A stretch of DNA of 56,968 bases from Verrucomicrobiota bacterium. Its GTDB lineage: Bacteria; Verrucomicrobiota; Verrucomicrobiia; Limisphaerales; UBA11358. The position numbers and the translations under genes were made by a program. Each line of letters starts with the position of its first letter. The first letter of the stretch is position 1. The stretch covers positions 1 to 56,968 of the forward strand of contig JAGWMQ010000008.1 of NCBI GenBank assembly GCA_028873125.1, written 5' to 3'. The notes under the pieces were generated by a model, which was given only the letters and a program-made list of their open reading frames with translations, did not search any database and was not told the DNA's origin. Below, in pieces: positions 1 to 56,968 of the stretch.

Positions 1-192
1 GTCGAGGTCAACGGCCAGCGATTCCAGGCGGCCACCGAGCATCCATTCGGCGAGGCCCACGACCACGAGCCGGCGGGTGATGGGGATGGCAATGAAAATG
101 ACACCCAGCATCAACGCTACCAACGTGGCGAACATGGTTCCGAGCAAAAGCCGGAACAGCCAACGGCGAACTGAGGGAGATGTCGTGGTCAT
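1..192 (-). CDS. Membrane protein, N-terminal part only (runs off the window)
   Basis: The first 64 codons of a gene that continues beyond the left edge. The start ATG at 192 overlaps the stop of the upstream small gene in an ATGA arrangement, which supports it as a real, translationally coupled gene. After a basic stretch (VRRWLFRLL) there is one long hydrophobic segment at about residues 15-38, followed by a second moderately hydrophobic part, so this is an inner-membrane protein with its N-terminus probably inside. I do not recognise the family. It is the third gene of a minus-strand set of three short membrane-type proteins. Confidence 0.6.
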   Translation of the reverse strand, partial: MTTTSPSVRRWLFRLLLGTMFATLVALMLGVIFIAIPITRRLVVVGLAEWMLGGRLESLAVDLD

Positions 193-392
193 ACGCCAAT
201 AGTGGTTGCACCGGGCCGATTGCTGGGATTGCCCGGCTGCCTGGCGCCAAACAGCTTCAACAGCCATGCCTTGCCTCGCGCCGTCAGGCACCAGGCCAGC
301 GCGAACACGACTGCCTCGGCGAGCACCAGCACCAGCACATCGCGCACAACGGCGCGGAACAGGAACGGACGATTGTGGCCGGGAAGAGTCAT
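189..392 (-). CDS. Small membrane protein, 67 aa, unknown function
   Basis: A 67-residue protein with one clear transmembrane segment (about residues 15-35, RDVLVLVLAEAVVFALAW), then a basic turn and a proline/glycine-rich tail. I chose the ATG at 392 because it lies 4 bases after the stop of the preceding gene and removes a low-complexity lead that starts at 467. The stop overlaps the next start by 4 bases. Family not recognised; the set looks like a three-gene operon of membrane components. Confidence 0.5.
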   Translation of the reverse strand: MTLPGHNRPFLFRAVVRDVLVLVLAEAVVFALAWCLTARGKAWLLKLFGARQPGNPSNRPGATTIGV

Positions 393-396
393 GACG

Positions 397-558
397 TCAT
401 TGCATTGGCGGCGGTTGGGGGTTCCGCCGGCGGCGGAACGGCAGCCGTTCGCGCAGGCGACCGTCAAACAACCAGTCCAACACGACGACTCCCACCAATG
501 TTGCAGCGATCCGCTTGAGAACCTTCTTCCATGTCGGGATTTTTGAGTTTTCGTTCAT
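397..558 (-). CDS. Small membrane-anchored protein, 53 aa, unknown function
   Basis: A 53-residue protein reading MNENSKIPTWKKVLKR followed by one hydrophobic segment (IAATLVGVVVLDWLF) and an arginine/proline-rich tail (RRRRNPQPPP). The ATG at 558 is preferred over an upstream in-frame start because the upstream extension has no protein-like character. It is followed after 4 bases by the 67-residue membrane protein, which suggests one transcript. No family recognised. Confidence 0.45.
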   Translation of the reverse strand: MNENSKIPTWKKVLKRIAATLVGVVVLDWLFDGRLRERLPFRRRRNPQPPPMQ

Positions 559-909
559 GGAGCCATTGTGACAGAGATGCGAAGGCTTGCACGGAATTGG
601 ACGTCCGCCGACGTAGAAAACGCAATGCGAGCCAGCGAGGTTCACAAACCAATTGCCGAACCAAGCCCCCATTGCCTTTCGGCGGTTTCCCGACTCACGA
701 CTGTTAGGCTCATAAACTATTGCGGCGCTGAATGCAAGCCCGTGCAAAGGTCCGAGGTCGGTTGGTGGAATTTGGTCCGGCGCCTTTGCAAGCGACTCAA
801 CTCGGCCGGATTCCACTCTAATCCAAACCTCATCAATGAGTTGCGACACAGGTCAAAGCCCCCCTGTTTGCCTTGGTTGGCTTGCCCGCACCTGAGTTCG
901 GTGGTGGGT
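559..909. other. Non-coding stretch downstream of cas2
   Basis: About 350 bases between the small membrane genes and the end of cas2. This is where an array would often lie next to an adaptation module. I searched by eye for regularly spaced repeats of 20-40 bases and found none. No convincing coding signal, hairpin plus T-run, or tRNA is visible. Confidence 0.5.
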
Positions 910-1188
910 TCAAAGCACATAGTGGCTCCGTTTCTCGGACACGACAGCAAAGTTGCCGGCCGCACGGCGGCGACGTGCCGCGGTGGCATCCAGAGTGTAT
1001 GCTACAAGGTGATCTTCGTGGGATTTGATGGTTTGTTGCAGCCGCCGCCAGAACAATTCGAACCGGTCTTCATCCAGCCAGCATTCGAAGACGCTCTTTT
1101 GCACGCGCACGCCGTGGTCCTGGCAGACTTCGGCCACACGACGGAGCCGGCGTGGGCAAGCAATGTCATAGGCAACAACGCGGAGCAT
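910..1188 (-). CDS. cas2: CRISPR-associated endonuclease Cas2
   Basis: A 92-residue Cas2. The opening MLRVVAYDIA is the beta-strand with the conserved aspartate (D8), followed by RRLRRVAEVCQDHGVRVQKSVFEC and a C-terminal strand with DHLVAYTLD. In the family, Cas2 dimers bridge two Cas1 dimers to capture and integrate spacers. It follows cas1 by 77 bases. An alternative TTG start at 1270 would overlap the cas1 stop and add 27 residues (ELDWWEDLLPVQ...), so a longer form is possible. The position downstream of RT and cas1 makes this the last gene of an RT-linked adaptation operon. Confidence 0.9.
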   Translation of the reverse strand: MLRVVAYDIACPRRLRRVAEVCQDHGVRVQKSVFECWLDEDRFELFWRRLQQTIKSHEDHLVAYTLDATAARRRRAAGNFAVVSEKRSHYVL

Positions 1189-1265
1189 CTCGTCAGCACT
1201 GGGTGGATGTCGGTGAGGCTGGACGGGCAGGAGGTCCTCCCACCAGTCGAGTTCGTTGGTGGAGT

Positions 1266-2267
1266 TCAATTGAGTCGGAACGGGGCATAATTTTGGGGCT
1301 GCACCAAGGCTAGTTTGAATTGGACGGCAGCATTTTGCAACTGCTGGCGCAGCGTAGTGCGGCAACCGGCGTGTTCGGAGAGAAATTCGCGTTGCAGCCG
1401 CTGTTCGTAGTGTTGGATGAGGGTCCGGCGTCCGTCGCGGGCGAGCCACACGCCGTGGTCGTGCGCCTCGAAATGTGATTTTTGCAAGATGCGATGAGAG
1501 AAAAGTCGCAGCGTCAACGGTTCGATCAGCGCGGGACGAAACGGCTCCATCAAGTCCAGTGGGAGCGACCAGCGACCATCTTGCGGTTGGTGCAGACAGC
1601 CCAAGGCCGGATCAAGTCCGCGCACGACGCAGGCAGTGAGCAGTTCGCCATAGACCAAAGCGGAGAGGTAGGAGAGACAGGCGTTGACCGGATTGCCCGG
1701 CGGGCGCGTGGAGCGTTGACCGAACGGGAATTCGGACGGCAGAAAGTTCGACCAAGCGTTGTAGAACAAAACGGCGGCAGCGCCTTCGGAACCAAGCAAG
1801 GACGGCAAGTCTGCGGCTTGTTTGGCGTCGCGTTCGCGGGCGTTCAACGAATCGAACGCTGTGGCGTCCAACAGGTGATGGTTGGCATCCAGACGCTGCA
1901 ATAGACGGCGACCGTTGGCGATCTTGGCCTCGACCAGTTTTCTGGCAATGGCAAGGCAGGCCGCAGGGCTGCCGGCCAATTGATATTGAAGCATCCGCGA
2001 GGAACCGCGGGGCGGAGTGGGCGGCTCGAAAGAGCCCAGCAAACGCCCGTTCCATGCAAGGAAAGTGACTGGAATTTGCCGCTTGAGCAATTCGCACATT
2101 GCGGGGGTGGAGACGAACACTCCCTCCGCAAAAACCACGCGCTCCAACTCACCGAGCGGAACCTCGGATTTTAGCAATTGAGTTTCGCCGTTTGGGAGCC
2201 GAACGGTCAACCGTTCCGAGTGGAGCGAAACCTCGGCGCGGGGAGTCTGGACACTGAGAAGCGGCAT
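1266..2267 (-). CDS. cas1: CRISPR-associated integrase Cas1
   Basis: A 333-residue Cas1, the integrase of spacer acquisition. The N-terminal beta-rich domain (about 1-90) has the usual LSVQTPRAEV...ERVVFAEGVFVSTPAM pattern. The helical C-terminal domain carries the expected metal ligands: glutamate in LLGSEGAAA, histidine in LGCLHQPQDGR, and acidic residues in LPLDLMEPFRP. The ATG at 2267 lies 2 bases after the RT stop, so RT and Cas1 are separate but tightly coupled; an ATG at 2297 would overlap RT and adds only MPPPQPEVLT. Cas1 here is not fused to RT, unlike many RT-Cas1 proteins. Confidence 0.95.
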   Translation of the reverse strand: MPLLSVQTPRAEVSLHSERLTVRLPNGETQLLKSEVPLGELERVVFAEGVFVSTPAMCELLKRQIPVTFLAWNGRLLGSFEPPTPPRGSSRMLQYQLAGSPAACLAIARKLVEAKIANGRRLLQRLDANHHLLDATAFDSLNARERDAKQAADLPSLLGSEGAAAVLFYNAWSNFLPSEFPFGQRSTRPPGNPVNACLSYLSALVYGELLTACVVRGLDPALGCLHQPQDGRWSLPLDLMEPFRPALIEPLTLRLFSHRILQKSHFEAHDHGVWLARDGRRTLIQHYEQRLQREFLSEHAGCRTTLRQQLQNAAVQFKLALVQPQNYAPFRLN

Positions 2268-2269
2268 AG

Positions 2270-3337
2270 TCAAAACCTCAGGTTGAGGCGGTGGCACCCC
2301 ACCTGCAAGCGCACAACAGGCCGGCGTTTTAAACCCAGATCATATTCCACGTGCCACCAACGTGAACGCAACAGGCGGAGCACGAAGCAGCGCCAAGTCC
2401 CACTCCAATCCACCGAGTTTTCAAAAGCACCGGAGTCTTGAAAATGTCCCGAGTAATCCACGCGTTCGCCGGAACGACCCACGCCACGTAGCGCTTCCCA
2501 ACAGAGGCAACCGGGTAATGATGCGCTTTGAAATCGCCGCTGCCATGCCGTCGCAACACGTTTTGCCAGCGCACGGAGAATAGCTTCATCGTGCGGCGTG
2601 TAGAAATACGAGAGCCAACTTTGCAACGTCCTTGCGGCCTCAGCCGCCACTGCTTCGCCGTGATTGCCGGCGGTTTGCACAAGCCGCAGGAGAAATTGTT
2701 CGGCTTCAGCCAACTCCTCCGGACTGACCGTGCGGATGATTCGGCCACGGTCGTCGCGGCGAAAGGCAAAACCGAGGAAACGGGCCTCCGTGAAACCGGT
2801 AAATACCGTCTTCCGCTGGTTCAAGTGCAATCCCAGATCCTGAAGTGTTCGCACCACCAGTTCGTGTGCTTGCGATCCGAGTTCCGGGCTGGGGAGCAGC
2901 ACGAGACAATCGTCAGCATAACGCGCGAATTCCCAGCCGGCTGCCTCAAGTTCTGCATCCAAGCGATGCAGAACGATATTGGCCAGCAAGGGGGAAAGCG
3001 GACTGCCTTGAGCCAAGCCTGCAACGGAGGAACGCACCAAGCCATTTTCATAGACCCCACACACCAATATGCATTTGACCAATTTAGCGAAATGCTCATC
3101 AGCCAAATCATTTGCCAGCGTCGTGAGGACGACGGAATGAGGAACCGAATCGAAAAAATCTTCGATGTCGAGGTGCAACACGTGCCGAGCACCGCGGTTG
3201 AAGGCTTTTTCGACCGCCACGAGCGCGTCACGTGTTCCTCGCCCCGGCCGATAAGCATAACTGTGGCTGGAAAAACGTCGTTCCCATACGGGCGCAAGAA
3301 TTTGGGCGGCAGCCTGCTGCACGACGCGGTCCATCAC
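2270..3337 (-). CDS. CRISPR-linked reverse transcriptase, N-terminally short
   Basis: Reverse transcriptase of the group II intron-like type. Visible motifs: MDRVVQQAA (end of RT block 1) at the very start, SSHSYAYRPGRGTRDA (block 2), HLDIEDFFDSV (block 3, catalytic D), GLAQGSPLSPLLANI (block 4), FARYADDCLVLL (block 5, catalytic YADD at 140-143), LGLHLNQRKT (block 6) and RFLGFAF (block 7). Members of this class normally have 40-60 residues before block 1, which are missing here. The GTG at 3337, or ATG at 3334, overlaps the cas10 stop (GTGATG). The RT frame stays open upstream to 3505 without ATG, GTG or TTG codons and still reads GRLPCV just before the start. RTs beside Cas1 allow spacer capture from RNA in known systems. 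Confidence 0.9.
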   Translation of the reverse strand: MMDRVVQQAAAQILAPVWERRFSSHSYAYRPGRGTRDALVAVEKAFNRGARHVLHLDIEDFFDSVPHSVVLTTLANDLADEHFAKLVKCILVCGVYENGLVRSSVAGLAQGSPLSPLLANIVLHRLDAELEAAGWEFARYADDCLVLLPSPELGSQAHELVVRTLQDLGLHLNQRKTVFTGFTEARFLGFAFRRDDRGRIIRTVSPEELAEAEQFLLRLVQTAGNHGEAVAAEAARTLQSWLSYFYTPHDEAILRALAKRVATAWQRRFQSASLPGCLCWEALRGVGRSGERVDYSGHFQDSGAFENSVDWSGTWRCFVLRLLRSRWWHVEYDLGLKRRPVVRLQVGCHRLNLRF

Positions 3338-5451
3338 GCAGGGAAGCCGTCCACGTGGCGAGAGAAGTCGAACAACTCTGCGAGCACTTTTCTTGCTTCG
3401 GTCGAGGCGTGTGCTGAGGGCGAATCGGGGGTGACGCCACGGAACGTTAATTGCAGAGCCTGGGCGCAGTCGAGGGCGTTCCGGGCGGGCAGCATCGTCA
3501 GGACATCATCGCCGCCCGCGTAAAGAAGTTGTCCGCCGAACGCCTTCACGATAGGTCCGGCACAGTAGAGGCTGAAGTTCGAGAGCGCTTCGGACAACGC
3601 CGCGTGGTAACCCGGGGAAAGCGGTCGCTTGACTTGCTCCGCCGACACCAAGGATCGAGCAGCATCCCAGTGTTTCAGGAAATACTCCTGTGCTTTCTCC
3701 GCGAGGCTGTTAACCAGAGGCGCGGCTTTTTCACCGCTAACCCACTGACCCATGTCGTCACCGTCCATGGCGAGGACGGCATAGTAGGATTCCTGTGGCT
3801 TCAGCCTGTCCAAGTCGGAGTCGGCTTCATCCCAGAAGAACGGCTTGCGACTGCCGGACGCGATCTCGATGACCGACTTGAAATGCTCCCGCAATGCGTG
3901 TCCGACATCGAAGTCGAAGAGACCGTTGAGACTGTCCCTTCCGGTGGAAAGAAAAGCCCGCGCCCAAAGACGCTTGATGACGGTCAGCGCTCCATATATT
4001 TGGCCGCCGATGAAATGGCGCTCAGCTTGGGGATGCTCACGGGTCTTTTCGCCAAGCAGCGGATGGTTCCGAAGCAGTTCCCAGAAGCGCTTATGCTCCT
4101 TGCCGCCGAGCACTTCACTGCGGCCGTCGAGATGGTCCTTCGGCACGCCGTCGGCTTCCAACTGGCCGGCGCGGTGCCAGGGGGCAAAGCCACGGGCATT
4201 CTTGCGTGCGGCGAATTTCCAGTCGGTGACAGCGTAATGCAGCGCCCAAGTGAAACCGGCATTTGAGCTCGGTCCATAGCTTTCACGTTCATTCGCGGGA
4301 ATAAACTCTTCGGCCCAGCGTTGTAAGAGCCGCAGCGGATGCTGATTCCAACCGCCGTGCAACGGAGGTGTGCCCGCAGCCGCAGATTGCAGCGCCGCTC
4401 GCGTGTCGGTCCAAGGATGCACCACCCAGTCCACGATCGGGAAGCGAGCGACCTGCGCGTGCCAGTGCTGGTCCCAGCCTGGGCACTGGCCATTGAGTTG
4501 CGATTCCAAGAAAGCCTTCACACTTGCGACGATTCTGCCCCACACAGCGTTCACGGCAGCGGAAGCCAATTCCGCCAGTTCATTCGCGCGAGCCGCCGGC
4601 ACCAGAGCAAGGAAGCGATTCGGCAAATTGGGGGTTAGGAGTTCGTTTTCGTGGCTGGCGCGGAGCTTGAGGTTGCCAAAATAACCGCGCTTCCACCAAT
4701 GAAAGTCGGCCAAGGGCAAGCCACGCATTTGCGGAAAGACGATTGCATCGGGGCCGACCCCGGTGACTTCGGCTCCGTTGGCTAAATTTCCACCTTCTGC
4801 CACCGCGAGCATGGCTTGGGCAATCAGAAAACTAAGCAGATAGCTGCCGGACCACAGGTCTTGAGTCTTCCGCGCCTGCGCAATGAAGTCCTGCACTGGC
4901 CCAATCTGGAACAGCAGGAAAGCCGGACGCCCTTCGCATGCGCTGAACGCAGCGGCGAGCGCGTTGTGATGCCAGAGGGTGTGGTCGGGAATCCGCGTAT
5001 CGGCGACGAGATAGGCAAAATGGCTATTCTTCTCTCGCGCTGCCAATTCTGGCCACAGTCGCCACCCGGTGATGAATTTCCGTTGCCAGTCCTCGGCATC
5101 AGTCAAGGCTGCGGCCTCCAACGCCCGCGTCAATTCAGTTTCCAACTGGGCTGTGGTTGGGGGGAAGGCGCCTGCCCTGAGTCGTCCTCCGCCTAGCGGA
5201 TGCCGGAACTCCAGCCAGCTTTCCTTCCAATCCACACGCAGCCCGGATTTCGCGGGATCAGGGAAAATGAGGCGATCTGCGGCCGCGGCCTGCCAGTCCG
5301 AAGATTTTTCAAACGCGACCATGTCCTCCACAGAAAGTCCGAAACGGTTCAAGAATGAGTCGCGCTGTTTTTCATGGTCACGGATGCCGACGGGTTTGTG
5401 CGGCGGGTCATGCAGAAAAGCGGCCAATTTCTGTTTCCAAATTTCGTTCAT
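3334..5451 (-). CDS. cas10: Type III CRISPR Cas10 (Cmr2-like), C-terminally truncated
   Basis: A 705-residue Cas10 of the Cmr2 type. At the N-terminus FLHDPPHKP carries the HD pair of the nuclease domain. The Cmr2 signature LLFQIGPVQDFIAQARKTQDLWSGSYLLSFL is spread over about residues 180-215 (the middle of the zinc/HD-palm linker region). The first palm core reads VLAMDGDDMGQW and the second palm LLYAGGDDVLTMLPA, with GGDD at about 646. The protein then ends only about 57 residues later, without the SAG-type strand or the helical D4 domain found in full-length Cmr2 (usually over 850 residues). The ATG at 5451 (MNEIWKQKLAAF) fits family starts; a TTG at 5472 is also open. No cmr1/3/4/5/6 genes are nearby. 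Confidence 0.88.
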   Translation of the reverse strand: MNEIWKQKLAAFLHDPPHKPVGIRDHEKQRDSFLNRFGLSVEDMVAFEKSSDWQAAAADRLIFPDPAKSGLRVDWKESWLEFRHPLGGGRLRAGAFPPTTAQLETELTRALEAAALTDAEDWQRKFITGWRLWPELAAREKNSHFAYLVADTRIPDHTLWHHNALAAAFSACEGRPAFLLFQIGPVQDFIAQARKTQDLWSGSYLLSFLIAQAMLAVAEGGNLANGAEVTGVGPDAIVFPQMRGLPLADFHWWKRGYFGNLKLRASHENELLTPNLPNRFLALVPAARANELAELASAAVNAVWGRIVASVKAFLESQLNGQCPGWDQHWHAQVARFPIVDWVVHPWTDTRAALQSAAAGTPPLHGGWNQHPLRLLQRWAEEFIPANERESYGPSSNAGFTWALHYAVTDWKFAARKNARGFAPWHRAGQLEADGVPKDHLDGRSEVLGGKEHKRFWELLRNHPLLGEKTREHPQAERHFIGGQIYGALTVIKRLWARAFLSTGRDSLNGLFDFDVGHALREHFKSVIEIASGSRKPFFWDEADSDLDRLKPQESYYAVLAMDGDDMGQWVSGEKAAPLVNSLAEKAQEYFLKHWDAARSLVSAEQVKRPLSPGYHAALSEALSNFSLYCAGPIVKAFGGQLLYAGGDDVLTMLPARNALDCAQALQLTFRGVTPDSPSAHASTEARKVLAELFDFSRHVDGFPA

Positions 5452-6093
5452 GGTTCTCATGGCCCAGTTCAATCCATCATCGGCTCGAAGGACGCGACGC
5501 CTGATTCCACCTGCTGCGCAGTCGGCTTGTGTGAAGATATTCTTTGCATGGCGACATTATTGCAGCGGCTTCGTCGCTCTGCACTGATCCGGACGTCTAC
5601 GGACGTTCGAGAGAATTTCCAAATGATTCCAACATAAATCCGCGCTCGGGATCAAACCATGAGATCATTTTGAATGTCGTTTCATTTTTGGCAAGGGAAT
5701 TTTTCAGAGAACTTTTTGAGCCAATCGGCGTGGGATTCGGCGAACGGGAAAGCGGAGCGGAGGCGGGGTGACGATTGGAAGAGAGTCGGAGCGGAGCAAC
5801 CGTCGGCGAATCACAGGCGGAAGCGCGCGGATTTTTCATTGCCAACCGATGCCGCTCGTGCCGACAACCTTTTCTGCGAAAAAAGGGCGGGTCGTGAGGG
5901 GCACAGGGCCGACCGTCAGTCCGTGGAGGAAGGATGAAAGCGCGCTGGTCACGGCGATTGAAAATATCACTGCTGGGACTGACCGCCGTTCAGAGCACAA
6001 TGTGCGTTTCGACAAATACGGCGCAAGATAAAGACTTCGCGGCTCGATTTACTGCACTTTTACTGCACTCGTTCATAACTTCTTTATTATAAA
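5452..6093. other. Gene-free region between cas10 and tRNA-Gly
   Basis: About 640 bases upstream of cas10, AT-richer near 5640-5720 and 6040-6093. I see no CRISPR repeats. There is an exact tandem 11-bp repeat TTTACTGCACT at 6048-6058 and 6059-6069, 25 bases past the 3' end of tRNA-Gly. Small open frames exist but none has a family-like sequence. The cas10 promoter is presumably in the 5460-5720 part. Confidence 0.45.
6048..6069. repeat. Perfect tandem 11-bp repeat beside the tRNA-Gly 3' end
   Basis: TTTACTGCACT occurs twice back to back. It lies just downstream of the tRNA gene (which reads leftwards) and upstream of the cas locus, a position where integrated elements often have their attachment site. 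No integrase gene is in the window, so the role is unknown. Confidence 0.5.
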
Positions 6094-6167
6094 TGGAGCG
6101 GGCGAAGGGAATCGAACCCTCGTGTGAAGCTTGGAAGGCTTCCGTTCTACCATTGAACTACGCCCGC
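6094..6167 (-). tRNA. tRNA-Gly (anticodon TCC)
   Basis: Reads GCGGGCG acceptor arm, GTTCAATGGTAGAAC D arm, an anticodon stem GAAGC/GCTTC around loop CTTCCAA (anticodon TCC at 6135-6133), and AGGGTTCGATTCCCT T arm, closing with CGCCCGC. The 3' TCCA is encoded. All four stems pair. It decodes GGA/GGG glycine codons. Confidence 0.97.
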
Positions 6168-6282
6168 AGCGTCGCGCTGCAGCGCGGCCACGCCGGCCCG
6201 AGGCGCCAACTGCAGCCCTGCCGCAAGCCAATCATAATGCCCGCGCTTGCCTTGTCAATCCCCCGTCACTATCCTCGCGGGC

Positions 6283-7665
6283 ATGGCAGCGCTCCTTTTG
6301 ACCGGCGGACGCGTCCTGGATCCGGCCAACCATCTCGACGCGACTGCGGACGTTTTGATTCTGGACGGAAAAATTTCTGCCGTCGGCAAGCCGCTCCCTC
6401 CGCCAGCGGGAGCGGAAACCCTCGACGTCCGGGGAAAAATTGTCTGCCCCGGCTTGATTGACATCCACGTGCACCTCCGCGAACCGGGCCAGACGACCAA
6501 GGAAACGCTGGCCACCGGCACGGCCGCCGCCGCGCGAGGCGGATTCACCTCCCTGGTGTGCATGCCCAACACCTCGCCGGTCATCGACAACGCCGGCACC
6601 GTCGCCCTCATCCGCGAACGCGCGGCCCGCGAGGGCTGCGTGAACGTGTTTGTCGCCGCCGCGATTTCCAAAAACAGCGCCGGCGAGGAACTGGCGCCCA
6701 TCGGCGGGCTCAAACGCGCCGGCGTCGTGGCCATTACCGACGACGGCCGTTGCGTTCAGAACCACGAGTTGATGCGCCGCGCCTGCGAATACGCCCGGAT
6801 GTTCGGCCTGCCGGTGATGGATCATTGCCAGGATTATTCGCTGGTGAGCGACGGGGTGATGCACGAAGGGCGCTGGAGCACGGCGCTGGGCCTGCGCGGG
6901 TGGCCGGCGTCGGGCGAGGAGATGATGGTCGCGCGCAACATCTTGCTGGCGGAGTTGACCGGGGCGAGAATCCATTGCCAGCACCTGAGCGCCGCGGGCA
7001 GCGTGGCCCTGCTGCGCCAGGCCCGCCAGCGCGGCGTGCCGATTTCCGGCGAAGCCTGCCCGCATCATTTCACCCTCACTGACGCGGCGGTCGCCGGCGG
7101 CGAGAAATTCTGGGCGGAGGACGGAAAGGAGTTGGCAAAGCTTCAAAACGGCGCGCTGCCGGGCTGGCCCAAATACCACACGAATTTCAAAATGAACCCG
7201 CCGCTGCGCTCGGCGCGTGACCGCGAGGCGGTGCTCGAAGGACTGGCCGACGGCACCATTGAAATCCTGTGCAGCGACCACGCGCCGCATTGCGATTACG
7301 AAAAGGAAGTGGAGTTCGATTACGCGCCCTTCGGCATCACGGGCCTGGAAACCGAGCTGGCGCTTTCGCTGATGCAATTGGTCCACTCGAAAAAGACTTC
7401 GCTCGCGGATTTGATCGCCAAATTCACGGTCAATCCGGCGCGGCTGCTGAGCCTGCCCAAAGGCGCGCTGACCCCGGGCGCGGACGCGGATGTGACGGTG
7501 TTCGATCCCGAGGCGGAGTGGAACTTCCAGGCGGAAACCTCGGCCAGCAAATCCCAAAACAGTCCGTTCGACGGCTGGAAGCTGAGGGGCAGAGCCGTGG
7601 CAACGATCGTCGGCGGCAGGATGGCTTGGTCAGAAAACGCCCGGCTCGTGGCGGCGGGAAATTGA
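6283..7665 (+). CDS. pyrC: Dihydroorotase
   Basis: A 460-residue type I dihydroorotase, which reversibly converts carbamoyl-aspartate to dihydroorotate in pyrimidine synthesis (cytoplasm, zinc enzyme). The amidohydrolase metal site is visible: DIHVHLREPGQ (H62, H64), later DHCQDYS and IHCQHLS histidines, and the closing CSDHAPH with the catalytic aspartate. GFTSLVCMPNTSPV and NPARLLSLPKGAL are family-typical. The ATG at 6283 (MAALLLTGGRV) is chosen over an in-frame ATG at 6247 because the domain begins there. No pyrB lies next to it; carA, also needed for pyrimidines, is 0.6 kb downstream. Confidence 0.96.
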   Translation: MAALLLTGGRVLDPANHLDATADVLILDGKISAVGKPLPPPAGAETLDVRGKIVCPGLIDIHVHLREPGQTTKETLATGTAAAARGGFTSLVCMPNTSPVIDNAGTVALIRERAAREGCVNVFVAAAISKNSAGEELAPIGGLKRAGVVAITDDGRCVQNHELMRRACEYARMFGLPVMDHCQDYSLVSDGVMHEGRWSTALGLRGWPASGEEMMVARNILLAELTGARIHCQHLSAAGSVALLRQARQRGVPISGEACPHHFTLTDAAVAGGEKFWAEDGKELAKLQNGALPGWPKYHTNFKMNPPLRSARDREAVLEGLADGTIEILCSDHAPHCDYEKEVEFDYAPFGITGLETELALSLMQLVHSKKTSLADLIAKFTVNPARLLSLPKGALTPGADADVTVFDPEAEWNFQAETSASKSQNSPFDGWKLRGRAVATIVGGRMAWSENARLVAAGN

Positions 7666-7769
7666 AACTATCGTCCCACCTTTGGTTGGCCGCTTTGCCC
7701 TCTACGGCGCGCAATTTGGGTTTGCCTGAACAGCGGCCCGAGGGTAAAGTCTAGTGTTGAAACGGACCC

Positions 7770-8219
7770 ATGAAAATTATGAAAAAAATACTCGTTGGAC
7801 TGGCGATCGGCTGCGTTTGGCTGCAAACGCAGGCGGCGGACTTGGCTTGGGGAACGGATTTGCCCAAGGCGCTGGCGCAGGCCAAGTCGGAACACAAAAT
7901 GGTGCTCCTGGATTTCACCGGCTCGGACTGGTGCCCGTGGTGCATTAAATTCGACAAGGAGGTGCTGAACACCGACCAGTTTGCCGACTACGCCAAGGCG
8001 CACCTGGAGCTGGTGCTGGTGGATTTCCCGCACAAGAAGGAGCAAAGCGCCGATTTGAAAGCCGCCAACCGGGCCTTGTTAAAGAAATACAACGTGGACG
8101 GTTTTCCGACGTTCGTGGTGCTCAACTCTGACGGGAAGGAAATTGGACGGCAAGCGGAATACGAACCGGGCGGGCCGAAGACGTTCATCGCCAAGCTGGA
8201 CACGTTCGGCAAGCAGTGA
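7770..8219 (+). CDS. Exported thioredoxin-like protein
   Basis: A 149-residue protein with a signal peptide (MKIMKKILVGLAIGCVWLQTQA, cleavage after about residue 22) and a thioredoxin fold of the DUF255/thioredoxin_7 kind. The redox motif is SDWCPWCIKFDKEV, with the two cysteines three apart; the cis-proline comes from VDGFPTFVVL. It is likely a periplasmic thiol-disulfide protein, reducing or oxidising unknown partners. It stands alone and is followed by a strong terminator, so it is probably a single-gene transcript. Confidence 0.85.
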   Translation: MKIMKKILVGLAIGCVWLQTQAADLAWGTDLPKALAQAKSEHKMVLLDFTGSDWCPWCIKFDKEVLNTDQFADYAKAHLELVLVDFPHKKEQSADLKAANRALLKKYNVDGFPTFVVLNSDGKEIGRQAEYEPGGPKTFIAKLDTFGKQ

Positions 8220-8236
8220 GACTTTGCAACGTCGGA

Positions 8237-8266
8237 GCGCGGCGCAAATTGCCGCGCTTTTTTTTT
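8237..8266 (+). terminator. Rho-independent terminator after the thioredoxin-like gene
   Basis: A perfect 7-bp stem GCGCGGC/GCCGCGC (8237-8243 and 8251-8257) with a 7-base loop, followed by nine T residues (8258-8266). It separates the thioredoxin-like gene from carA. Confidence 0.85.
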
Positions 8267-8304
8267 GCCTCGAACGGTCTTCCCGCTTAGGCTCAGCGGG
8301 TTTG

Positions 8305-9462
8305 ATGAACGCAATTCTGGCCCTCGAGGACGGCTCGTTGTTTCGCGGACAAGGTTTCGGCGCGCGCGCCGCCGCGTGCGGTGAAGTGTGTTTCAACACC
8401 TCCATGACCGGCTACCAGGAGATCCTCACCGACCCCTCGTACAAGGGCCAGATTGTCACCATGACCTATCCGCTCGTCGGCAACTACGGCGTCAACGAGC
8501 TGGACGTGGAGTCGTGGCGGCCGCACGTTGCCGGCTTCGTCATCCGCGAACTCTCGCCGGTCGTCAGCAACTGGCGGGCGGACTGTTCCCTGGCCGAATT
8601 CCTGGAGCAGCATGGCATTCCGGGCGTTCAGGGCGTTGACACGCGCGCGCTCACCAAAAAACTCCGCGTGAGCGGCGCGATGAACGGGTTCATTTCCACC
8701 GGGGACGTCTCGGACGCCGAAGCCGTCAAGCGCGCCAGGGAATTTGTGTTCGTGGGGGTGGATTACGTTCGGGAGGTCACGCACAAGAGGGCCTTTCGCT
8801 GGGACGAAAAGGACGAGCAGAGCGCGGCGTTCGACCTGGTCCAGGGCAACGTCAGCACGGACGCGCGGCATCACGGCCAACCGCTGCCGCCGGCGGACAT
8901 TCCCATCGTCGCGTTCGATTACGGCCTGAAATACAACATCCTGCGCCGGTTGCGGCAGCACGGGTTTGCCGTCCAGGTCCTGCCGGCCACGGCCTCGGCG
9001 GACGACGCCCTGCAACACAAGCCGGCGGGCATTTTCCTCTCCAACGGCCCCGGCGACCCGGCGGCGCTGGATTATCTGGTGCGCGAAGTGCGCACGCTCG
9101 CCGGCACGGGCATTCCCATTTTCGGCATCTGCCTCGGGCACCAGATTCTCGGCCAGGCCTTCGGCGGAAAAACCTTCAAGCTCAAGTTCGGCCACCGCGG
9201 CGGCAACCAGCCGGTCAAGGACCTGGAAACCGGCCGGATCGAAATCACCGCCCAAAACCACGGCTTCGCGGTGGATCCCCAGTCCCTGCCGCCGGACGTT
9301 GTGGTGGACCGGATCAATCTCAACGACCGGACCGTTGAAGGCCTGCGCCACCGGCGCAAACCGATTTTCTGCGTTCAATATCATCCCGAAGCCTCGCCGG
9401 GGCCGCACGATTCGACGCCGCTGTTCGCGCAATTCCGGTCGCTGATTGAACGTCGTGGTTGA
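8305..9462 (+). CDS. carA: Carbamoyl-phosphate synthase small (glutaminase) subunit
   Basis: A 385-residue CarA. It supplies ammonia from glutamine to CarB for carbamoyl phosphate, feeding pyrimidine and arginine synthesis. The N-terminal domain shows GEVCFNTSMTGYQEILTDPSY; the class I glutaminase domain has LSNGPGDP, the nucleophile elbow FGICLGHQ (C276) and the His/Glu pair in QYHPEAS (H360, E362). The ATG at 8305 begins MNAILALEDG; an open extension back to 8143 lies across the upstream gene and terminator and is not used. carB is not in the window. Confidence 0.96.
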   Translation: MNAILALEDGSLFRGQGFGARAAACGEVCFNTSMTGYQEILTDPSYKGQIVTMTYPLVGNYGVNELDVESWRPHVAGFVIRELSPVVSNWRADCSLAEFLEQHGIPGVQGVDTRALTKKLRVSGAMNGFISTGDVSDAEAVKRAREFVFVGVDYVREVTHKRAFRWDEKDEQSAAFDLVQGNVSTDARHHGQPLPPADIPIVAFDYGLKYNILRRLRQHGFAVQVLPATASADDALQHKPAGIFLSNGPGDPAALDYLVREVRTLAGTGIPIFGICLGHQILGQAFGGKTFKLKFGHRGGNQPVKDLETGRIEITAQNHGFAVDPQSLPPDVVVDRINLNDRTVEGLRHRRKPIFCVQYHPEASPGPHDSTPLFAQFRSLIERRG

Positions 9463-9653
9463 CGTTGGCGAAAGCCGCTTCAGGCGGCTGCGCGGTGGTC
9501 GAACCGAAAACTCGGAGGACGCATCCGGGTCCGACCCCGAACGCGGTTCGGGACTTTTTCGGGCGCCGGCTCCGTCATGAGCGTCTTTGTATTGTGTTGA
9601 ACATTTGGATTTGACTTGGCGGGCGCGGCGGTCATAATCGGCTCCACTAAGCT

Positions 9654-10202
9654 ATGGCGAAACTTGTGATCCTGACCCAAAGCCTGGCTGGCCGCGCGCA
9701 CGAACTGACGACGGAGCGCACCACGATTGGCCGTGTCGAGGACAACGCATTTCAAATCGCCGAGCCGTCGGTTTCCAGCCATCACTGCGAGGTCATGCTG
9801 CGCGGCGACGAGGTGGTGGTCAAGGACTCCAACTCCACCAACGGCACCTTCATTGCCGGCGAAAAAATTTCCGAGGGCGTTTTGAAGCCCGGCCAGACGC
9901 TGCGCCTGGGCAACGTGGAATTGCGCCTGGAAAACGGGGCGCCCGCCGCCCCCGGCGCCCCCGCGCCGGCCCCGCCGAAGAAATCGGAACCGGCCAAAAC
10001 CGTTTCCGCCGGCGTGCGGCTGGACCAGTTGGAACAGGGCGGCCGCGCGCCGATGCTGGACACGGTGGGCGGCTTCTCCAAAAAGAGCAACCAGGTCAAC
10101 CGCTGGTTTTGGATCGTCGCGGTGATCATCGGCGTGGTGATCCTGGGCTTGCTCCTGTTCGTCTTCACTTTTGTCCCCCACAACAACGCGCCGCGGCCGT
10201 GA
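9654..10202 (+). CDS. FHA-domain protein with C-terminal membrane anchor
   Basis: A 182-residue protein. Residues 1-95 form a forkhead-associated domain, a phosphothreonine reader: TTIGRVEDN, SVSSHHCEV and DSNSTNGTFIAGEKI are the standard conserved blocks. A proline/alanine-rich linker (about 100-120) leads to a single transmembrane segment (WFWIVAVIIGVVILGLLLFVFTF) at the C-terminus, so the reader domain faces the cytoplasm. The next gene begins in its stop codon (GTGA overlap). The kinase partner is not in the window. Confidence 0.9.
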   Translation: MAKLVILTQSLAGRAHELTTERTTIGRVEDNAFQIAEPSVSSHHCEVMLRGDEVVVKDSNSTNGTFIAGEKISEGVLKPGQTLRLGNVELRLENGAPAAPGAPAPAPPKKSEPAKTVSAGVRLDQLEQGGRAPMLDTVGGFSKKSNQVNRWFWIVAVIIGVVILGLLLFVFTFVPHNNAPRP

Positions 10203-10855
10203 AACCGCGCCGGGCAAGCCGGGCGAAGGACGCGCTGACGCGGACGGAGGTGGTGTTCATGATTCTGGGGCTTCTGATTGTCGTGTTCTTTTGGGTCATT
10301 AATCGTATGAGCACTCCACCGGGGCCGATGCCGCATGACGTTTGCGTTGAGAACTTGAAACAAATCGGATGGGCCTTCCGGGAATGGGAAGGCGATCATA
10401 ACGACCGATTTCCGATGCAAGTTTCGACCGCAGACGGCGGCGCGAAAGAATTGATCGCCGCCGGAGACATCGCTGCGCCTTTCCAGGTACTCTCCAATGA
10501 ATTGCCGACACCAAAAGTTTTGATTTGTCCCGAAGACAAAAACCATGTCACCGCGACCAATTTTTCCGCCATCAACAATTCACACGTTAGCTACCTCGTC
10601 GGCTTGGATGCCAACGACAGATATCCGCAACGAATTCTCTCCGGCGACGACAATTTTGCCATTGGCGGCGTGCCGGTAAGATCCGGCTTGCTGTATCTTT
10701 GGACGAATGATCCTATTTCCTGGACGGCCGTGCGGCATGGATTTCGAGGCAACATTGTTCTTTCCGACGACAGTGTTCAGCAAACAACTCAACTTGGTTT
10801 GCGTCAGGCGCTTCAACAAACCGGCTTGGCCACCAACCGGCTGGCGATTCCGTAA
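10199..10855 (+). CDS. Prepilin-like membrane protein
   Basis: A 218-residue protein starting at GTG 10199, overlapping the FHA gene stop by 4 bases. The start DALTRTEVVFMILGLLIVVFFWV resembles a type IV prepilin N-terminus (a glutamate five residues into the hydrophobic helix), though the exact FTLxE cleavage motif is not conserved. The rest, NLKQIGWAFREWEGDHNDRFP with a VLICPEDKNH and an SYLVGLDAND stretch, is the soluble domain of the verrucomicrobial and planctomycetal pseudopilin-like proteins (DUF1559 style). Function unknown; it may be surface exposed. Confidence 0.75.
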   Translation: MKPRRASRAKDALTRTEVVFMILGLLIVVFFWVINRMSTPPGPMPHDVCVENLKQIGWAFREWEGDHNDRFPMQVSTADGGAKELIAAGDIAAPFQVLSNELPTPKVLICPEDKNHVTATNFSAINNSHVSYLVGLDANDRYPQRILSGDDNFAIGGVPVRSGLLYLWTNDPISWTAVRHGFRGNIVLSDDSVQQTTQLGLRQALQQTGLATNRLAIP

Positions 10856-10904
10856 TTGATTGCTTCGCGAATTTCGGGCTGCCTCCGGCGTCCTCAACAC
10901 CAAC

Positions 10905-11915
10905 TTAACTTTTCGGCGGCCCGGTGCTTTGGCGTTCGACCAGTTCGGCGGACAGCAACTTGGCCTCGGGCCGCTGGCCGCGCAGCAATTGCAGCATGGC
11001 CTCCACCGCCGCCAGACCCAGCCGGAATTTGGGCTGGCGCACCGTCGTCAGCGGCACGCTGAAATGCTCGGCCAGGAGCACGTTCCCGAAACCTGCCACG
11101 GAAACGTCGCCGGGGATCTTCAGCCCCTGCGCCAGCAGCGTCCGGGCGCAGCCGACGGCCGCGAGGTCGTTGACGGCTTGGACGGCCGTGGCGGAGCAGG
11201 ACTCGTTGAGAATTTGCAGCGCCGCCTTGGCGCCGTCCTCGATCGTGATGCCGGCCTGGAACACCAGCCGGTCATCCACGTCCAGGCCCGCCTCGCGCAG
11301 CGCGCGGCGGTAGCCCTCGAACCGCTCGCGCGCCCACGGCGCGGCCGGCGGGCCGGTCAGATAGGCGATGCGCCTGTGTCCGAGCTTGAGCAGATGCTGG
11401 GTGACGGCGCGGCTGGCGAGCGCCTCCTCGATTTCGACGGCGACGAAGGACTTACAAAACGGCGCCGGCGGGCCGAGCAGAACCACCGGCGTGCGGCGGG
11501 CCAACAGTTCCTGGTAAATGCGCGCCTCGGTTTCAAAGCGATACACCGGCGAGAGGAACAGCCCGTCCACGCGCCGCGACAGAAGGCGGCGCACGCAATG
11601 CTCCTCGCGCTGGGGCATGTTGTGGGTGTGCGCCAGCAGCAGGTCGTAGCCCAGTTCGTGGGCGCGTTCCTCGATGGCGAAGACGATGCGGGCGAAGACG
11701 GGATTGGTGCTGGTGGGAATGACCAGGCCAAAAAGCTTGGTCTTGCGCGTGCGCAGGCATTGGGCGGTCGTGTCGGGCACGTAACCCATCTGCCGGGCGA
11801 GCGCCTTGAGGCGCGCCTTGGTCGCCGCCGACACGTCCGGCTCATCGCGCAGCGCCTTGGAAACGGTCATCACCGAGACGCCGGCCTGCTGGGCGATGTC
11901 TTTGAGCCGGACCAT
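10905..11915 (-). CDS. LacI-family transcriptional regulator
   Basis: A 336-residue regulator. The N-terminal helix-turn-helix MVRLKDIAQQAGVSVMTVSKALRD with the hinge helix follows the LacI pattern; residues 60-330 form a periplasmic-binding-protein-like ligand domain (LFGLVIPTSTNPVFARIV, VDGLFLSPVY, GHRRIAYLTGP, GDVSVAGFGN). Such proteins usually repress sugar-use operons and release on sugar binding. The start at 11915 is set by the HTH; an extension to 11972 has no domain. No sugar-transport or catabolic genes lie nearby, so its targets are not apparent. Confidence 0.93.
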   Translation of the reverse strand: MVRLKDIAQQAGVSVMTVSKALRDEPDVSAATKARLKALARQMGYVPDTTAQCLRTRKTKLFGLVIPTSTNPVFARIVFAIEERAHELGYDLLLAHTHNMPQREEHCVRRLLSRRVDGLFLSPVYRFETEARIYQELLARRTPVVLLGPPAPFCKSFVAVEIEEALASRAVTQHLLKLGHRRIAYLTGPPAAPWARERFEGYRRALREAGLDVDDRLVFQAGITIEDGAKAALQILNESCSATAVQAVNDLAAVGCARTLLAQGLKIPGDVSVAGFGNVLLAEHFSVPLTTVRQPKFRLGLAAVEAMLQLLRGQRPEAKLLSAELVERQSTGPPKS

Positions 11916-12047
11916 GTTCAGAAGGATGTGCCAGGTGTTTGAGCAACCACGTCGTTCTTCGGCAGAGCACAATACAAACGAATGATTCGACGGGCGAACA
12001 TTTTCGTCCGGGCGCGCAGATTTTTTTCATCCTTCATCATGCATCCT

Positions 12048-12896
12048 TTACACCGAGGCGCCGCGCCAGTGCAACTTGTGGCGCAGGGTGATCCAGAAGG
12101 AATCGCCGGCCAGATGAACCAGACGGACCACCCGGCGGCTGCGCCGGATCGTGACCGCGTCGCCGGCGCCCAACTCGGCGATGCTCTGGCCATCCACACT
12201 CAGGAAGGTCGTCGCCAGTTTGGGATGGGCGGGCTGGATGCGAATGACTGCGTCCAGCGGCAGGACCAGCGGGCGGTTGGACAGCGCGTGCGGACAGATG
12301 GGCGTCACCACGACCACCTCGGCGGTCGGATAAATCGCCGGGCCGCCCGCCGCCAGCGAATACGCCGTCGAGCCGGTTGGTGAACTGACAATCAATCCGT
12401 CGCAGCGATAGTGCGTGACCGATTCGCCGTCCACGCTCACGTCCAGGCCGATGAGGCGGGAAACGGCGCCGCGGCTGACGACGACGTCGTTCAGCGCGGT
12501 TTTGTCAAACGCCCGGCCTTCGGCGCGCCCGGCGACCTGGAGCAGCGCGCGATCTTCGTATTTGAATTCGCCGTTCCAGACCTGGCGGAGCGCGCGCGGC
12601 AGGTCGCTGGACGGCACGGCGGTGAGAAAACCGAGGCTCCCGATGTTGACGCCCAGCAGCGGCGTGGCCGCGCCGGCGATTTCGCGGGCCACCCGCAGGA
12701 GCGTGCCGTCGCCGCCAAAGACCAGCAGCAAATCCGTCCGGCGCGCGAGCGCCGCGGCGTCGGCGTCGCAAACGGCCCGGCGCCCGGCGCGCTCGATGAG
12801 GCGCACGACCCGGCGCAGGACGGCCTTGCCTTCGGCCTTTTCGGGATTACCGATGAGACCGACGCGCTTGATTTTGTCGGCTTTCAATTTGCTCAA
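12048..12896 (-). CDS. nadK: NAD kinase
   Basis: A 282-residue NAD kinase that makes NADP from NAD and ATP. The GGDG nucleotide motif is at 61-64 (VFGGDGTLLRVA), followed by GVNIGSLGFLT, TALNDVVVSRG and the second conserved block DGLIVSSPTGSTAYSLAAGGP. It lies 65 bases after tlyA on the same strand; tlyA-nadK adjacency is common in bacteria. Full length. Confidence 0.96.
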   Translation of the reverse strand: MSKLKADKIKRVGLIGNPEKAEGKAVLRRVVRLIERAGRRAVCDADAAALARRTDLLLVFGGDGTLLRVAREIAGAATPLLGVNIGSLGFLTAVPSSDLPRALRQVWNGEFKYEDRALLQVAGRAEGRAFDKTALNDVVVSRGAVSRLIGLDVSVDGESVTHYRCDGLIVSSPTGSTAYSLAAGGPAIYPTAEVVVVTPICPHALSNRPLVLPLDAVIRIQPAHPKLATTFLSVDGQSIAELGAGDAVTIRRSRRVVRLVHLAGDSFWITLRHKLHWRGASV

Positions 12897-12938
12897 GAGT
12901 CCAACGTGAAGTGTAAAACGCGAATTTCAGTCCGCAGG

Positions 12939-12966
12939 CTTCACATTTCACGCTTCACGCGTCACG
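12939..12966. repeat. Four-unit heptamer repeat between nadK and tlyA
   Basis: CTTCACA, TTTCACG, CTTCACG, CGTCACG in direct 7-base register, reaching over the tlyA stop codon. A partly inverted version (GTGAAGTGTAAAACGCG) sits at about 12906-12922, so the gap can fold. Similar heptamers are found inside coding genes of this window. Confidence 0.65.
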
Positions 12967-13714
12967 CTTGTTTTTCAATCAGCGCCAAAAATTCTTTGTT
13001 GCCGGCCGGGCCGGTCAGCGGCGATTCAACCACATTCCGCCACGAAAGGCCAGACCGGGTGGCGACAAACTCCCGGAGGTCCTCCAGGATCCTCGCGTGC
13101 ACCGCCGGGTCGCGGATCACGCCGCGGCCCTTGTCCGCCTCGGCCTTGCCGGCTTCAAATTGGGGCTTGACCAGCGCGACCATTTTGCCGCCGGGCTTCA
13201 ACAGGGGCGCGGCCGTCGGCAGGATTTTCTTGAGCGAAATGAAGGAGCAGTCCATCACCACCAGATCGAACGGCTGGGAAAGTTGCGCGGCGGTCAGATG
13301 CCGGGCGTTGGTTCCTTCCATGACCACGACGCGCGGGTCGCGGCGGAGTTTCCAGGCCAGTTGTCCACGGCCAACATCCACGGCGAAGACCTTGGCCGCG
13401 CCGCGCTGGAGGAGGCAATCGGTGAAGCCGCCGGTGGACGCGCCCAGGTCGAGAGCGACGAGTCCGGCAACCTCCAGTTCAAACCGGTCCAAGGCACGTG
13501 CGAGCTTGTGGCCGCCGCGGCTGACATAGGGATCGGCGGTGTCCAGCGTGAGGGTGTCCTCCGGCTTGACCGGGTCGCCGGGTTTGCGGGCGGGCCGGGC
13601 GTTGATGCGCACCTGGCCGGCGAGGACGGCGCGTTTGGCTTTTTCGCGGCTCGGACAGAGGCCGCGTTCGACGAGGGCTTGGTCCAGGCGAAGCATCGAG
13701 GTATTGAGCCGCAT
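12962..13714 (-). CDS. tlyA: TlyA-type rRNA methyltransferase / S4-domain protein
   Basis: About 250 residues. An S4 RNA-binding domain at the N-terminus (LRLDQALVERGLCPSREKAKRAVLAGQVRIN) is followed by an FtsJ-like SAM methyltransferase domain: LVALDLGASTGGFTDCLLQRGA, VFAVDVGRGQL and DLVVMDCSFISLKKILP. Family members 2'-O-methylate 16S/23S rRNA. The ATG at 13714 has a GGGGTGG sequence just upstream; an ATG at 13696 (MLRLDQ) is an equally good domain start. Confidence 0.9.
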   Translation of the reverse strand: MRLNTSMLRLDQALVERGLCPSREKAKRAVLAGQVRINARPARKPGDPVKPEDTLTLDTADPYVSRGGHKLARALDRFELEVAGLVALDLGASTGGFTDCLLQRGAAKVFAVDVGRGQLAWKLRRDPRVVVMEGTNARHLTAAQLSQPFDLVVMDCSFISLKKILPTAAPLLKPGGKMVALVKPQFEAGKAEADKGRGVIRDPAVHARILEDLREFVATRSGLSWRNVVESPLTGPAGNKEFLALIEKQA

Positions 13715-13827
13715 TGGTTCCACCCCGGCAACCCTGAATTGACGGCGCCAGGCGCCAGGCGGACCCACTTCATCGTCACATCGGAAAGGAACCGGAACCG
13801 GGAAGATTCATCCCGCCCGCACGTTCT

Positions 13828-14295
13828 TCAAAGACGGGACGCGCGGCTGTGGGCTTCGCGGTAATTATAGAGGAACAACTCGCTTTCGGCGACCACCTTT
13901 TCGATGAGTTGCTTGAGCATGGGCATTTCGGAGGCGCCAATGACGGCATGGACGCTGTGCCTGAACGCCTCCATCGAATCGAGCGTCGGAAAGGCGGCGC
14001 CCACCAGGAAGATGGTGGCATGGCGGCGGTGGCCCATGGGCATGTTTTGCAGCGATCTGAGGGAGTCGTTGTCCTCGATTCTGTCGGCGCCAAAGATGTC
14101 CTCGATGACGACCACCTGGTAACGAACGCGGCTGAAGCGCGAGTGGAAGTCGGTGTGCGCGCTGACCCCGTTGATTTTGTAGCCGAGGGTTCGCAGGGCC
14201 TCCCGGGCGGCCTCCAGCCACGCCGGAGTGGAGCAGGCGATGAGGGCCGGCTTGTCGGCGGCGGTGATGAACTGGGTCTCGAATTCGCTGGCCAT
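13828..14295 (-). CDS. Receiver-like protein next to the PilT ATPases
   Basis: A 155-residue protein, ATG at 14295, 3 bases after the stop of the PilT/PilU-like gene. It looks like a degenerate response-regulator receiver: KPALIACSTPAWLEAAREALRTLGY is a first strand and helix, VRYQVVVIEDIFGA provides a strand ending in acidic residues, and ATIFLVGAAFPTLDSMEAF and AVIGASEMPMLKQLIEKVV correspond to later strands and helix. I do not recognise a named family. Context suggests a role in pilus retraction or surface motility. Confidence 0.6.
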   Translation of the reverse strand: MASEFETQFITAADKPALIACSTPAWLEAAREALRTLGYKINGVSAHTDFHSRFSRVRYQVVVIEDIFGADRIEDNDSLRSLQNMPMGHRRHATIFLVGAAFPTLDSMEAFRHSVHAVIGASEMPMLKQLIEKVVAESELFLYNYREAHSRASRL

Positions 14296-14298
14296 GGC

Positions 14299-15492
14299 TT
14301 ACTTCTTGAGTTTGACGGTGGGCGACGGCTCGTCGGTGCGGACGGGCGTCTTCATTCTCAGGACGCTGACCTCGGCGGTGGTTTCCCCGCGCGCCTTTTT
14401 GATGCTGTCCATGCCCCGGGTGACGACGCCGCGTTTGCTGCAATAGAGCAGGGCGGTTTCCTCGGTGACAAGGCCCTTTTCGAAGGCCTCCAGGCAGGCG
14501 TGGTCGAAGGTGCGCCAGCCGAAGGGGTAGCTGGCCTCGATGATTTCGTAGAATGTTTTGCCCTCGCTCTCGCCCAAGCGGATGCTCTCCTCGGTGCGCA
14601 GATTGTGGCCCATGATTTCCAGCAGCGCGAACCGTCCGCCGCCGACCTTGGGGGCCAGCCGCTGGCTGACGATCCAGCGCATGGAATCAGCCAGCCGCAC
14701 CCGGATTTGATCCTGCTCCTCCGGCTCGAACATGCCCAGGATGCGGTTGACGGTTTCGCCGGCGTTGATCGTGTGCAGCGTGCTCAACACCAGGTGTCCC
14801 GTCTCCGCCGCGCTGAGGGCGATCTTGACGGTTTCGCGGTCGCGCATTTCGCCCACCAGGATGATCTTGGGGGCCTGGCGCAGCGCGGCCCGCAGACCGT
14901 TGGCGTAGGTGTCGAAATCTATGCCCAGTTCGCGCTGATTGAAGGTGGCCTTGAGGTGGGGGTGGACATATTCGACGGGGTCTTCGAGGGTGACGATGTG
15001 GACGGGTTTGGCGTGGTTGATTTCGTTGAGGATCGCCGCCAAGGTGGTCGTTTTGCCCGAACCGGTGGCGCCGGTCAGCAGCACCAGTCCGGTCTTTTCC
15101 CTGGCAATTTCCTTGAAGACGGGCGGAAATTTGAGCTTCTCCAGCGTGGGGACCACCGTGTTCAACTGCCGGCAGACGATGGAATAACAGCCGCGCTGCG
15201 AAAAAACATTAACGCGGAAGCGCGCCTTCTCGGACAGGGCGTAGGCGGAGTCCGACGCGCCGTGCCGAAGCAGTTGATCCAGGTGTTGGATGTTGTCGCC
15301 GATGAGGTTCAGGGCGATGGTCTCGGTCTGAAAGGGCGTCAGTGTCTCGATAGGCGGCGTCAGGGCGACCGGCTGGAGTTCGCCGTAGGCTTCGACCTGC
15401 GGCGGCCGGCCCACGGTGAACAGCACGTCCGACACCTCCGGCTGCGAGGCCAGCATCGCGCTCAGCAATTGGTCCAATTCGGGGCGGCGCAT
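14299..15492 (-). CDS. PilT/PilU-type retraction ATPase (second paralogue)
   Basis: A 397-residue GspE/PilT-family hexameric ATPase. Walker A is GATGSGKTTT, the Asp box VTLEDPVEYVHP, Walker B ILVGEMRDRET and the His box GHLVLSTLHTINAGETVNRI. It is longer and less standard than the preceding gene (a C-terminal tail with basic residues, RMKTPVRTDEPSPTVKLKK), which fits a PilU-like accessory motor. It starts 2 bases after the first pilT stop. Confidence 0.9.
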   Translation of the reverse strand: MRRPELDQLLSAMLASQPEVSDVLFTVGRPPQVEAYGELQPVALTPPIETLTPFQTETIALNLIGDNIQHLDQLLRHGASDSAYALSEKARFRVNVFSQRGCYSIVCRQLNTVVPTLEKLKFPPVFKEIAREKTGLVLLTGATGSGKTTTLAAILNEINHAKPVHIVTLEDPVEYVHPHLKATFNQRELGIDFDTYANGLRAALRQAPKIILVGEMRDRETVKIALSAAETGHLVLSTLHTINAGETVNRILGMFEPEEQDQIRVRLADSMRWIVSQRLAPKVGGGRFALLEIMGHNLRTEESIRLGESEGKTFYEIIEASYPFGWRTFDHACLEAFEKGLVTEETALLYCSKRGVVTRGMDSIKKARGETTAEVSVLRMKTPVRTDEPSPTVKLKK

Positions 15493-15494
15493 AC

Positions 15495-16589
15495 TCAGGC
15501 GTCCTCGTCCTCCGGCGGGCGGCTTAGAAAAGCCCGGAATTTCTTGCGGTCCAGCGCCTTCTCGTAGGCGTCCTCGGGCGCGATGCGCTTCATGCGCAGG
15601 TGTTCCATGATGTGGTCGTCCAGCGGCTGATTGCCGATCTTTTTGCCCACCTGGATCATGCCGGGAATCTGGTGGGTCTTGCCTTCGCGCACCAGGTTGG
15701 CAATGGCCGTGGTGAACACCAGGATTTCAAATGCCGCCACCCGGCCCTTTTTGTCGGTGCGCCGGAAGAGGGTTTGCGCCACGATGCCGCGGAGCGATTC
15801 GGAGAGGGTCTGCCGGATCTTGTTCTGCTGTTCGGACGGAAAAACGTCAATGATGCGGTCCACCGTCTTGGCCGCGCTTTGGGTGTGGAGCGTGCCAAAG
15901 ACCAGGTGGCCGGTGCTCGCCGCCGTCAGCGCCAGTTCGATCGTCTCCAAGTCCCGCATTTCGCCCACCAGGATGATGTCCGGGTCTTCGCGCAACGCGC
16001 CGCGCAGCGCGGCGGCGAAGGACTTGGTGTGGACGCCCACCTCGCGGTGGTTGATCAGACAGCCCTTGCTCTCATGCACAAATTCTATCGGGTCCTCCAC
16101 CGTGATGATGTGGTCCTTGCGGTTGCGGTTGGCGTAATCCACGATGGTCGCCAGCGTGGTGGACTTGCCCGAGCCGGTCGGCCCGGTGACGACGACCAGC
16201 CCCCGGTTGAGCATGGCGAACTTCTTGAACACCAAGGGCAGCGGCGCCCCGAGTTTCTCGAAGTCCTCGAACGAAAGGACGCGCGTGGGGATCTGCCGGA
16301 ACACGGCGGCCATGCCATTGCGCTGGTTGAAAAAGTTGACGCGAAAGCGCGAGATGTTCGGGATTTCGTAGCCGAAGTCGACGTCCCCCGTTTCCTCGAA
16401 GTGTTTGATTTTGATCTCGGGCGCGATCTCGTAGAGCATGGCCTTGAGCCCGTCGCTCTCCAGGGGCGGATAATCCACGCGGTGCAGTTCGCCGTTGATG
16501 CGCAACACCGGCGGATTGCCGGACGACATGTGCAGGTCCGACGCCTTCTGCTCGAACATCAGGTTGAAAAACGCGTCAATTTTGGCCAT
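15495..16589 (-). CDS. pilT: Type IV pilus retraction ATPase PilT
   Basis: A 364-residue PilT. The N-terminal PAS-like domain begins MAKIDAFFNLMFEQKASDLHMSSGNPPVLRINGEL; Walker A GPTGSGKSTT, Asp box ITVEDPIEFVHES, Walker B ILVGEMRDLET and His box GHLVFGTLHTQSAAKTVDRI are complete. It powers pilus disassembly in twitching motility. Three genes in a row on this strand (pilT, second pilT, receiver-like protein) form a likely operon; the pilin and assembly genes are elsewhere. Confidence 0.95.
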   Translation of the reverse strand: MAKIDAFFNLMFEQKASDLHMSSGNPPVLRINGELHRVDYPPLESDGLKAMLYEIAPEIKIKHFEETGDVDFGYEIPNISRFRVNFFNQRNGMAAVFRQIPTRVLSFEDFEKLGAPLPLVFKKFAMLNRGLVVVTGPTGSGKSTTLATIVDYANRNRKDHIITVEDPIEFVHESKGCLINHREVGVHTKSFAAALRGALREDPDIILVGEMRDLETIELALTAASTGHLVFGTLHTQSAAKTVDRIIDVFPSEQQNKIRQTLSESLRGIVAQTLFRRTDKKGRVAAFEILVFTTAIANLVREGKTHQIPGMIQVGKKIGNQPLDDHIMEHLRMKRIAPEDAYEKALDRKKFRAFLSRPPEDEDA

Positions 16590-16641
16590 AACTCCGGGCT
16601 CCGGCAGGCATGATAGCTAGACTCGCGCCACACTTCAAGCC

Positions 16642-17778
16642 ATGAAACCGTTGCACGCCATTTTGCGCCGGGAGACGGCCCGGGACGCGGTTCTGCCCTT
16701 CGTGCGCTTCATGGAACTGGCCCTCTACTGTCCTGATTGTGGATATTATGAAATGAAAATGGACGCGGCCGGCCGCCGCGGCGACTTCTACACCAGCGTC
16801 AGCGTGGGCGCCTTGTTCGGCCAACTGCTCGCCTTTCAATTCGCCGAGTGGCTCGATGAAATGCAGCGGCCGGATGACGGGAGACGGATTGTTGAAGCCG
16901 GCGCACACGACGGAAAACTGGCCGCGGACATTTTGAGCTGGCTGAAAGATTGCCGCCCGCGGCTTTTCGCCAAAATTGAATACGTCATCCTCGAACCCTC
17001 GCCACGACGGCAGGCTTGGCAACGCCAGACGTTGAAGGACCATCTGTCGCGTGTCCGCTGGCTTTCCGGTTTCGACGTGACCACGCCCCAAGCATTCAGC
17101 GGCATCATTTTCTGCAACGAACTTCTCGACGCCATGCCCGTCCGCCGCCTGGGCTGGGACGCCTGGAACAAACAGTGGTTCGAGTGGGGCGTGGCCTTCG
17201 ACGGCGGAAAACTTGTCTGGGCGCGCTGCCCTCGTTCCACCGCTGCGTCCCACGGGGAGAAAGCCGGAATGGAGGCGTTGCCGCCGGTGATTCTGGACCT
17301 GCCCTCCTCGCTTTTGGAAGTGTTGCCCGACGGCTGCACCGTCGAGATTTCCCCGGCCGCCGAACGCTGGTGGCGCGAGGCCGCCGCCAGCCTGGCCCGC
17401 GGAAAATTGATGGCGCTGGATTACGGCCTGACCGACGACGAATTGTTTTCGCCCGGCCGGACGCGGGGGACGCTGCGCGCCTATTTCCGCCATCACGCCG
17501 CCGCCGACCCCCTGGCCAACCCCGGCGAACAGGACCTGACCGCGCACGTGAATTTTTCCGCGATCCAAAAGGCGGGCGAGGAGGCCGGCTTGCAGACCGA
17601 ACTTTTTTCGAGCCAGGCAAAATTTCTGACGCAAATTCTGGCCGGCACGCAACGCGACAAAACTTTCGGGGAATGGACTTCCGCCCGCGCGCGCCAGTTC
17701 CAGACCCTCACGCACCCGGAACACTTGGGACGCGCCTTCCGGGTGCTGGTCCAATCCCGCCCGGGGGGCCGCCGCTAG
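16642..17778 (+). CDS. SAM-dependent methyltransferase, MidA/NDUFAF7 family (DUF185)
   Basis: A 378-residue protein. The family pattern is clear: FMELALYCPDCGYYEMK, RRGDFYTSVSVGALFGQLLAFQFAEW, IVEAGAHDGKLAADILSWL (SAM loop), YVILEPSPRRQAWQ, FSGIIFCNELLDAMPVRR and the late LMALDYGLTDDELFSPGRTRGTLRAYFRHH. The eukaryotic relative dimethylates an arginine of a complex I subunit; bacterial substrates are unknown. Divergent from pilT. Its stop overlaps the stop of the convergent exported-protein gene by 3 bases. Confidence 0.88.
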   Translation: MKPLHAILRRETARDAVLPFVRFMELALYCPDCGYYEMKMDAAGRRGDFYTSVSVGALFGQLLAFQFAEWLDEMQRPDDGRRIVEAGAHDGKLAADILSWLKDCRPRLFAKIEYVILEPSPRRQAWQRQTLKDHLSRVRWLSGFDVTTPQAFSGIIFCNELLDAMPVRRLGWDAWNKQWFEWGVAFDGGKLVWARCPRSTAASHGEKAGMEALPPVILDLPSSLLEVLPDGCTVEISPAAERWWREAAASLARGKLMALDYGLTDDELFSPGRTRGTLRAYFRHHAAADPLANPGEQDLTAHVNFSAIQKAGEEAGLQTELFSSQAKFLTQILAGTQRDKTFGEWTSARARQFQTLTHPEHLGRAFRVLVQSRPGGRR

Positions 17779-19244
17779 GGCGGCGAGATCAGCCGGTAAA
17801 ACTGGCTGCCGGACGAGGGCGTCACCGTCACCTGATTCTGCCCGTTCGCCACGACCACTGGATTCGTCACCGCCACCCAGTTCGCCGCGGCCAGGCTGGA
17901 GTTTTGCTGCAACCCGAAACCGGTCACGGTCGCCGGCCACGACAGCAGAACGTTGCCGCCCGAACGCGCAATGCTCAGCGCCGGCGAGGTGACGACCGTG
18001 GACTGGGCCGAGAGCCGGTAAAAATAATTGCCCGCCTGTGACAACGGCAGGATCACCTCAAACAGTCCGTTCGTCACAATCACCGGGTTGGTCACGTCCT
18101 GCCAGTTGCCCGTGGAGAGGCTGGCATTCTGCTGCAACACAAAACCCGTGGCGGCGGCGGACCAGGAAAAAATCACATTGGTGCCGGAGACGGCGATGTT
18201 CAACGTCGGTGTCGGCGGCGGGGGCGTCGAGGTTTGCAGGGTGAAAATGCCGCCGCCGTTGACGACCGCCGCCAGCTTGCTGCCGTCGGCGGACGAGGCA
18301 ACGGAATACCAGTTGAATTGATTAGTCAGGGAATTGTATTGATTGGTCGCAATGAGCGTCGCCGTCCAATTCGTGTCGGAATCCGTGGACAAGTAAGGCG
18401 GAACCGCATTGTAAGATTCATCCTCCAATCCCACGGCGGCCAGTTTGGCGCCGTTGGCCGACGAGGCGACACCAGCCCAATAAACCGTGTTGGGCGCGGT
18501 GGCGGACTCCGTCCAGTTGGTGCCCGCATCCATCGAGGTCCAAATGCCCCCGCCATAAATCGCCGCTACCAGCTTGATGCCGTCGCTCGACGAGGCGATC
18601 GTCTCCCAGGATTGGCTGGGCGCACCGCTAAGCGTCCAATTCGTTCCCGCATCCGCCGAAGTCCAGATGCCTCCGCCAAAAACCACCGCGGCCAGCCGGG
18701 TCCCATCCGCCGATGAAGCAATGGAATACCAATAATTGCTCGGGGCGGTCGCCGCCGTCCAATGCGCGCCCGCGTCCGAGGAAAGGTAAATCAGACTCGC
18801 ATTGACATTGACATCCGAATAGGCCGCGGCCGCCAGCTTGGTTCCGTCCGCCGACGAAGCGACCGAAGCCCAGACCAGCAAAGGCGCGTCGTTCGAGGTC
18901 CAGGTGGCGCCCGAATCCGTCGAGGTGTAAATCGGTCCCGGACTAAGCCCGCCCGCCGCGGCGACCAGGTGTGTGCCGTCGGACGACGAGGCGATGGAAT
19001 ACCAGTTCAAGGACGGCGCGTTGATTTGCTTTGCCCAATCCACGCCCGAATTGGTGGAGGTGTAAATGTCCCCGTTGTAGGCGACCGCCGCCAGTTTGGC
19101 GCCGTCGGACGATGAGGCGATGGAATACCAACTGTTGGTGGGGGCGCTGGTTTGGAACCAGCTTTGGGCCGCGGCGGACGGGCCGGGGAGCAAAAAGCCG
19201 CCCAAAAGGGCCGCCGTCGGGAGCAGGGTGTTCGTCAGTTTCAT
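17775..19244 (-). CDS. Secreted BNR-like repeat protein
   Basis: A 489-residue exported protein with a signal peptide (MKLTNTLLPTAALLGGFLLPGPSAAAQ). Residues 30-330 carry about eight repeats of roughly 40 residues with the core WYSIASSSDGAKLAAV then GxIxTSTDxGxxW, which is the sialidase/photosynthesis-stability BNR propeller pattern. Two C-terminal modules of about 75 residues follow (LxWPATVTGFGLQQNSSLAAANW, ending QFYRL), a tail common in exported verrucomicrobial proteins. It is probably secreted or surface-bound; no catalytic residues recognised. Start set at 19244 by the signal peptide. Confidence 0.8.
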   Translation of the reverse strand: MKLTNTLLPTAALLGGFLLPGPSAAAQSWFQTSAPTNSWYSIASSSDGAKLAAVAYNGDIYTSTNSGVDWAKQINAPSLNWYSIASSSDGTHLVAAAGGLSPGPIYTSTDSGATWTSNDAPLLVWASVASSADGTKLAAAAYSDVNVNASLIYLSSDAGAHWTAATAPSNYWYSIASSADGTRLAAVVFGGGIWTSADAGTNWTLSGAPSQSWETIASSSDGIKLVAAIYGGGIWTSMDAGTNWTESATAPNTVYWAGVASSANGAKLAAVGLEDESYNAVPPYLSTDSDTNWTATLIATNQYNSLTNQFNWYSVASSADGSKLAAVVNGGGIFTLQTSTPPPPTPTLNIAVSGTNVIFSWSAAATGFVLQQNASLSTGNWQDVTNPVIVTNGLFEVILPLSQAGNYFYRLSAQSTVVTSPALSIARSGGNVLLSWPATVTGFGLQQNSSLAAANWVAVTNPVVVANGQNQVTVTPSSGSQFYRLISPP

Positions 19245-19431
19245 AAGAATGCGCCGTTGTCTCAAACCCAAATGTCTTTTTTCTAAACCGCGGATTCTTC
19301 GCAGACAAGCACCAATTTAGACTCGTCGGACCCCCGGCGATGTTTGATGCGGTTCTTGATTCCGCCAATGGCACTGAAGGCAGAGCAGATTGTGGAGTTG
19401 ACGTTTGTGAAATAACTGGCACTAAATCCGC

Positions 19432-20085
19432 ATGGTTGAAGAACAACAACATGGTTTTGCGTTTCAGAAGTGGACTATCGAACTCGCCAAATATCTCTAC
19501 GAAGTCAAGAATGGAAAGCCGCCCGCGGCAGAAACCGGGTACACTGACGAATGGGATTTGCCCGCGTCGCTGAATCCAAATCCGGCGGACGGTCCGGTTT
19601 CTGTCAAGACTGCTAAATGGAATTCCAGCATTGGATTCGGCGATGCGCGGCGGCAATTTCAAATTGCCCAGCCTTTTACTCTGGTTGTTGGTTTTTGAGA
19701 ACGCGATGGTTTGAGGAAGCGCGTCGTTAAAATTGTCTCCGCGACCGTCGAACTCCATTTGTGGGCTTCGCTTTGGATTCCGGTCAAATTTCGCCATTTA
19801 AAAATATTGGACGAGCAAATTAGAAACAGGAATAATAGCTACAAAACTGCTCGCGCACTGGCCCGCGCCGTCGTTAACGCCCCTCCCTTTTCCGAGTCCG
19901 TTTTTCGCGCGAATCCAAAGATTGACTCCAAATCGCAACGACGGCTTCAATGCAGCCTGACTCAGGAAAAGTTTTTTGATCATCTTGCGCCGAAAGTCAG
20001 CCGTGATAAGGATGACGAACCGTCGCTTTGGGGACATGCGATACCGCCCTTCTTGCCCGGACGCCCACGCTTTGGCGCGGCCTAA
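19432..20085 (+). pseudogene. Putative restriction endonuclease gene with an in-frame TGA
   Basis: Two halves in the same reading frame. The first, 88 residues from ATG 19432, reads MVEEQQHGFAFQKWTIELAK and VSVKTAKWNSSIGFGDARRQF, then stops at TGA 19696-19698 after LVVGF. The frame continues ERDGLRKRVVKIV and FRHLKILDEQIRNRNNSYK to 20085. A tryptophan (TGG) at the stop would restore one protein of 217 residues. The QHGFAFQKW and VSxKxxKWxxSIGxGDAxRQF patterns remind me of type II restriction enzymes, and a DNA methyltransferase gene is convergent with it. Function is inference; a sequencing error could also explain the TGA. Confidence 0.5.
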
Positions 20086-21376
20086 CGCCGTATGGCGCAG
20101 GCTCCTCAGCGAGCACTAAGTCGTTCGAGCGGACAAATCTGACGGGAATTTTCATCTCAGCGAGAGAAGCTTTGGAAATGCTCAAGGTCCCGACGCCTTT
20201 TGCCAGACGGCGAATCTGGCTGCGTCCTTCACCGCTGTTCAACCATCCTACGAGCCTGGCACAATCAACCTCCGCAGTCGGGGTGAGGATGTGAATCCAA
20301 TCGTCGGCTTGCGCTTCGAGGCCGGCAGGCATCAAGGCCGCTCGTCCATAGCAGCCAGCGCCCACCCGGACAAAGAGAATTTCCCCCGGACGGACCAGTG
20401 AGTCTTCGCAAAAAGCATCGCCGTGGCGGCTGATATAGGCGCAGTTTTCGTTCAACCTCAATCCGCCTTCAGGCGCGAGGTTTTTCGCGCGGATCAACAA
20501 AATTCTATTGGGAGCGGGTGAATGTTGCAATTCGCGCTGCCGGCCATACAAAGCGAATCCAGTGCGAAGGCGAAAGAGGTCGCCCAGTCTTACATTTTCA
20601 AACGTGGTTGTGCGGCTTTCAGGGTAGTGTGCCTCGGGCCGCCAGTCCAATTCGTCAGCCAAAACAGCTTTTTGCCAACGTTTGTCGATTGCCCGCCAAT
20701 CTGGCAAGCTTAAAGGCTTCAGCTCATTCACGTCGCTACAAACCAGCAGAGATGTGGGCTCGCGATAAGGCTGATGGGCGGGAAAAAGCTTTTGGGCAAT
20801 CAGAATGTTTGTCTTGGCCGTTGTTCGCGTAAAAATCCCCCGCGGCAAACTGACGATTGCTTCAACATGCGCGCGGCATAGAAGCCAATCGCGGACATAC
20901 TTGAAAGGTCTGTTGCTTAATGGGCCGTCTGGCAGAATGATGGCGATGCGGCCTTTGGGCTTGGCCAGCTTCAGAAAAAGTTCCAGAAACAAAATTTCCA
21001 AACACTGCGAAATCCTGCCAAAGCCAAGGTCGAAGCCCCGGAGAATTTGCGGACGTTTTTCCAAATGGGCTTGCGCACTAAACGGCGGATTACCAATCGC
21101 CAAGTCGAATGTCCCCCAAAACGGCAAAAGATCCGTCAACGCATCGCCAGCAACAAAATGTTCCTTTTTTAAAAGCGGACGAACGAGATCGCCATAATGC
21201 GGATCAATTTCGCAGCAAAAGACTTCGCAACCTGGGAGCACGCTGCGAACGAACACGCCGTCACCACAACTTGGATCAATCACCTTTTGGCCGGAACGAA
21301 TGCCAGCCATGCGAAACATGCTTTGGGCGACGAATTCGGGCGTAAAAAATTGGCCAATCACGCTGGCTTTGTACAT
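19997..21376 (-). CDS. N6-adenine DNA methyltransferase with target-recognition domain
   Basis: A 459-residue methyltransferase. FFTPEFVAQSMFRMAG and KVIDPSCGDGVFVRSVL (motif I), FDLAIGNPPFS (catalytic NPPF), GRIAIILPDGPLSNRPFKYVRDWLL and IVSLPRGIFTRTTAKTNILIAQK show a class-gamma N6-adenine enzyme like type I/IIG modification subunits. The C-terminal half (about 250-440, FENVRLGDLFRLRTGFALYG...IRRLAKGVGTLSISKASLAEMKIP) is a type I-style recognition domain. The last 30 residues overlap the convergent putative restriction gene by 89 bases and may be non-essential. Together they look like a modification-restriction pair. Confidence 0.85.
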   Translation of the reverse strand: MYKASVIGQFFTPEFVAQSMFRMAGIRSGQKVIDPSCGDGVFVRSVLPGCEVFCCEIDPHYGDLVRPLLKKEHFVAGDALTDLLPFWGTFDLAIGNPPFSAQAHLEKRPQILRGFDLGFGRISQCLEILFLELFLKLAKPKGRIAIILPDGPLSNRPFKYVRDWLLCRAHVEAIVSLPRGIFTRTTAKTNILIAQKLFPAHQPYREPTSLLVCSDVNELKPLSLPDWRAIDKRWQKAVLADELDWRPEAHYPESRTTTFENVRLGDLFRLRTGFALYGRQRELQHSPAPNRILLIRAKNLAPEGGLRLNENCAYISRHGDAFCEDSLVRPGEILFVRVGAGCYGRAALMPAGLEAQADDWIHILTPTAEVDCARLVGWLNSGEGRSQIRRLAKGVGTLSISKASLAEMKIPVRFVRSNDLVLAEEPAPYGVRPRQSVGVRARRAVSHVPKATVRHPYHG

Positions 21377-21415
21377 AAATCGGTACAGAAATCAACTTTT
21401 TTATAGCACAAAATT

Positions 21416-21754
21416 TCAAAGCGGTTTGAAGTAAAATGCGAAATGTTGTCCGAAAACGCCGGCCGCCGGGTCAAAATCAAACGAATTGTCCAGCAGCGAA
21501 AAGCCTTGGCCGGCTTCTTCAAGTTGCCAGTCCCGGAAAATCTCCTCGTCGAAATCTTCGATTTTCAAGCCGCGTTCGGCCGCCCAACTCACACAGACAT
21601 CAGTCCACGATTCCACCCGGATTTTTACGATTCCGTTCTTCACCGCGATAGATTCTTCCCCAGTAAATTCCGGGTCTTCGTAGCGCATTTCGGTTAGTTC
21701 CCGGATGGCTTCAATCATTTCTTGGGTGAGGCGGTTCACGTTGCACGGTAACAT
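21416..21754 (-). CDS. Hypothetical acidic protein upstream of the methyltransferase
   Basis: A 112-residue acidic protein (MLPCNVNRLTQEMIEAIRELTEMRYEDPEFTGEES...) without signal peptide or membrane segment. It precedes the methyltransferase gene by 39 bases on the same strand, so the two are probably co-transcribed. Family not recognised. A control role in the restriction-modification unit is possible but there is no helix-turn-helix I can point to. Confidence 0.55.
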   Translation of the reverse strand: MLPCNVNRLTQEMIEAIRELTEMRYEDPEFTGEESIAVKNGIVKIRVESWTDVCVSWAAERGLKIEDFDEEIFRDWQLEEAGQGFSLLDNSFDFDPAAGVFGQHFAFYFKPL

Positions 21755-21825
21755 CGTTTCCTCCGTTTGCCCAAAAGTTGCTTTTTAATCTTGGCGCGGC
21801 ACCCCGCCGGTTTAATCTCCGCCGC

Positions 21826-22893
21826 ATGAAACAGAGCGCCTACGCCGCCGCCGGTGTGGACATCGGCCTGGGCAACCAGGTCAAGGCCACGCTGCCACAA
21901 TTGCTCGCGTCCACGCGCCGCCGCGAGGTGCTCGGCAAGGTCGGCGGGTTCGGCGGCCTGTTCGCGCTGGACGTGAAAAAATACCGCGAGCCGGTGCTCG
22001 TGTCCTCGGTGGACGGCGTGGGTACCAAGCTCAAGATCGCCTTCGCCATGGACCGGCATGACACGATCGGCGCGGACCTGGTGAACCATTGCGTCAACGA
22101 CATCGCCGTGCTGGGCGCCGAGCCGCTGTTTTTCCTCGATTACCTCGGCACCGGCAAACTCGAGCCGCACGTGTTCACCGCGATCATCCGCGGCTTCGCC
22201 CGCGCCTGCGCGGAAAACCGGTGCGCGCTCATCGGCGGCGAAACGGCGCAGATGCCGGGCTTCTACCAGGATGGCGAATACGACCTGAGCGGCACGATTG
22301 TCGGCGTGGTGGAAAAATCCCGGATGCTCGACGGCCGGAAAACCGTCAAGGCGGGAGACGCCGTCCTCGGCATCGCCTCCAGCGGCCTGCACACCAACGG
22401 CTATTCGCTGGCGCGGAAGATTTTCTTCGAGGAGATGAAGCTGCGGCCGGCCAGCCGCCTTGCGGAATTGAACAACACGATTGGCGACGAACTGCTGAAA
22501 GTCCACGTCAGCTACGGCCCGCTCGTTCGGAAATTGCTCAAACGCTTTCACCCCCAACTTGCAGCTTCCAACTTCCAGCTTCCCATCAAGGCCTTCGCCC
22601 ACATCACCGGCGGCGGGTTTATGGACAACCTCCCGCGCGTGCTGCCGAATAACTGCGACGCGGTCATCCGCAAAGGTTCCTGGGACATGCCGCCGATTTT
22701 CCGGGTCATCACGGAACGCGGCGGCGTGCCGGAGGCCGAGCTTTACCAGGTGTTCAACATGGGCATCGGCATGGCGGCCATCGTGTCGAGGGACCGGGCG
22801 GACGCGGTGTTGAAATTCATCCGCGCCCAAAAACATCCCGCCTGGCGGATCGGCGAGGTGGTCCAAGGCCGGGGCCAAACGGCCGTGATTTGA
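21826..22893 (+). CDS. purM: Phosphoribosylformylglycinamidine cyclo-ligase (AIR synthetase)
   Basis: A 355-residue PurM, step five of purine synthesis. GVDIGLGNQVK, VLVSSVDGVGTKLKIAF, ADLVNHCVNDIAVLGAEPLFFLDYLGTGKL, ALIGGETAQMPGFY, YDLSGTIVGVVEK, ITGGGFMDNLPRVLP and FNMGIGMAAIV are all family hallmarks. The ATG at 21826 is set by MKQSAYAAAGVDIG. Residues 244-253 (QLAASNFQLP) come from a heptamer repeat inserted in frame just before the conserved AHITGGGF loop; the rest of the gene is intact. Confidence 0.96.
   Translation: MKQSAYAAAGVDIGLGNQVKATLPQLLASTRRREVLGKVGGFGGLFALDVKKYREPVLVSSVDGVGTKLKIAFAMDRHDTIGADLVNHCVNDIAVLGAEPLFFLDYLGTGKLEPHVFTAIIRGFARACAENRCALIGGETAQMPGFYQDGEYDLSGTIVGVVEKSRMLDGRKTVKAGDAVLGIASSGLHTNGYSLARKIFFEEMKLRPASRLAELNNTIGDELLKVHVSYGPLVRKLLKRFHPQLAASNFQLPIKAFAHITGGGFMDNLPRVLPNNCDAVIRKGSWDMPPIFRVITERGGVPEAELYQVFNMGIGMAAIVSRDRADAVLKFIRAQKHPAWRIGEVVQGRGQTAVI
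22554..22581 (+). repeat. Four heptamers inserted in frame in purM
   Basis: CCAACTT, GCAGCTT, CCAACTT, CCAGCTT in 7-base register, encoding about QLAASNFQL between KRFHP and PIKAFAHITGGG. PurM proteins normally run from the lysine-rich helix straight into P(I)xxxAHITGGG, so the repeat is an extra insertion. Confidence 0.75.
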
Positions 22894-22915
22894 CCGGTTC
22901 ATCGCCCCGCCATAA

Positions 22916-25900
22916 ATGAAGGACGCCAGACGTTTCCTCTCCAAGCCGGCCGCGGCGTTGGGCGCAGCCGCCGTGCTGATGATGCATCCGGCCTCCGGCA
23001 GCGGCCAATCAAGCGGCGCGGACGATTTGTTTTCTCCGCCGGCCATCGCCGCCGTGATGAAGAAGGCGAATGCCTGGCAGATCGCGCATCCGGCGATCAA
23101 GGGCAACAGCCGGAATTGGGAGCGGGGCACCTGGTTTACGGGAGTGATGGGGGCTTATTTGGCCACCGGCGACAGGGCGTATCTGGATCAGGCCATGCGC
23201 TGGGCCGGGCGGCAGCAATGGAAACCGGGCACGGAGAAGGCCGGCGCCAACGCGCTGGCCTGCTGTCAGACCTATCTCGAACTTTACTTCATCGCCACCA
23301 ACCGCGCGTTCATCGAACCGACCATTCAATGGCTCGATTCCGGCCGGCCCAATACGCCCAGCGGCGCCAGGTTGTGGTATCTGGACAACCATCTTCGCTA
23401 CGCCGACTCGCTCTACGTGGGCGCGCCGACGCTGGCGATGCTGGCCAAGGCCACCGGCGACCCCAGATACCTGGATTGGATGAACGCCTTTTTCCAGGAC
23501 GTCCAGCGAGCCTTGTTCGACGAGGAGGCCGGATTGTTTTACCGCGACAAGCGGTTCATCGGGAAACAGACCGCCGACGGAAGGAAAGTTTTCTGGTCAC
23601 GCGGCAATGGCTGGGTCTTTGCCAGCCTGTCGCGCATCCTGACGTGGTTGCCGGAAGAAGATCCGCATCGCGCGCAATACGAGTCCTTGTTCAAGCAGAT
23701 GGCGGCGGCGTTGGTTCAACGGCAGCCATCCGACGGCCTCTGGCGGCCCAACCTGGACGACCCGGACGAGTTCCCCATGCCGGAAACCAGCGGCACGGGC
23801 TTTTTTTGCTACGGCCTGGCCTGGGGTGTCCGCAACGGCTTGCTGGATTTCGACACTTATCAGCCCGCCGTGAAAAGGGCTTGGGCGGGGCTGGTGAACA
23901 GCGTCAGCCCCGAAGGGAAAGTCCAGTGGGGTCAGCCTGTCGGTGATCGTCCCGCCGCGGTCGCGCGGAACAATTCGCAGGAATATGTCACCGGCGCGTT
24001 CCTGCTGGCCGGCAGCGAGGTGTATCGCCTGGCCCAGGACGGAATTTTCGACGAGACGACCGCCCGGACGGCCAAAATTCTGGCCAGCCGCGGAGGAGCG
24101 GACGAAGGCGCCAAACCTTGCAAATGGGATTCGTTGGCACGGCCAAGCGTGTTGGTCACTCCGCAGCGATTGGCGCGGGTTCGCCGGGAAGTCCTGCGCG
24201 GACGCGGAGAAAGACGGACGATTTATCAGAAAGACATCAAAGCCAATGCGGACCGGTGGCTGCATCGGCGGATCGTCATTCCCGGCGTCGGCGGCTGGGC
24301 GCACGATTTTTTCTGCACCGACGGGACCATGCTGGGACTGCCCACGGATCAGGAGTTCAATCCGGAGGTTCCCAGCCGATGTCCGGTTTGCGGCAAGGCC
24401 TATCTCGATCCCAAGATTCTGGGCGCGCGCCGGTTCTTTGAACATTACTGGCTGGCGGGCGCGGCGCGCGACCTGGCCCTGACTTACGCCATTGAACAAA
24501 GGCCGGAATACGCGCACCAGGCGGCGGAAATCCTGCTCAAATATGCCGACGCCTATCCGCATGAACTGGGCGAAGGCGGCTTTCAGGGCATGACGCTTAG
24601 CGAGGCGGTCTGCCTGATTCCCCTGGCCGAGGCGTATGACCTGGTCTGCGACACGATGACGCCGGCGCAACGCCGGCACGTCGAGCGGGACTTCTTCTGG
24701 CCGGCGACGCAATCATTGACTCACGCCGGCTTCGCCGGGAACTGGGGTTCGTGGCATTTGTCGGCCATCGGCGTCATCGGTTATGCCACGCGGCACCAGC
24801 GGTTCATTGATTTCGCGACCCGGGAATTCAAATCCCAAATCGCCAACCAGCTTGGCGACGACGGGCTGTGGCCGGAGTCGGTGGGCACGTATCACTTCTA
24901 TGCGCTCGACGCCTTCCTGGGGTTTGCCGAGGCGTCGGCAAATTGCGGCCAGGACCTTTACCACTGGTCGCCCAAGCCCGGCAAGAGCCTCGAGGCGATG
25001 TTTGAAGCCCCGCTCTGGTATGCGTATCCGAATTTGCGGCTGGCCGAGATCAACGACGGTTGGTTTGAGTCGTGGCTTCCCGCCGACCAGTACACCCTGG
25101 CCTGCCATCGTTATGGGGCGCCGGAGTTTGCCTGGGCAGTCCGCAAACTCCGGCGTGAAGGCGAAAGCGGAAACCCCGGTGAATTCATGCCCCGGTATTA
25201 CCGCTATCTGCTTTATGGGAAAAAATTGCCGTCGAGGATTCCCAAGCCCGTCTTCACTTCGACCAACTTTCCGGTGCTGGGCATCGCCATACTCCGGCAG
25301 GGTTCCGGATTGCCGCCCAACCGGGAGATGATGATGACCCTTCACTACGGGCCGTTTCTCGGCCACGGACATTACGACAAAATGGGGGTGACCCTTTTTG
25401 CCCAAGGCCGGCTGCTGGCGCCCGATTACGGGACGAGCGGGTACGGCATCGGGTTGAGCCGCTTTCTCCAGAGCGCCCCCGGCCACAACACGATTGTCGT
25501 TGACGGAAAAAACCAGAGGCGCACCCGCGACCGGGACCTCGTCGCCTTTACGAACACGCCGGAATTCAAACTGGCGGCGGCCCGCACTTCCGAACTGGCG
25601 CCCGGAACCATCTGGACGCGGACCGTCATGCTGGCCGATGAGTATGCCGTCATCTGGGACCGCATTGACGGGGCGACCGAACACCAATACGACTGGTTCT
25701 TTCATGCGGAAGGAAAAGAGTTTTCACTTCGCCACGTGGGGAAAGCCCAATCGTCTCCCGACGAAATCAAGGGAGAATTTTCCTATCCATTCATCACCGA
25801 CGTCCACAATTACACCCTCGGCGGACTGGCATCAGTCGCGCGCTGGGCCTCGGACGGCGGCGGTTTGGATTTGTGGGCGTTGAGCAGTTCCAATCAAACC

Positions 25901-26197
25901 GCCTTCACGGGAAGGTTTCCCACGCCGGAAATCAGGCGGGTGCCGTTGTTGGTGCTGCGACAGAAATCCAGGCAGGCCCAATTTCTTGCCGTCCTGCGGC
26001 CCTGGCGGGGCGTGGAGGAGAAATGGAGGGCCGATGCGGTCCAATTTCACCGTGAAGCGGATGGCTCAGTGCTGGTGACGGTGAAGGTTGGAAACCGCGA
26101 AGACCGGATCCACCTGGGAAACCCGGTGGACTACGAGCAGGGCGACGCCAAACCGATTTCAATCAGCTTGACGAAGCCCCATTCGGTGCTTCAGTAG
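22916..26197 (+). CDS. Exported two-enzyme fusion: GH88/105 hydrolase + heparinase II/III-like lyase
   Basis: A 1093-residue protein beginning with a signal peptide (about 1-31). Residues 35-385 are a GH88/GH105 unsaturated-uronyl hydrolase domain: NWERGTWFTGVMGAYLATGD, WYLDNHLRYADSLYVGAPTLAMLAKATGD, DGRKVFWSRGNGWVFASLSRIL and DLW-type DGLWRPNLDDPDEFPMPETSGTGFF. From about 400 to 1090 it is a heparinase II/III/alginate-lyase-like protein: a cysteine pair CPVCGKAY, helical toroid EHYWLAGAARDLALTYAIE, and the signature LGHGHYDKMGVTLFAQGRLLAPDYGTSGYG. The two activities fit one task: a lyase cuts a uronic polysaccharide, leaving an unsaturated sugar that the hydrolase removes. The substrate is not determinable. 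It ends 7 bases into the convergent cydB. Confidence 0.85.
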   Translation: MKDARRFLSKPAAALGAAAVLMMHPASGSGQSSGADDLFSPPAIAAVMKKANAWQIAHPAIKGNSRNWERGTWFTGVMGAYLATGDRAYLDQAMRWAGRQQWKPGTEKAGANALACCQTYLELYFIATNRAFIEPTIQWLDSGRPNTPSGARLWYLDNHLRYADSLYVGAPTLAMLAKATGDPRYLDWMNAFFQDVQRALFDEEAGLFYRDKRFIGKQTADGRKVFWSRGNGWVFASLSRILTWLPEEDPHRAQYESLFKQMAAALVQRQPSDGLWRPNLDDPDEFPMPETSGTGFFCYGLAWGVRNGLLDFDTYQPAVKRAWAGLVNSVSPEGKVQWGQPVGDRPAAVARNNSQEYVTGAFLLAGSEVYRLAQDGIFDETTARTAKILASRGGADEGAKPCKWDSLARPSVLVTPQRLARVRREVLRGRGERRTIYQKDIKANADRWLHRRIVIPGVGGWAHDFFCTDGTMLGLPTDQEFNPEVPSRCPVCGKAYLDPKILGARRFFEHYWLAGAARDLALTYAIEQRPEYAHQAAEILLKYADAYPHELGEGGFQGMTLSEAVCLIPLAEAYDLVCDTMTPAQRRHVERDFFWPATQSLTHAGFAGNWGSWHLSAIGVIGYATRHQRFIDFATREFKSQIANQLGDDGLWPESVGTYHFYALDAFLGFAEASANCGQDLYHWSPKPGKSLEAMFEAPLWYAYPNLRLAEINDGWFESWLPADQYTLACHRYGAPEFAWAVRKLRREGESGNPGEFMPRYYRYLLYGKKLPSRIPKPVFTSTNFPVLGIAILRQGSGLPPNREMMMTLHYGPFLGHGHYDKMGVTLFAQGRLLAPDYGTSGYGIGLSRFLQSAPGHNTIVVDGKNQRRTRDRDLVAFTNTPEFKLAAARTSELAPGTIWTRTVMLADEYAVIWDRIDGATEHQYDWFFHAEGKEFSLRHVGKAQSSPDEIKGEFSYPFITDVHNYTLGGLASVARWASDGGGLDLWALSSSNQTAFTGRFPTPEIRRVPLLVLRQKSRQAQFLAVLRPWRGVEEKWRADAVQFHREADGSVLVTVKVGNREDRIHLGNPVDYEQGDAKPISISLTKPHSVLQ

Positions 26198-27213
26198 CTC
26201 ATCCGGTCCATCTTCACCTTGCCGCGGAAGATCCAATAGATGCTGATGGTGTAGGCAATCACCACCGGCACACCGATGCCGGCGATGGCCAGCATGATGC
26301 CGAGCGTCTTCTGCGAAGACGCGGCATTGTAAATGGTCAGGCTGTTCCGCGGGTCCGGCTGGCTGAACACCAGGTTCGGATACTGGTCAATGCCAAAGAG
26401 CGCCATCAGCGTGAGCATGGTCGCGCAGGAGGACAGAAAGGCCCGCCAGTCGCGGCCGTGGTAAAACTCGCGCGGGATGTTGGCGATGGCCAGCATGTTC
26501 GCCAGCGCGAGGCTGAAGAGCCACGGATTTTCCCGCACCCGCGCGGCCATGTGCGGCACATAGAGCAGCGTCGCCATGGTGGTGATGGCCGCGCAAATCA
26601 CGAAGAAAATGATGCTGTTCATCGCCCAGCCGCGCAGTTTATCGTGCAGCGCGCCCTCGGTTTTCATCAGGCCGTATATGGCGCCGTGCATCATGAACAG
26701 CGCCACGGTGGCGACCCCCAGCAGGAGCGGAAAGGGCCGAAGCAGACCCAAAAAAGTCCCGGCGAATTCGCCTTTCGCATCAATGGGAACGCCCCAGGCG
26801 ATGTTGCCCATCGCCACCCCGATAAGCAGCGCCGACACCAGGCTGCCGGCGGAAAAACCGATGTCCCACATCTGCCGCCACCAGCGCATCGGCTGCTTGC
26901 TGCGGAATTCAATGGCCACGGCGCGGAAGATCAGCGCGAACAGCAACAGGATGAAGGCCAGGTAAAAACCGGAGAAGACCGTGGCATACACGTCCGGGAA
27001 CGCCGCGAACAGCGCACCGCCGCCGGTGACCAGCCAGACTTCGTTGCCGTCCCAGACCGGTCCGATGGCGTTCATCAGGATGCGGCGCTCGATGTCGTCC
27101 CGGGTGAACAGGTGCAGCGCGCCGATGCCCAGGTCGAAGCCGTCGAGCATGGCGTAGCCGGTGAAGAGCACGCCGACCAGGATGAACCAGACGGTGTTCA
27201 AATCGTAATTCAT
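26191..27213 (-). CDS. cydB: Cytochrome bd oxidase subunit II
   Basis: A 340-residue polytopic membrane protein. Family features: MNYDLNTVWFILVGVLFTGYAMLDGFDLGIGAL, RRILMNAIGPVWDGNEVWLVTGGGALFAAFPDVYATVFSGFYLA and the later MMHGAIYGLMKTEG. With CydA it forms the quinol oxidase that reduces oxygen without proton pumping and works at low oxygen. The ATG at 27213 (MNYDL) is used; the extension to 27270 runs into repeat DNA. It follows cydA by 109 bases that hold an octamer repeat. Confidence 0.95.
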   Translation of the reverse strand: MNYDLNTVWFILVGVLFTGYAMLDGFDLGIGALHLFTRDDIERRILMNAIGPVWDGNEVWLVTGGGALFAAFPDVYATVFSGFYLAFILLLFALIFRAVAIEFRSKQPMRWWRQMWDIGFSAGSLVSALLIGVAMGNIAWGVPIDAKGEFAGTFLGLLRPFPLLLGVATVALFMMHGAIYGLMKTEGALHDKLRGWAMNSIIFFVICAAITTMATLLYVPHMAARVRENPWLFSLALANMLAIANIPREFYHGRDWRAFLSSCATMLTLMALFGIDQYPNLVFSQPDPRNSLTIYNAASSQKTLGIMLAIAGIGVPVVIAYTISIYWIFRGKVKMDRMSY

Positions 27214-27221
27214 GGCGTAGT

Positions 27222-27303
27222 GCGTTGAAGCGTTGAAGTGTTTAAGCGAAACGGCAGTTCCCGTTGCCATGCTTCAACGCTTAAACGCTTTAACGTTTCA
27301 ACG
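27222..27303. repeat. Octamer direct and inverted repeats between cydA and cydB
   Basis: GCGTTGAA, GCGTTGAA, GTGTTTAA, GCGAAACG (27222-27253) face inverted units CTTCAACG, CTTAAACG, CTTTAACG, TTTCAACG (27272-27303). The arms can pair around a short loop. No coding role. Confidence 0.7.
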
Positions 27304-27322
27304 GGCATGTTTTCATTCGCGC

Positions 27323-28687
27323 TCATTTGGATTTGGTGGGCAAAGCCAGTTTGCCGGACGGAATCAAGTCCTGTTCATCCGGGCCGCGCTGGATTTTGTC
27401 GTTGAGCAGATAAATGAAAACCGCGAACAGCAGAAAATAGAGCACCGTAAACAGGATCAGCGACGCCAGCACAACGTTCGCCTTCACCACGGCGGACAAG
27501 CCGTCCGGCGTCCGCAACTCGTGCCAGACGATCCACGGTTGCCGGCCCACCTCCGCCGCGAACCAGCCGAGTTGATTGGCGATTTCCGGCCCGAGCACCG
27601 AGAATACCAGGATCCACAGTAGCCAGCGCCGTTCGTGCAGCGAGCCGTGGCGGAAATAAAAGAATCCCAGCGCCGCAATCGCAATCATCGCGAAGCCGAT
27701 CCCCACCATGCCGTGGAAAAACAAAAACGACGCCTCCACCGGCGGCCGGTCCTGCGGCGGAATCGCGTCCAGGCCGGTGACTGTCGTGTGGGTGTCGAAA
27801 TTCACCAGCCAGCTCAACAGCCCCGGCCATTGCAGGCCGACCACCTTTTGATCCGTTTCGTCCACGTAGCCCACGAGCGTGAGCGGCGCGTTGGAGGTCG
27901 TCTGGTAAAGCCCCTCGAACGCCGCCAGCTTGGCCGGCTGGTAGTTCGCCACCTCGCGCGCGCTGCTGTCGCCGCTCACCAGTTGGAGCAGGGAGGCGAT
28001 CAGCCCGACGGTCAGGCCAACCCGCAGCGACGCCCGCGCGAAGTCGTTGAACTTGTTTTTCAGCAGATACCATGCGCTGACGCTCACGACCAGGAAGGCG
28101 CCCGCCTGCCACGCGCCGCAGAGTGTGTGAAACAGGCGGTCCATCGAGGACGGGCTGAACACCATCGCCCAAAAATCCGCGATCTCCGCGCGCGGCACGC
28201 CATCACGGGTCACGATGTGGTAGCCCGCCGGCGTTTGCATCCAGGAATTCGCCACCGTGATCCACACCGCGCTGAAGTGCGCGCCCAGGCAGACCATGCA
28301 CGTCGAGAAGAAGTGGAGTTTGCGGCTGACCTTGTCCCAGCCAAACAGCAGCACCGCCAGAAAACCGGATTCGAGAAAGAAGGCGAAAATGCCTTCCGCG
28401 GCCAGCGCGCTGCCGAACACGTCGCCGACAAAGCGCGAATAGGCCGCCCAGTTGGTCCCAAACTCGAATTCCATCACGATGCCCGTGGCCACGCCTAGGG
28501 CGAAGGTCAGCGCGAAGACCTTCGTCCAGAACCGCGCCATCTGATGATAGACCGGATTTTGGGTCTTGAGCCAGAGCGCCTCCATGATGACCAGCATGAC
28601 GCCCAGCCCGATGCTCAGCGGCGGATAGAGATAGTGAAAGCCGATGGTCAGACCGAATTGGATGCGGGACAACGTGAGAACATCCAT
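27323..28687 (-). CDS. cydA: Cytochrome bd oxidase subunit I
   Basis: A 454-residue membrane protein carrying the three hemes. [29 protein letters not shown] holds the axial histidine for heme d/b595; [49 protein letters not shown] and [32 protein letters not shown] are nearly family-consensus; GLQWP and [13 protein letters not shown] and [23 protein letters not shown] follow. The Q loop is short, as in the CIO-like branch. First gene of the cydAB unit, divergent from purD. Confidence 0.96.
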
Positions 28688-28761
28688 ACGCCGCGAGCTT
28701 GCGCCCGCCGAAAAAGGCTGTCAACCGCCATTTTTTATTTTAATTTGCCTCCACCATTTTC

Positions 28762-30108
28762 ATGAAAATTCTGGTCATTGGATCGGGTGGACGTGAACAC
28801 GCGCTGGTCTGGAAACTGGCGCAATCGCCCCACGCCACGGCGATTTGGTGCGCGCCGGGCAACGCCGGCATCGCCCGGGAACGGCTCGCGAAAAATTCTT
28901 CGCCGGTCGAATGCGTGTCAATCGGCGCGGAGGATTTGCCGAATCTCCTCGCGTTTGCGCAGAAAAAAAAAATCGAACTCACCGTGGTCGGGCCGGACAA
29001 TCCGCTGGCGCTGGGCGTCGTGGACTTGTTCCAGAAAAACGGCCTGCGGATCTGGGGGCCAAATCAAAAAGCCGCGCAATTTGAATCCTCAAAAGTCTTT
29101 GCCCAGCGGTTCATGGAGAAATACGGCATCCCGACCGCGCGCGCCGGAACCTTTGCGGATCCGGCGACGGCGAAAAAATTCGCCGAAACGCTGGGCGGCA
29201 AATGCGCGGTGAAGGCCGACGGCCTTGCGCTCGGCAAAGGCGTTTTGATTTGTTCCAACGTGGCCGAAGCAAACAAGGCGATTGATGAAATCCTTGTCAA
29301 CCACGCCTTCGGTGCGGCGGGCGCGAGGATCGTCCTCCAGGAATTTCTCGAGGGTCTGGAGATTTCGCTGCACGCGCTGTGCGACGGCCGGACGGCGAGA
29401 CTGTTTCCGACTTCGCAGGACCACAAGCGCGCGGACGATGGCGACCGGGGCTTGAACACCGGCGGCATGGGCGCCTATTCGCCGACGCCGTTCTTGAGCG
29501 ACGCCGAACTCCGGAAGGCCGGCGAAGCGATCTTGAATCCGTGGCTGCGGGGCTGCGCGGAGGAGAGAATTGATTTTCACGGGATTCTGTATCCCGGCGT
29601 CATGCTCACCGAAAGCGGCCCCAAGGTTTTGGAATTCAACGCGCGCTTCGGCGACCCGGAAACGCAGGTCTATCTCACCCGGCTGGAAACCGATCTGGTC
29701 GAATTGCTTGACGCCAGCGTGAATGGCACGCTCGACAAAATCGAGTTGGCATGGAGTCCGCAGGCGGGCGTCTGCGTGGTGATGGCCAGCGGCGGTTATC
29801 CGGGGAATTACGCAAAAGGCATGGTCATCACCGGCCTGGACGCCTCCGGCGCGCTGCCGAACACGAAAGTCTTCCACGCCGGCACGGCCTTGAAAGACGG
29901 GCAAATCGTCACCAACGGCGGGCGCGTGATGGGCGTAACGGCGCTGGGCAGGGATTTGAAAGGCGCGCAAGCCGCCGCCTACGCCGCCGTGGAGAAAATT
30001 CATTTTGACGGCGCGCATTTCCGCCGCGACATCGGGGCGAAGGGGAGCGCGCGCGTCCCGCGTGCAGATTCGGGCGTCGCGCCCGAATCATTCCGGTTTC
30101 ATCCGTGA
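28762..30108 (+). CDS. purD: Phosphoribosylamine-glycine ligase with altered C-terminus
   Basis: A 448-residue PurD, the ATP-grasp enzyme that makes glycinamide ribonucleotide. MKILVIGSGGREHALVWKLAQSP, VVGPDNPLALGVVD, GNPPFG-equivalent ATP-grasp blocks (CAVKADGLALGKGVLIC, RIVLQEFLEGLEISLHALCDG), DHKRADDGDRGLNTGGMGAYSPTP, GILYPGVMLTESGPKVLEFNARFGDPETQ and VCVVMASGGYPGNYAKG are complete. The normal end (KIHFDGAHFRRDI) is reached at about residue 425; the final 21 residues (GSARVPRADSGVAPES...) are translated from a palindromic repeat element. A diverged copy of the normal end lies downstream. Confidence 0.95.
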   Translation: MKILVIGSGGREHALVWKLAQSPHATAIWCAPGNAGIARERLAKNSSPVECVSIGAEDLPNLLAFAQKKKIELTVVGPDNPLALGVVDLFQKNGLRIWGPNQKAAQFESSKVFAQRFMEKYGIPTARAGTFADPATAKKFAETLGGKCAVKADGLALGKGVLICSNVAEANKAIDEILVNHAFGAAGARIVLQEFLEGLEISLHALCDGRTARLFPTSQDHKRADDGDRGLNTGGMGAYSPTPFLSDAELRKAGEAILNPWLRGCAEERIDFHGILYPGVMLTESGPKVLEFNARFGDPETQVYLTRLETDLVELLDASVNGTLDKIELAWSPQAGVCVVMASGGYPGNYAKGMVITGLDASGALPNTKVFHAGTALKDGQIVTNGGRVMGVTALGRDLKGAQAAAYAAVEKIHFDGAHFRRDIGAKGSARVPRADSGVAPESFRFHP

Positions 30109-30174
30109 AAACGGCGCGGAAAGAAAGTTCCCGGCGCGACGCCGGGAACGGCAACCGGGACGGTCGTGCTCCCC
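30042..30174. repeat. Palindromic mobile-type repeat element, copy 1 (in purD 3' end)
   Basis: About 133 bp. Terminal inverted repeats GGGGAGCGCGCGCGTCC (30042-30058) and its 14/17 complement at 30158-30174. Inside are two perfect 10-bp hairpins: GATTCGGGCG-TCG-CGCCCGAATC (30067-30089) and GTTCCCGGCG-CGA-CGCCGGGAAC (30127-30149). Copy 2 is in clpB. The first half is translated as the PurD tail. Confidence 0.85.
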
Positions 30175-30178
30175 GGGA

Positions 30179-30223
30179 AAAATCCATTTCGGTGGCGCGC
30201 ATTTCCACCGCGACATAGCGGCG
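30179..30223 (+). repeat. Diverged copy of the purD 3' coding end
   Basis: This 45-base stretch matches 29995-30039 at 38 of 45 positions and, in its own frame, reads KIHFGGAHFHRDIAA, then ETLRRS, like a natural PurD C-terminus. The palindromic element lies between the two copies. Confidence 0.75.
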
Positions 30224-30238
30224 GAAACGCTCAGGCGA

Positions 30239-31837
30239 TCATTGCTTCTTAAATAGCTTTTCAAGCTCGCCGGCATGGAGGAATGGTACTGGCCCACTGT
30301 TAGTCAAATGATCCAATGATACGCCAGTGCATGAATAGCTAAACGCTCCAATCCTGAACAGCGCATCATATAGGACATTTTGAATCGGTGACTTTTCAGC
30401 AATCAATGGTTCTGATTGGGTAAGGTCACTCACATTGCCGGTATGAAGCAATTGATAGCGTTGAAGCATGGCGGCAGTAAGTTCGGGAGCTTGCATCTCG
30501 CCAGGAGTGTGGAACTCCTTCTCGGCATTGGCGACATAAGGCTCTAATTCTGAAAGATCATTCGGCAATTGACCGCCATTGGCGAGAAGGTAATCATCTA
30601 AAGCAGAGCCAAGAAAGGCGGCAAATTCTTTCTTGGCGTCTGTGCGTAAGTTGCCCAAAACCCATTCAAAATCGTTCGTGGTTCCGTGCCACAGAGCAGG
30701 CGTATCCGCGTAATTTATCCAATCGCGGGCCGAGAGGAGCATAAGTTCTGGGATGTTTTCTGTCGGCGATTGTTTCAACCATTCTTTGACTTGGTTGATT
30801 CTAGCCACCGTCTCGGCCAGTTCGGAATCGTCCAAGGCTTTTTCTCTTTCAGCAGCACTTTCTTCCAATTGCGACACCTCGCCGCGCAATTTCAGAAGTG
30901 CGGCCTCGTTCTGATCGGCTTGCAGTTGCGTGTTTTCAGTTTCCAATTCCGCCAACCGGTTGGTCGCGTCATTGCGCTCGCGCTGCAACTGCCAGATTCG
31001 GTCGGCCGGCGGCGCTTGCTGTTGCTGGAGCGTTTGGTTTTTCTCGCGCAGTTGCGCGGCTTGATGCGCTTCATAGGCTCCGGTTCCCACGGCGGCGACG
31101 AGCGCCGCCCCGATGATGGCTTTTTGCAGTTCGGTCATGGCAATGGTTTTGGTTGCGGCAATTGCGGTTGAGGTTGAAATGGTTGTCCCTGCAAGAGCGG
31201 CGGCGGTGGAAATGGCGGTGGCCAACCCCGCCGGCGCGGATTGCACGGCGTTAGCCGAAATCAAAACCGCCAGTCCGCCCGCGCCGATGGTTATGTTCCG
31301 TTTCGAGAAAAATTCGCGCAGACGCTCCAGGGCGCGGCTGACGCGCTTTTGCGCGGCATCTTCGCTCGCGCCCGGCGCCTCGCCGACTTCGCGCAGGCTT
31401 TTGTTTTCAAAATAACGCAGCAGAATGGCCGCGCGGTCGGTTTCGTCGAGCGCAGCCAGGGCGTCGTCCAGGAGCGGCTCAATTTGCGTCCAGTCGTTTG
31501 CGGTGGCGTTCATGCTGCTCATTTCCACGGCGATTTGCTCGCGCAACCGGCGGCGCGATTCCTTGCGGATGGCGTCTATCGCGGTCCGGCGCGTGACGGC
31601 GTAAAGCCACGCCGTCAAAATGGTATCCGACTTCAGCCTGCCGGCATGGCGCGCCAGGTCGGTAAAGACAGATTGCGCGATTTCCTCGGCCAGGGGCGGC
31701 GAGCGGACCTGGCGCAGCGCGGCGGAATAGACCAGGTTCAGATGCCGCCGGACAATTTCGCCGAAGGCGTCCTGCGCATTTTCCCGCGCGAACCTCGCCA
31801 GCAAATCCAGGTCGCTCGCCGTCATGTTCATAAGCAT
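30239..31837 (-). CDS. ECF-type sigma factor with long membrane/coiled-coil extension
   Basis: About 532 residues. Residues 3-190 are an ECF sigma-70 factor: region 2 (ARFARENAQDAFGEIVRRHLNLVYSAALRQVRS...LAEEIAQSVFTDLARHAG, TAWLYAVTRRTAIDAIRKE) and region 4 (LDETDRAAILLRYFENKSLREVGEAPGASEDAAQKRVSRALERLREFF). Then come hydrophobic segments at about 195-265 (IGAGGLAVLISANAV, KAIIGAALVAAVGTGAYEAH), a coiled coil (EKNQTLQQQQ...LAELETENTQLQADQNEAALLKLRGEVSQLEE) and a C-terminal domain of about 200 residues that I do not recognise. The extension is long for an ECF factor. Start at 31837 (MLMNMTASDLD) is the best of several. Confidence 0.8.
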   Translation of the reverse strand: MLMNMTASDLDLLARFARENAQDAFGEIVRRHLNLVYSAALRQVRSPPLAEEIAQSVFTDLARHAGRLKSDTILTAWLYAVTRRTAIDAIRKESRRRLREQIAVEMSSMNATANDWTQIEPLLDDALAALDETDRAAILLRYFENKSLREVGEAPGASEDAAQKRVSRALERLREFFSKRNITIGAGGLAVLISANAVQSAPAGLATAISTAAALAGTTISTSTAIAATKTIAMTELQKAIIGAALVAAVGTGAYEAHQAAQLREKNQTLQQQQAPPADRIWQLQRERNDATNRLAELETENTQLQADQNEAALLKLRGEVSQLEESAAEREKALDDSELAETVARINQVKEWLKQSPTENIPELMLLSARDWINYADTPALWHGTTNDFEWVLGNLRTDAKKEFAAFLGSALDDYLLANGGQLPNDLSELEPYVANAEKEFHTPGEMQAPELTAAMLQRYQLLHTGNVSDLTQSEPLIAEKSPIQNVLYDALFRIGAFSYSCTGVSLDHLTNSGPVPFLHAGELEKLFKKQ

Positions 31838-32039
31838 ATCGCCGCCGCCGGCGGAAATCCGACAGAAAATTTGCGGTTTTCGATTTGTCATTGGCGCGCC
31901 TAAGGACAGTGAAACCATCCGCAAATCGAGAATTCAAAATCGTCCAGGCGACGATTCAGTTTCCGGCGATTGAAATAAACAGTTGAACCCGGCGGAAAAC
32001 CGAATATGTATTGCGCAGAAATGACACGGGCGAACCAAA

Positions 32040-33320
32040 GTGAAACCGACTGACCTGCGGGGCATCCTGCAATACATTCCGCAGTTCCGCGACAGGACGT
32101 TCATTCTGGCGGTGGACGGCGCCATCGTCACGGACGAGAATTTCGCCACGCTGCTGCTGGACGTGGCGGTTCTGCGCTCGCTGAACATCCGCGTCGTGCT
32201 CGTTCACGGCGCTTCGGCGCAAATCCGCGCGCTGGCCGAGGAGAAAAACGTCACCCCCTCCGATCTCGCCGGCTCGGGCGTCACGGACGCGGACACGCTC
32301 AAGCTGGCCCTGACCGCCGCCAACCGGCTCACGCACGAAATCCTGGAGGGGCTTTCGGCCAACGACCTGCGCGCCGCCAGCACCAACGTCATCATCGCCC
32401 ATCCGATGGGCATCATCCAGGGCGTGGACCATCTCTTCACCGGCAAGGTCGAGCGCGTGGACACCGAACTGCTCCAGACGCTGTTGACACAGGGCATCAT
32501 CCCCGTCATCCCGCCGCTGGGTTTTGACGGCGACGGCCGAACGTATCGCGTCAATTCCGACGGCGTGGCCCTGGCGGTCGCCGAGGCGCTCAAGGCGATC
32601 AAGCTCATTTTCATCACGTCCGGCGACGGGTTGATCCACAACGGCCGGCTCATCAGGCAGATGTTGGTGGTGGAACTGGAAAAATTGTTGCAGCAAAACG
32701 GCGCCGGGTTCGCCCCGGAACTGTTGTCGAAGGCGCAGCACGCCGCCGCCGCGTGCAAGGCCGGCATCCCGCGCGTCCACGTCATCAACGGCCGCGTGGA
32801 CGAGGGCCTGCTGGCCGAGGTGTTTTCCAACGACGGCATCGGCACCTTGATCTACGCGAACGAATACCAGCAAATCCGGCCGGCGCGTAAGAAGGACGTG
32901 CGGGCGATTCAACTGCTGACGAAGGCGTCCGTGGAATCCGACGAATTGATCAAGCGCAGCCGGGCGGCAATCGAAAAGAACCTTGGCGACTATTTCATCT
33001 TTGAAATTGACAAAAATCCCGTGGCCTGTGTCGCGCTGCACGTTTATCCTGAACAGAAAAAGGGCGAACTGGCCTGCCTTTACGTGAGCGCCTCGCATGA
33101 AAACCAGGGCATCGGGCGCAAGCTGATTCAATTCGTCGAAAACTAGGCCAGAGAGATGGGCCTGGGCGAGCTTCTGGCGCTCTCGACGCAGGCCTTCACC
33201 TACTTTCAATCCAAGGGCGGCTTCGTGGAGGGCACGCCCGACGATTTGCCGCCCGCGCGCCGCGAGAAGTACGAGCAGAGCGGCAGACATTCCAAGGTGT
33301 TGGTGAAGAAACTGAAATAA
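32040..33320 (+). pseudogene. argA: N-acetylglutamate synthase with in-frame TAG
   Basis: An ArgA-type enzyme: residues 1-290 an amino-acid-kinase-like domain (IPQFRDRTFILAVDGAIV, LVHGASAQIRAL, GIIPVIPPLGFDGDGRTYRVNSDGVALAVAEALKAIKLIFIT) and residues 290-427 a GNAT domain (ELACLYVSASHENQGIGRKLIQF). GTG start at 32040. TAG at 33144-33146 interrupts the GNAT domain after FVEN; the same frame then reads AREMGLGELLALSTQAFTYF, then QSKGGFVEGTPDDLPPARR, to TAA 33320, a normal ArgA end. It catalyses the first step of arginine synthesis if whole. Whether readthrough, mutation or sequencing error applies is open. Confidence 0.8.
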
Positions 33321-33329
33321 GGTTGCGCT

Positions 33330-33572
33330 ATACCAACGGTTTTCATTCAGAACGGTTATCGTGTCAGTTTCTATAGTTACGATTTGGCCGAACGGATGCA
33401 CGTTCATATTTTCAAAGGCGGCCACGAAAGCAAAATCTGGCTGGATGATCTGGCGTTGGCTTTCAACCGCGGATTCAAGCCGCACGAAGTCGCCGAAATC
33501 AGGCGAATGGTTTCAGAACGACGCGCGGAAATTGTTGAGCGATGGCTTGAACACGGGCGCAATGAGAACTAG
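33330..33572 (+). CDS. DUF4160 family protein, start codon changed to ATA
   Basis: Reads (I)PTVFIQNGYRVSFYSYDLAERMHVHIFKGGHESKIWLDDLALAFNRGF...HEVAEIRRMVSERRAEIVERW, matching the DUF4160 layout (PTV.....Y...FYS.....HVHV......A..WL). The first codon where the family has Met is ATA (33330-33332); the upstream in-frame codons reach a stop without an ATG. Translation may start at TTG 33384 or not at all. DUF4160 genes commonly pair with DUF2442, as here, and are proposed toxin-antitoxin-like modules. Confidence 0.65.
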   Translation: MPTVFIQNGYRVSFYSYDLAERMHVHIFKGGHESKIWLDDLALAFNRGFKPHEVAEIRRMVSERRAEIVERWLEHGRNEN

Positions 33573-33585
33573 AATTCTTTTGTAG

Positions 33586-33912
33586 ATGCAAATGCCGCCA
33601 GCCATTACGAACGTGGTTGTGAACGACGAACTGCTCGGTTTCCATTTGGAAGACGGACGGTTTATCAGCGTGCCTGTCGCATTTTACCCGACGCTCGCGC
33701 TGGCCACGCCGGAAGAACGCGGTCGGTTTGAGATTAACGGTTCGTCCGTCTATTGGCCGGAACTGGACGCCGACATTGGAGTCGAAGGCTTGCTCGCCGG
33801 AGTGCGCGAGCATCATTATTATGCGCGCAAAGCGGTGGAACGCGCTGTGCGCATGGGACGGCTGCCCAAAACAGCTTTGGAAAAATTTCCCAGCAAACTG
33901 GAACCAGCTTGA
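33586..33912 (+). CDS. DUF2442 family protein
   Basis: A 108-residue protein: ITNVVVNDELLGFHLEDGRFISVPVAFYPTLALATPEERGRFEINGSSVYWPELDADIGVEGLLAG is the DUF2442 pattern (a small beta-rich domain with the WP.LD.D closing motif). It follows the DUF4160 gene by 13 bases. The pair sits between two copies of the argA 3' end, so it came in as an insertion. Biological role unproven; an antitoxin-like or regulatory role is a guess from the recurrent pairing. Confidence 0.8.
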   Translation: MQMPPAITNVVVNDELLGFHLEDGRFISVPVAFYPTLALATPEERGRFEINGSSVYWPELDADIGVEGLLAGVREHHYYARKAVERAVRMGRLPKTALEKFPSKLEPA

Positions 33913-33923
33913 TATTTGCCGGA

Positions 33924-34013
33924 GGCACGCCCGACAATTTGCCGCCCGCGCGCCGCGAGAAATACGAGCAGAACGGCAGACATTCCAAGGCGCTGGTCAA
34001 TAAATTGAAATGA
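33924..34013 (+). repeat. Second, diverged copy of the argA 3' end
   Basis: These 90 bases match 33231-33320 at 81 positions and read GTPDNLPPARREKYEQNGRHSK... to TGA 34011-34013. The transpeptidase start codon overlaps this stop as ATGA, so this copy appears to be the original gene end and the upstream one the incoming or duplicated version. Confidence 0.85.
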
Positions 34014-34561
34014 CCCTGTTGCCCATGACTGCTTCGTCCAATTTGCCGGCGGCTTTCCTCCGCGCCCGTGGAGTGCGCAACATGGAACCGACTGATTTTG
34101 CGCTGGTGGTCAGCATCGCCGGGCAACGCGTTTCACTTTTCGAGAAAAACCGCCTGGCAAAGGAATTTCCCTGCTCCACGTCGCGGTTCGGCGTCGGCCG
34201 GACGGAAGGTTCCAACTGCACGCCGCTGGGATTGCATCGCATCGCGGAAAAAATCGGCGCGGGCGCGCCGGCGGGAACGGTTTTTCAAGCGCGCCAAATC
34301 GTCGGGCACACGTCTCAGCCGCAGTTTGCGGACGCCAAGATCACCACGCGCATCCTGTGGCTGGAAGGGCTCGAACCCGGCTTCAACCGCGGTGGCAACG
34401 TGGATTCGCGAGCGCGCTACATCTACATCCACGGTACGGCGGACCAAACGTCCATCGGCCGGCCGGCGTCGTGCGGCTGCATTCACCTAGCCGACGCGGA
34501 CCTGGTTCCGCTGTTCGACAGACTGCCGGTGGGCACGCTGGTGTGGATTGCGGAACGTTGA
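34010..34561 (+). CDS. L,D-transpeptidase (YkuD domain)
   Basis: A 183-residue YkuD-family enzyme, which cross-links peptidoglycan at D-Ala/L-centre bonds or attaches proteins. DFALVVSIAGQRVSLFEKNRLAKEFPCSTS opens the domain; RYIYIHGTADQTSIGRPASCGCIHLADADLVPLFDRLPVGTLVWI has the histidine and the catalytic cysteine C157 in SCGCIHL. The start ATG at 34010 overlaps the stop of the argA 3' copy, suggesting an ancestral argA-ykuD operon. No signal peptide is evident, so export may rely on another start or anchor. Confidence 0.88.
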   Translation: MTLLPMTASSNLPAAFLRARGVRNMEPTDFALVVSIAGQRVSLFEKNRLAKEFPCSTSRFGVGRTEGSNCTPLGLHRIAEKIGAGAPAGTVFQARQIVGHTSQPQFADAKITTRILWLEGLEPGFNRGGNVDSRARYIYIHGTADQTSIGRPASCGCIHLADADLVPLFDRLPVGTLVWIAER

Positions 34562-34814
34562 GGGGTTGAAGCGCTCAGAACGTTTCTGAAAAATCTTCTT
34601 CCGTCGCAGCCGCCGGCGTGAGTCGGCTCAAACTTCATTGTCAAACCTGTGGGTCAGCCAGTGGCCAGGGCCGGCTCGCGCCGGCGGCTGCCATTTTTCG
34701 GACACGCTCTCAGGCGTTGAAGGGGGCTTCGGGCGCGGGAGATGCTTCCGTACTTTCACCCTGCGACGATTTTGACGGTTTGCGATTTGGGAAAATCTGG
34801 CCTAGGGTGCTCGA

Positions 34815-35198
34815 ATGTTCAAACGGTTCGGCAACATCTTTCTGGCGGCCGCGCTGCTCGTGACCACCGGGACGCAGTGGGCCGCGCTGCAGTCCATCGC
34901 CTGGATGGGCATGATCGTCAGCTACTCGGAGAAGGCGCCGCTGACCGTGGCGCTGAAGGAGACGTTTGACGGCAAGCATCCCTGCTGTCTTTGCAAGGCC
35001 ATCGCCGCCGCCAAGAAATCCGGGAAGAACAACCCCTCCATGCTCCGGGTCAAAAAGCTCGAATTCCCGCCCGCGCGGGAAGGTGTCGTGCTGGTGGCGC
35101 CGACACAGTTTGAGTCTTTGCCAAGGGCAGATGACACGTTTGCCGAATCGCTGACGCAAAAACCGCCGACGCCCCCGCCGCGCGGTTTCTCCGTTTGA
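34815..35198 (+). CDS. Exported cysteine-motif protein (DUF2946-like), copper context
   Basis: A 127-residue protein with a signal peptide or membrane anchor (MFKRFGNIFLAAALLVTTGTQWAAL). The middle has KHPCCLCKAIAAAKKSGK, a CCxC metal-binding motif, and the C-terminus is proline-rich (KPPTPPPRGFSV). Short proteins of this type occur in copper/metal clusters. It is followed by an outer-membrane-type protein and copC on the same strand. Confidence 0.65.
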   Translation: MFKRFGNIFLAAALLVTTGTQWAALQSIAWMGMIVSYSEKAPLTVALKETFDGKHPCCLCKAIAAAKKSGKNNPSMLRVKKLEFPPAREGVVLVAPTQFESLPRADDTFAESLTQKPPTPPPRGFSV

Positions 35199-35324
35199 TT
35201 TCCATCGAATGGCAGGGCGGCGGGTCGCGCCGCCACGGGCGACCGGCAGGTCGTCCCGGCCAATTGGTCCCAAAAGATTCAACCAGGAGACCCGCTGTGT
35301 CGCGGTGTCTTCCAACCTTGAAAT

Positions 35325-36272
35325 TTGAAAGTGAAGGATACAAGAATAAAATTTGCAGTTGGGAAAAGCGGATGCGGTTGGCTGGCCGCTTCGGGAGCGA
35401 TTATTACGGCCATAGCTCCGGGCGCGCCCAGCGCTCAGGCGCACGGATTTGCCGGCGCGCGGTTTTTCCCGCCGACGATCCAGACGGACGATCCGTTTGT
35501 GGCGGACGAGTTGGCGTTGCCGACCGTTTCCACGTTCAAAACTCCCGGCGATCCTGCGACGCGGGAAACGGACGTCGGCGTCAGCTTCAGCAAGCTGATT
35601 TTCCCCAACTTCGCGTTGGGCGCTGAGGAAAATTACATTTTCCAGACGCCGGAAGGGGGTTCGACGGTCAGCGGCTTTGACAATCTCGGGTTGAACGCGA
35701 AGTGTCAGTTGTGGGTCAACGCGCCGTACGAGTCCATCTTTTCCGTCGGCGCGGATTGGGACGTGGGCGGCACGGGCGCGAAAAAGATCGGCGCGGATTC
35801 CGCGAACACGTTCACGCCGACGATTTATTTCGGCAAAGGTTTCGGCGATTTGCCCGACGCGCTGAATTACGTGAAGCCGTTCGCGCTCACAGGCGTGATT
35901 GGCGAGGCGCTGCCCACCAGCGCCGCCCCCGACAGTCTGGAATGGGGTTTTGCGCTGGAATACAGCCTGCCGTACATGGAATCGCAGATGAAGGACATCG
36001 GCCTGCCCGCGCCGTTCAAAAACATGATCCCGCTGGTGGAATTTTCGTTTGAGACCCCGGAAAACCGCGGCGGCGGGCCGACGACCGGCACCATCAATCC
36101 GGGCGTTCTTTGGGAAACCAAATATTTTCAGCTTGGCGCCGAGGCGATCATTCCGGCCAACAGCGACACCGGCAGCGAAGTCGGCGCGGTATTCCAAATT
36201 CAATTCTATCTGGACGATTTGCTGCCCACAATGTTTGGTCGTCCGATTTTTTGGAAATCAAACTCATATTAA
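35325..36272 (+). CDS. Outer-membrane beta-barrel-type protein
   Basis: About 315 residues with a signal sequence (AASGAIITAIAPGAPSAQAHG). The remainder is a run of short amphipathic strands: DVGVSFSKLIFPNFALGAEENYIF, LNAKCQLWVNAPYESIFSVGADW, TFTPTIYFGKGFGDL, YVKPFALTGVIGE, SLEWGFALEYSLPYM, then PLVEFSFETP..TTGTINPGVLWETKYFQLGAEAIIPAN. This fits a transporter-like beta-barrel. The first codon is TTG; GTG at 35331 is an alternative. It lies between the cysteine-motif protein and copC. Confidence 0.7.
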   Translation: MKVKDTRIKFAVGKSGCGWLAASGAIITAIAPGAPSAQAHGFAGARFFPPTIQTDDPFVADELALPTVSTFKTPGDPATRETDVGVSFSKLIFPNFALGAEENYIFQTPEGGSTVSGFDNLGLNAKCQLWVNAPYESIFSVGADWDVGGTGAKKIGADSANTFTPTIYFGKGFGDLPDALNYVKPFALTGVIGEALPTSAAPDSLEWGFALEYSLPYMESQMKDIGLPAPFKNMIPLVEFSFETPENRGGGPTTGTINPGVLWETKYFQLGAEAIIPANSDTGSEVGAVFQIQFYLDDLLPTMFGRPIFWKSNSY

Positions 36273-36280
36273 GAAACAAC

Positions 36281-36667
36281 ATGAAAAGCATCCTGCAAAT
36301 TACGCCGTTACGGAGTTGGATTCCGGCGGTGGTTTTATTTTTGGCCACGCAAGCTCCCGCCGGGGCGCACGCGTTCCTGGATTACTCCGTTCCCAAGGTC
36401 GGCAGCACCCCCACCAACTCGCCGGCGGAAGTAAAAATCTGGTTCACGGAACATCTGAAGCCGCACGGCAGCACGATCCAGGTCCTGGACGCCCGGGGCA
36501 AGACGGTGGACAAGAAGGATTCGCACCGCGATTTCAAGGACGCAGCCCTGCTGCGAGTTTCGTTGCCCAAACTTCCCCCGGGCGCCTACCGGGTTTTCTG
36601 GCGCGCCATTGCCGAGGACGGACACCGCACGCAGGGCCATTTCCGGTTCACCATCAAACGACCCTGA
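36281..36667 (+). CDS. copC: CopC-domain copper-binding protein
   Basis: A 128-residue periplasmic protein: signal peptide ending in AGAHAF, then HAFLDYSVPKVGSTPTNSPAEVKIWFTEHLKPHGSTIQVLDARG and LLRVSLPKLPPGAYRVFWRAIAEDGHRTQGHFRFTI, the CopC/YobA fold. The mature N-terminal HAF histidine and the EDGHRTQG histidine are the expected Cu(II) ligands. Starts 8 bases after the outer-membrane gene; the three genes 34815-36667 look like one copper-handling unit. No CopD partner is present. Confidence 0.92.
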   Translation: MKSILQITPLRSWIPAVVLFLATQAPAGAHAFLDYSVPKVGSTPTNSPAEVKIWFTEHLKPHGSTIQVLDARGKTVDKKDSHRDFKDAALLRVSLPKLPPGAYRVFWRAIAEDGHRTQGHFRFTIKRP

Positions 36668-36868
36668 ACTGGCGCGGCGGCACCGCGACGGTAACGGCGC
36701 CGCCGGCAAAGACCCGCGTCTTGCGCCGTCTTTCGGCGTCTGAACCGGCCGAAACGTCCGCCTCGGAAACAGGCCGGTCCCGTCGGACGCTCCAGGCCCG
36801 GGTGTCAAAGCGATGCGCTCTTTCAGTTGACCTTCCTCGCCGGACTTGGTTTTGTTTTCCACCAACCT

Positions 36869-38932
36869 ATGCGGAAGATGAAAGACTTCGCCTGCCTGGC
36901 GGCCCTGACGACGGCCTTCTGGACTTCCACTCCGCTGCGCGCGCAGCCGACCCTGGGTGACGCGCCGCGCGCCCCCAGCGACGTTTCCGGCCTGCCCGGC
37001 GGCGGGCCGCATCCGCTGGACGTGAACGGCGGATTCACGGTGAACGCCAACTCGCGCGAGCAGGTGCGCGAGTTCTACAACGCCGTTTACACGTCCTCCG
37101 ACGGCGTGCCGATCAACTCGACCGCGAACACCTCGAGCTGCTTTCCCGGCACCAATTCGCCGGCGTTCGCCGAGGCCACCCTGCGGCGCATCAACTGGTA
37201 CCGCGCGATGGCGGGGGTTCCGGCGTCCGTCACCTTTGACGCCATGGAAAGCGACAAGGACCAGCAGGCGGCGGTCATCATGTCGTCCAACGGACGGCTG
37301 CAACACGTGGGCGACTGGACGGGCTGGAGTTGCGTCACAGCCGACGGGACCAACGCGGCCGGCAAATCCAACCTGGCACTGGGCTCCGACGGCCCCGACG
37401 CCATCACGGGCTATATCTGGGATTACGGCGCGAACAATTACGAGGCCGGCCATCGCCGCTGGATTTTGTATCCGCAGACGCAGGTCATGGCCACCGGCGA
37501 CGTGCCCGCCGAAGGCGGCTTGTACGCCGCAAACGCGACGTGGGTGATTGACGCGAATTACGGCGGCCCGCGTCCGGCCACGCGCACGCCGTTCGTGGCC
37601 TGGCCGTCGGCGGGTTATGTGCCCTCCCCAATCGTCTTCCCGCAATGGTCGTTTGCCTTGTCCAACGCCGATTTGAGCGCGGCCACGGTGGCCATGCAAA
37701 GCAACGGCGTGAACGTGGCCGTGACGGTCCAACCCTATCTGACGGGGTATGGCGAGAATACTTTGGTTTGGCATCCCTCGAGTTTGGATCCAAGCAGCTA
37801 TTCGAGCACCTTTCCATTCAGCGGCACGGACACGGTTTATACCGTCGCCGTCAGCAACGTCATGACCGGCGCGGGCGCGAAAAATTTCAGTTACTCGGTG
37901 ACCGTGTTTGATCCGGCGGTGCCCGGCGCGGATTATGTGGCCACGGCCGTCAGCGGTCCCAGTCAACCTTTCGTCAATGCCAGCAACCCCTACGCCTGCA
38001 CACCCTCGACCAATCCGAGCGTGACGGGGTATCAATGGCTGACCGCGCAGGCCCCCAGCGGCAACTTGGTGGACAATGCGCAGAACGGCCTGGCGAACTT
38101 CACCATTTCGCCGGCGCCGGTTTATCCCATCATCACCGACGCGCCGGACGGTTCGGGCAACTGTTTTCACTTGACGCACACCAATCTGGTGCCACAACTG
38201 CTGGAATTGAATGAATTGCTGTTGCCGTCGTCCAACACGGTGGTGAGCTTCAATAGCCTGCTCGGCTACGCCAGCAGCGATGAAACCGCGCGCGTGCAGG
38301 TTTCAACCGACGGCGGAAGTTCCTGGCAGGACCTTTTTGCCGAAGCCGGGTGTTATTCCGGTTCAGGCACACCGAGCCAATGTGAAGCGACGTTCACGCC
38401 ACACACCCTCCCCCTGTCCGCTTACGCCGGGGAACATACCTTGTTGCGCTTTGATTACGACTATCAGGGCGGAACCTATTTTCCAGAGATTGATCCTCCC
38501 GTCGGCTGGTGTCTGGAGAACATCGTGGTGACCAACGCGCAGCAACTGGCCAACCTGGTCACGAATACCACGGTCTCAACCAACCTCACGTTCACTCCCG
38601 CGCAAACCGGCGGTTATGCTCTCCAGGCCCGGCCGGTCATTTTCACTCAGTATCCCCTCAGTTGGGGGCCGGTCAAAACCGTCACCGCCGTCGCCGGTAG
38701 CGCGCCGCTCATCACCCTGGGTGTGCCGGTCGTTTCCGGCGGGCAGGTGCAAATCAACTTCGGCGTGTCGGGCGCGGCTTCCACCTTCAAGCTGCTCCAG
38801 GCCGATCAGCCCGGCGGGGCGTGGAGCACAAACACCGGCGCAGTGTTCACCACCAATGTCATCGGCGCTTCGTATCGGTTCACGACGCCGGCGGGCGCGG
38901 CCATGCGGTTCTACCGAGTTCAGTCGCCGTGA
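36869..38932 (+). CDS. Secreted CAP/SCP-domain protein
   Basis: About 687 residues with a signal peptide ending near TPLRAQ. Residues 60-225 form a CAP (SCP/PR1-like) domain: FAEATLRRINWYRAMAGVPASVTF, DQQAAVIMSSNGRLQHVG, DAITGYIWDYGANNYEAGHRRWILYPQ, with His and Glu candidates. Beta-rich modules follow (an MAM/laminin-like part near SLLGYASSDETARVQVSTDGGSSWQDLF) and a tail ending MRFYRVQSP. CAP proteins in bacteria are secreted with unclear roles. The upstream open part (from 36827) is not used. Confidence 0.8.
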   Translation: MRKMKDFACLAALTTAFWTSTPLRAQPTLGDAPRAPSDVSGLPGGGPHPLDVNGGFTVNANSREQVREFYNAVYTSSDGVPINSTANTSSCFPGTNSPAFAEATLRRINWYRAMAGVPASVTFDAMESDKDQQAAVIMSSNGRLQHVGDWTGWSCVTADGTNAAGKSNLALGSDGPDAITGYIWDYGANNYEAGHRRWILYPQTQVMATGDVPAEGGLYAANATWVIDANYGGPRPATRTPFVAWPSAGYVPSPIVFPQWSFALSNADLSAATVAMQSNGVNVAVTVQPYLTGYGENTLVWHPSSLDPSSYSSTFPFSGTDTVYTVAVSNVMTGAGAKNFSYSVTVFDPAVPGADYVATAVSGPSQPFVNASNPYACTPSTNPSVTGYQWLTAQAPSGNLVDNAQNGLANFTISPAPVYPIITDAPDGSGNCFHLTHTNLVPQLLELNELLLPSSNTVVSFNSLLGYASSDETARVQVSTDGGSSWQDLFAEAGCYSGSGTPSQCEATFTPHTLPLSAYAGEHTLLRFDYDYQGGTYFPEIDPPVGWCLENIVVTNAQQLANLVTNTTVSTNLTFTPAQTGGYALQARPVIFTQYPLSWGPVKTVTAVAGSAPLITLGVPVVSGGQVQINFGVSGAASTFKLLQADQPGGAWSTNTGAVFTTNVIGASYRFTTPAGAAMRFYRVQSP

Positions 38933-39000
38933 ATGCGGCGGAAGCCGGATGCGAAGTATTCACGCCGGCACGCAAATGGCCGGCCACAGACCGTCCGTCA

Positions 39001-41883
39001 TCACGGGCCCACCAACACGCGGTAGAAGCGCTGCCGGTTCGTGGCGTTGGGATCGGTCACGATGAAGGAATTGGTCTGCGTGTTGTTGGTGATGAAGAGC
39101 GAGGTCCAGTTGGTTGAATTCAAGCCGGCGGACATCTGGACCGTGTAATTTTGATTCGAGGCGCCGGTCAGCCGCATCTGGAACCGGTTCGCCAGCCAGA
39201 GCGGCGAACCCAGCACGGGCTGGCCGTTGATGACCAAGGTCAGCGGTTTGGTCTGGGAGGAATACGAACTGTCCCGCACTTGCACGATGAAGCTGTTGGT
39301 CCCGGCAGCGGCGGGCACGCCGGAAAGGATGCCGTTGGTTCCCAAAGTCAAATTCGCCGGCAGCGCGGCCGAACCTGAGGCCAGCGACCAGGAGTAAGGC
39401 GGATTGCCGCCGGTGGCTGCAAGCTGGTTCGTGTAGCCCACGCCGACGATGCCATTGGGCAATGAGCCGGTCGTGATTTGCAGCGGCGGATTGACCACGT
39501 CCAGCGACAAGGATTGATCCACCGTTGCCGTGGTGCTGTCCGTCACCCGCACGTAAAAGGTGAAATAGCCGTTCGTGGCCAACGTGCCCGAAAGCACGCC
39601 GTTCGAAGCCAGAGCCAAATTCGGCGGCAGACCGAGGGAACCGGGCGTGAGTGACCAGCCATAGGGCGGCGTCCCGCCGGACGCCTGGAGAGTCTGGGTG
39701 TAGAATGCGCCGTTGGTCGTATTGGGCAGGAAGGTGGTGTTGATTTGAAGCGGGGCCGCCGCCGCAAGGACGATCAGCGTCAGATTGCTGAACGCCTGGG
39801 TTCCGTTGTTGTCCGTCACAAACACGGTAAACGTATTCGTGCCGGCGTAGTTCGGGGTGCCGGAGAGAACCCCGTTGGTGGACAGCGTCAGACCAAACGG
39901 TGAATTGCCATTCAATGACCACGTGTAGGGAGTCGGCCCGCCCGATGCTTGAAGCTGCTGACTGTAAGGCACACCGTTCGTGCCGTCGGGCAGCGAAGTC
40001 GTCGTAATTTGGAACGGCGGCGCGATATAAAGCGACAGGGATTGGTTCGTCGAATGGCCGTTGCCGTCGTTCGCCTCCACGGAAAAATTAAACGTGCCGC
40101 TGGAGTTGGGCGTCCCGTGAAGTTCCCCGGTGGAGTCCAAATTCAAGCCCGACGGCAAGGAGCCGGAAAAGAGCGACCACGAAATGTTGCCGCTGCAACT
40201 GGACGCATACAACCACTGGTCGTAATAGGTGTTCTCCTGGCCGTCCGGCAGGGATGTCGTGGCAATTTGAACGCCGTTACAAGGCTGCACGGTGAAATTC
40301 ACGTTGTTGCTGTTGTTGTTGGCGATGGTGACGTTCTGATTGTTCGGGCACTGATAGGTGCCGGCGCCGAGAATGCCGTCCAGACTGTCGCTGCCGCCGT
40401 AACTACAATTCACACCGACGTTCCAATCGCCATTGGCGACATTCAACACATAATTTCCGCCGGAATCGGTGTCCATCTGTGCTTGATAGTACTGCCCATT
40501 GATGTATGTGTTGGCATAGACCTGTACGCCAACGACATTTGTGCCGTTAAACTGGACATTGCCGGTGATGTGATTGGTGGCAACAATGGCGATGAAATTG
40601 TAGTGATAAGCTTGTCCGGCGCTCAGACTGGCGTTCTGCCCTTGCGAAAAGATGTAATTGGTGGGCGCCGTGTCGCTGCTGACGCTTGCATACCAGGGAT
40701 CGCTCCCGCCCAAGCCCAATGCGGCCACGGCATAGTTCCCGTTCGCATCTGAATAACCGTCGGCGGAATACTCGCCGTTGTTGTCGCTCGCATAAACATC
40801 AATCCCGGCCAGGGGAACGCCGTTGGTATCTTTGACCGTGCCATAAAAGAGCGCGGTGGCTTTGGGGAAGCCCAGGACAAGCCCCGACACGCTACCGCTG
40901 GTGGTGTCTATGTTCGTGCCGTTGTTGTAGCCGACATAGCCATGCAAAAGAATGCCGGAAGGTTCCCCATCCAGCTTCCAATAATCGGCCGTGACCTGCT
41001 CGGTGAAATTGCCGTTGGTGTCCGTTCCGCCGGTCGCAATGAACCCCCCGCTGGAACCGTTGCCGACGAAAATGCCGGGCAGTCCGATGGCATTGTTGTT
41101 GGCGTCAACCATTTTGCCGGAAATGCTCTCCGTGGCGTTGGTGAGGGCCAGATTGGTAGTGAGCGTCTGGCCGCTGCCTAGCGTGAGCACTGGCGACATT
41201 CCGAAATTGGCGACGTAATTGTTCTTGAACGCCACCGGCATGTAGCTGCCCGCCGGCGCTTGGATGGTGTAGCCGCCGGAATTGTTTGCGGCCGCAAGCG
41301 CCACGGGATTTCCCGGTCCATGCCCGGCTCGAGGAGGCGGGAACAAAATGACCACGGCATTGGGCACGTTGGTGCCGTTGCTGATCACAGTGCCGGTGAT
41401 TTTCTGCGCGTAGGGGAAATTGGTAACGGTGAACACATTCGTCAAACGGCCGGCCGGGCTGGAAAGCACGAAAAGATATTTCCCGATGATCTTCTGCGGC
41501 GTGTCGCCGTTCGGAAAATTCAGGAGGGCGCTGATTTGGCCGTTGGCGGCGCCGTCGGTGTCGCCGGGCACATTGAGATTGGTCACGCCGCCAATCACCA
41601 TGCCCGGCTGGCCGTCGGTCAAACTAAACTGCTGGAGCAGTAGGTCGGGCGCATCCACGACGCCGTTCGCATTGGCGTCGAGAAATTTCTGCACCACGAC
41701 CGTGCTCCCACTGCTCAGGCCGCCGATCTGCAATGTGACCGGACCCACATAAGTGTTGCTGACGGAAGAAGGCGTGACGGTAAAAGTCAGCGCCGACATT
41801 CCGGCTGGCCACAGCAGCCAACCCAGGGAAAAAACGGTCAATCGGCAACCCGCTCGGAGGAGAGGAATTTTCATAAACTTCAT
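39001..41883 (-). CDS. Large secreted protein with carboxypeptidase-like and putative-Ig repeats
   Basis: A 960-residue exported protein (signal peptide about 1-31). Residues 150-530 contain several CarboxypepD_reg-like segments of the form ITGTVISNGTNVPNAVV and FYGTVKDTNGVPLAGIDVYASDNNGEYSADGYSDANGNY. Residues 545-880 carry four He_PIG/cadherin-like repeats, each beginning (I)TTTSLPDGTNGVPYSQQLQASGG..PYTWSL and ending GTNTFTVFVTD. A C-terminal module ends NRQRFYRVLVGP. Probably a surface or secreted adhesin-type protein. Convergent with the CAP protein gene. Confidence 0.82.
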   Translation of the reverse strand: MKFMKIPLLRAGCRLTVFSLGWLLWPAGMSALTFTVTPSSVSNTYVGPVTLQIGGLSSGSTVVVQKFLDANANGVVDAPDLLLQQFSLTDGQPGMVIGGVTNLNVPGDTDGAANGQISALLNFPNGDTPQKIIGKYLFVLSSPAGRLTNVFTVTNFPYAQKITGTVISNGTNVPNAVVILFPPPRAGHGPGNPVALAAANNSGGYTIQAPAGSYMPVAFKNNYVANFGMSPVLTLGSGQTLTTNLALTNATESISGKMVDANNNAIGLPGIFVGNGSSGGFIATGGTDTNGNFTEQVTADYWKLDGEPSGILLHGYVGYNNGTNIDTTSGSVSGLVLGFPKATALFYGTVKDTNGVPLAGIDVYASDNNGEYSADGYSDANGNYAVAALGLGGSDPWYASVSSDTAPTNYIFSQGQNASLSAGQAYHYNFIAIVATNHITGNVQFNGTNVVGVQVYANTYINGQYYQAQMDTDSGGNYVLNVANGDWNVGVNCSYGGSDSLDGILGAGTYQCPNNQNVTIANNNSNNVNFTVQPCNGVQIATTSLPDGQENTYYDQWLYASSCSGNISWSLFSGSLPSGLNLDSTGELHGTPNSSGTFNFSVEANDGNGHSTNQSLSLYIAPPFQITTTSLPDGTNGVPYSQQLQASGGPTPYTWSLNGNSPFGLTLSTNGVLSGTPNYAGTNTFTVFVTDNNGTQAFSNLTLIVLAAAAPLQINTTFLPNTTNGAFYTQTLQASGGTPPYGWSLTPGSLGLPPNLALASNGVLSGTLATNGYFTFYVRVTDSTTATVDQSLSLDVVNPPLQITTGSLPNGIVGVGYTNQLAATGGNPPYSWSLASGSAALPANLTLGTNGILSGVPAAAGTNSFIVQVRDSSYSSQTKPLTLVINGQPVLGSPLWLANRFQMRLTGASNQNYTVQMSAGLNSTNWTSLFITNNTQTNSFIVTDPNATNRQRFYRVLVGP

Positions 41884-42008
41884 GCTCGCTGAATCGGTCT
41901 AACTTCCCAAACCAGATGGAGTAAGGAACAGCCGCCGCCATTTGGCAAGCAAAAACGATGGGGCGCATTTGCCCTTTTCAGCGGGGAAATTTGGCTTAAC
42001 TTGAGGTC

Positions 42009-43295
42009 ATGATGTTGACGGAGCAAATCACGCAACTGTCCCAACAGGCCAGGGCCGCTTCGCGCGAACTGGCGAAGCTCTCCACGCGCGAAAAAAACGA
42101 TTGCCTGCTGGCCATGGCTGAAGCGATCGAAAAAGATGCCCCCACCCTTCGGGAAGCCAACGCGCTGGATGCCGAGGCCGCGGCGAAAAGCGGCCTGTCC
42201 GCCGCCATGTTGGATCGGCTCCGGCTTGATGCCAAACGGATTGGCGCCATGGCGAGGGGCTTGCGCGAAGTGGCGGCGTTGCCCGATCCCGTTGGTAAAA
42301 TCCTGGAGGAGCGCGCCCGGCCCAACGGCCTGAAGCTCCAAAAAATTTCCACGCCCATCGGCGTCGTGGTCATCATTTATGAATCGCGTCCCAACGTGAC
42401 CGCGGACGCCGCCGGCCTGTGCTTCAAATCCGGCAACGCCACCATCCTGCGCGGCGGCCGGGAGGCGCTGCACTCGAACCAGGCCATCGCGCGGACGATG
42501 ATTGACGCCGGCAAGAAGACACTCCCGCGCTTTCCTGAATCCGCGATTCAAGTCGTGCCCGTGACGGACCGCGAGGCCATTCCGATCCTGCTTTCGCTGA
42601 CGCAATACGTTGACCTCTGCATGCCGCGCGGCGGCGAAGGATTGATCCGCGCCGTGGCCGAGTGCTCGAAGGTGCCGGTGATCAAACATTACAAGGGCGT
42701 CTGCCACGTTTTTGTGGATGCCGACGCGGACCTGGCCATGGCCGGGGAAATCGCCATGAACGCCAAGGTGCAGCGCCCCGCGGTGTGCAACGCCATGGAG
42801 ACGCTGCTGGTGGACCGCAATATCGCCAGATCGTTCCTGCCCGCCATCGGACAGCGGCTCGGCGAAAAGCACGTGGAATTGCGCGCCGACCCCGAGGCCG
42901 AGGCGATTTTGAAGTCCGAAATCCCCAATCCCAAATCCCCAATCCGCCGCGCCAGCGAGCAGGACTTTTACACCGAATACAACGATTATATCCTGAATGT
43001 GCGCGTGGTGGACGGCGTGCAGGCGGCCATTGACCACATCAACCGCTACGGCTCGGCGCACTCGGACAGCATCGTGACGAAGAACGAGGCGCACGCCCGG
43101 CAGTTTCTCGCCGAGGTGGACTCGGCGGCGGTGTATTGGAACGCCTCGACCCGGTTCACCGACGGCGGCGAATTCGGCATGGGCGCCGAAATCGGCATCA
43201 GCACCGACAAGATCGGCGCGCGCGGCCCGATGGGCCTGGAGGAATTGACCAGCTACAAGTGGATCGGCATTGGCAGCGGGCAGGTCCGGACGTGA
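42009..43295 (+). CDS. proA: Gamma-glutamyl phosphate reductase
   Basis: A 428-residue ProA, the NADPH-dependent second step of proline synthesis. PIGVVVIIYESRPNVTADAAGLCFKSGNATILRGGREALHSN, LCMPRGGEGLIRAVAE, VIKHYKGVCHVFVDADADLAMA, NAKVQRPAVCNAMETLLV (catalytic Cys) and DSAAVYWNASTRFTDGGEFGMGAEIGISTDKIGARGPMGLEELTSYKW are all present. An insertion from a heptamer repeat (about residues 304-313) lies between ELRADPEAEAIL and the QDFYTEYND block. ATG at 42009, or 42012. Confidence 0.96.
   Translation: MMLTEQITQLSQQARAASRELAKLSTREKNDCLLAMAEAIEKDAPTLREANALDAEAAAKSGLSAAMLDRLRLDAKRIGAMARGLREVAALPDPVGKILEERARPNGLKLQKISTPIGVVVIIYESRPNVTADAAGLCFKSGNATILRGGREALHSNQAIARTMIDAGKKTLPRFPESAIQVVPVTDREAIPILLSLTQYVDLCMPRGGEGLIRAVAECSKVPVIKHYKGVCHVFVDADADLAMAGEIAMNAKVQRPAVCNAMETLLVDRNIARSFLPAIGQRLGEKHVELRADPEAEAILKSEIPNPKSPIRRASEQDFYTEYNDYILNVRVVDGVQAAIDHINRYGSAHSDSIVTKNEAHARQFLAEVDSAAVYWNASTRFTDGGEFGMGAEIGISTDKIGARGPMGLEELTSYKWIGIGSGQVRT
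42920..42947 (+). repeat. Four heptamers inserted in frame in proA
   Basis: AATCCCC, AATCCCA, AATCCCC, AATCCGC in 7-base register; translated as about EIPNPKSPIR. This lies in a variable loop before a conserved block, where the insertion is tolerated. Confidence 0.75.
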
Positions 43296-43296
43296 T

Positions 43297-43378
43297 TTTA
43301 AGCCACGGATGAAACACAGATTGAACACGGATTTTGATGCTGCATCCTTGTTTCATCTTCGTTCAATCTATGGCTGCT
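43297..43378. repeat. Imperfect inverted repeat between proA and the ATP-grasp-like gene
   Basis: AAGCCACGGATGAAACACAG on the left and the complement of AGCCATAGATTGAACGAAGA on the right can pair imperfectly. The left arm also shows the ACACAGATTGAACACGGAT phrase, a periodic repeat. No gene. Confidence 0.5.
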
Positions 43379-43382
43379 AAAA

Positions 43383-44720
43383 GTGAACTGCACCGTTTCA
43401 TCGGCGGCGGATGCCGCGCGTTTTGTTCGTGAACGATTGCCAAAAGGCGGATTGTTTGCCGGACAAGGTTGGCGCGTTTCGCCGGAGCCGTTTCCGCTGG
43501 GCGAAAATCTGGCGAAGGAGATCGAATCACTGGGCCGGGTGCTGCTGCAATTTTACCGCGCCGTCAATCTGCTCTACCGCAAGAGCGCTGAGGGCAAAGA
43601 GCCGGAATGGATCGCGCGCTGGCTGGACCTCGGCAAACCGCGCGAGCTGGTCGAGCTGCAACGTTCGCCCGCGTTCAAAAACGACGTGCCGCGCGTCATC
43701 CGTCCCGACATTCTGCTGACCGAGACCGGGTTCAGCATAACCGAACTGGATTCCGTTCCCGGCGGCATTGGCCTGACGGCTTGGCTGAATGCGACTTATT
43801 CCAACTCCCAACTCCCAACTCCCAACTCCCAACTCATTGGCGGCGCCGACGGAATGCTTCGCGGGTTTGAATCCATCTTTGGCAACGCAGGACGGGTTCA
43901 CATCGTCGTTTCCGAGGAAGCGGCGACTTACAAACCGGAAATGGTCTGGCTGGCGAATCAAGTTCCAGGCGCCAGGATCCAGGTCCAAAGCCCGGAGTTC
44001 GAGGAGTTCGGCGACGGCGACGCGGTTTACCGCTTTTTTGAATTGTTCGATCTGCCGAACGTGCCGAACGCCGGAAAAATTTTTGGACTGGCAGCCGCAA
44101 AGAAGATTCGCCTCACCCCGCCACCCAAGCCGCTCTTCGAGGAAAAAATGCTCTTCGCGCTGCTCTGGAACCGCCATCTTCGCGACTTCTGGCGGCAGGA
44201 ACTGGGCGAAGGCTTCTTCAGCCGCCTCAAAAGGTTGATTCCTTACACGTGGATCGTGGACCCGACGCCGCTGCCGCCGCACGCGGCGATACCCGAACTC
44301 AATCTCACCGACTGGCGCCAACTCAAGACCTTCTCCCAGCGCGAGCGCGAATTGATTTTGAAGGTCTCCGGCTTCTCCGAAAAGGCCTGGGGCGCGCGCG
44401 GCGTCTTCCTGGGCAGCGACCTGTCGCACAAGGACTGGGGCGCCGCCGTGGACGAGGCCGTCGCCAGGTTTGAGACCTCGCCGTTCGTCTTGCAGCGATT
44501 CGAAAAACCCAGACTCGTCGAGGCGCCGTGGTTTGACTTCGACAAGAATGAAACGGCGCCCATGAAAGGCCGCGCCCGCCTGTGCCCGTATTATTTTGTC
44601 GCCGGCGAAGGCGACGCGGCGCGTCCGCAACTGGGCGGGGTGCTGGCGACGATCGTCCCGGCGGACAAAAAAATCGTCCACGGCATGAACGACGCGATTC
44701 TGGCGCCGTGCGCCGCGTGA
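43383..44720 (+). CDS. ATP-grasp-like conserved protein
   Basis: A 445-residue cytoplasmic protein starting with GTG. Features recall circularly permuted or glutathionylspermidine-synthase-like ATP-grasp proteins: PDILLTETGFSITELDSVPGGIGLTAWL, then a middle domain and a late KVSGFSEKAWGARGVFLGSDLSHKDWGAAVDEAVARFETSPFVLQRFEKPRLVEAPWFDFDK and ARLCPYYFV, with a plausible ATP-site lysine and acidic metal ligands. No catalytic assignment is possible. The 43801-43835 part is a heptamer repeat (NSQLPTPNSQLP). It precedes rpsT. Confidence 0.6.
   Translation: MNCTVSSAADAARFVRERLPKGGLFAGQGWRVSPEPFPLGENLAKEIESLGRVLLQFYRAVNLLYRKSAEGKEPEWIARWLDLGKPRELVELQRSPAFKNDVPRVIRPDILLTETGFSITELDSVPGGIGLTAWLNATYSNSQLPTPNSQLIGGADGMLRGFESIFGNAGRVHIVVSEEAATYKPEMVWLANQVPGARIQVQSPEFEEFGDGDAVYRFFELFDLPNVPNAGKIFGLAAAKKIRLTPPPKPLFEEKMLFALLWNRHLRDFWRQELGEGFFSRLKRLIPYTWIVDPTPLPPHAAIPELNLTDWRQLKTFSQRERELILKVSGFSEKAWGARGVFLGSDLSHKDWGAAVDEAVARFETSPFVLQRFEKPRLVEAPWFDFDKNETAPMKGRARLCPYYFVAGEGDAARPQLGGVLATIVPADKKIVHGMNDAILAPCAA
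43801..43835 (+). repeat. Five perfect CCAACTC heptamers inserted in frame
   Basis: CCAACTC repeated five times (35 bases) in the ATP-grasp-like gene, giving a 7-residue protein period (NSQLPTP). The surrounding protein sequence (AWLNATYS and IGGADGML) reads like a domain interrupted by it. Confidence 0.85.
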
Positions 44721-44752
44721 GCCGCCGCGCCCAATCCAAAGGCGTTTCGTCA

Positions 44753-44780
44753 TTGACATTGGCGCGTGTTTGCCTAACGT
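44753..44780 (+). promoter_or_regulatory. Sigma-70-type promoter for rpsT
   Basis: TTGACA at 44753-44758, then 16 bases, then TAACGT at 44775-44780; the rpsT ATG is 34 bases further. It matches the -35 consensus exactly and the -10 partly. Confidence 0.5.
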
Positions 44781-44813
44781 AACCGTTCGCGAATTCGAAA
44801 GACCGTTTGTTTT

Positions 44814-45068
44814 ATGCCGAACACCAAATCCGCCGAACGCCGGATGCGCAACAGCGAACGCAAGCGCCTCCACAACCGCCGCGTCAAATCCAGTCTGCAC
44901 CGGCTGGAAAAGGACTACCGCGCGCTCCTGGCCGCCGGCAAGAAAGAGGAAGCCGTCCAATTCCTGCCGCGCGTTCATTCCGCCCTGGACAAGGCCGTCA
45001 AATCGGCGGTGCTGCCGCGTTCCGCCGTCAACCGCAAGAAATCCCGTCTGGCCCGGGCGTTGAAGTAA
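44814..45068 (+). CDS. rpsT: 30S ribosomal protein S20
   Basis: An 84-residue basic protein: MPNTKSAERRMRNSERKRLHNRRVKSSLHRLEKDYRALLAAGK, then HSALDKAVKSAVLPRSAVNRKKSRLARAL, the S20 pattern that binds 16S rRNA. Its end overlaps the convergent acyl-AMP ligase gene by 41 bases. Confidence 0.96.
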   Translation: MPNTKSAERRMRNSERKRLHNRRVKSSLHRLEKDYRALLAAGKKEEAVQFLPRVHSALDKAVKSAVLPRSAVNRKKSRLARALK

Positions 45069-46410
45069 GGGTCCGGCGCCATTCGTGACGCGGCATTTTC
45101 CCGCGCGCGTTCACCGCGATGGATTCCACAAACCGCCACTCCCGCGGCACCTGCCAGGCGGGCAGCCTCTCCAGCAGGAATTGCCTCAACTCCGATTCCC
45201 GCGCGTCCGACGCAACAACGGCGACGATGATTTCGGTCCGGTCGGCCAGCGCGCCGGGACCGGGTGCGCCGAGGACCAGGCACTCGCGGACGCGCGGGTG
45301 GGCCAGCAGTGCGCGTTCGACCGTTTCCGGCGGCAACTTGCGCCCGGCCACGTTGATCTGGTCGCTCAATCGTCCGCGCAGGAAGACCCGGCCGGCTTTC
45401 AGCTCCGCCAGATCGTTCGTCTGAAAGACCCCGCCGTCGAGCAGCGGCGATCTCTCCGGCCAATAAGTTTCGGCGACGGCGCGGCTGCGGACGACCAAAC
45501 AGCCGTTTTCGTCCAGCGCCAGACGAACGTTTTGCAACGGCGGGCCGGCCAGTGCGGCGTCCGTGCGCGGCGCGTCGGTGGCGTCATAGGCAATGCCACC
45601 GCATTCGGACGCGCCCAGGAAATTGTGGATTTTCAGTCCGTTCGCCTTGTAGATTTCCGTTTCCAATTTCAGCGGCAGCGGGGCGCCGGCGGAGATCGCC
45701 AGGCGGACGTTTTCCGGAATGGCCCCGGCCTCATGCCAGGCGCGCCATAACGCCGGAACAGCGGCCACGGTCAAAGACCTTTCGCCCGCAGCCGCGCGCC
45801 GGACGATTTCCGGCAGCGGGGACGGCGCCAGCACCAGCGGAATGCCGTGGAGCAGCAGCGGCAAAATCAGGTTGGAAAAGCCGTAGGAATGCGCCAGCGA
45901 GACGACGCCCAGATTCGGCCAGTCCGCGCGCAGGCCCATCGTCGCCACGATGTTGTCCGCGTCGGCCGCGAGTTGGGCGGCGGTGAGGGCGACGAGGCGT
46001 CCCGTGCCGGTCGTCGCCGACGTGCATTTGAGATGCACGCAAGGCTCGGGCGGCGGCGAAACCCTCGGCGGCGCCTGTCCCGGTTCGAGCGGGCAGGCGA
46101 CCCGTCCTTCGCGCCACGCCGAGAGCAGATCCAAAATAAATTCTGCCGAGTGTCCCTGCGGAAAGACCCTTTCGTTTTGCGCGCCGTGCCTTTCGCCATC
46201 GGAGAAAAGTTGGGCAAAGGTGCAGGCCTGTCCGGAGCCGGCCTCCCGCAACGCGATCTGGCCGCGCCGCGCTCGCGCCACCTCCCGCCAGCGCTCGTAA
46301 AGCAGGGTCGCCCCGGCAGCGCGGCCTGGGATACCGCCACAGGCGATTTCCTCCCGGTTGCCGTCGCCTGTCTGTATTTTGCCAGCCGTTTTTTTCACCG
46401 GACGCGTCAT
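45028..46410 (-). CDS. Acyl-AMP ligase (AMP-binding family)
   Basis: A 460-residue member of the ANL superfamily of adenylating enzymes. HLKCTSATTGTGRLVALTAAQL is a P-loop variant, AISAGAPLPLKLETEIYKANGLKIHNFLGASECGGIAYD holds the A4-A5 motif, and DLAELKAGRVFLRGRLSDQINVAGRKLPPETVERALLAHPRVRECLVLGAP the A8 region with the A10 lysine GKMPRHEWRR near the end. The ATG at 46410 overlaps the glycosyltransferase stop as ATGA, so they are co-expressed. An ACP gene with no other partner is 2.7 kb away, so the ligase may load that ACP. Confidence 0.85.
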   Translation of the reverse strand: MTRPVKKTAGKIQTGDGNREEIACGGIPGRAAGATLLYERWREVARARRGQIALREAGSGQACTFAQLFSDGERHGAQNERVFPQGHSAEFILDLLSAWREGRVACPLEPGQAPPRVSPPPEPCVHLKCTSATTGTGRLVALTAAQLAADADNIVATMGLRADWPNLGVVSLAHSYGFSNLILPLLLHGIPLVLAPSPLPEIVRRAAAGERSLTVAAVPALWRAWHEAGAIPENVRLAISAGAPLPLKLETEIYKANGLKIHNFLGASECGGIAYDATDAPRTDAALAGPPLQNVRLALDENGCLVVRSRAVAETYWPERSPLLDGGVFQTNDLAELKAGRVFLRGRLSDQINVAGRKLPPETVERALLAHPRVRECLVLGAPGPGALADRTEIIVAVVASDARESELRQFLLERLPAWQVPREWRFVESIAVNARGKMPRHEWRRTLTSTPGPDGISCG

Positions 46411-47165
46411 AAGTTTGCCGGGGCCGCGGGCGCAAGGAGAATCCCGCCGGTGCCCCGCTTGCGTTGCCTGCGCCACCAGCGGAACCAGCGCAGCGTGTCT
46501 GCGAGGGGATGAATCTTGGTCGCGCGGCTCCTGTAGATGGTTTGCACGGGAACGAAGCGGACGGTGTGGCCGGCGGCCAGAAATGCGACCAGCATGTCGG
46601 ACTCGATTTCGAAACGATTCGCCTGCACGCGCAGCCGCCGCAGCGTTTCCAGGCGGGCCAGCCTGAAGCCGCACTGGGAATCGGGCAGCGTCGCGCCGGT
46701 CAACCGGGAGAGCCGGCGCGACATCCAGCGGTTGACGAAGCGGCGCAGCGGCGGAATTTTCCGGGCGTTTCCCATGCGGTTGCCGACCACCAGTTTCGCG
46801 CCGGTGGTTTCGGCGCAGGCCAGAAACCCCGGAACATCCTCCGCCGAATGCTGGCCGTCGCCGTCCAGCATCAGCACCCACTCGAAGCCGAGTTCGCCGG
46901 CGTGTTGCCAGCCGGCCCGCAACGCCGCGCCTTTGCCGAAATTCTTTTCAAGCCAAAGAGCCTCGGCGCCGGCGAGCTTCGCCCTCTCCGTCGTGGCGTC
47001 CGTCGAGCCGTCGTCCACGACAATGACACGCGGCAACAGGCGCCTGACGTCGGCAACCACTTGTTGGATGTGCGCCGCTTCGTTGAAGCAGGGGATGATC
47101 GCGGCGCACTTGTCCTTCCAACCCGCGGACGGGGCGTCCGCGCTCCTGGCGGCATTGGCGTTCAA
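46407..47165 (-). CDS. Family 2 glycosyltransferase (dolichol/polyprenyl-phosphate type)
   Basis: A 252-residue GT2 protein: CAAIIPCFNEAAHIQQVVADVRRLLPRVIVVDDGSTDATTERA, WVLMLDGDGQHSAEDVPGFL (DxD-type metal site) and LPDSQCGFRLARLETLRRLRVQANRFEIESDML. It resembles DPM1-type enzymes and lacks membrane helices. TTG start at 47165 overlaps the stop of the exported protein gene. Substrate unknown. Confidence 0.88.
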   Translation of the reverse strand: MNANAARSADAPSAGWKDKCAAIIPCFNEAAHIQQVVADVRRLLPRVIVVDDGSTDATTERAKLAGAEALWLEKNFGKGAALRAGWQHAGELGFEWVLMLDGDGQHSAEDVPGFLACAETTGAKLVVGNRMGNARKIPPLRRFVNRWMSRRLSRLTGATLPDSQCGFRLARLETLRRLRVQANRFEIESDMLVAFLAAGHTVRFVPVQTIYRSRATKIHPLADTLRWFRWWRRQRKRGTGGILLAPAAPANL

Positions 47166-47737
47166 TCCACCTTGTCGGGATGCAGGTCGTTTTCGATGAC
47201 CGAGCCGTCGGTCGGGGAAATATACACGGCGCCGACGTCGGCCTGGTCATTCGGGTTTTTCAATTTGGCCGCCCAAAACTCCACTTTCCATCGCGGCCCC
47301 TCGTCGCCGTTCTGCAGGCAGAGTTGCGCCGCCTTGAGGTCCAGATGTTTCAACAGCGGCTGGGCCTTGGCGATGGCCAGCGCGCGGTCGGAATCCACTT
47401 TCAACTTGGCCCGGTCCATCACCGTGTGCGCGTCGGTGGCCATTTCCAGCACCCGCCAGGGATGCGTGACCTCCATCTCCTGGCCGGCGCCGAATTTCAC
47501 CTGGACGGACTTGAAGGTCGCATCGGGATCGTAATACACCACGTACCAGATGTCCGGCGTCAGGGAGCCGACGGATTTTTCGGAGCGGATTTGCACAACC
47601 TTGTCCTTGCTTTGGACGCCGACGTATTGATTCCCCGCCTTGACGAGTTGAAAGGCCGTCAGGTCGCGGGCCCTGGCCGGCCACGCGGCCGCGCACGCGA
47701 GCAGCAGCGCGGGAAGCAATCTACCTTTGGTTTTCAT
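47162..47737 (-). CDS. Exported protein of unknown function
   Basis: A 191-residue protein with a signal peptide (MKTKGRLLPALLLACAAAWPARA). The mature part, DLTAFQLVKAGNQYVGVQSKDKVVQIRSEKSVGSLTPDIWYVVYYDPDATF and LDLKAAQLCLQNGDEGPRWKVEFWAAKLKNPNDQADVGAVYISPTDGSVIENDLHP, has a PepSY-like strand at the end (the last two strands look like that fold). First gene of a three-gene minus unit with the glycosyltransferase and the ligase. Confidence 0.65.
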   Translation of the reverse strand: MKTKGRLLPALLLACAAAWPARARDLTAFQLVKAGNQYVGVQSKDKVVQIRSEKSVGSLTPDIWYVVYYDPDATFKSVQVKFGAGQEMEVTHPWRVLEMATDAHTVMDRAKLKVDSDRALAIAKAQPLLKHLDLKAAQLCLQNGDEGPRWKVEFWAAKLKNPNDQADVGAVYISPTDGSVIENDLHPDKVD

Positions 47738-47805
47738 CAGGGAAACTTAGGCGCAAAATACGGCCCGGGCAAATTGAAATTTTCCGGCGGCACCGGCGGC
47801 GCGCG

Positions 47806-48891
47806 GTGAAATGCGTTGCCTCCACGCGTCCCGCCCATTTTAATAACGCCGTGCCGCTGCAAACCTATATTCCCGCCGAGGCCGATTTGACTTCAACCGG
47901 GGCCGCGCAAGCCGCATTGCACGAACGCGCCGCCGCGGCGACGCGCCGGCGGTTTGGCAACCGGGTGTTCGTGCGCGCCGTGGTCGAGATTTCCAATTTC
48001 TGCCGCGAGAACTGCGCCTATTGCGGGATGCGCCGCGACCATCGCGCCTTGCGTCGTTATCGCGCCCGGCACGAGCAGATCGCCGAACTCCTGATCCACC
48101 ATCGCCCCGCCAGCGTCACGGACGTGAACATCCAGGCCGGTGAGGACCCGGTGGCCGCGCGTGAAATCGCCCTGCCCCTGGTCCAAGCCTTGCGGCGCAA
48201 AACCCCTCTGGGCGTCAGTGTCTGCCTGGGCACGCTCCCGCCGGCCCTTTACGCGGCGCTCCGGGAGGCCGGGGCGGACATTTACATCATGAAATTCGAG
48301 TGTGCCGACGCCGCGCAATACGCCCGGTTCCAGGCGCCCGGCACGCTGGCCGAGCGCCTGCGGGACATCCGGTTGCTCGCCAAAAGCGGCTGGTGCGTCA
48401 GTTCGGGCTTCATCGCCGGTCTGCCCGGTCAAACACCCGGTGCCCTGCTGAAAAATCTGGAACTGGCCTGGGCGCTGCCGCTATGCGGGTGCAGCGTCAG
48501 CCCGTTCATCCAGAGTGCCGGCACGCCGTTGGCCGGCAGCCCGGCGTGCGACCCGAATCGGACCCTCAATGCGATGGCCGCGTTGCGATTGATGCGGCCG
48601 GAGTGGGTCATCCCCGCGGTCAGCGCGCTGAATCTCGTCCAAAAGAACGGCTACCGCCGTGGCCTGCGCGCCGGCGCCAACCTCGTCACCATCAATCTGA
48701 CGCCCGACGATTTGCGCGATGATTACGTCATCTACAAACGCGACCGGTTCGTCGTAACCGAAGAGCGTGCGCTGGCGGCGCTCGCCGCCGAAGGGCTGGT
48801 CCCGTCGTCGGAAGGACTGGCGGAGTTCTACCGGCGTCAATCACCAAACGGCGCGGCCACCCAGACCGCCGCCGCCGCGATTCCAGCGTGA
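47806..48891 (+). CDS. Radical SAM protein, biotin synthase/HydE-like
   Basis: A 361-residue radical SAM enzyme. The cluster motif is C66-x3-C70-x2-C73 (NFCRENCAYCGMR), followed by TDVNIQAGEDP, GVSVCLGTLPPALYAALREAGADIYIMKFE and SGFIAGLPGQTPGALLKNLELAWAL, closest in style to BioB/HydE-type enzymes. The specific reaction cannot be named. It is divergent from the minus-strand ligase unit (69 bases between starts) and lies 195 bases before the ACP gene. Confidence 0.85.
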   Translation: MKCVASTRPAHFNNAVPLQTYIPAEADLTSTGAAQAALHERAAAATRRRFGNRVFVRAVVEISNFCRENCAYCGMRRDHRALRRYRARHEQIAELLIHHRPASVTDVNIQAGEDPVAAREIALPLVQALRRKTPLGVSVCLGTLPPALYAALREAGADIYIMKFECADAAQYARFQAPGTLAERLRDIRLLAKSGWCVSSGFIAGLPGQTPGALLKNLELAWALPLCGCSVSPFIQSAGTPLAGSPACDPNRTLNAMAALRLMRPEWVIPAVSALNLVQKNGYRRGLRAGANLVTINLTPDDLRDDYVIYKRDRFVVTEERALAALAAEGLVPSSEGLAEFYRRQSPNGAATQTAAAAIPA

Positions 48892-49086
48892 GTTGCGCAG
48901 GCTACCGCCGTCGCGTGGTCAGGCACAGCCCGCGGAGGCCGGCGGGCGTTGCCGGAAGACCCGCCATTTCAAGTTTTCCGCGGCCACCCCCGGGCAAACT
49001 TTTGGCGCCGGCCCCATTTCCGGCTTGCCTGGAGGATGCGGTCGCTCCAAGCTGCGCTGCCGCAACCGGCCCGGTGGAATTTTTTA

Positions 49087-49356
49087 ATGAGCAATTCAGC
49101 GGAACTCAAACTGGACATCAAGCGCATGTTGGTGGACAACCTCATGTTGAAGATCGGCGCCGAGGAGATCGGAGACGACCAGGCGCTGTTCGGGCCGGGC
49201 AGCTTGGGACTGGACTCCGTGGACGCGCTGCAACTGGTGGTGGCGCTGGAGAAGAATTACGGCTTGAAAATTCCCGACGCCGCCCAGGCCCGGACCATCT
49301 TGCACAGCGTCAACAGCATCGCCGCCGCCGTGGCGCAGGCCAGCGGCCGAAATTGA
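49087..49356 (+). CDS. Acyl carrier protein
   Basis: An 89-residue acidic carrier protein with the 4'-phosphopantetheine serine S44 in LGLDSVDALQLVVALEKNYGLKI. An N-terminal open extension back to 48949 is not protein-like. It is separate from fatty-acid genes and lies near a radical SAM enzyme and an acyl-AMP ligase, so it is probably a dedicated carrier in a small biosynthetic unit. Confidence 0.9.
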   Translation: MSNSAELKLDIKRMLVDNLMLKIGAEEIGDDQALFGPGSLGLDSVDALQLVVALEKNYGLKIPDAAQARTILHSVNSIAAAVAQASGRN

Positions 49357-49443
49357 ATTCCCTCTCTTCGGCGTCTTTGCCCCCGATCCCAGGCCGCTTC
49401 ACGCCGTTGCGTCCGGGCCGGTTTGCGTTAGATTCAGGCGGGT

Positions 49444-52143
49444 ATGCAACCGGAGAAATTGACGCTCAAATCGCAGGAGGCCTTGCAGACGGCGCAACGC
49501 ATCGCCCGCGAATACTCGCACCAGGAGATTGACGGCGAACATCTCGCGCTCGCACTGGTGTCCCAAACAGAAAGCTTGATTCCCGATTTGCTCGAACGCC
49601 TCGGCGTGCCGGTGGCGCGGCTCAAGCCGGATTTGGAGGCGGAACTCGCCCGCCGCCACAAGGTCCAGGGCGCGGGCGACGCCTACGCCGGAGGCGATTT
49701 GAAAAAGGCGCTCGACGCCGCGCAATCCGAGGTCGCCAGGCTCAAGGATGAATACGTCAGCACCGAACATCTGCTGCTCGGCCTGTTGGACGGCGGCGGC
49801 GCCGCGCTGAAGAAGATTTTCGCCAGGCACGGTCTCAAGCGCGACGCCGTGCTCAAAGCGCTGGTCGAATTGCGCGGCAACCAGCGCGTCACCGACGAAA
49901 ATCCCGAGGCCAAATTCCAAGCGCTGGAGAAATACGGCCGCGACCTCACCGCGCTGGCCAGGCAGGGGAAGATTGACCCGGTCATCGGCCGTGACGAGGA
50001 AATCCGCCGGGTGATGCAGGTGCTCACGCGCCGGACCAAAAACAATCCCGTGCTCATCGGGGAGCCGGGCGTGGGCAAGACGGCCATTGCCGAAGGCCTG
50101 GCGCGGCGCATCGTCAGCGGCGACGTGCCCGAATCGTTGAAAAACAAGCGGCTCGTGGCGATGGACCTCGGCGCGATGATCGCCGGCGCGAAGTATCGCG
50201 GCGAATTTGAGGACCGCCTCAAGGCCTTCCTCAAGGAAATCGCCGCCAGTGAAGGCAAAATCATTTTGTTCATTGACGAGTTGCACACGCTGGTCGGCGC
50301 GGGCGCTGCGGAAGGCGCGACGGACGCGGCCAACATCATGAAGCCGCAGCTCGCCCGCGGCGAATTGCGCTGCGTCGGGGCCACCACGCTGGACGAATAC
50401 CGCAAACACATTGAAAAAGATCCGGCGTTGGAACGGCGTTTCCAGCCGGTCATGGTCGAGGAACCCAGCGTCGAGGCGACCATCGCCATTTTGCGCGGAC
50501 TCAAGGAGCGTTACGAAGTGCATCACGGGGTGCGCATCCAGGATTCGGCGCTGGTGGCGGCGGCCACGCTGTCGCACCGCTACATCACCGACCGGTTTCT
50601 GCCGGACAAGGCGATTGACCTGGTGGACGAGGCGGCGTCGCGCATCAAGATGGAGTTGGATTCCAAGCCGACGGAACTCGATCAACTCGACCGCCAGATT
50701 TTGCAACTGGAAATCGAGCGCACCTCGCTGGCGAAGGAAAAAGATCCGGCGAGCAAGGAGCGTTTGAAGCGGCTCGACAAGGAACTCGCCAATCTCAAGG
50801 AAAAATCCAGGGCGCTCACCGCCCAATGGCAGAACGAAAAGGCGGCGGTCAACGCCGTCAGCGTGGTGCAATCGCAGTTGGAGCGGGCGAAGCTGGAACT
50901 GGAGCAGGCCCAGCGCAAAGGGGACTTGGCGAAAGCCTCGGAACTTCAATACGGGAAAATTCCGGAATTGGAGAAGAAATTGGCGGTGATGGAGGGAAGC
51001 GCACGCGTCTCGCGTGCTGAATCCGGCGTCGCGCCGGATTCTCGTTCAACCGACTCATCCGATAAAAAGTCGGACAAACAAAGTTTTCGGCGCGACGCCG
51101 AAAACCGCGCCCCAGAGGCGCGCGCTCCCCTTTTGCGCCAGGAAGTCACCGACGAGGACATCGCCAGGGTCGTGTCCTCCTGGACGCACATTCCGGTGAG
51201 CCGGATGCTCGAGGGCGAGCGGCAAAAGCTGGTGAAAATGGAGGAGCGCCTGGCCCAGCGCGTGGTGGGCCAGCAGCAGGCCCTCAAGGCGGTTTCCGAC
51301 GCGGTGCGCCGCGCGCGCAGCGGGTTGCAGGACCCCAACCGGCCCATCGGCTCGTTCATCTTCCTCGGCCCGACCGGCGTGGGCAAGACCGAGACCGCCC
51401 GCGCGCTGGCGGAATTTCTCTTCGACAACGAGCATGCCATGATCCGCCTCGACATGAGCGAATACATGGAAAAGTTCTCCGTGCAGCGGCTCATCGGCGC
51501 GCCGCCGGGCTACGTCGGGTACGAGGAAGGCGGACAGTTGAGCGAGGCGGTCCGGCGGCGGCCGTATTCCGTCGTGCTGTTCGACGAGATCGAGAAGGCG
51601 CACCCCGACGTGTTCAACGTGCTGCTCCAGGTGCTCGACGACGGCCGGCTCACCGACGGACAGGGGCGCACGGTGGATTTCAAGAACACCCTCGTCATCA
51701 TGACCAGCAACCTCGGCTCGCCCATGATCCAGGAGTGGTTTGAAAAGGCGGAAGGCGAAAAAGGGAAAGCGGAAATGGAGCAACAGGTGATGGCGGAGTT
51801 GAAGCGCCATTTCCGGCCGGAATTCCTGAACCGCGTGGACGGCGTCATCATCTTCCAAAGCCTGGACGAAAAGGAACTGGCGAAGATCGTGGACATCCAG
51901 CTTGATCGGCTCGGCAAACGGCTGGCACAGCAGAATCTCACGCTCGACGCGGACGCGGCGGCGAAGACGCTGTTGGCGCGCGAAGGCTACGACCCGCAAT
52001 TCGGCGCGCGCCCGCTCAAACGCGCCGTGCAGGAGCAATTGCTCAATCCGCTGTCCATGAAACTGCTCGAAGGGGATTTTAAGCCCGGAGATAAGATTAA
52101 AGTCAGCGCCGATGGCGATGAATTAAAGTTTCAGCGGAAATGA
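49444..52143 (+). CDS. clpB: Chaperone ClpB with inserted palindromic repeat segment
   Basis: An 899-residue Hsp100 disaggregase. N-domain about 1-145; NBD1 with Walker A GEPGVGKT at 206-213, Walker B and sensor regions; M-domain coiled coil about 400-515; NBD2 with Walker A GPTGVGKT at 642-649 and [35 protein letters not shown]. Residues about 518-562 ([16 protein letters not shown]...[15 protein letters not shown]) come from a palindromic repeat element set in frame between the M-domain and NBD2. ClpB of other bacteria has no such segment, but it falls in a linker and the frame is intact. Confidence 0.96.
50994..51130. repeat. Palindromic mobile-type repeat element, copy 2 (in clpB)
   Basis: About 137 bp. 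Terminal arms GGGAAGCGCACGCGTCTCGC and, at the other end, the complement of GGGGAGCGCGCGCCTCTGGG. Hairpins: GAATCCGGCG-TCG-CGCCGGATTC (51019-51041) and GTTTTCGGCG-CGA-CGCCGAAAAC (51083-51105), both perfect 10-bp stems. Relative to copy 1, stem bases differ on both sides together, so pairing is kept. Confidence 0.88.
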
Positions 52144-52248
52144 ATTGAACTGCGAAGCTCACGAAATACACGAAACCGAATCGCCGCAAAGGGACACAGG
52201 GAACGCATAGGCGTGACACGCAGCGCCCGAATTCACGCAAACGCGCTA

Positions 52249-52390
52249 CTGACTCGCCCCAACGGGGCAAAAGATAATAAATCCGGGTCAACGAGCCATG
52301 CGGCTGCAACCCTGGGAGACGTCCCACAAAATAAATTCCTTCGCTCGTGGGAGCGGGAGAAGGCGGCCGCAGGCCGGATGAGTGTCGCAA
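52249..52390. repeat. REP-like intergenic repeat after clpB
   Basis: In the 354-base gap between clpB and ilvD. GCCCC-AAC-GGGGC (52256-52268) and GGGA-GACG-TCCC hairpins, a longer pairing of TCCCAC with GTGGGA, and GGCGGCCGCAGGCC. The sequence style (a short hairpin, then GGGTCAACGAGCCATGCGGC) resembles repeated non-coding elements of planctomycetal and verrucomicrobial genomes. No gene is supported here; an ACGAAATACACGAAA phrase precedes it. Confidence 0.45.
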
Positions 52391-52497
52391 GGGACAAAAC
52401 AAGAAGCCAACCGCCAATCGTTTCAGAACGCCTCGCGTTTAGCAAGAAAACCCAATAGAATCGGGCGAATGTGAAAAACCTATCAGGAATTCTGGAA

Positions 52498-54285
52498 TCA
52501 CAACTCCAAATCCTTGTCCGTCACCGCGCCTTCGGAGGCGCTGGTCACGTGGGCGGCGTATTTGGCCAGCACGCCGCGGGTGTAGCGTGGCGCGGGCTTC
52601 TTCCAGGCCTTCCGGCGCCGCTTCAATTCCGCGTCCGGGATGCCGAGCGTCATGGTGCGTTTCTCGGCGTCAATGGTGATCGGGTCGCCGTTTTTCACCA
52701 GGGCAATCGGGCCGCCCGCGTAGGCCTCCGGCGTGATGTGGCCGACCACGAAGCCGTGGCTGCCGCCGCTGAACCGTCCGTCGGTGATGAGCGCCACGTC
52801 CTTGCCCAGACCCTCGCCCATGATGGCCGAGGTGGGCGAGAGCATCTCGCGCATGCCCGGCCCGCCCCGCGGCCCTTCGTGGCGGATGACGACCACGTGC
52901 CCGGCCTTCACCCGGCCGCCGAGAATCGCCTCGAGCGCCTTTTCCTCGGACTCGAACACGATCGCCCTGCCGCTGAACCGCAGTCCCTCCTTGCCGGTGA
53001 TCTTGGCCACCGCCCCTTCGGGCGCCAGATTGCCGCGCAAAATGACCAGGTGGCTGTCCTTTTTGATGGGATGGTCGAGCGGTTGAATGATCGCCTGGTC
53101 GTCCGGATACGGCTTCACGTCGGCGAGCGTCTGCGCCATCGTCTCCCCGGTCACCGTGAGCGTGTCGCCGCGCAGCAATCCGGCGTCGAGCAGCGTCTTC
53201 ATCATCGGCCGGATGCCGCCGATGGCCACCAACTCGGACATGAGATGTTTCCCGCTCGGCTTCAAGTCGGCCAGCACCGGCACGCGCCTGCCGACGCGGG
53301 TGAAATCGTCGAGCGACAATTTCACCTTCGCCGCGTGGGCGATGGCCAGCAGGTGCAGCACCGCGTTGGTCGAGCCGCCCAGCGCGATGACCACGGTGAT
53401 GGCGTTTTCAAACGCCTTTTTGGTCAAAATGTCGAGCGGGCGCAGGCCGGTTTTCAACATTTCCACGACGCACGCGCCGGCGCGGCGGCAATCGTCCATC
53501 TTCGCCGGCGAAACGGCGTTTTGGGCGGAGCTGTTGGGCAGGCTCATGCCGAGCGCCTCGATGGCGCTGGCCATGGTGTTAGCGGTGTACATGCCGCCGC
53601 AGGAGCCGGGACCGGGGATGGCGCATTGCTCGACCGCGCGAAATTCGGCGTCGGAGATTTTGTGCTTTGCGTGCGCGCCGATGGCCTCGAAGACGGAAAC
53701 GATGTCCAACATTTTTTCCGCGGCGGAGGCGGGCACGGAGTGACCCGCCCAGGCAGAATTCGAGGGTAGGGCGCGCCAGTCCTCTGCGCGCCGCTCGGTC
53801 GTCAAGCAGCCGGGCAGAATCGTGCCGCCATAGACGAACACCGCCGCGCGATTCATCCGCGCAATGGCGATGAGCGAACCGGGCATGTTCTTGTCGCAGC
53901 CGCCGATGGCCACAAAGCCGTCCATGCCCGCGCAGCCCACGACCGTTTCAATGGAATCGGCGATGACCTCGCGCGAGACCAGCGAGTATTTCATGCCTTC
54001 GCTGCCCATGGAAATGCCGTCGGAGACGGTGATGGTGTTGAAGACGATGGCCTTGCCGCCGGCCTCGTTCGCGCCTTTCTCGGCCTCGAGCGCGAGCTTG
54101 TCAATGTGGAGGTTGCAGGGCGTGACGTTGCCCCAGGTGGAGGCCACGCCGATGACGGACTTTTTGAAATCCTCCTCCTTGAAGCCGACGGGATAGAGCA
54201 TGGCGCGCGCGGCGGCGCGTTCGTCGCCGTCAAGCAGAACGCTGGAAAAGGGGCGGATCGGATCGGATGATTTGATTTTCTTCAT
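52498..54285 (-). CDS. ilvD: Dihydroxy-acid dehydratase
   Basis: A 595-residue iron-sulfur enzyme of branched-chain amino acid synthesis. ATG at 54285. VASTWGNVTPCNLHIDKLA, VSDGISMGSEGMKYSLVSREVIADSIE (with the cluster cysteine ligands in IETVVGCAGMDGFVAIGGCDKNMPGSL), PGPGSCGGMYTANTMASAIEALGMSLP, STNAVLHLLAIAH and GRFSGGSHGFVVGHITPEAY with the end HVTSASEGAVTDKDL are standard. Full length; stands alone. Confidence 0.96.
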   Translation of the reverse strand: MKKIKSSDPIRPFSSVLLDGDERAAARAMLYPVGFKEEDFKKSVIGVASTWGNVTPCNLHIDKLALEAEKGANEAGGKAIVFNTITVSDGISMGSEGMKYSLVSREVIADSIETVVGCAGMDGFVAIGGCDKNMPGSLIAIARMNRAAVFVYGGTILPGCLTTERRAEDWRALPSNSAWAGHSVPASAAEKMLDIVSVFEAIGAHAKHKISDAEFRAVEQCAIPGPGSCGGMYTANTMASAIEALGMSLPNSSAQNAVSPAKMDDCRRAGACVVEMLKTGLRPLDILTKKAFENAITVVIALGGSTNAVLHLLAIAHAAKVKLSLDDFTRVGRRVPVLADLKPSGKHLMSELVAIGGIRPMMKTLLDAGLLRGDTLTVTGETMAQTLADVKPYPDDQAIIQPLDHPIKKDSHLVILRGNLAPEGAVAKITGKEGLRFSGRAIVFESEEKALEAILGGRVKAGHVVVIRHEGPRGGPGMREMLSPTSAIMGEGLGKDVALITDGRFSGGSHGFVVGHITPEAYAGGPIALVKNGDPITIDAEKRTMTLGIPDAELKRRRKAWKKPAPRYTRGVLAKYAAHVTSASEGAVTDKDLEL

Positions 54286-54731
54286 GCCCGGAATGTTGCC
54301 TGAAAAATTCCGCGTCGGCAAGGGGCTGATCCGAGCTGCCCGGTCTGGTCGTGCAGGGTCGCAATCGCGCCGAGACGATGGAACTGGCGCAAGCCAATGC
54401 TCGCATCCTCATGGAGGTTTATCTATCCGAGAAGCTGCCCCTGCCGCCCCTGTTGCGTCGCGTCTTCAAGCGCAAGCAAATCGTTGAACCATCCCTTGCC
54501 CGTCGCTTTACCCGTTCCCGCATGAGGCGGCTGCGCTGGGCCAACACGCGCGGCCAAAAAGGCCACTGGAGCGAGATGGTCAGCGCTACGATCGCCGGGT
54601 GATAGCTTTGCGCTTAGAATGGACCGAATCAGGCGCGAAATTGAGTCGAACATCTGCCAACTATCTATTGACATAAGCGGAAGATGCGTGATAGAGGCGT
54701 AGGCAGATAGTTCAGCGACCTGGATGGCCCT
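54286..54731. other. Region with a possible gene remnant, no clear gene
   Basis: A 446-base gap. One plus-strand frame (54351-54602, GTG start) gives GRNRAETMELAQANARILME, then VYLSEKLPLPPLLRRVFKRK, protein-like, then becomes arginine-rich; I cannot name it. It may be a decayed fragment. A TTGACA at 54674-54679 lies upstream of the repeat-protein fragment. Confidence 0.35.
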
Positions 54732-55082
54732 ATGAAAGTGAACCCCCCAATCATCTTCGGCGTGGTCATGGGTGTGCTGCTTTCTGTGGGCGTGCCGCCG
54801 CGCACCTGCGCGCAATCACCAGCATTTAAGGTGCTGCACACGTTCGCGGGAACCGTCGTTCTCCGGACCAACGCCGCCGGGGCGAGTCCTTACGGCGCCT
54901 TGGTTTCATCAGATGGCGTTATATATGGAGCGACAGCGGCAGGCGGCGATTTTGGCAGCGGCACCGTCTTCGAAATCAACGCCGACGGCACCGGTTTTAC
55001 AAACCTGCACAGTTTCGCGACAACCGACAATCCGGGTTACACTAACCTAAATCCGGCGTCAAAATCGGTGATTCGAGCGTAA
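54732..55082 (+). pseudogene. Truncated TIGR03803 (Gloeo/Verruco) repeat protein
   Basis: Signal peptide followed by AFKVLHTFAGTVVLRTNAAGASPYGALVSSDGVIYGATAAGGDFGSGTVFEINADGTGFTNLHSFATTDN, which is about one and a half units of the TIGR03803 repeat. Intact family members have six or more such units. After NPGYTNLN the sequence diverges and ends at a stop, so the gene is broken close to the adjoining transposase remnant. Confidence 0.7.
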
Positions 55083-55152
55083 ATGGCCGAAAATCGAGGT
55101 TGATTGGATCGTTTCTTTGCAGCAGTCAATCAATTTTACGAAGTAATACCCC

Positions 55153-55425
55153 TCAGCCGTCCAATGGTTTGAGCTTGTGAACTTGTCGTAAGATGCGGGC
55201 GCTCCATTCTTGAACTGCGGGTCGGTCGGGCAGGCGCAAGGTCGGCCGGTTTTGCGGGCGAGTGAGTTCTCCCGGCAGCCAAAATAACCGGTGCCGTAGT
55301 TTGCCCAAGGTCAACTCTTGCCATGGCGGCGGCAGGCAGGTCCGCTGAAACGCGGTGACCAGATTGTAGGCCAGACGCAGCACTTCCAGATAATGCTTAG
55401 TGGTGTATCCGCAACGGTTCGGGCG
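55153..55425 (-). pseudogene. C-terminal remnant of an IS1380-like transposase
   Basis: The reading NRCGYTTKHYLEVLRLAYNLVTAFQRTCLPPPWQELTLGKLRHRLFWLPGEL matches the C-terminal style of IS1380-family DDE transposases. Only about 90 residues remain. At its upstream end lies a long palindrome, and the rest of the gene is absent. Confidence 0.6.
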
Positions 55426-55486
55426 TAAATCAAACCGTTGAATCAAGCACTTGCGCCGAACCGCTGCGGATACACCACTAAGCATT
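55392..55486. repeat. Long inverted repeat at the transposase remnant
   Basis: Arms of about 33 bases at 55392-55425 and 55454-55486 (AATGCTTAGTGGTGTATCCG...; one mismatch and one extra base), loop of 28. Both arms read RCGYTTKH in opposite directions, so part of the transposase gene was duplicated in inverted orientation. Confidence 0.8.
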
Positions 55487-55505
55487 CCATGCAAAATTGC
55501 TGCCG

Positions 55506-55712
55506 ATGCCAAAAATTGCCAGCGCGGTGGTCCTATCCGAGGCCGATCGAAATCAACTGGAGAAGTGGGTGCCAGCCCCATTCACTCCGCAACAGGTGGC
55601 GCTTCGCTCCCGCATTTTGTTAATGGCTGCCGACGGCAAACAAGACCTGGAAATTGCCGGGGAACTCGACGTGAACCGGCATACTCCGGCGCTGTGGCGG
55701 AAACGGTTCCCA
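55506..55712 (+). pseudogene. N-terminal remnant of an IS630-type transposase
   Basis: MPKIASAVVLSEADRNQLEKWVPAPFTPQQVALRSRILLMAADGKQDLEIAGELDVNRHTPALWRKRF is the helix-turn-helix N-terminus of IS630-family transposases. After about 69 residues similarity ends and the frame runs into the leader of the next gene. Confidence 0.75.
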
Positions 55713-55782
55713 TCGGGTTCGTTCCTTTCAACAAGGAATCATTTCCCTTCCCCCAATCCACCCCAACCAAAGGAGTTCAATC

Positions 55783-56112
55783 ATGGACGTTCATTGCACC
55801 ACCTGCGGCGAGCCGTGGGATGTTGACCATCTCCGGTATGACGCCATCTACGAAGCCGGCATGAGCCAGGAGGAAGCCGAAGCGTGGCACTCACTGCCGC
55901 CCGGTCAAAAACTCAATGCCCGTTACCGGCAGGCGTTCCACACCGCCGGCTGGGAATTCGGGCGCAGCGTCATCAACGTCATCCGTTGCCCCTGCTGTCC
56001 CAAAGACGCCCAGCCCGACATCAACCGGCTCCATACCAAGGCCGCCTTGGAGGAAATGCTGGGCGACGGCGAGGACGGCTTGGCCGCCACCTTCGAGGAT
56101 CATCAGTTATGA
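55783..56112 (+). CDS. Small zinc-type cysteine protein of a mobile region
   Basis: A 109-residue protein with two cysteine motifs, CTTCGEPWD at the N-terminus and RCPCCPKD at about 68-75, suggesting zinc binding. It has a good AAGGAG ribosome-binding site 8 bases before the ATG. The stop overlaps the start of the next gene (ATGA). Family unknown; proteins like this accompany DNA-methylase genes of plasmids and integrated elements. Confidence 0.65.
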   Translation: MDVHCTTCGEPWDVDHLRYDAIYEAGMSQEEAEAWHSLPPGQKLNARYRQAFHTAGWEFGRSVINVIRCPCCPKDAQPDINRLHTKAALEEMLGDGEDGLAATFEDHQL

Positions 56113-56566
56113 GCGCGCGGAAACCGCCGTCGAGCGACTTCGGCAAAATCCTGGAAAGCATTTCCGACCGTCATGACATCCGGCACGTCTTTGATGGATT
56201 TGTCCGCCTTGCGGCCTGTGCGCTGGCCGCCCAGACCCGCGAGGCCGAATACCGCGAAGAAGCCGAACGCTGGCAAAAGCCGGAACTGGATTTGTTCGGG
56301 GAAGCCCTCGGCGCGCTGATCCTGGAAATGGAATCGCGGCCCTTTGAGGACATCCTCGGTGGCTACTACCTGGAATTCGCCGTTTCCACTAAAGGGCAGC
56401 AGTGGAGCGGTGAATTCCACACGCCCAAGACCGTCTGTGACCTGATGGCGCGCATGATACTGGGCGACGTGGAATAGCTTCCCATCGAAGGCCCGATCAC
56501 GGTCTGTGAACCGGCGTGCGGCGCCGGGGCGATCATTTTGTCCCTGGCCCAAGCCGCCTGTGCATC
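56109..56566 (+). pseudogene. N6-DNA methylase of mobile elements, interrupted by TAG
   Basis: From ATG 56109: SDFGKILESISDRHDIRHVFDGFVRLAACALAAQTREAEYREEAERW..ELDLFGEALGALILEMESRPFEDILGGYYLEF..QQWSGEFHTPKTVCDLMARMILGDVE, then TAG at 56475-56477. The same frame continues LPIEGPITVCEPACGAGAII with methyltransferase motif I (CEPACGAGA) and LSLAQA to about 56566, where similarity ends. So it is truncated by a stop and then by a junction. Confidence 0.7.
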
Positions 56567-56630
56567 TGAGCCTGAGTCAACGTCATCACAACAAGTAAGT
56601 GCGACTCTTCAAGTCGGCTATCTGACCGCG

Positions 56631-56645
56631 GGATGGGCTTGCTCG
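56631..56645 (+). repeat. 15-base direct repeat, left copy
   Basis: GGATGGGCTTGCTCG here and again at 56927-56941, 296 bases apart, bracketing the attC-like palindrome. Confidence 0.75.
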
Positions 56646-56713
56646 CGCGTCCGGCGAATAGCCAAGTCCAAAACCTGCTCGTTATGTTAAGAGCGCGTGG
56701 CATGGCGTCAACG

Positions 56714-56832
56714 ATCTAAGAGCTGAGCCACGCCGACGGGCGGGTGGCTCCGCAAACTCGATAATCGTTGTATAACTCAAACCATCCATAAACTCAAGGG
56801 GCAGTCGGCGTTGGCTCAGCGCGGTGTTAGGC
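56714..56832. repeat. attC-like palindromic site
   Basis: Left arm GCTGAGCCACGCCGAC (56722-56737) pairs with GTCGGCGTTGGCTCAGC (56804-56820), leaving a single extra-helical T. The right side ends in GTTAGGC (56826-56832), matching the integron core GTTRRRY; the left has ATCTAAG (56714-56720), a poor match to RYYYAAC. No integron integrase is in the window. Confidence 0.35.
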
Positions 56833-56926
56833 GGCACTATGTTGCACATCACCCTCCTGCCTCTATAAATCTTGTATGATGAACCAAGAGCCGGTCAAAG
56901 CCAATCATAGGCAAGAAAAAATATCC

Positions 56927-56941
56927 GGATGGGCTTGCTCG
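56927..56941 (+). repeat. 15-base direct repeat, right copy
   Basis: Second exact copy of GGATGGGCTTGCTCG, 296 bases from the first. Confidence 0.75.
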
Positions 56942-56968
56942 GACTGAGAATTGAACGCCCGGAAAAGA

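What the first reader, a model, noticed from the sequence alone, without database searches (positions are those of the whole stretch)
910..5451. Minimal cas10-reverse transcriptase-cas1-cas2 locus without other effectors or an array
Seen: Cas10 of the Cmr2 type, RT, Cas1 and Cas2 in one tight minus-strand operon, with no cmr1/3/4/5/6, cas6, ancillary nuclease or CRISPR repeats in 0.5 kb on either side. Known: RT-Cas1 systems acquire spacers from RNA and normally sit with full type III effectors. Inference: either a streamlined system in which Cas10 directly serves RT-linked acquisition, or a remnant that may still capture spacers for arrays elsewhere.
Basis: partly seen in the sequence, partly recalled or inferred. 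Interest (0 to 1): 0.8.

Follow-up and report, generated by a model that had tools for sequence, protein, structure and literature searches.

The report
Deletion remnant of RT-linked III-B CRISPR
This is not a minimal new CRISPR system but the wreck of an ordinary one: a deletion (or, less likely, an assembly join) cut off the end of the Cas10 gene, the start of the reverse-transcriptase gene and everything that relatives carry between them, leaving Cas1, Cas2 and one decayed CRISPR repeat.

Summary
The Cas10 reading frame stops matching its relatives at about residue 701-706 of ~909, losing the end of palm domain 2 and the whole C-terminal domain. The RT starts at about residue 105 of 458. 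The two breaks meet within about 25 bp (about 3346-3370). Intact relatives of the same order (G521, G343) have cas10-cmr3-cmr4-cmr5-cmr6-cmr1-(other genes)-RT-cas1-cas2-array, with 8-16 kb between the two points that touch here. The window's own MAG (94% complete) shows no RAMP gene, no Cas6, no second cas10, RT or cas1, no missing Cas10 C-terminus or RT N-terminus, and no other copy of the repeat. All frames are still open, so a real deletion would be recent; a chimeric contig cannot be excluded without reads. Cas1 and Cas2 are intact and could be active, but nothing suggests a streamlined Cas10-RT-Cas1-Cas2 system. Ordinary, low interest.

The parts
3334..5451 (-). cas10/cmr2 fragment: N-terminal region with HDPP motif, Cmr2_N, palm2 up to and just past GGDD; C-terminus missing
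   Evidence: TIGR02577 E=8.5e-52, profile only to 466/510; 70% identical to G087 Cas10 residues 9-706 of 909, match ends at 3358; alignment
3346..3370 (-). deletion (or misassembly) junction where Cas10 homology ends and RT homology begins
   Evidence: Cas10 match runs to 3358 (clear similarity to about 3370), RT match starts at 3346
2270..3346 (-). reverse transcriptase fragment: YADD motif and C-terminal part kept, first ~104 residues missing
   Evidence: TIGR04416 from position 73/353; 66% identical to residues 105-458 of the 458-aa RT of G581/L001; alignment
1266..2267 (-). cas1, full length (333 aa), putative catalytic E/H/D retained
   Evidence: PF01867 E=1.2e-75; 83% identical over 1-333 to G581; alignment
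910..1188 (-). cas2, full length (92 aa)
   Evidence: PF09827 E=1.5e-18; translation; 81% identical to the L001 Cas2
702..909 (-). leader-like stretch between cas2 and the lone repeat
   Evidence: alignment with L001 and L002 leaders (shared TCGGACCTTT..GCTTGC..TTC blocks)
665..701 (-). single diverged CRISPR repeat GTCGTGAGTCGGGAAACCGCCGAAAGGCAATGGGGGC
   Evidence: 27/37 identical to the L001 repeat; best simulated match 13 mismatches; no other copy in the genome
1..192 (-). start of a membrane-protein gene cut by the contig end; its homologue in L001 lies directly upstream of RT
   Evidence: 66% identical over residues 1-64, no other piece in the genome

Best explanation
[quoted passage not shown] Its ancestor most likely had the order cas10-cmr3-cmr4-cmr5-cmr6-cmr1-accessory genes-RT-cas1-cas2-leader-array, as in relatives of the same order. 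One internal deletion removed everything from within the cas10 palm2 region to within the RT N-terminus, probably 8-16 kb, and the array shrank to one repeat (or the rest lies beyond the contig end). Interference is expected to be dead: no backbone subunits, and Cas10 without its C-terminal domain. RNA-derived acquisition is also expected to be dead, because the RT lacks its N-terminal region. Cas1-Cas2 may still be made and could integrate DNA. Shown: both truncations, the junction, the intact relatives, and the absence of other cas parts and repeats from the MAG. Inferred: a true deletion rather than an assembly join, that it was recent, and the loss of function.
For: Cas10 stops at residue ~706/909 and RT starts at ~105/458, meeting within ~25 bp. 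G521 (L101: 44% Cas10, 45% RT, 54% Cas1, same repeat 3' end) has cmr3-4-5-6-1, a Csm6/NE0113-like gene and membrane genes between cas10 and RT, 15.9 kb between the homologous points. G343 (L100) has the same order, about 8.4 kb. G014 (same genus) and G087 (closest Cas10) have cmr operons upstream of an RT-less cas1. Own MAG: no RAMPs, no Cas6, one Cas1, one RT and one Cas10 match, both fragments, no other repeat copy above background.
Against: No reads or second isolate, so the join could be an assembly or strain chimera. The closest RT-cas1 relative (G581) shows no cas10 within 5.6 kb upstream of its RT, and the closest Cas10 relative (G087) has no RT before its cas1, so the cas10 and RT halves may not have shared one operon in the immediate ancestor. 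The MAG is 94% complete and the contig ends 909 bp past cas2, so lost parts could lie in unassembled sequence.
Confidence: 0.77

Rival explanations
1. Assembly or strain chimera: the population carries an intact cas10-cmr-RT-cas1-cas2-array locus and the assembler joined the cas10 side to the RT side.
For: All reading frames on both sides are still open, as expected if no real decay has occurred; the locus sits at the edge of a contig in a 205-contig MAG; the CRISPR surroundings of the relative bin101 hold duplicated pieces.
Against: No long shared word was found between the two sides in relatives (at most 8 bp) to mislead an assembler; none of the missing sequence was found on any other contig of the MAG.
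Confidence: 0.19
2. A streamlined functional system in which Cas10, RT, Cas1 and Cas2 work together in acquisition.
For: Cas1 and Cas2 are complete, and the four genes are consecutive on one strand.
Against: Cas10 and RT are both cut exactly where they meet; no relative with this order was seen among the loci of 384 genomes searched for Cas10 and 320 for Cas1 (flanks were read only for selected loci); no array.
Confidence: 0.02
3. Adaptation-only remnant (compatible with the deletion reading): Cas1-Cas2 still feed spacers into an array that lies beyond the contig end.
For: Cas1 keeps its conserved residues, leader and one repeat remain; about 6% of the genome is unassembled; [quoted passage not shown]
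Against: No RAMP effector genes or further repeats found in the genome; the repeat has lost the GAGAC/GAAGAC end shared by the relatives examined.
Confidence: 0.1

Closest known systems
RT-associated type III-B CRISPR-Cas with separate RT and cas1 genes (here: G521/L101, G343/L100)
   Same: Homologous cas10, RT, cas1, cas2 in the same order; same 3' part of the repeat (CCGAAAGGCA[A/T]TGG); group-II-intron-like RT directly before cas1
   Different: Window lacks cmr3-4-5-6-1, accessory genes, the cas10 C-terminus, the RT N-terminus and all but one repeat
RT-cas1-cas2-array module of MAG bin101 (L001/G581)
   Same: 83% identical Cas1, 66% identical RT, collinear leader and repeat
   Different: There the RT is full length (458 aa) with an array of 21 repeats and no cas10 directly upstream; type III RAMP genes lie elsewhere on the contig and on another contig
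Type III-B loci with decayed effector genes beside an RT-Cas1 (Arthrospira platensis III-B-RT; PMC5513706 reports 'mutational atrophy' of cas10 and cmr6)
   Same: Effector decay next to an RT-linked adaptation module
   Different: In Arthrospira the arrays persist; here the RT itself is cut and the array is gone or unassembled

Membership tests
RT-associated type III-B CRISPR-Cas (functional) | Cas10/Cmr2 with complete palm2 and C-terminal domain | tested here: not met
   homology ends at residue ~706 of 909
RT-associated type III-B CRISPR-Cas (functional) | Cmr3/4/5/6/1 backbone genes | tested here: not met
   no PF03787 match in the whole MAG at E<=1; none between cas10 and RT
RT-associated type III-B CRISPR-Cas (functional) | Complete RT next to or fused to cas1 | tested here: not met
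   N-terminal ~104 residues missing; YADD kept
RT-associated type III-B CRISPR-Cas (functional) | Cas1 and Cas2 | tested here: met
RT-associated type III-B CRISPR-Cas (functional) | CRISPR array with cognate repeats | tested here: not met
   one diverged repeat, no others in the MAG; contig end 664 bp beyond it limits the test
Remnant of an RT-associated type III-B locus | Order and homology of remaining parts match an intact relative, with a gap at a defined junction | tested here: met
   L101 and L100
Remnant of an RT-associated type III-B locus | Junction present in the organism's DNA, not only in the assembly | not testable with these tools
   no reads held
Known CRISPR-RT clades (1-13 of PMC6013744) | Placement of the RT in a published clade by phylogeny | not tested
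   No tree was made; clade reference sequences were not assembled. Nearest sequences found here are the RTs of L001, L101 and L100

The most novel reading that the evidence does not exclude
The truncated Cas10 and RT are retained and, with whole Cas1-Cas2, form an effectorless acquisition complex that writes into an array outside the assembled sequence.
Probability: 0.02. Interest if true: 0.6.

Novelty: new member of a known kind. Interest (0 to 1): 0.1.

Why it matters
It removes a tempting but false candidate for a minimal RT-linked CRISPR system and shows that truncation at a shared junction should be checked before a compact cas operon is called streamlined. The intact relatives found on the way (L100, L101, L001) are better starting points for studying acquisition with separate RT and Cas1 genes.

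Tried and rejected
Considered a functional Cas10-RT pair: rejected because both proteins are cut at the same ~25 bp. Considered the missing pieces being elsewhere in the genome: searched with a full-length RT, a full-length Cas10, RAMPs and Cas6; none found. Considered an array elsewhere: pattern search gave only background-level near matches. Looked for long homology at the junction that would explain recombination or misassembly: at most 8 bp in relatives. The dN/dS values for cas1 (0.12/1.7), RT (0.28/3.1) and cas10 (0.22/3.1) reflect long divergence from relatives with saturated dS and cannot tell whether selection still acts after the break; the cas2 value in that call used a wrong frame and is not used, and the cas2 rows come from the same wrong-frame query.

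Full report
What is there. The minus strand of 910-5451 carries, in order of transcription, a Cmr2-type cas10, a group-II-intron-like RT, cas1 and cas2. The window is an entire contig (C187, 56,968 bp) of a 205-contig, 94%-complete MAG. The cas2 end is therefore only 909 bp from a contig edge.

The first two genes are broken. Profile matches already hint at it: Cas10 reaches only 466/510 of TIGR02577 and 96/133 of the palm2 domain, and the RT begins at 73/353 of TIGR04416. Full-length relatives settle it. The G087 Cas10 (909 aa, 70% identical) matches over residues 9-706, ending at window 3358. The RT of L001/G581 (458 aa, 66% identical) matches over residues 105-458, beginning at window 3346. 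In the alignment, clear Cas10 similarity stops at 'LFDF' (about 3370), and RT similarity begins at 'LPCVMDRVVQ'. Both losses thus meet at one point, which fits one event better than two unrelated truncations. The RT keeps its YADD motif and Cas10 keeps HDPP and GGDD, but Cas10 lacks the rest of palm2 and the C-terminal domain, and the RT lacks its N-terminal ~104 residues.

What relatives have in between. In G521 (L101) the same strand reads cas10, cmr3, cmr4, a Cmr5-like small gene (by position and eye; no profile match), cmr6, cmr1, genes without a family match, a CRISPR-associated Csm6/NE0113 ring nuclease, several membrane or unknown genes, RT, cas1, cas2 and an array. The points that touch in the window are 15.9 kb apart there. 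G343 (L100) has cas10, cmr3, cmr4, cmr5, cmr6, cmr1, one or two unknown genes, RT, cas1, cas2, array, about 8.4 kb. In G014, same genus, and G087, the closest Cas10, the cmr operon leads to a cas1 without RT.

The rest of the genome. The MAG has no RAMP protein, no Cas6, one cas1, one cas10 and one RT match, both the window fragments. The missing Cas10 tail and RT head were found nowhere else.

The array. It stands where the first repeat stands in L001 and L002, behind a recognisable leader. Its 3' end GGGGGC departs from the GAGAC/GAAGAC ends of the relatives. A search of the genome for the conserved repeat end found no other exact copy, and the near matches were no more frequent than those of the reversed control pattern. 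Whether spacers once lay beyond it, or an array continues past the contig edge, is unknown.

Function. Inferred from established knowledge of type III-B complexes: without Cmr1, 3, 4, 5, 6 no effector complex can form, and a Cas10 lacking its C-terminal domain would not be expected to assemble. An RT without its N-terminal region should not polymerise. Cas1 and Cas2 are complete and could be active. The open frames of the two fragments, over 2,100 and 1,070 bp, argue that a deletion is recent, or that the join is an assembly artefact. No shared word longer than 8 bp between the two sides in relatives argues mildly against an artefact, but reads are needed.

Comparison with the known. CRISPR-associated RTs adjacent or fused to cas1 in type III systems are well described (PMC5513706, PMC6013744), and decay of effector genes beside an RT-Cas1 has been reported in Arthrospira (PMC5513706). 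No RT phylogeny against the published clades was made. [quoted passage not shown] The locus is a broken member of a known kind.

Noticed in passing
window 1-192 (-); L001 3810-5597: A membrane-protein gene that lies directly upstream of RT in L001 begins downstream of the lone repeat in the window and is cut by the contig end; the rest of it is not in the MAG. This could mean a rearrangement or a duplicated unit beyond the contig.
   Followed up: partly
window 6094-6167 (-): A tRNA-Gly (TCC) gene lies about 640 bp upstream of cas10 on the same strand, a common insertion point for islands; no att repeat was sought.
   Followed up: no
L001 7998-8495: Between cas1 and cas2 of the nearest relative sits a small gene resembling 23S rRNA intervening-sequence (four-helix bundle) proteins; judged by eye, not scanned.
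   Followed up: no
L002 5999-6995 and 8600-9056: The same bin (bin101) carries a second, 5'-truncated cas1 with cas2, leader and a few repeats, and a further copy of the cas2 end, leader and first repeat about 2 kb on: a duplicated and decaying piece of the same locus.
   Followed up: partly
L001 14828-16699: A second, divergent RT and cas1 (about 30% identical) lies in one 1005-aa open frame on the same contig as L001, about 10 kb or more from type III RAMP genes (L063): possibly an RT-Cas1 fusion.
   Followed up: no
L101 4712-8905: Several membrane or unknown genes lie between the Csm6-like gene and RT in G521; the one closest to RT has no Pfam match and may be linked to the RT.
   Followed up: no
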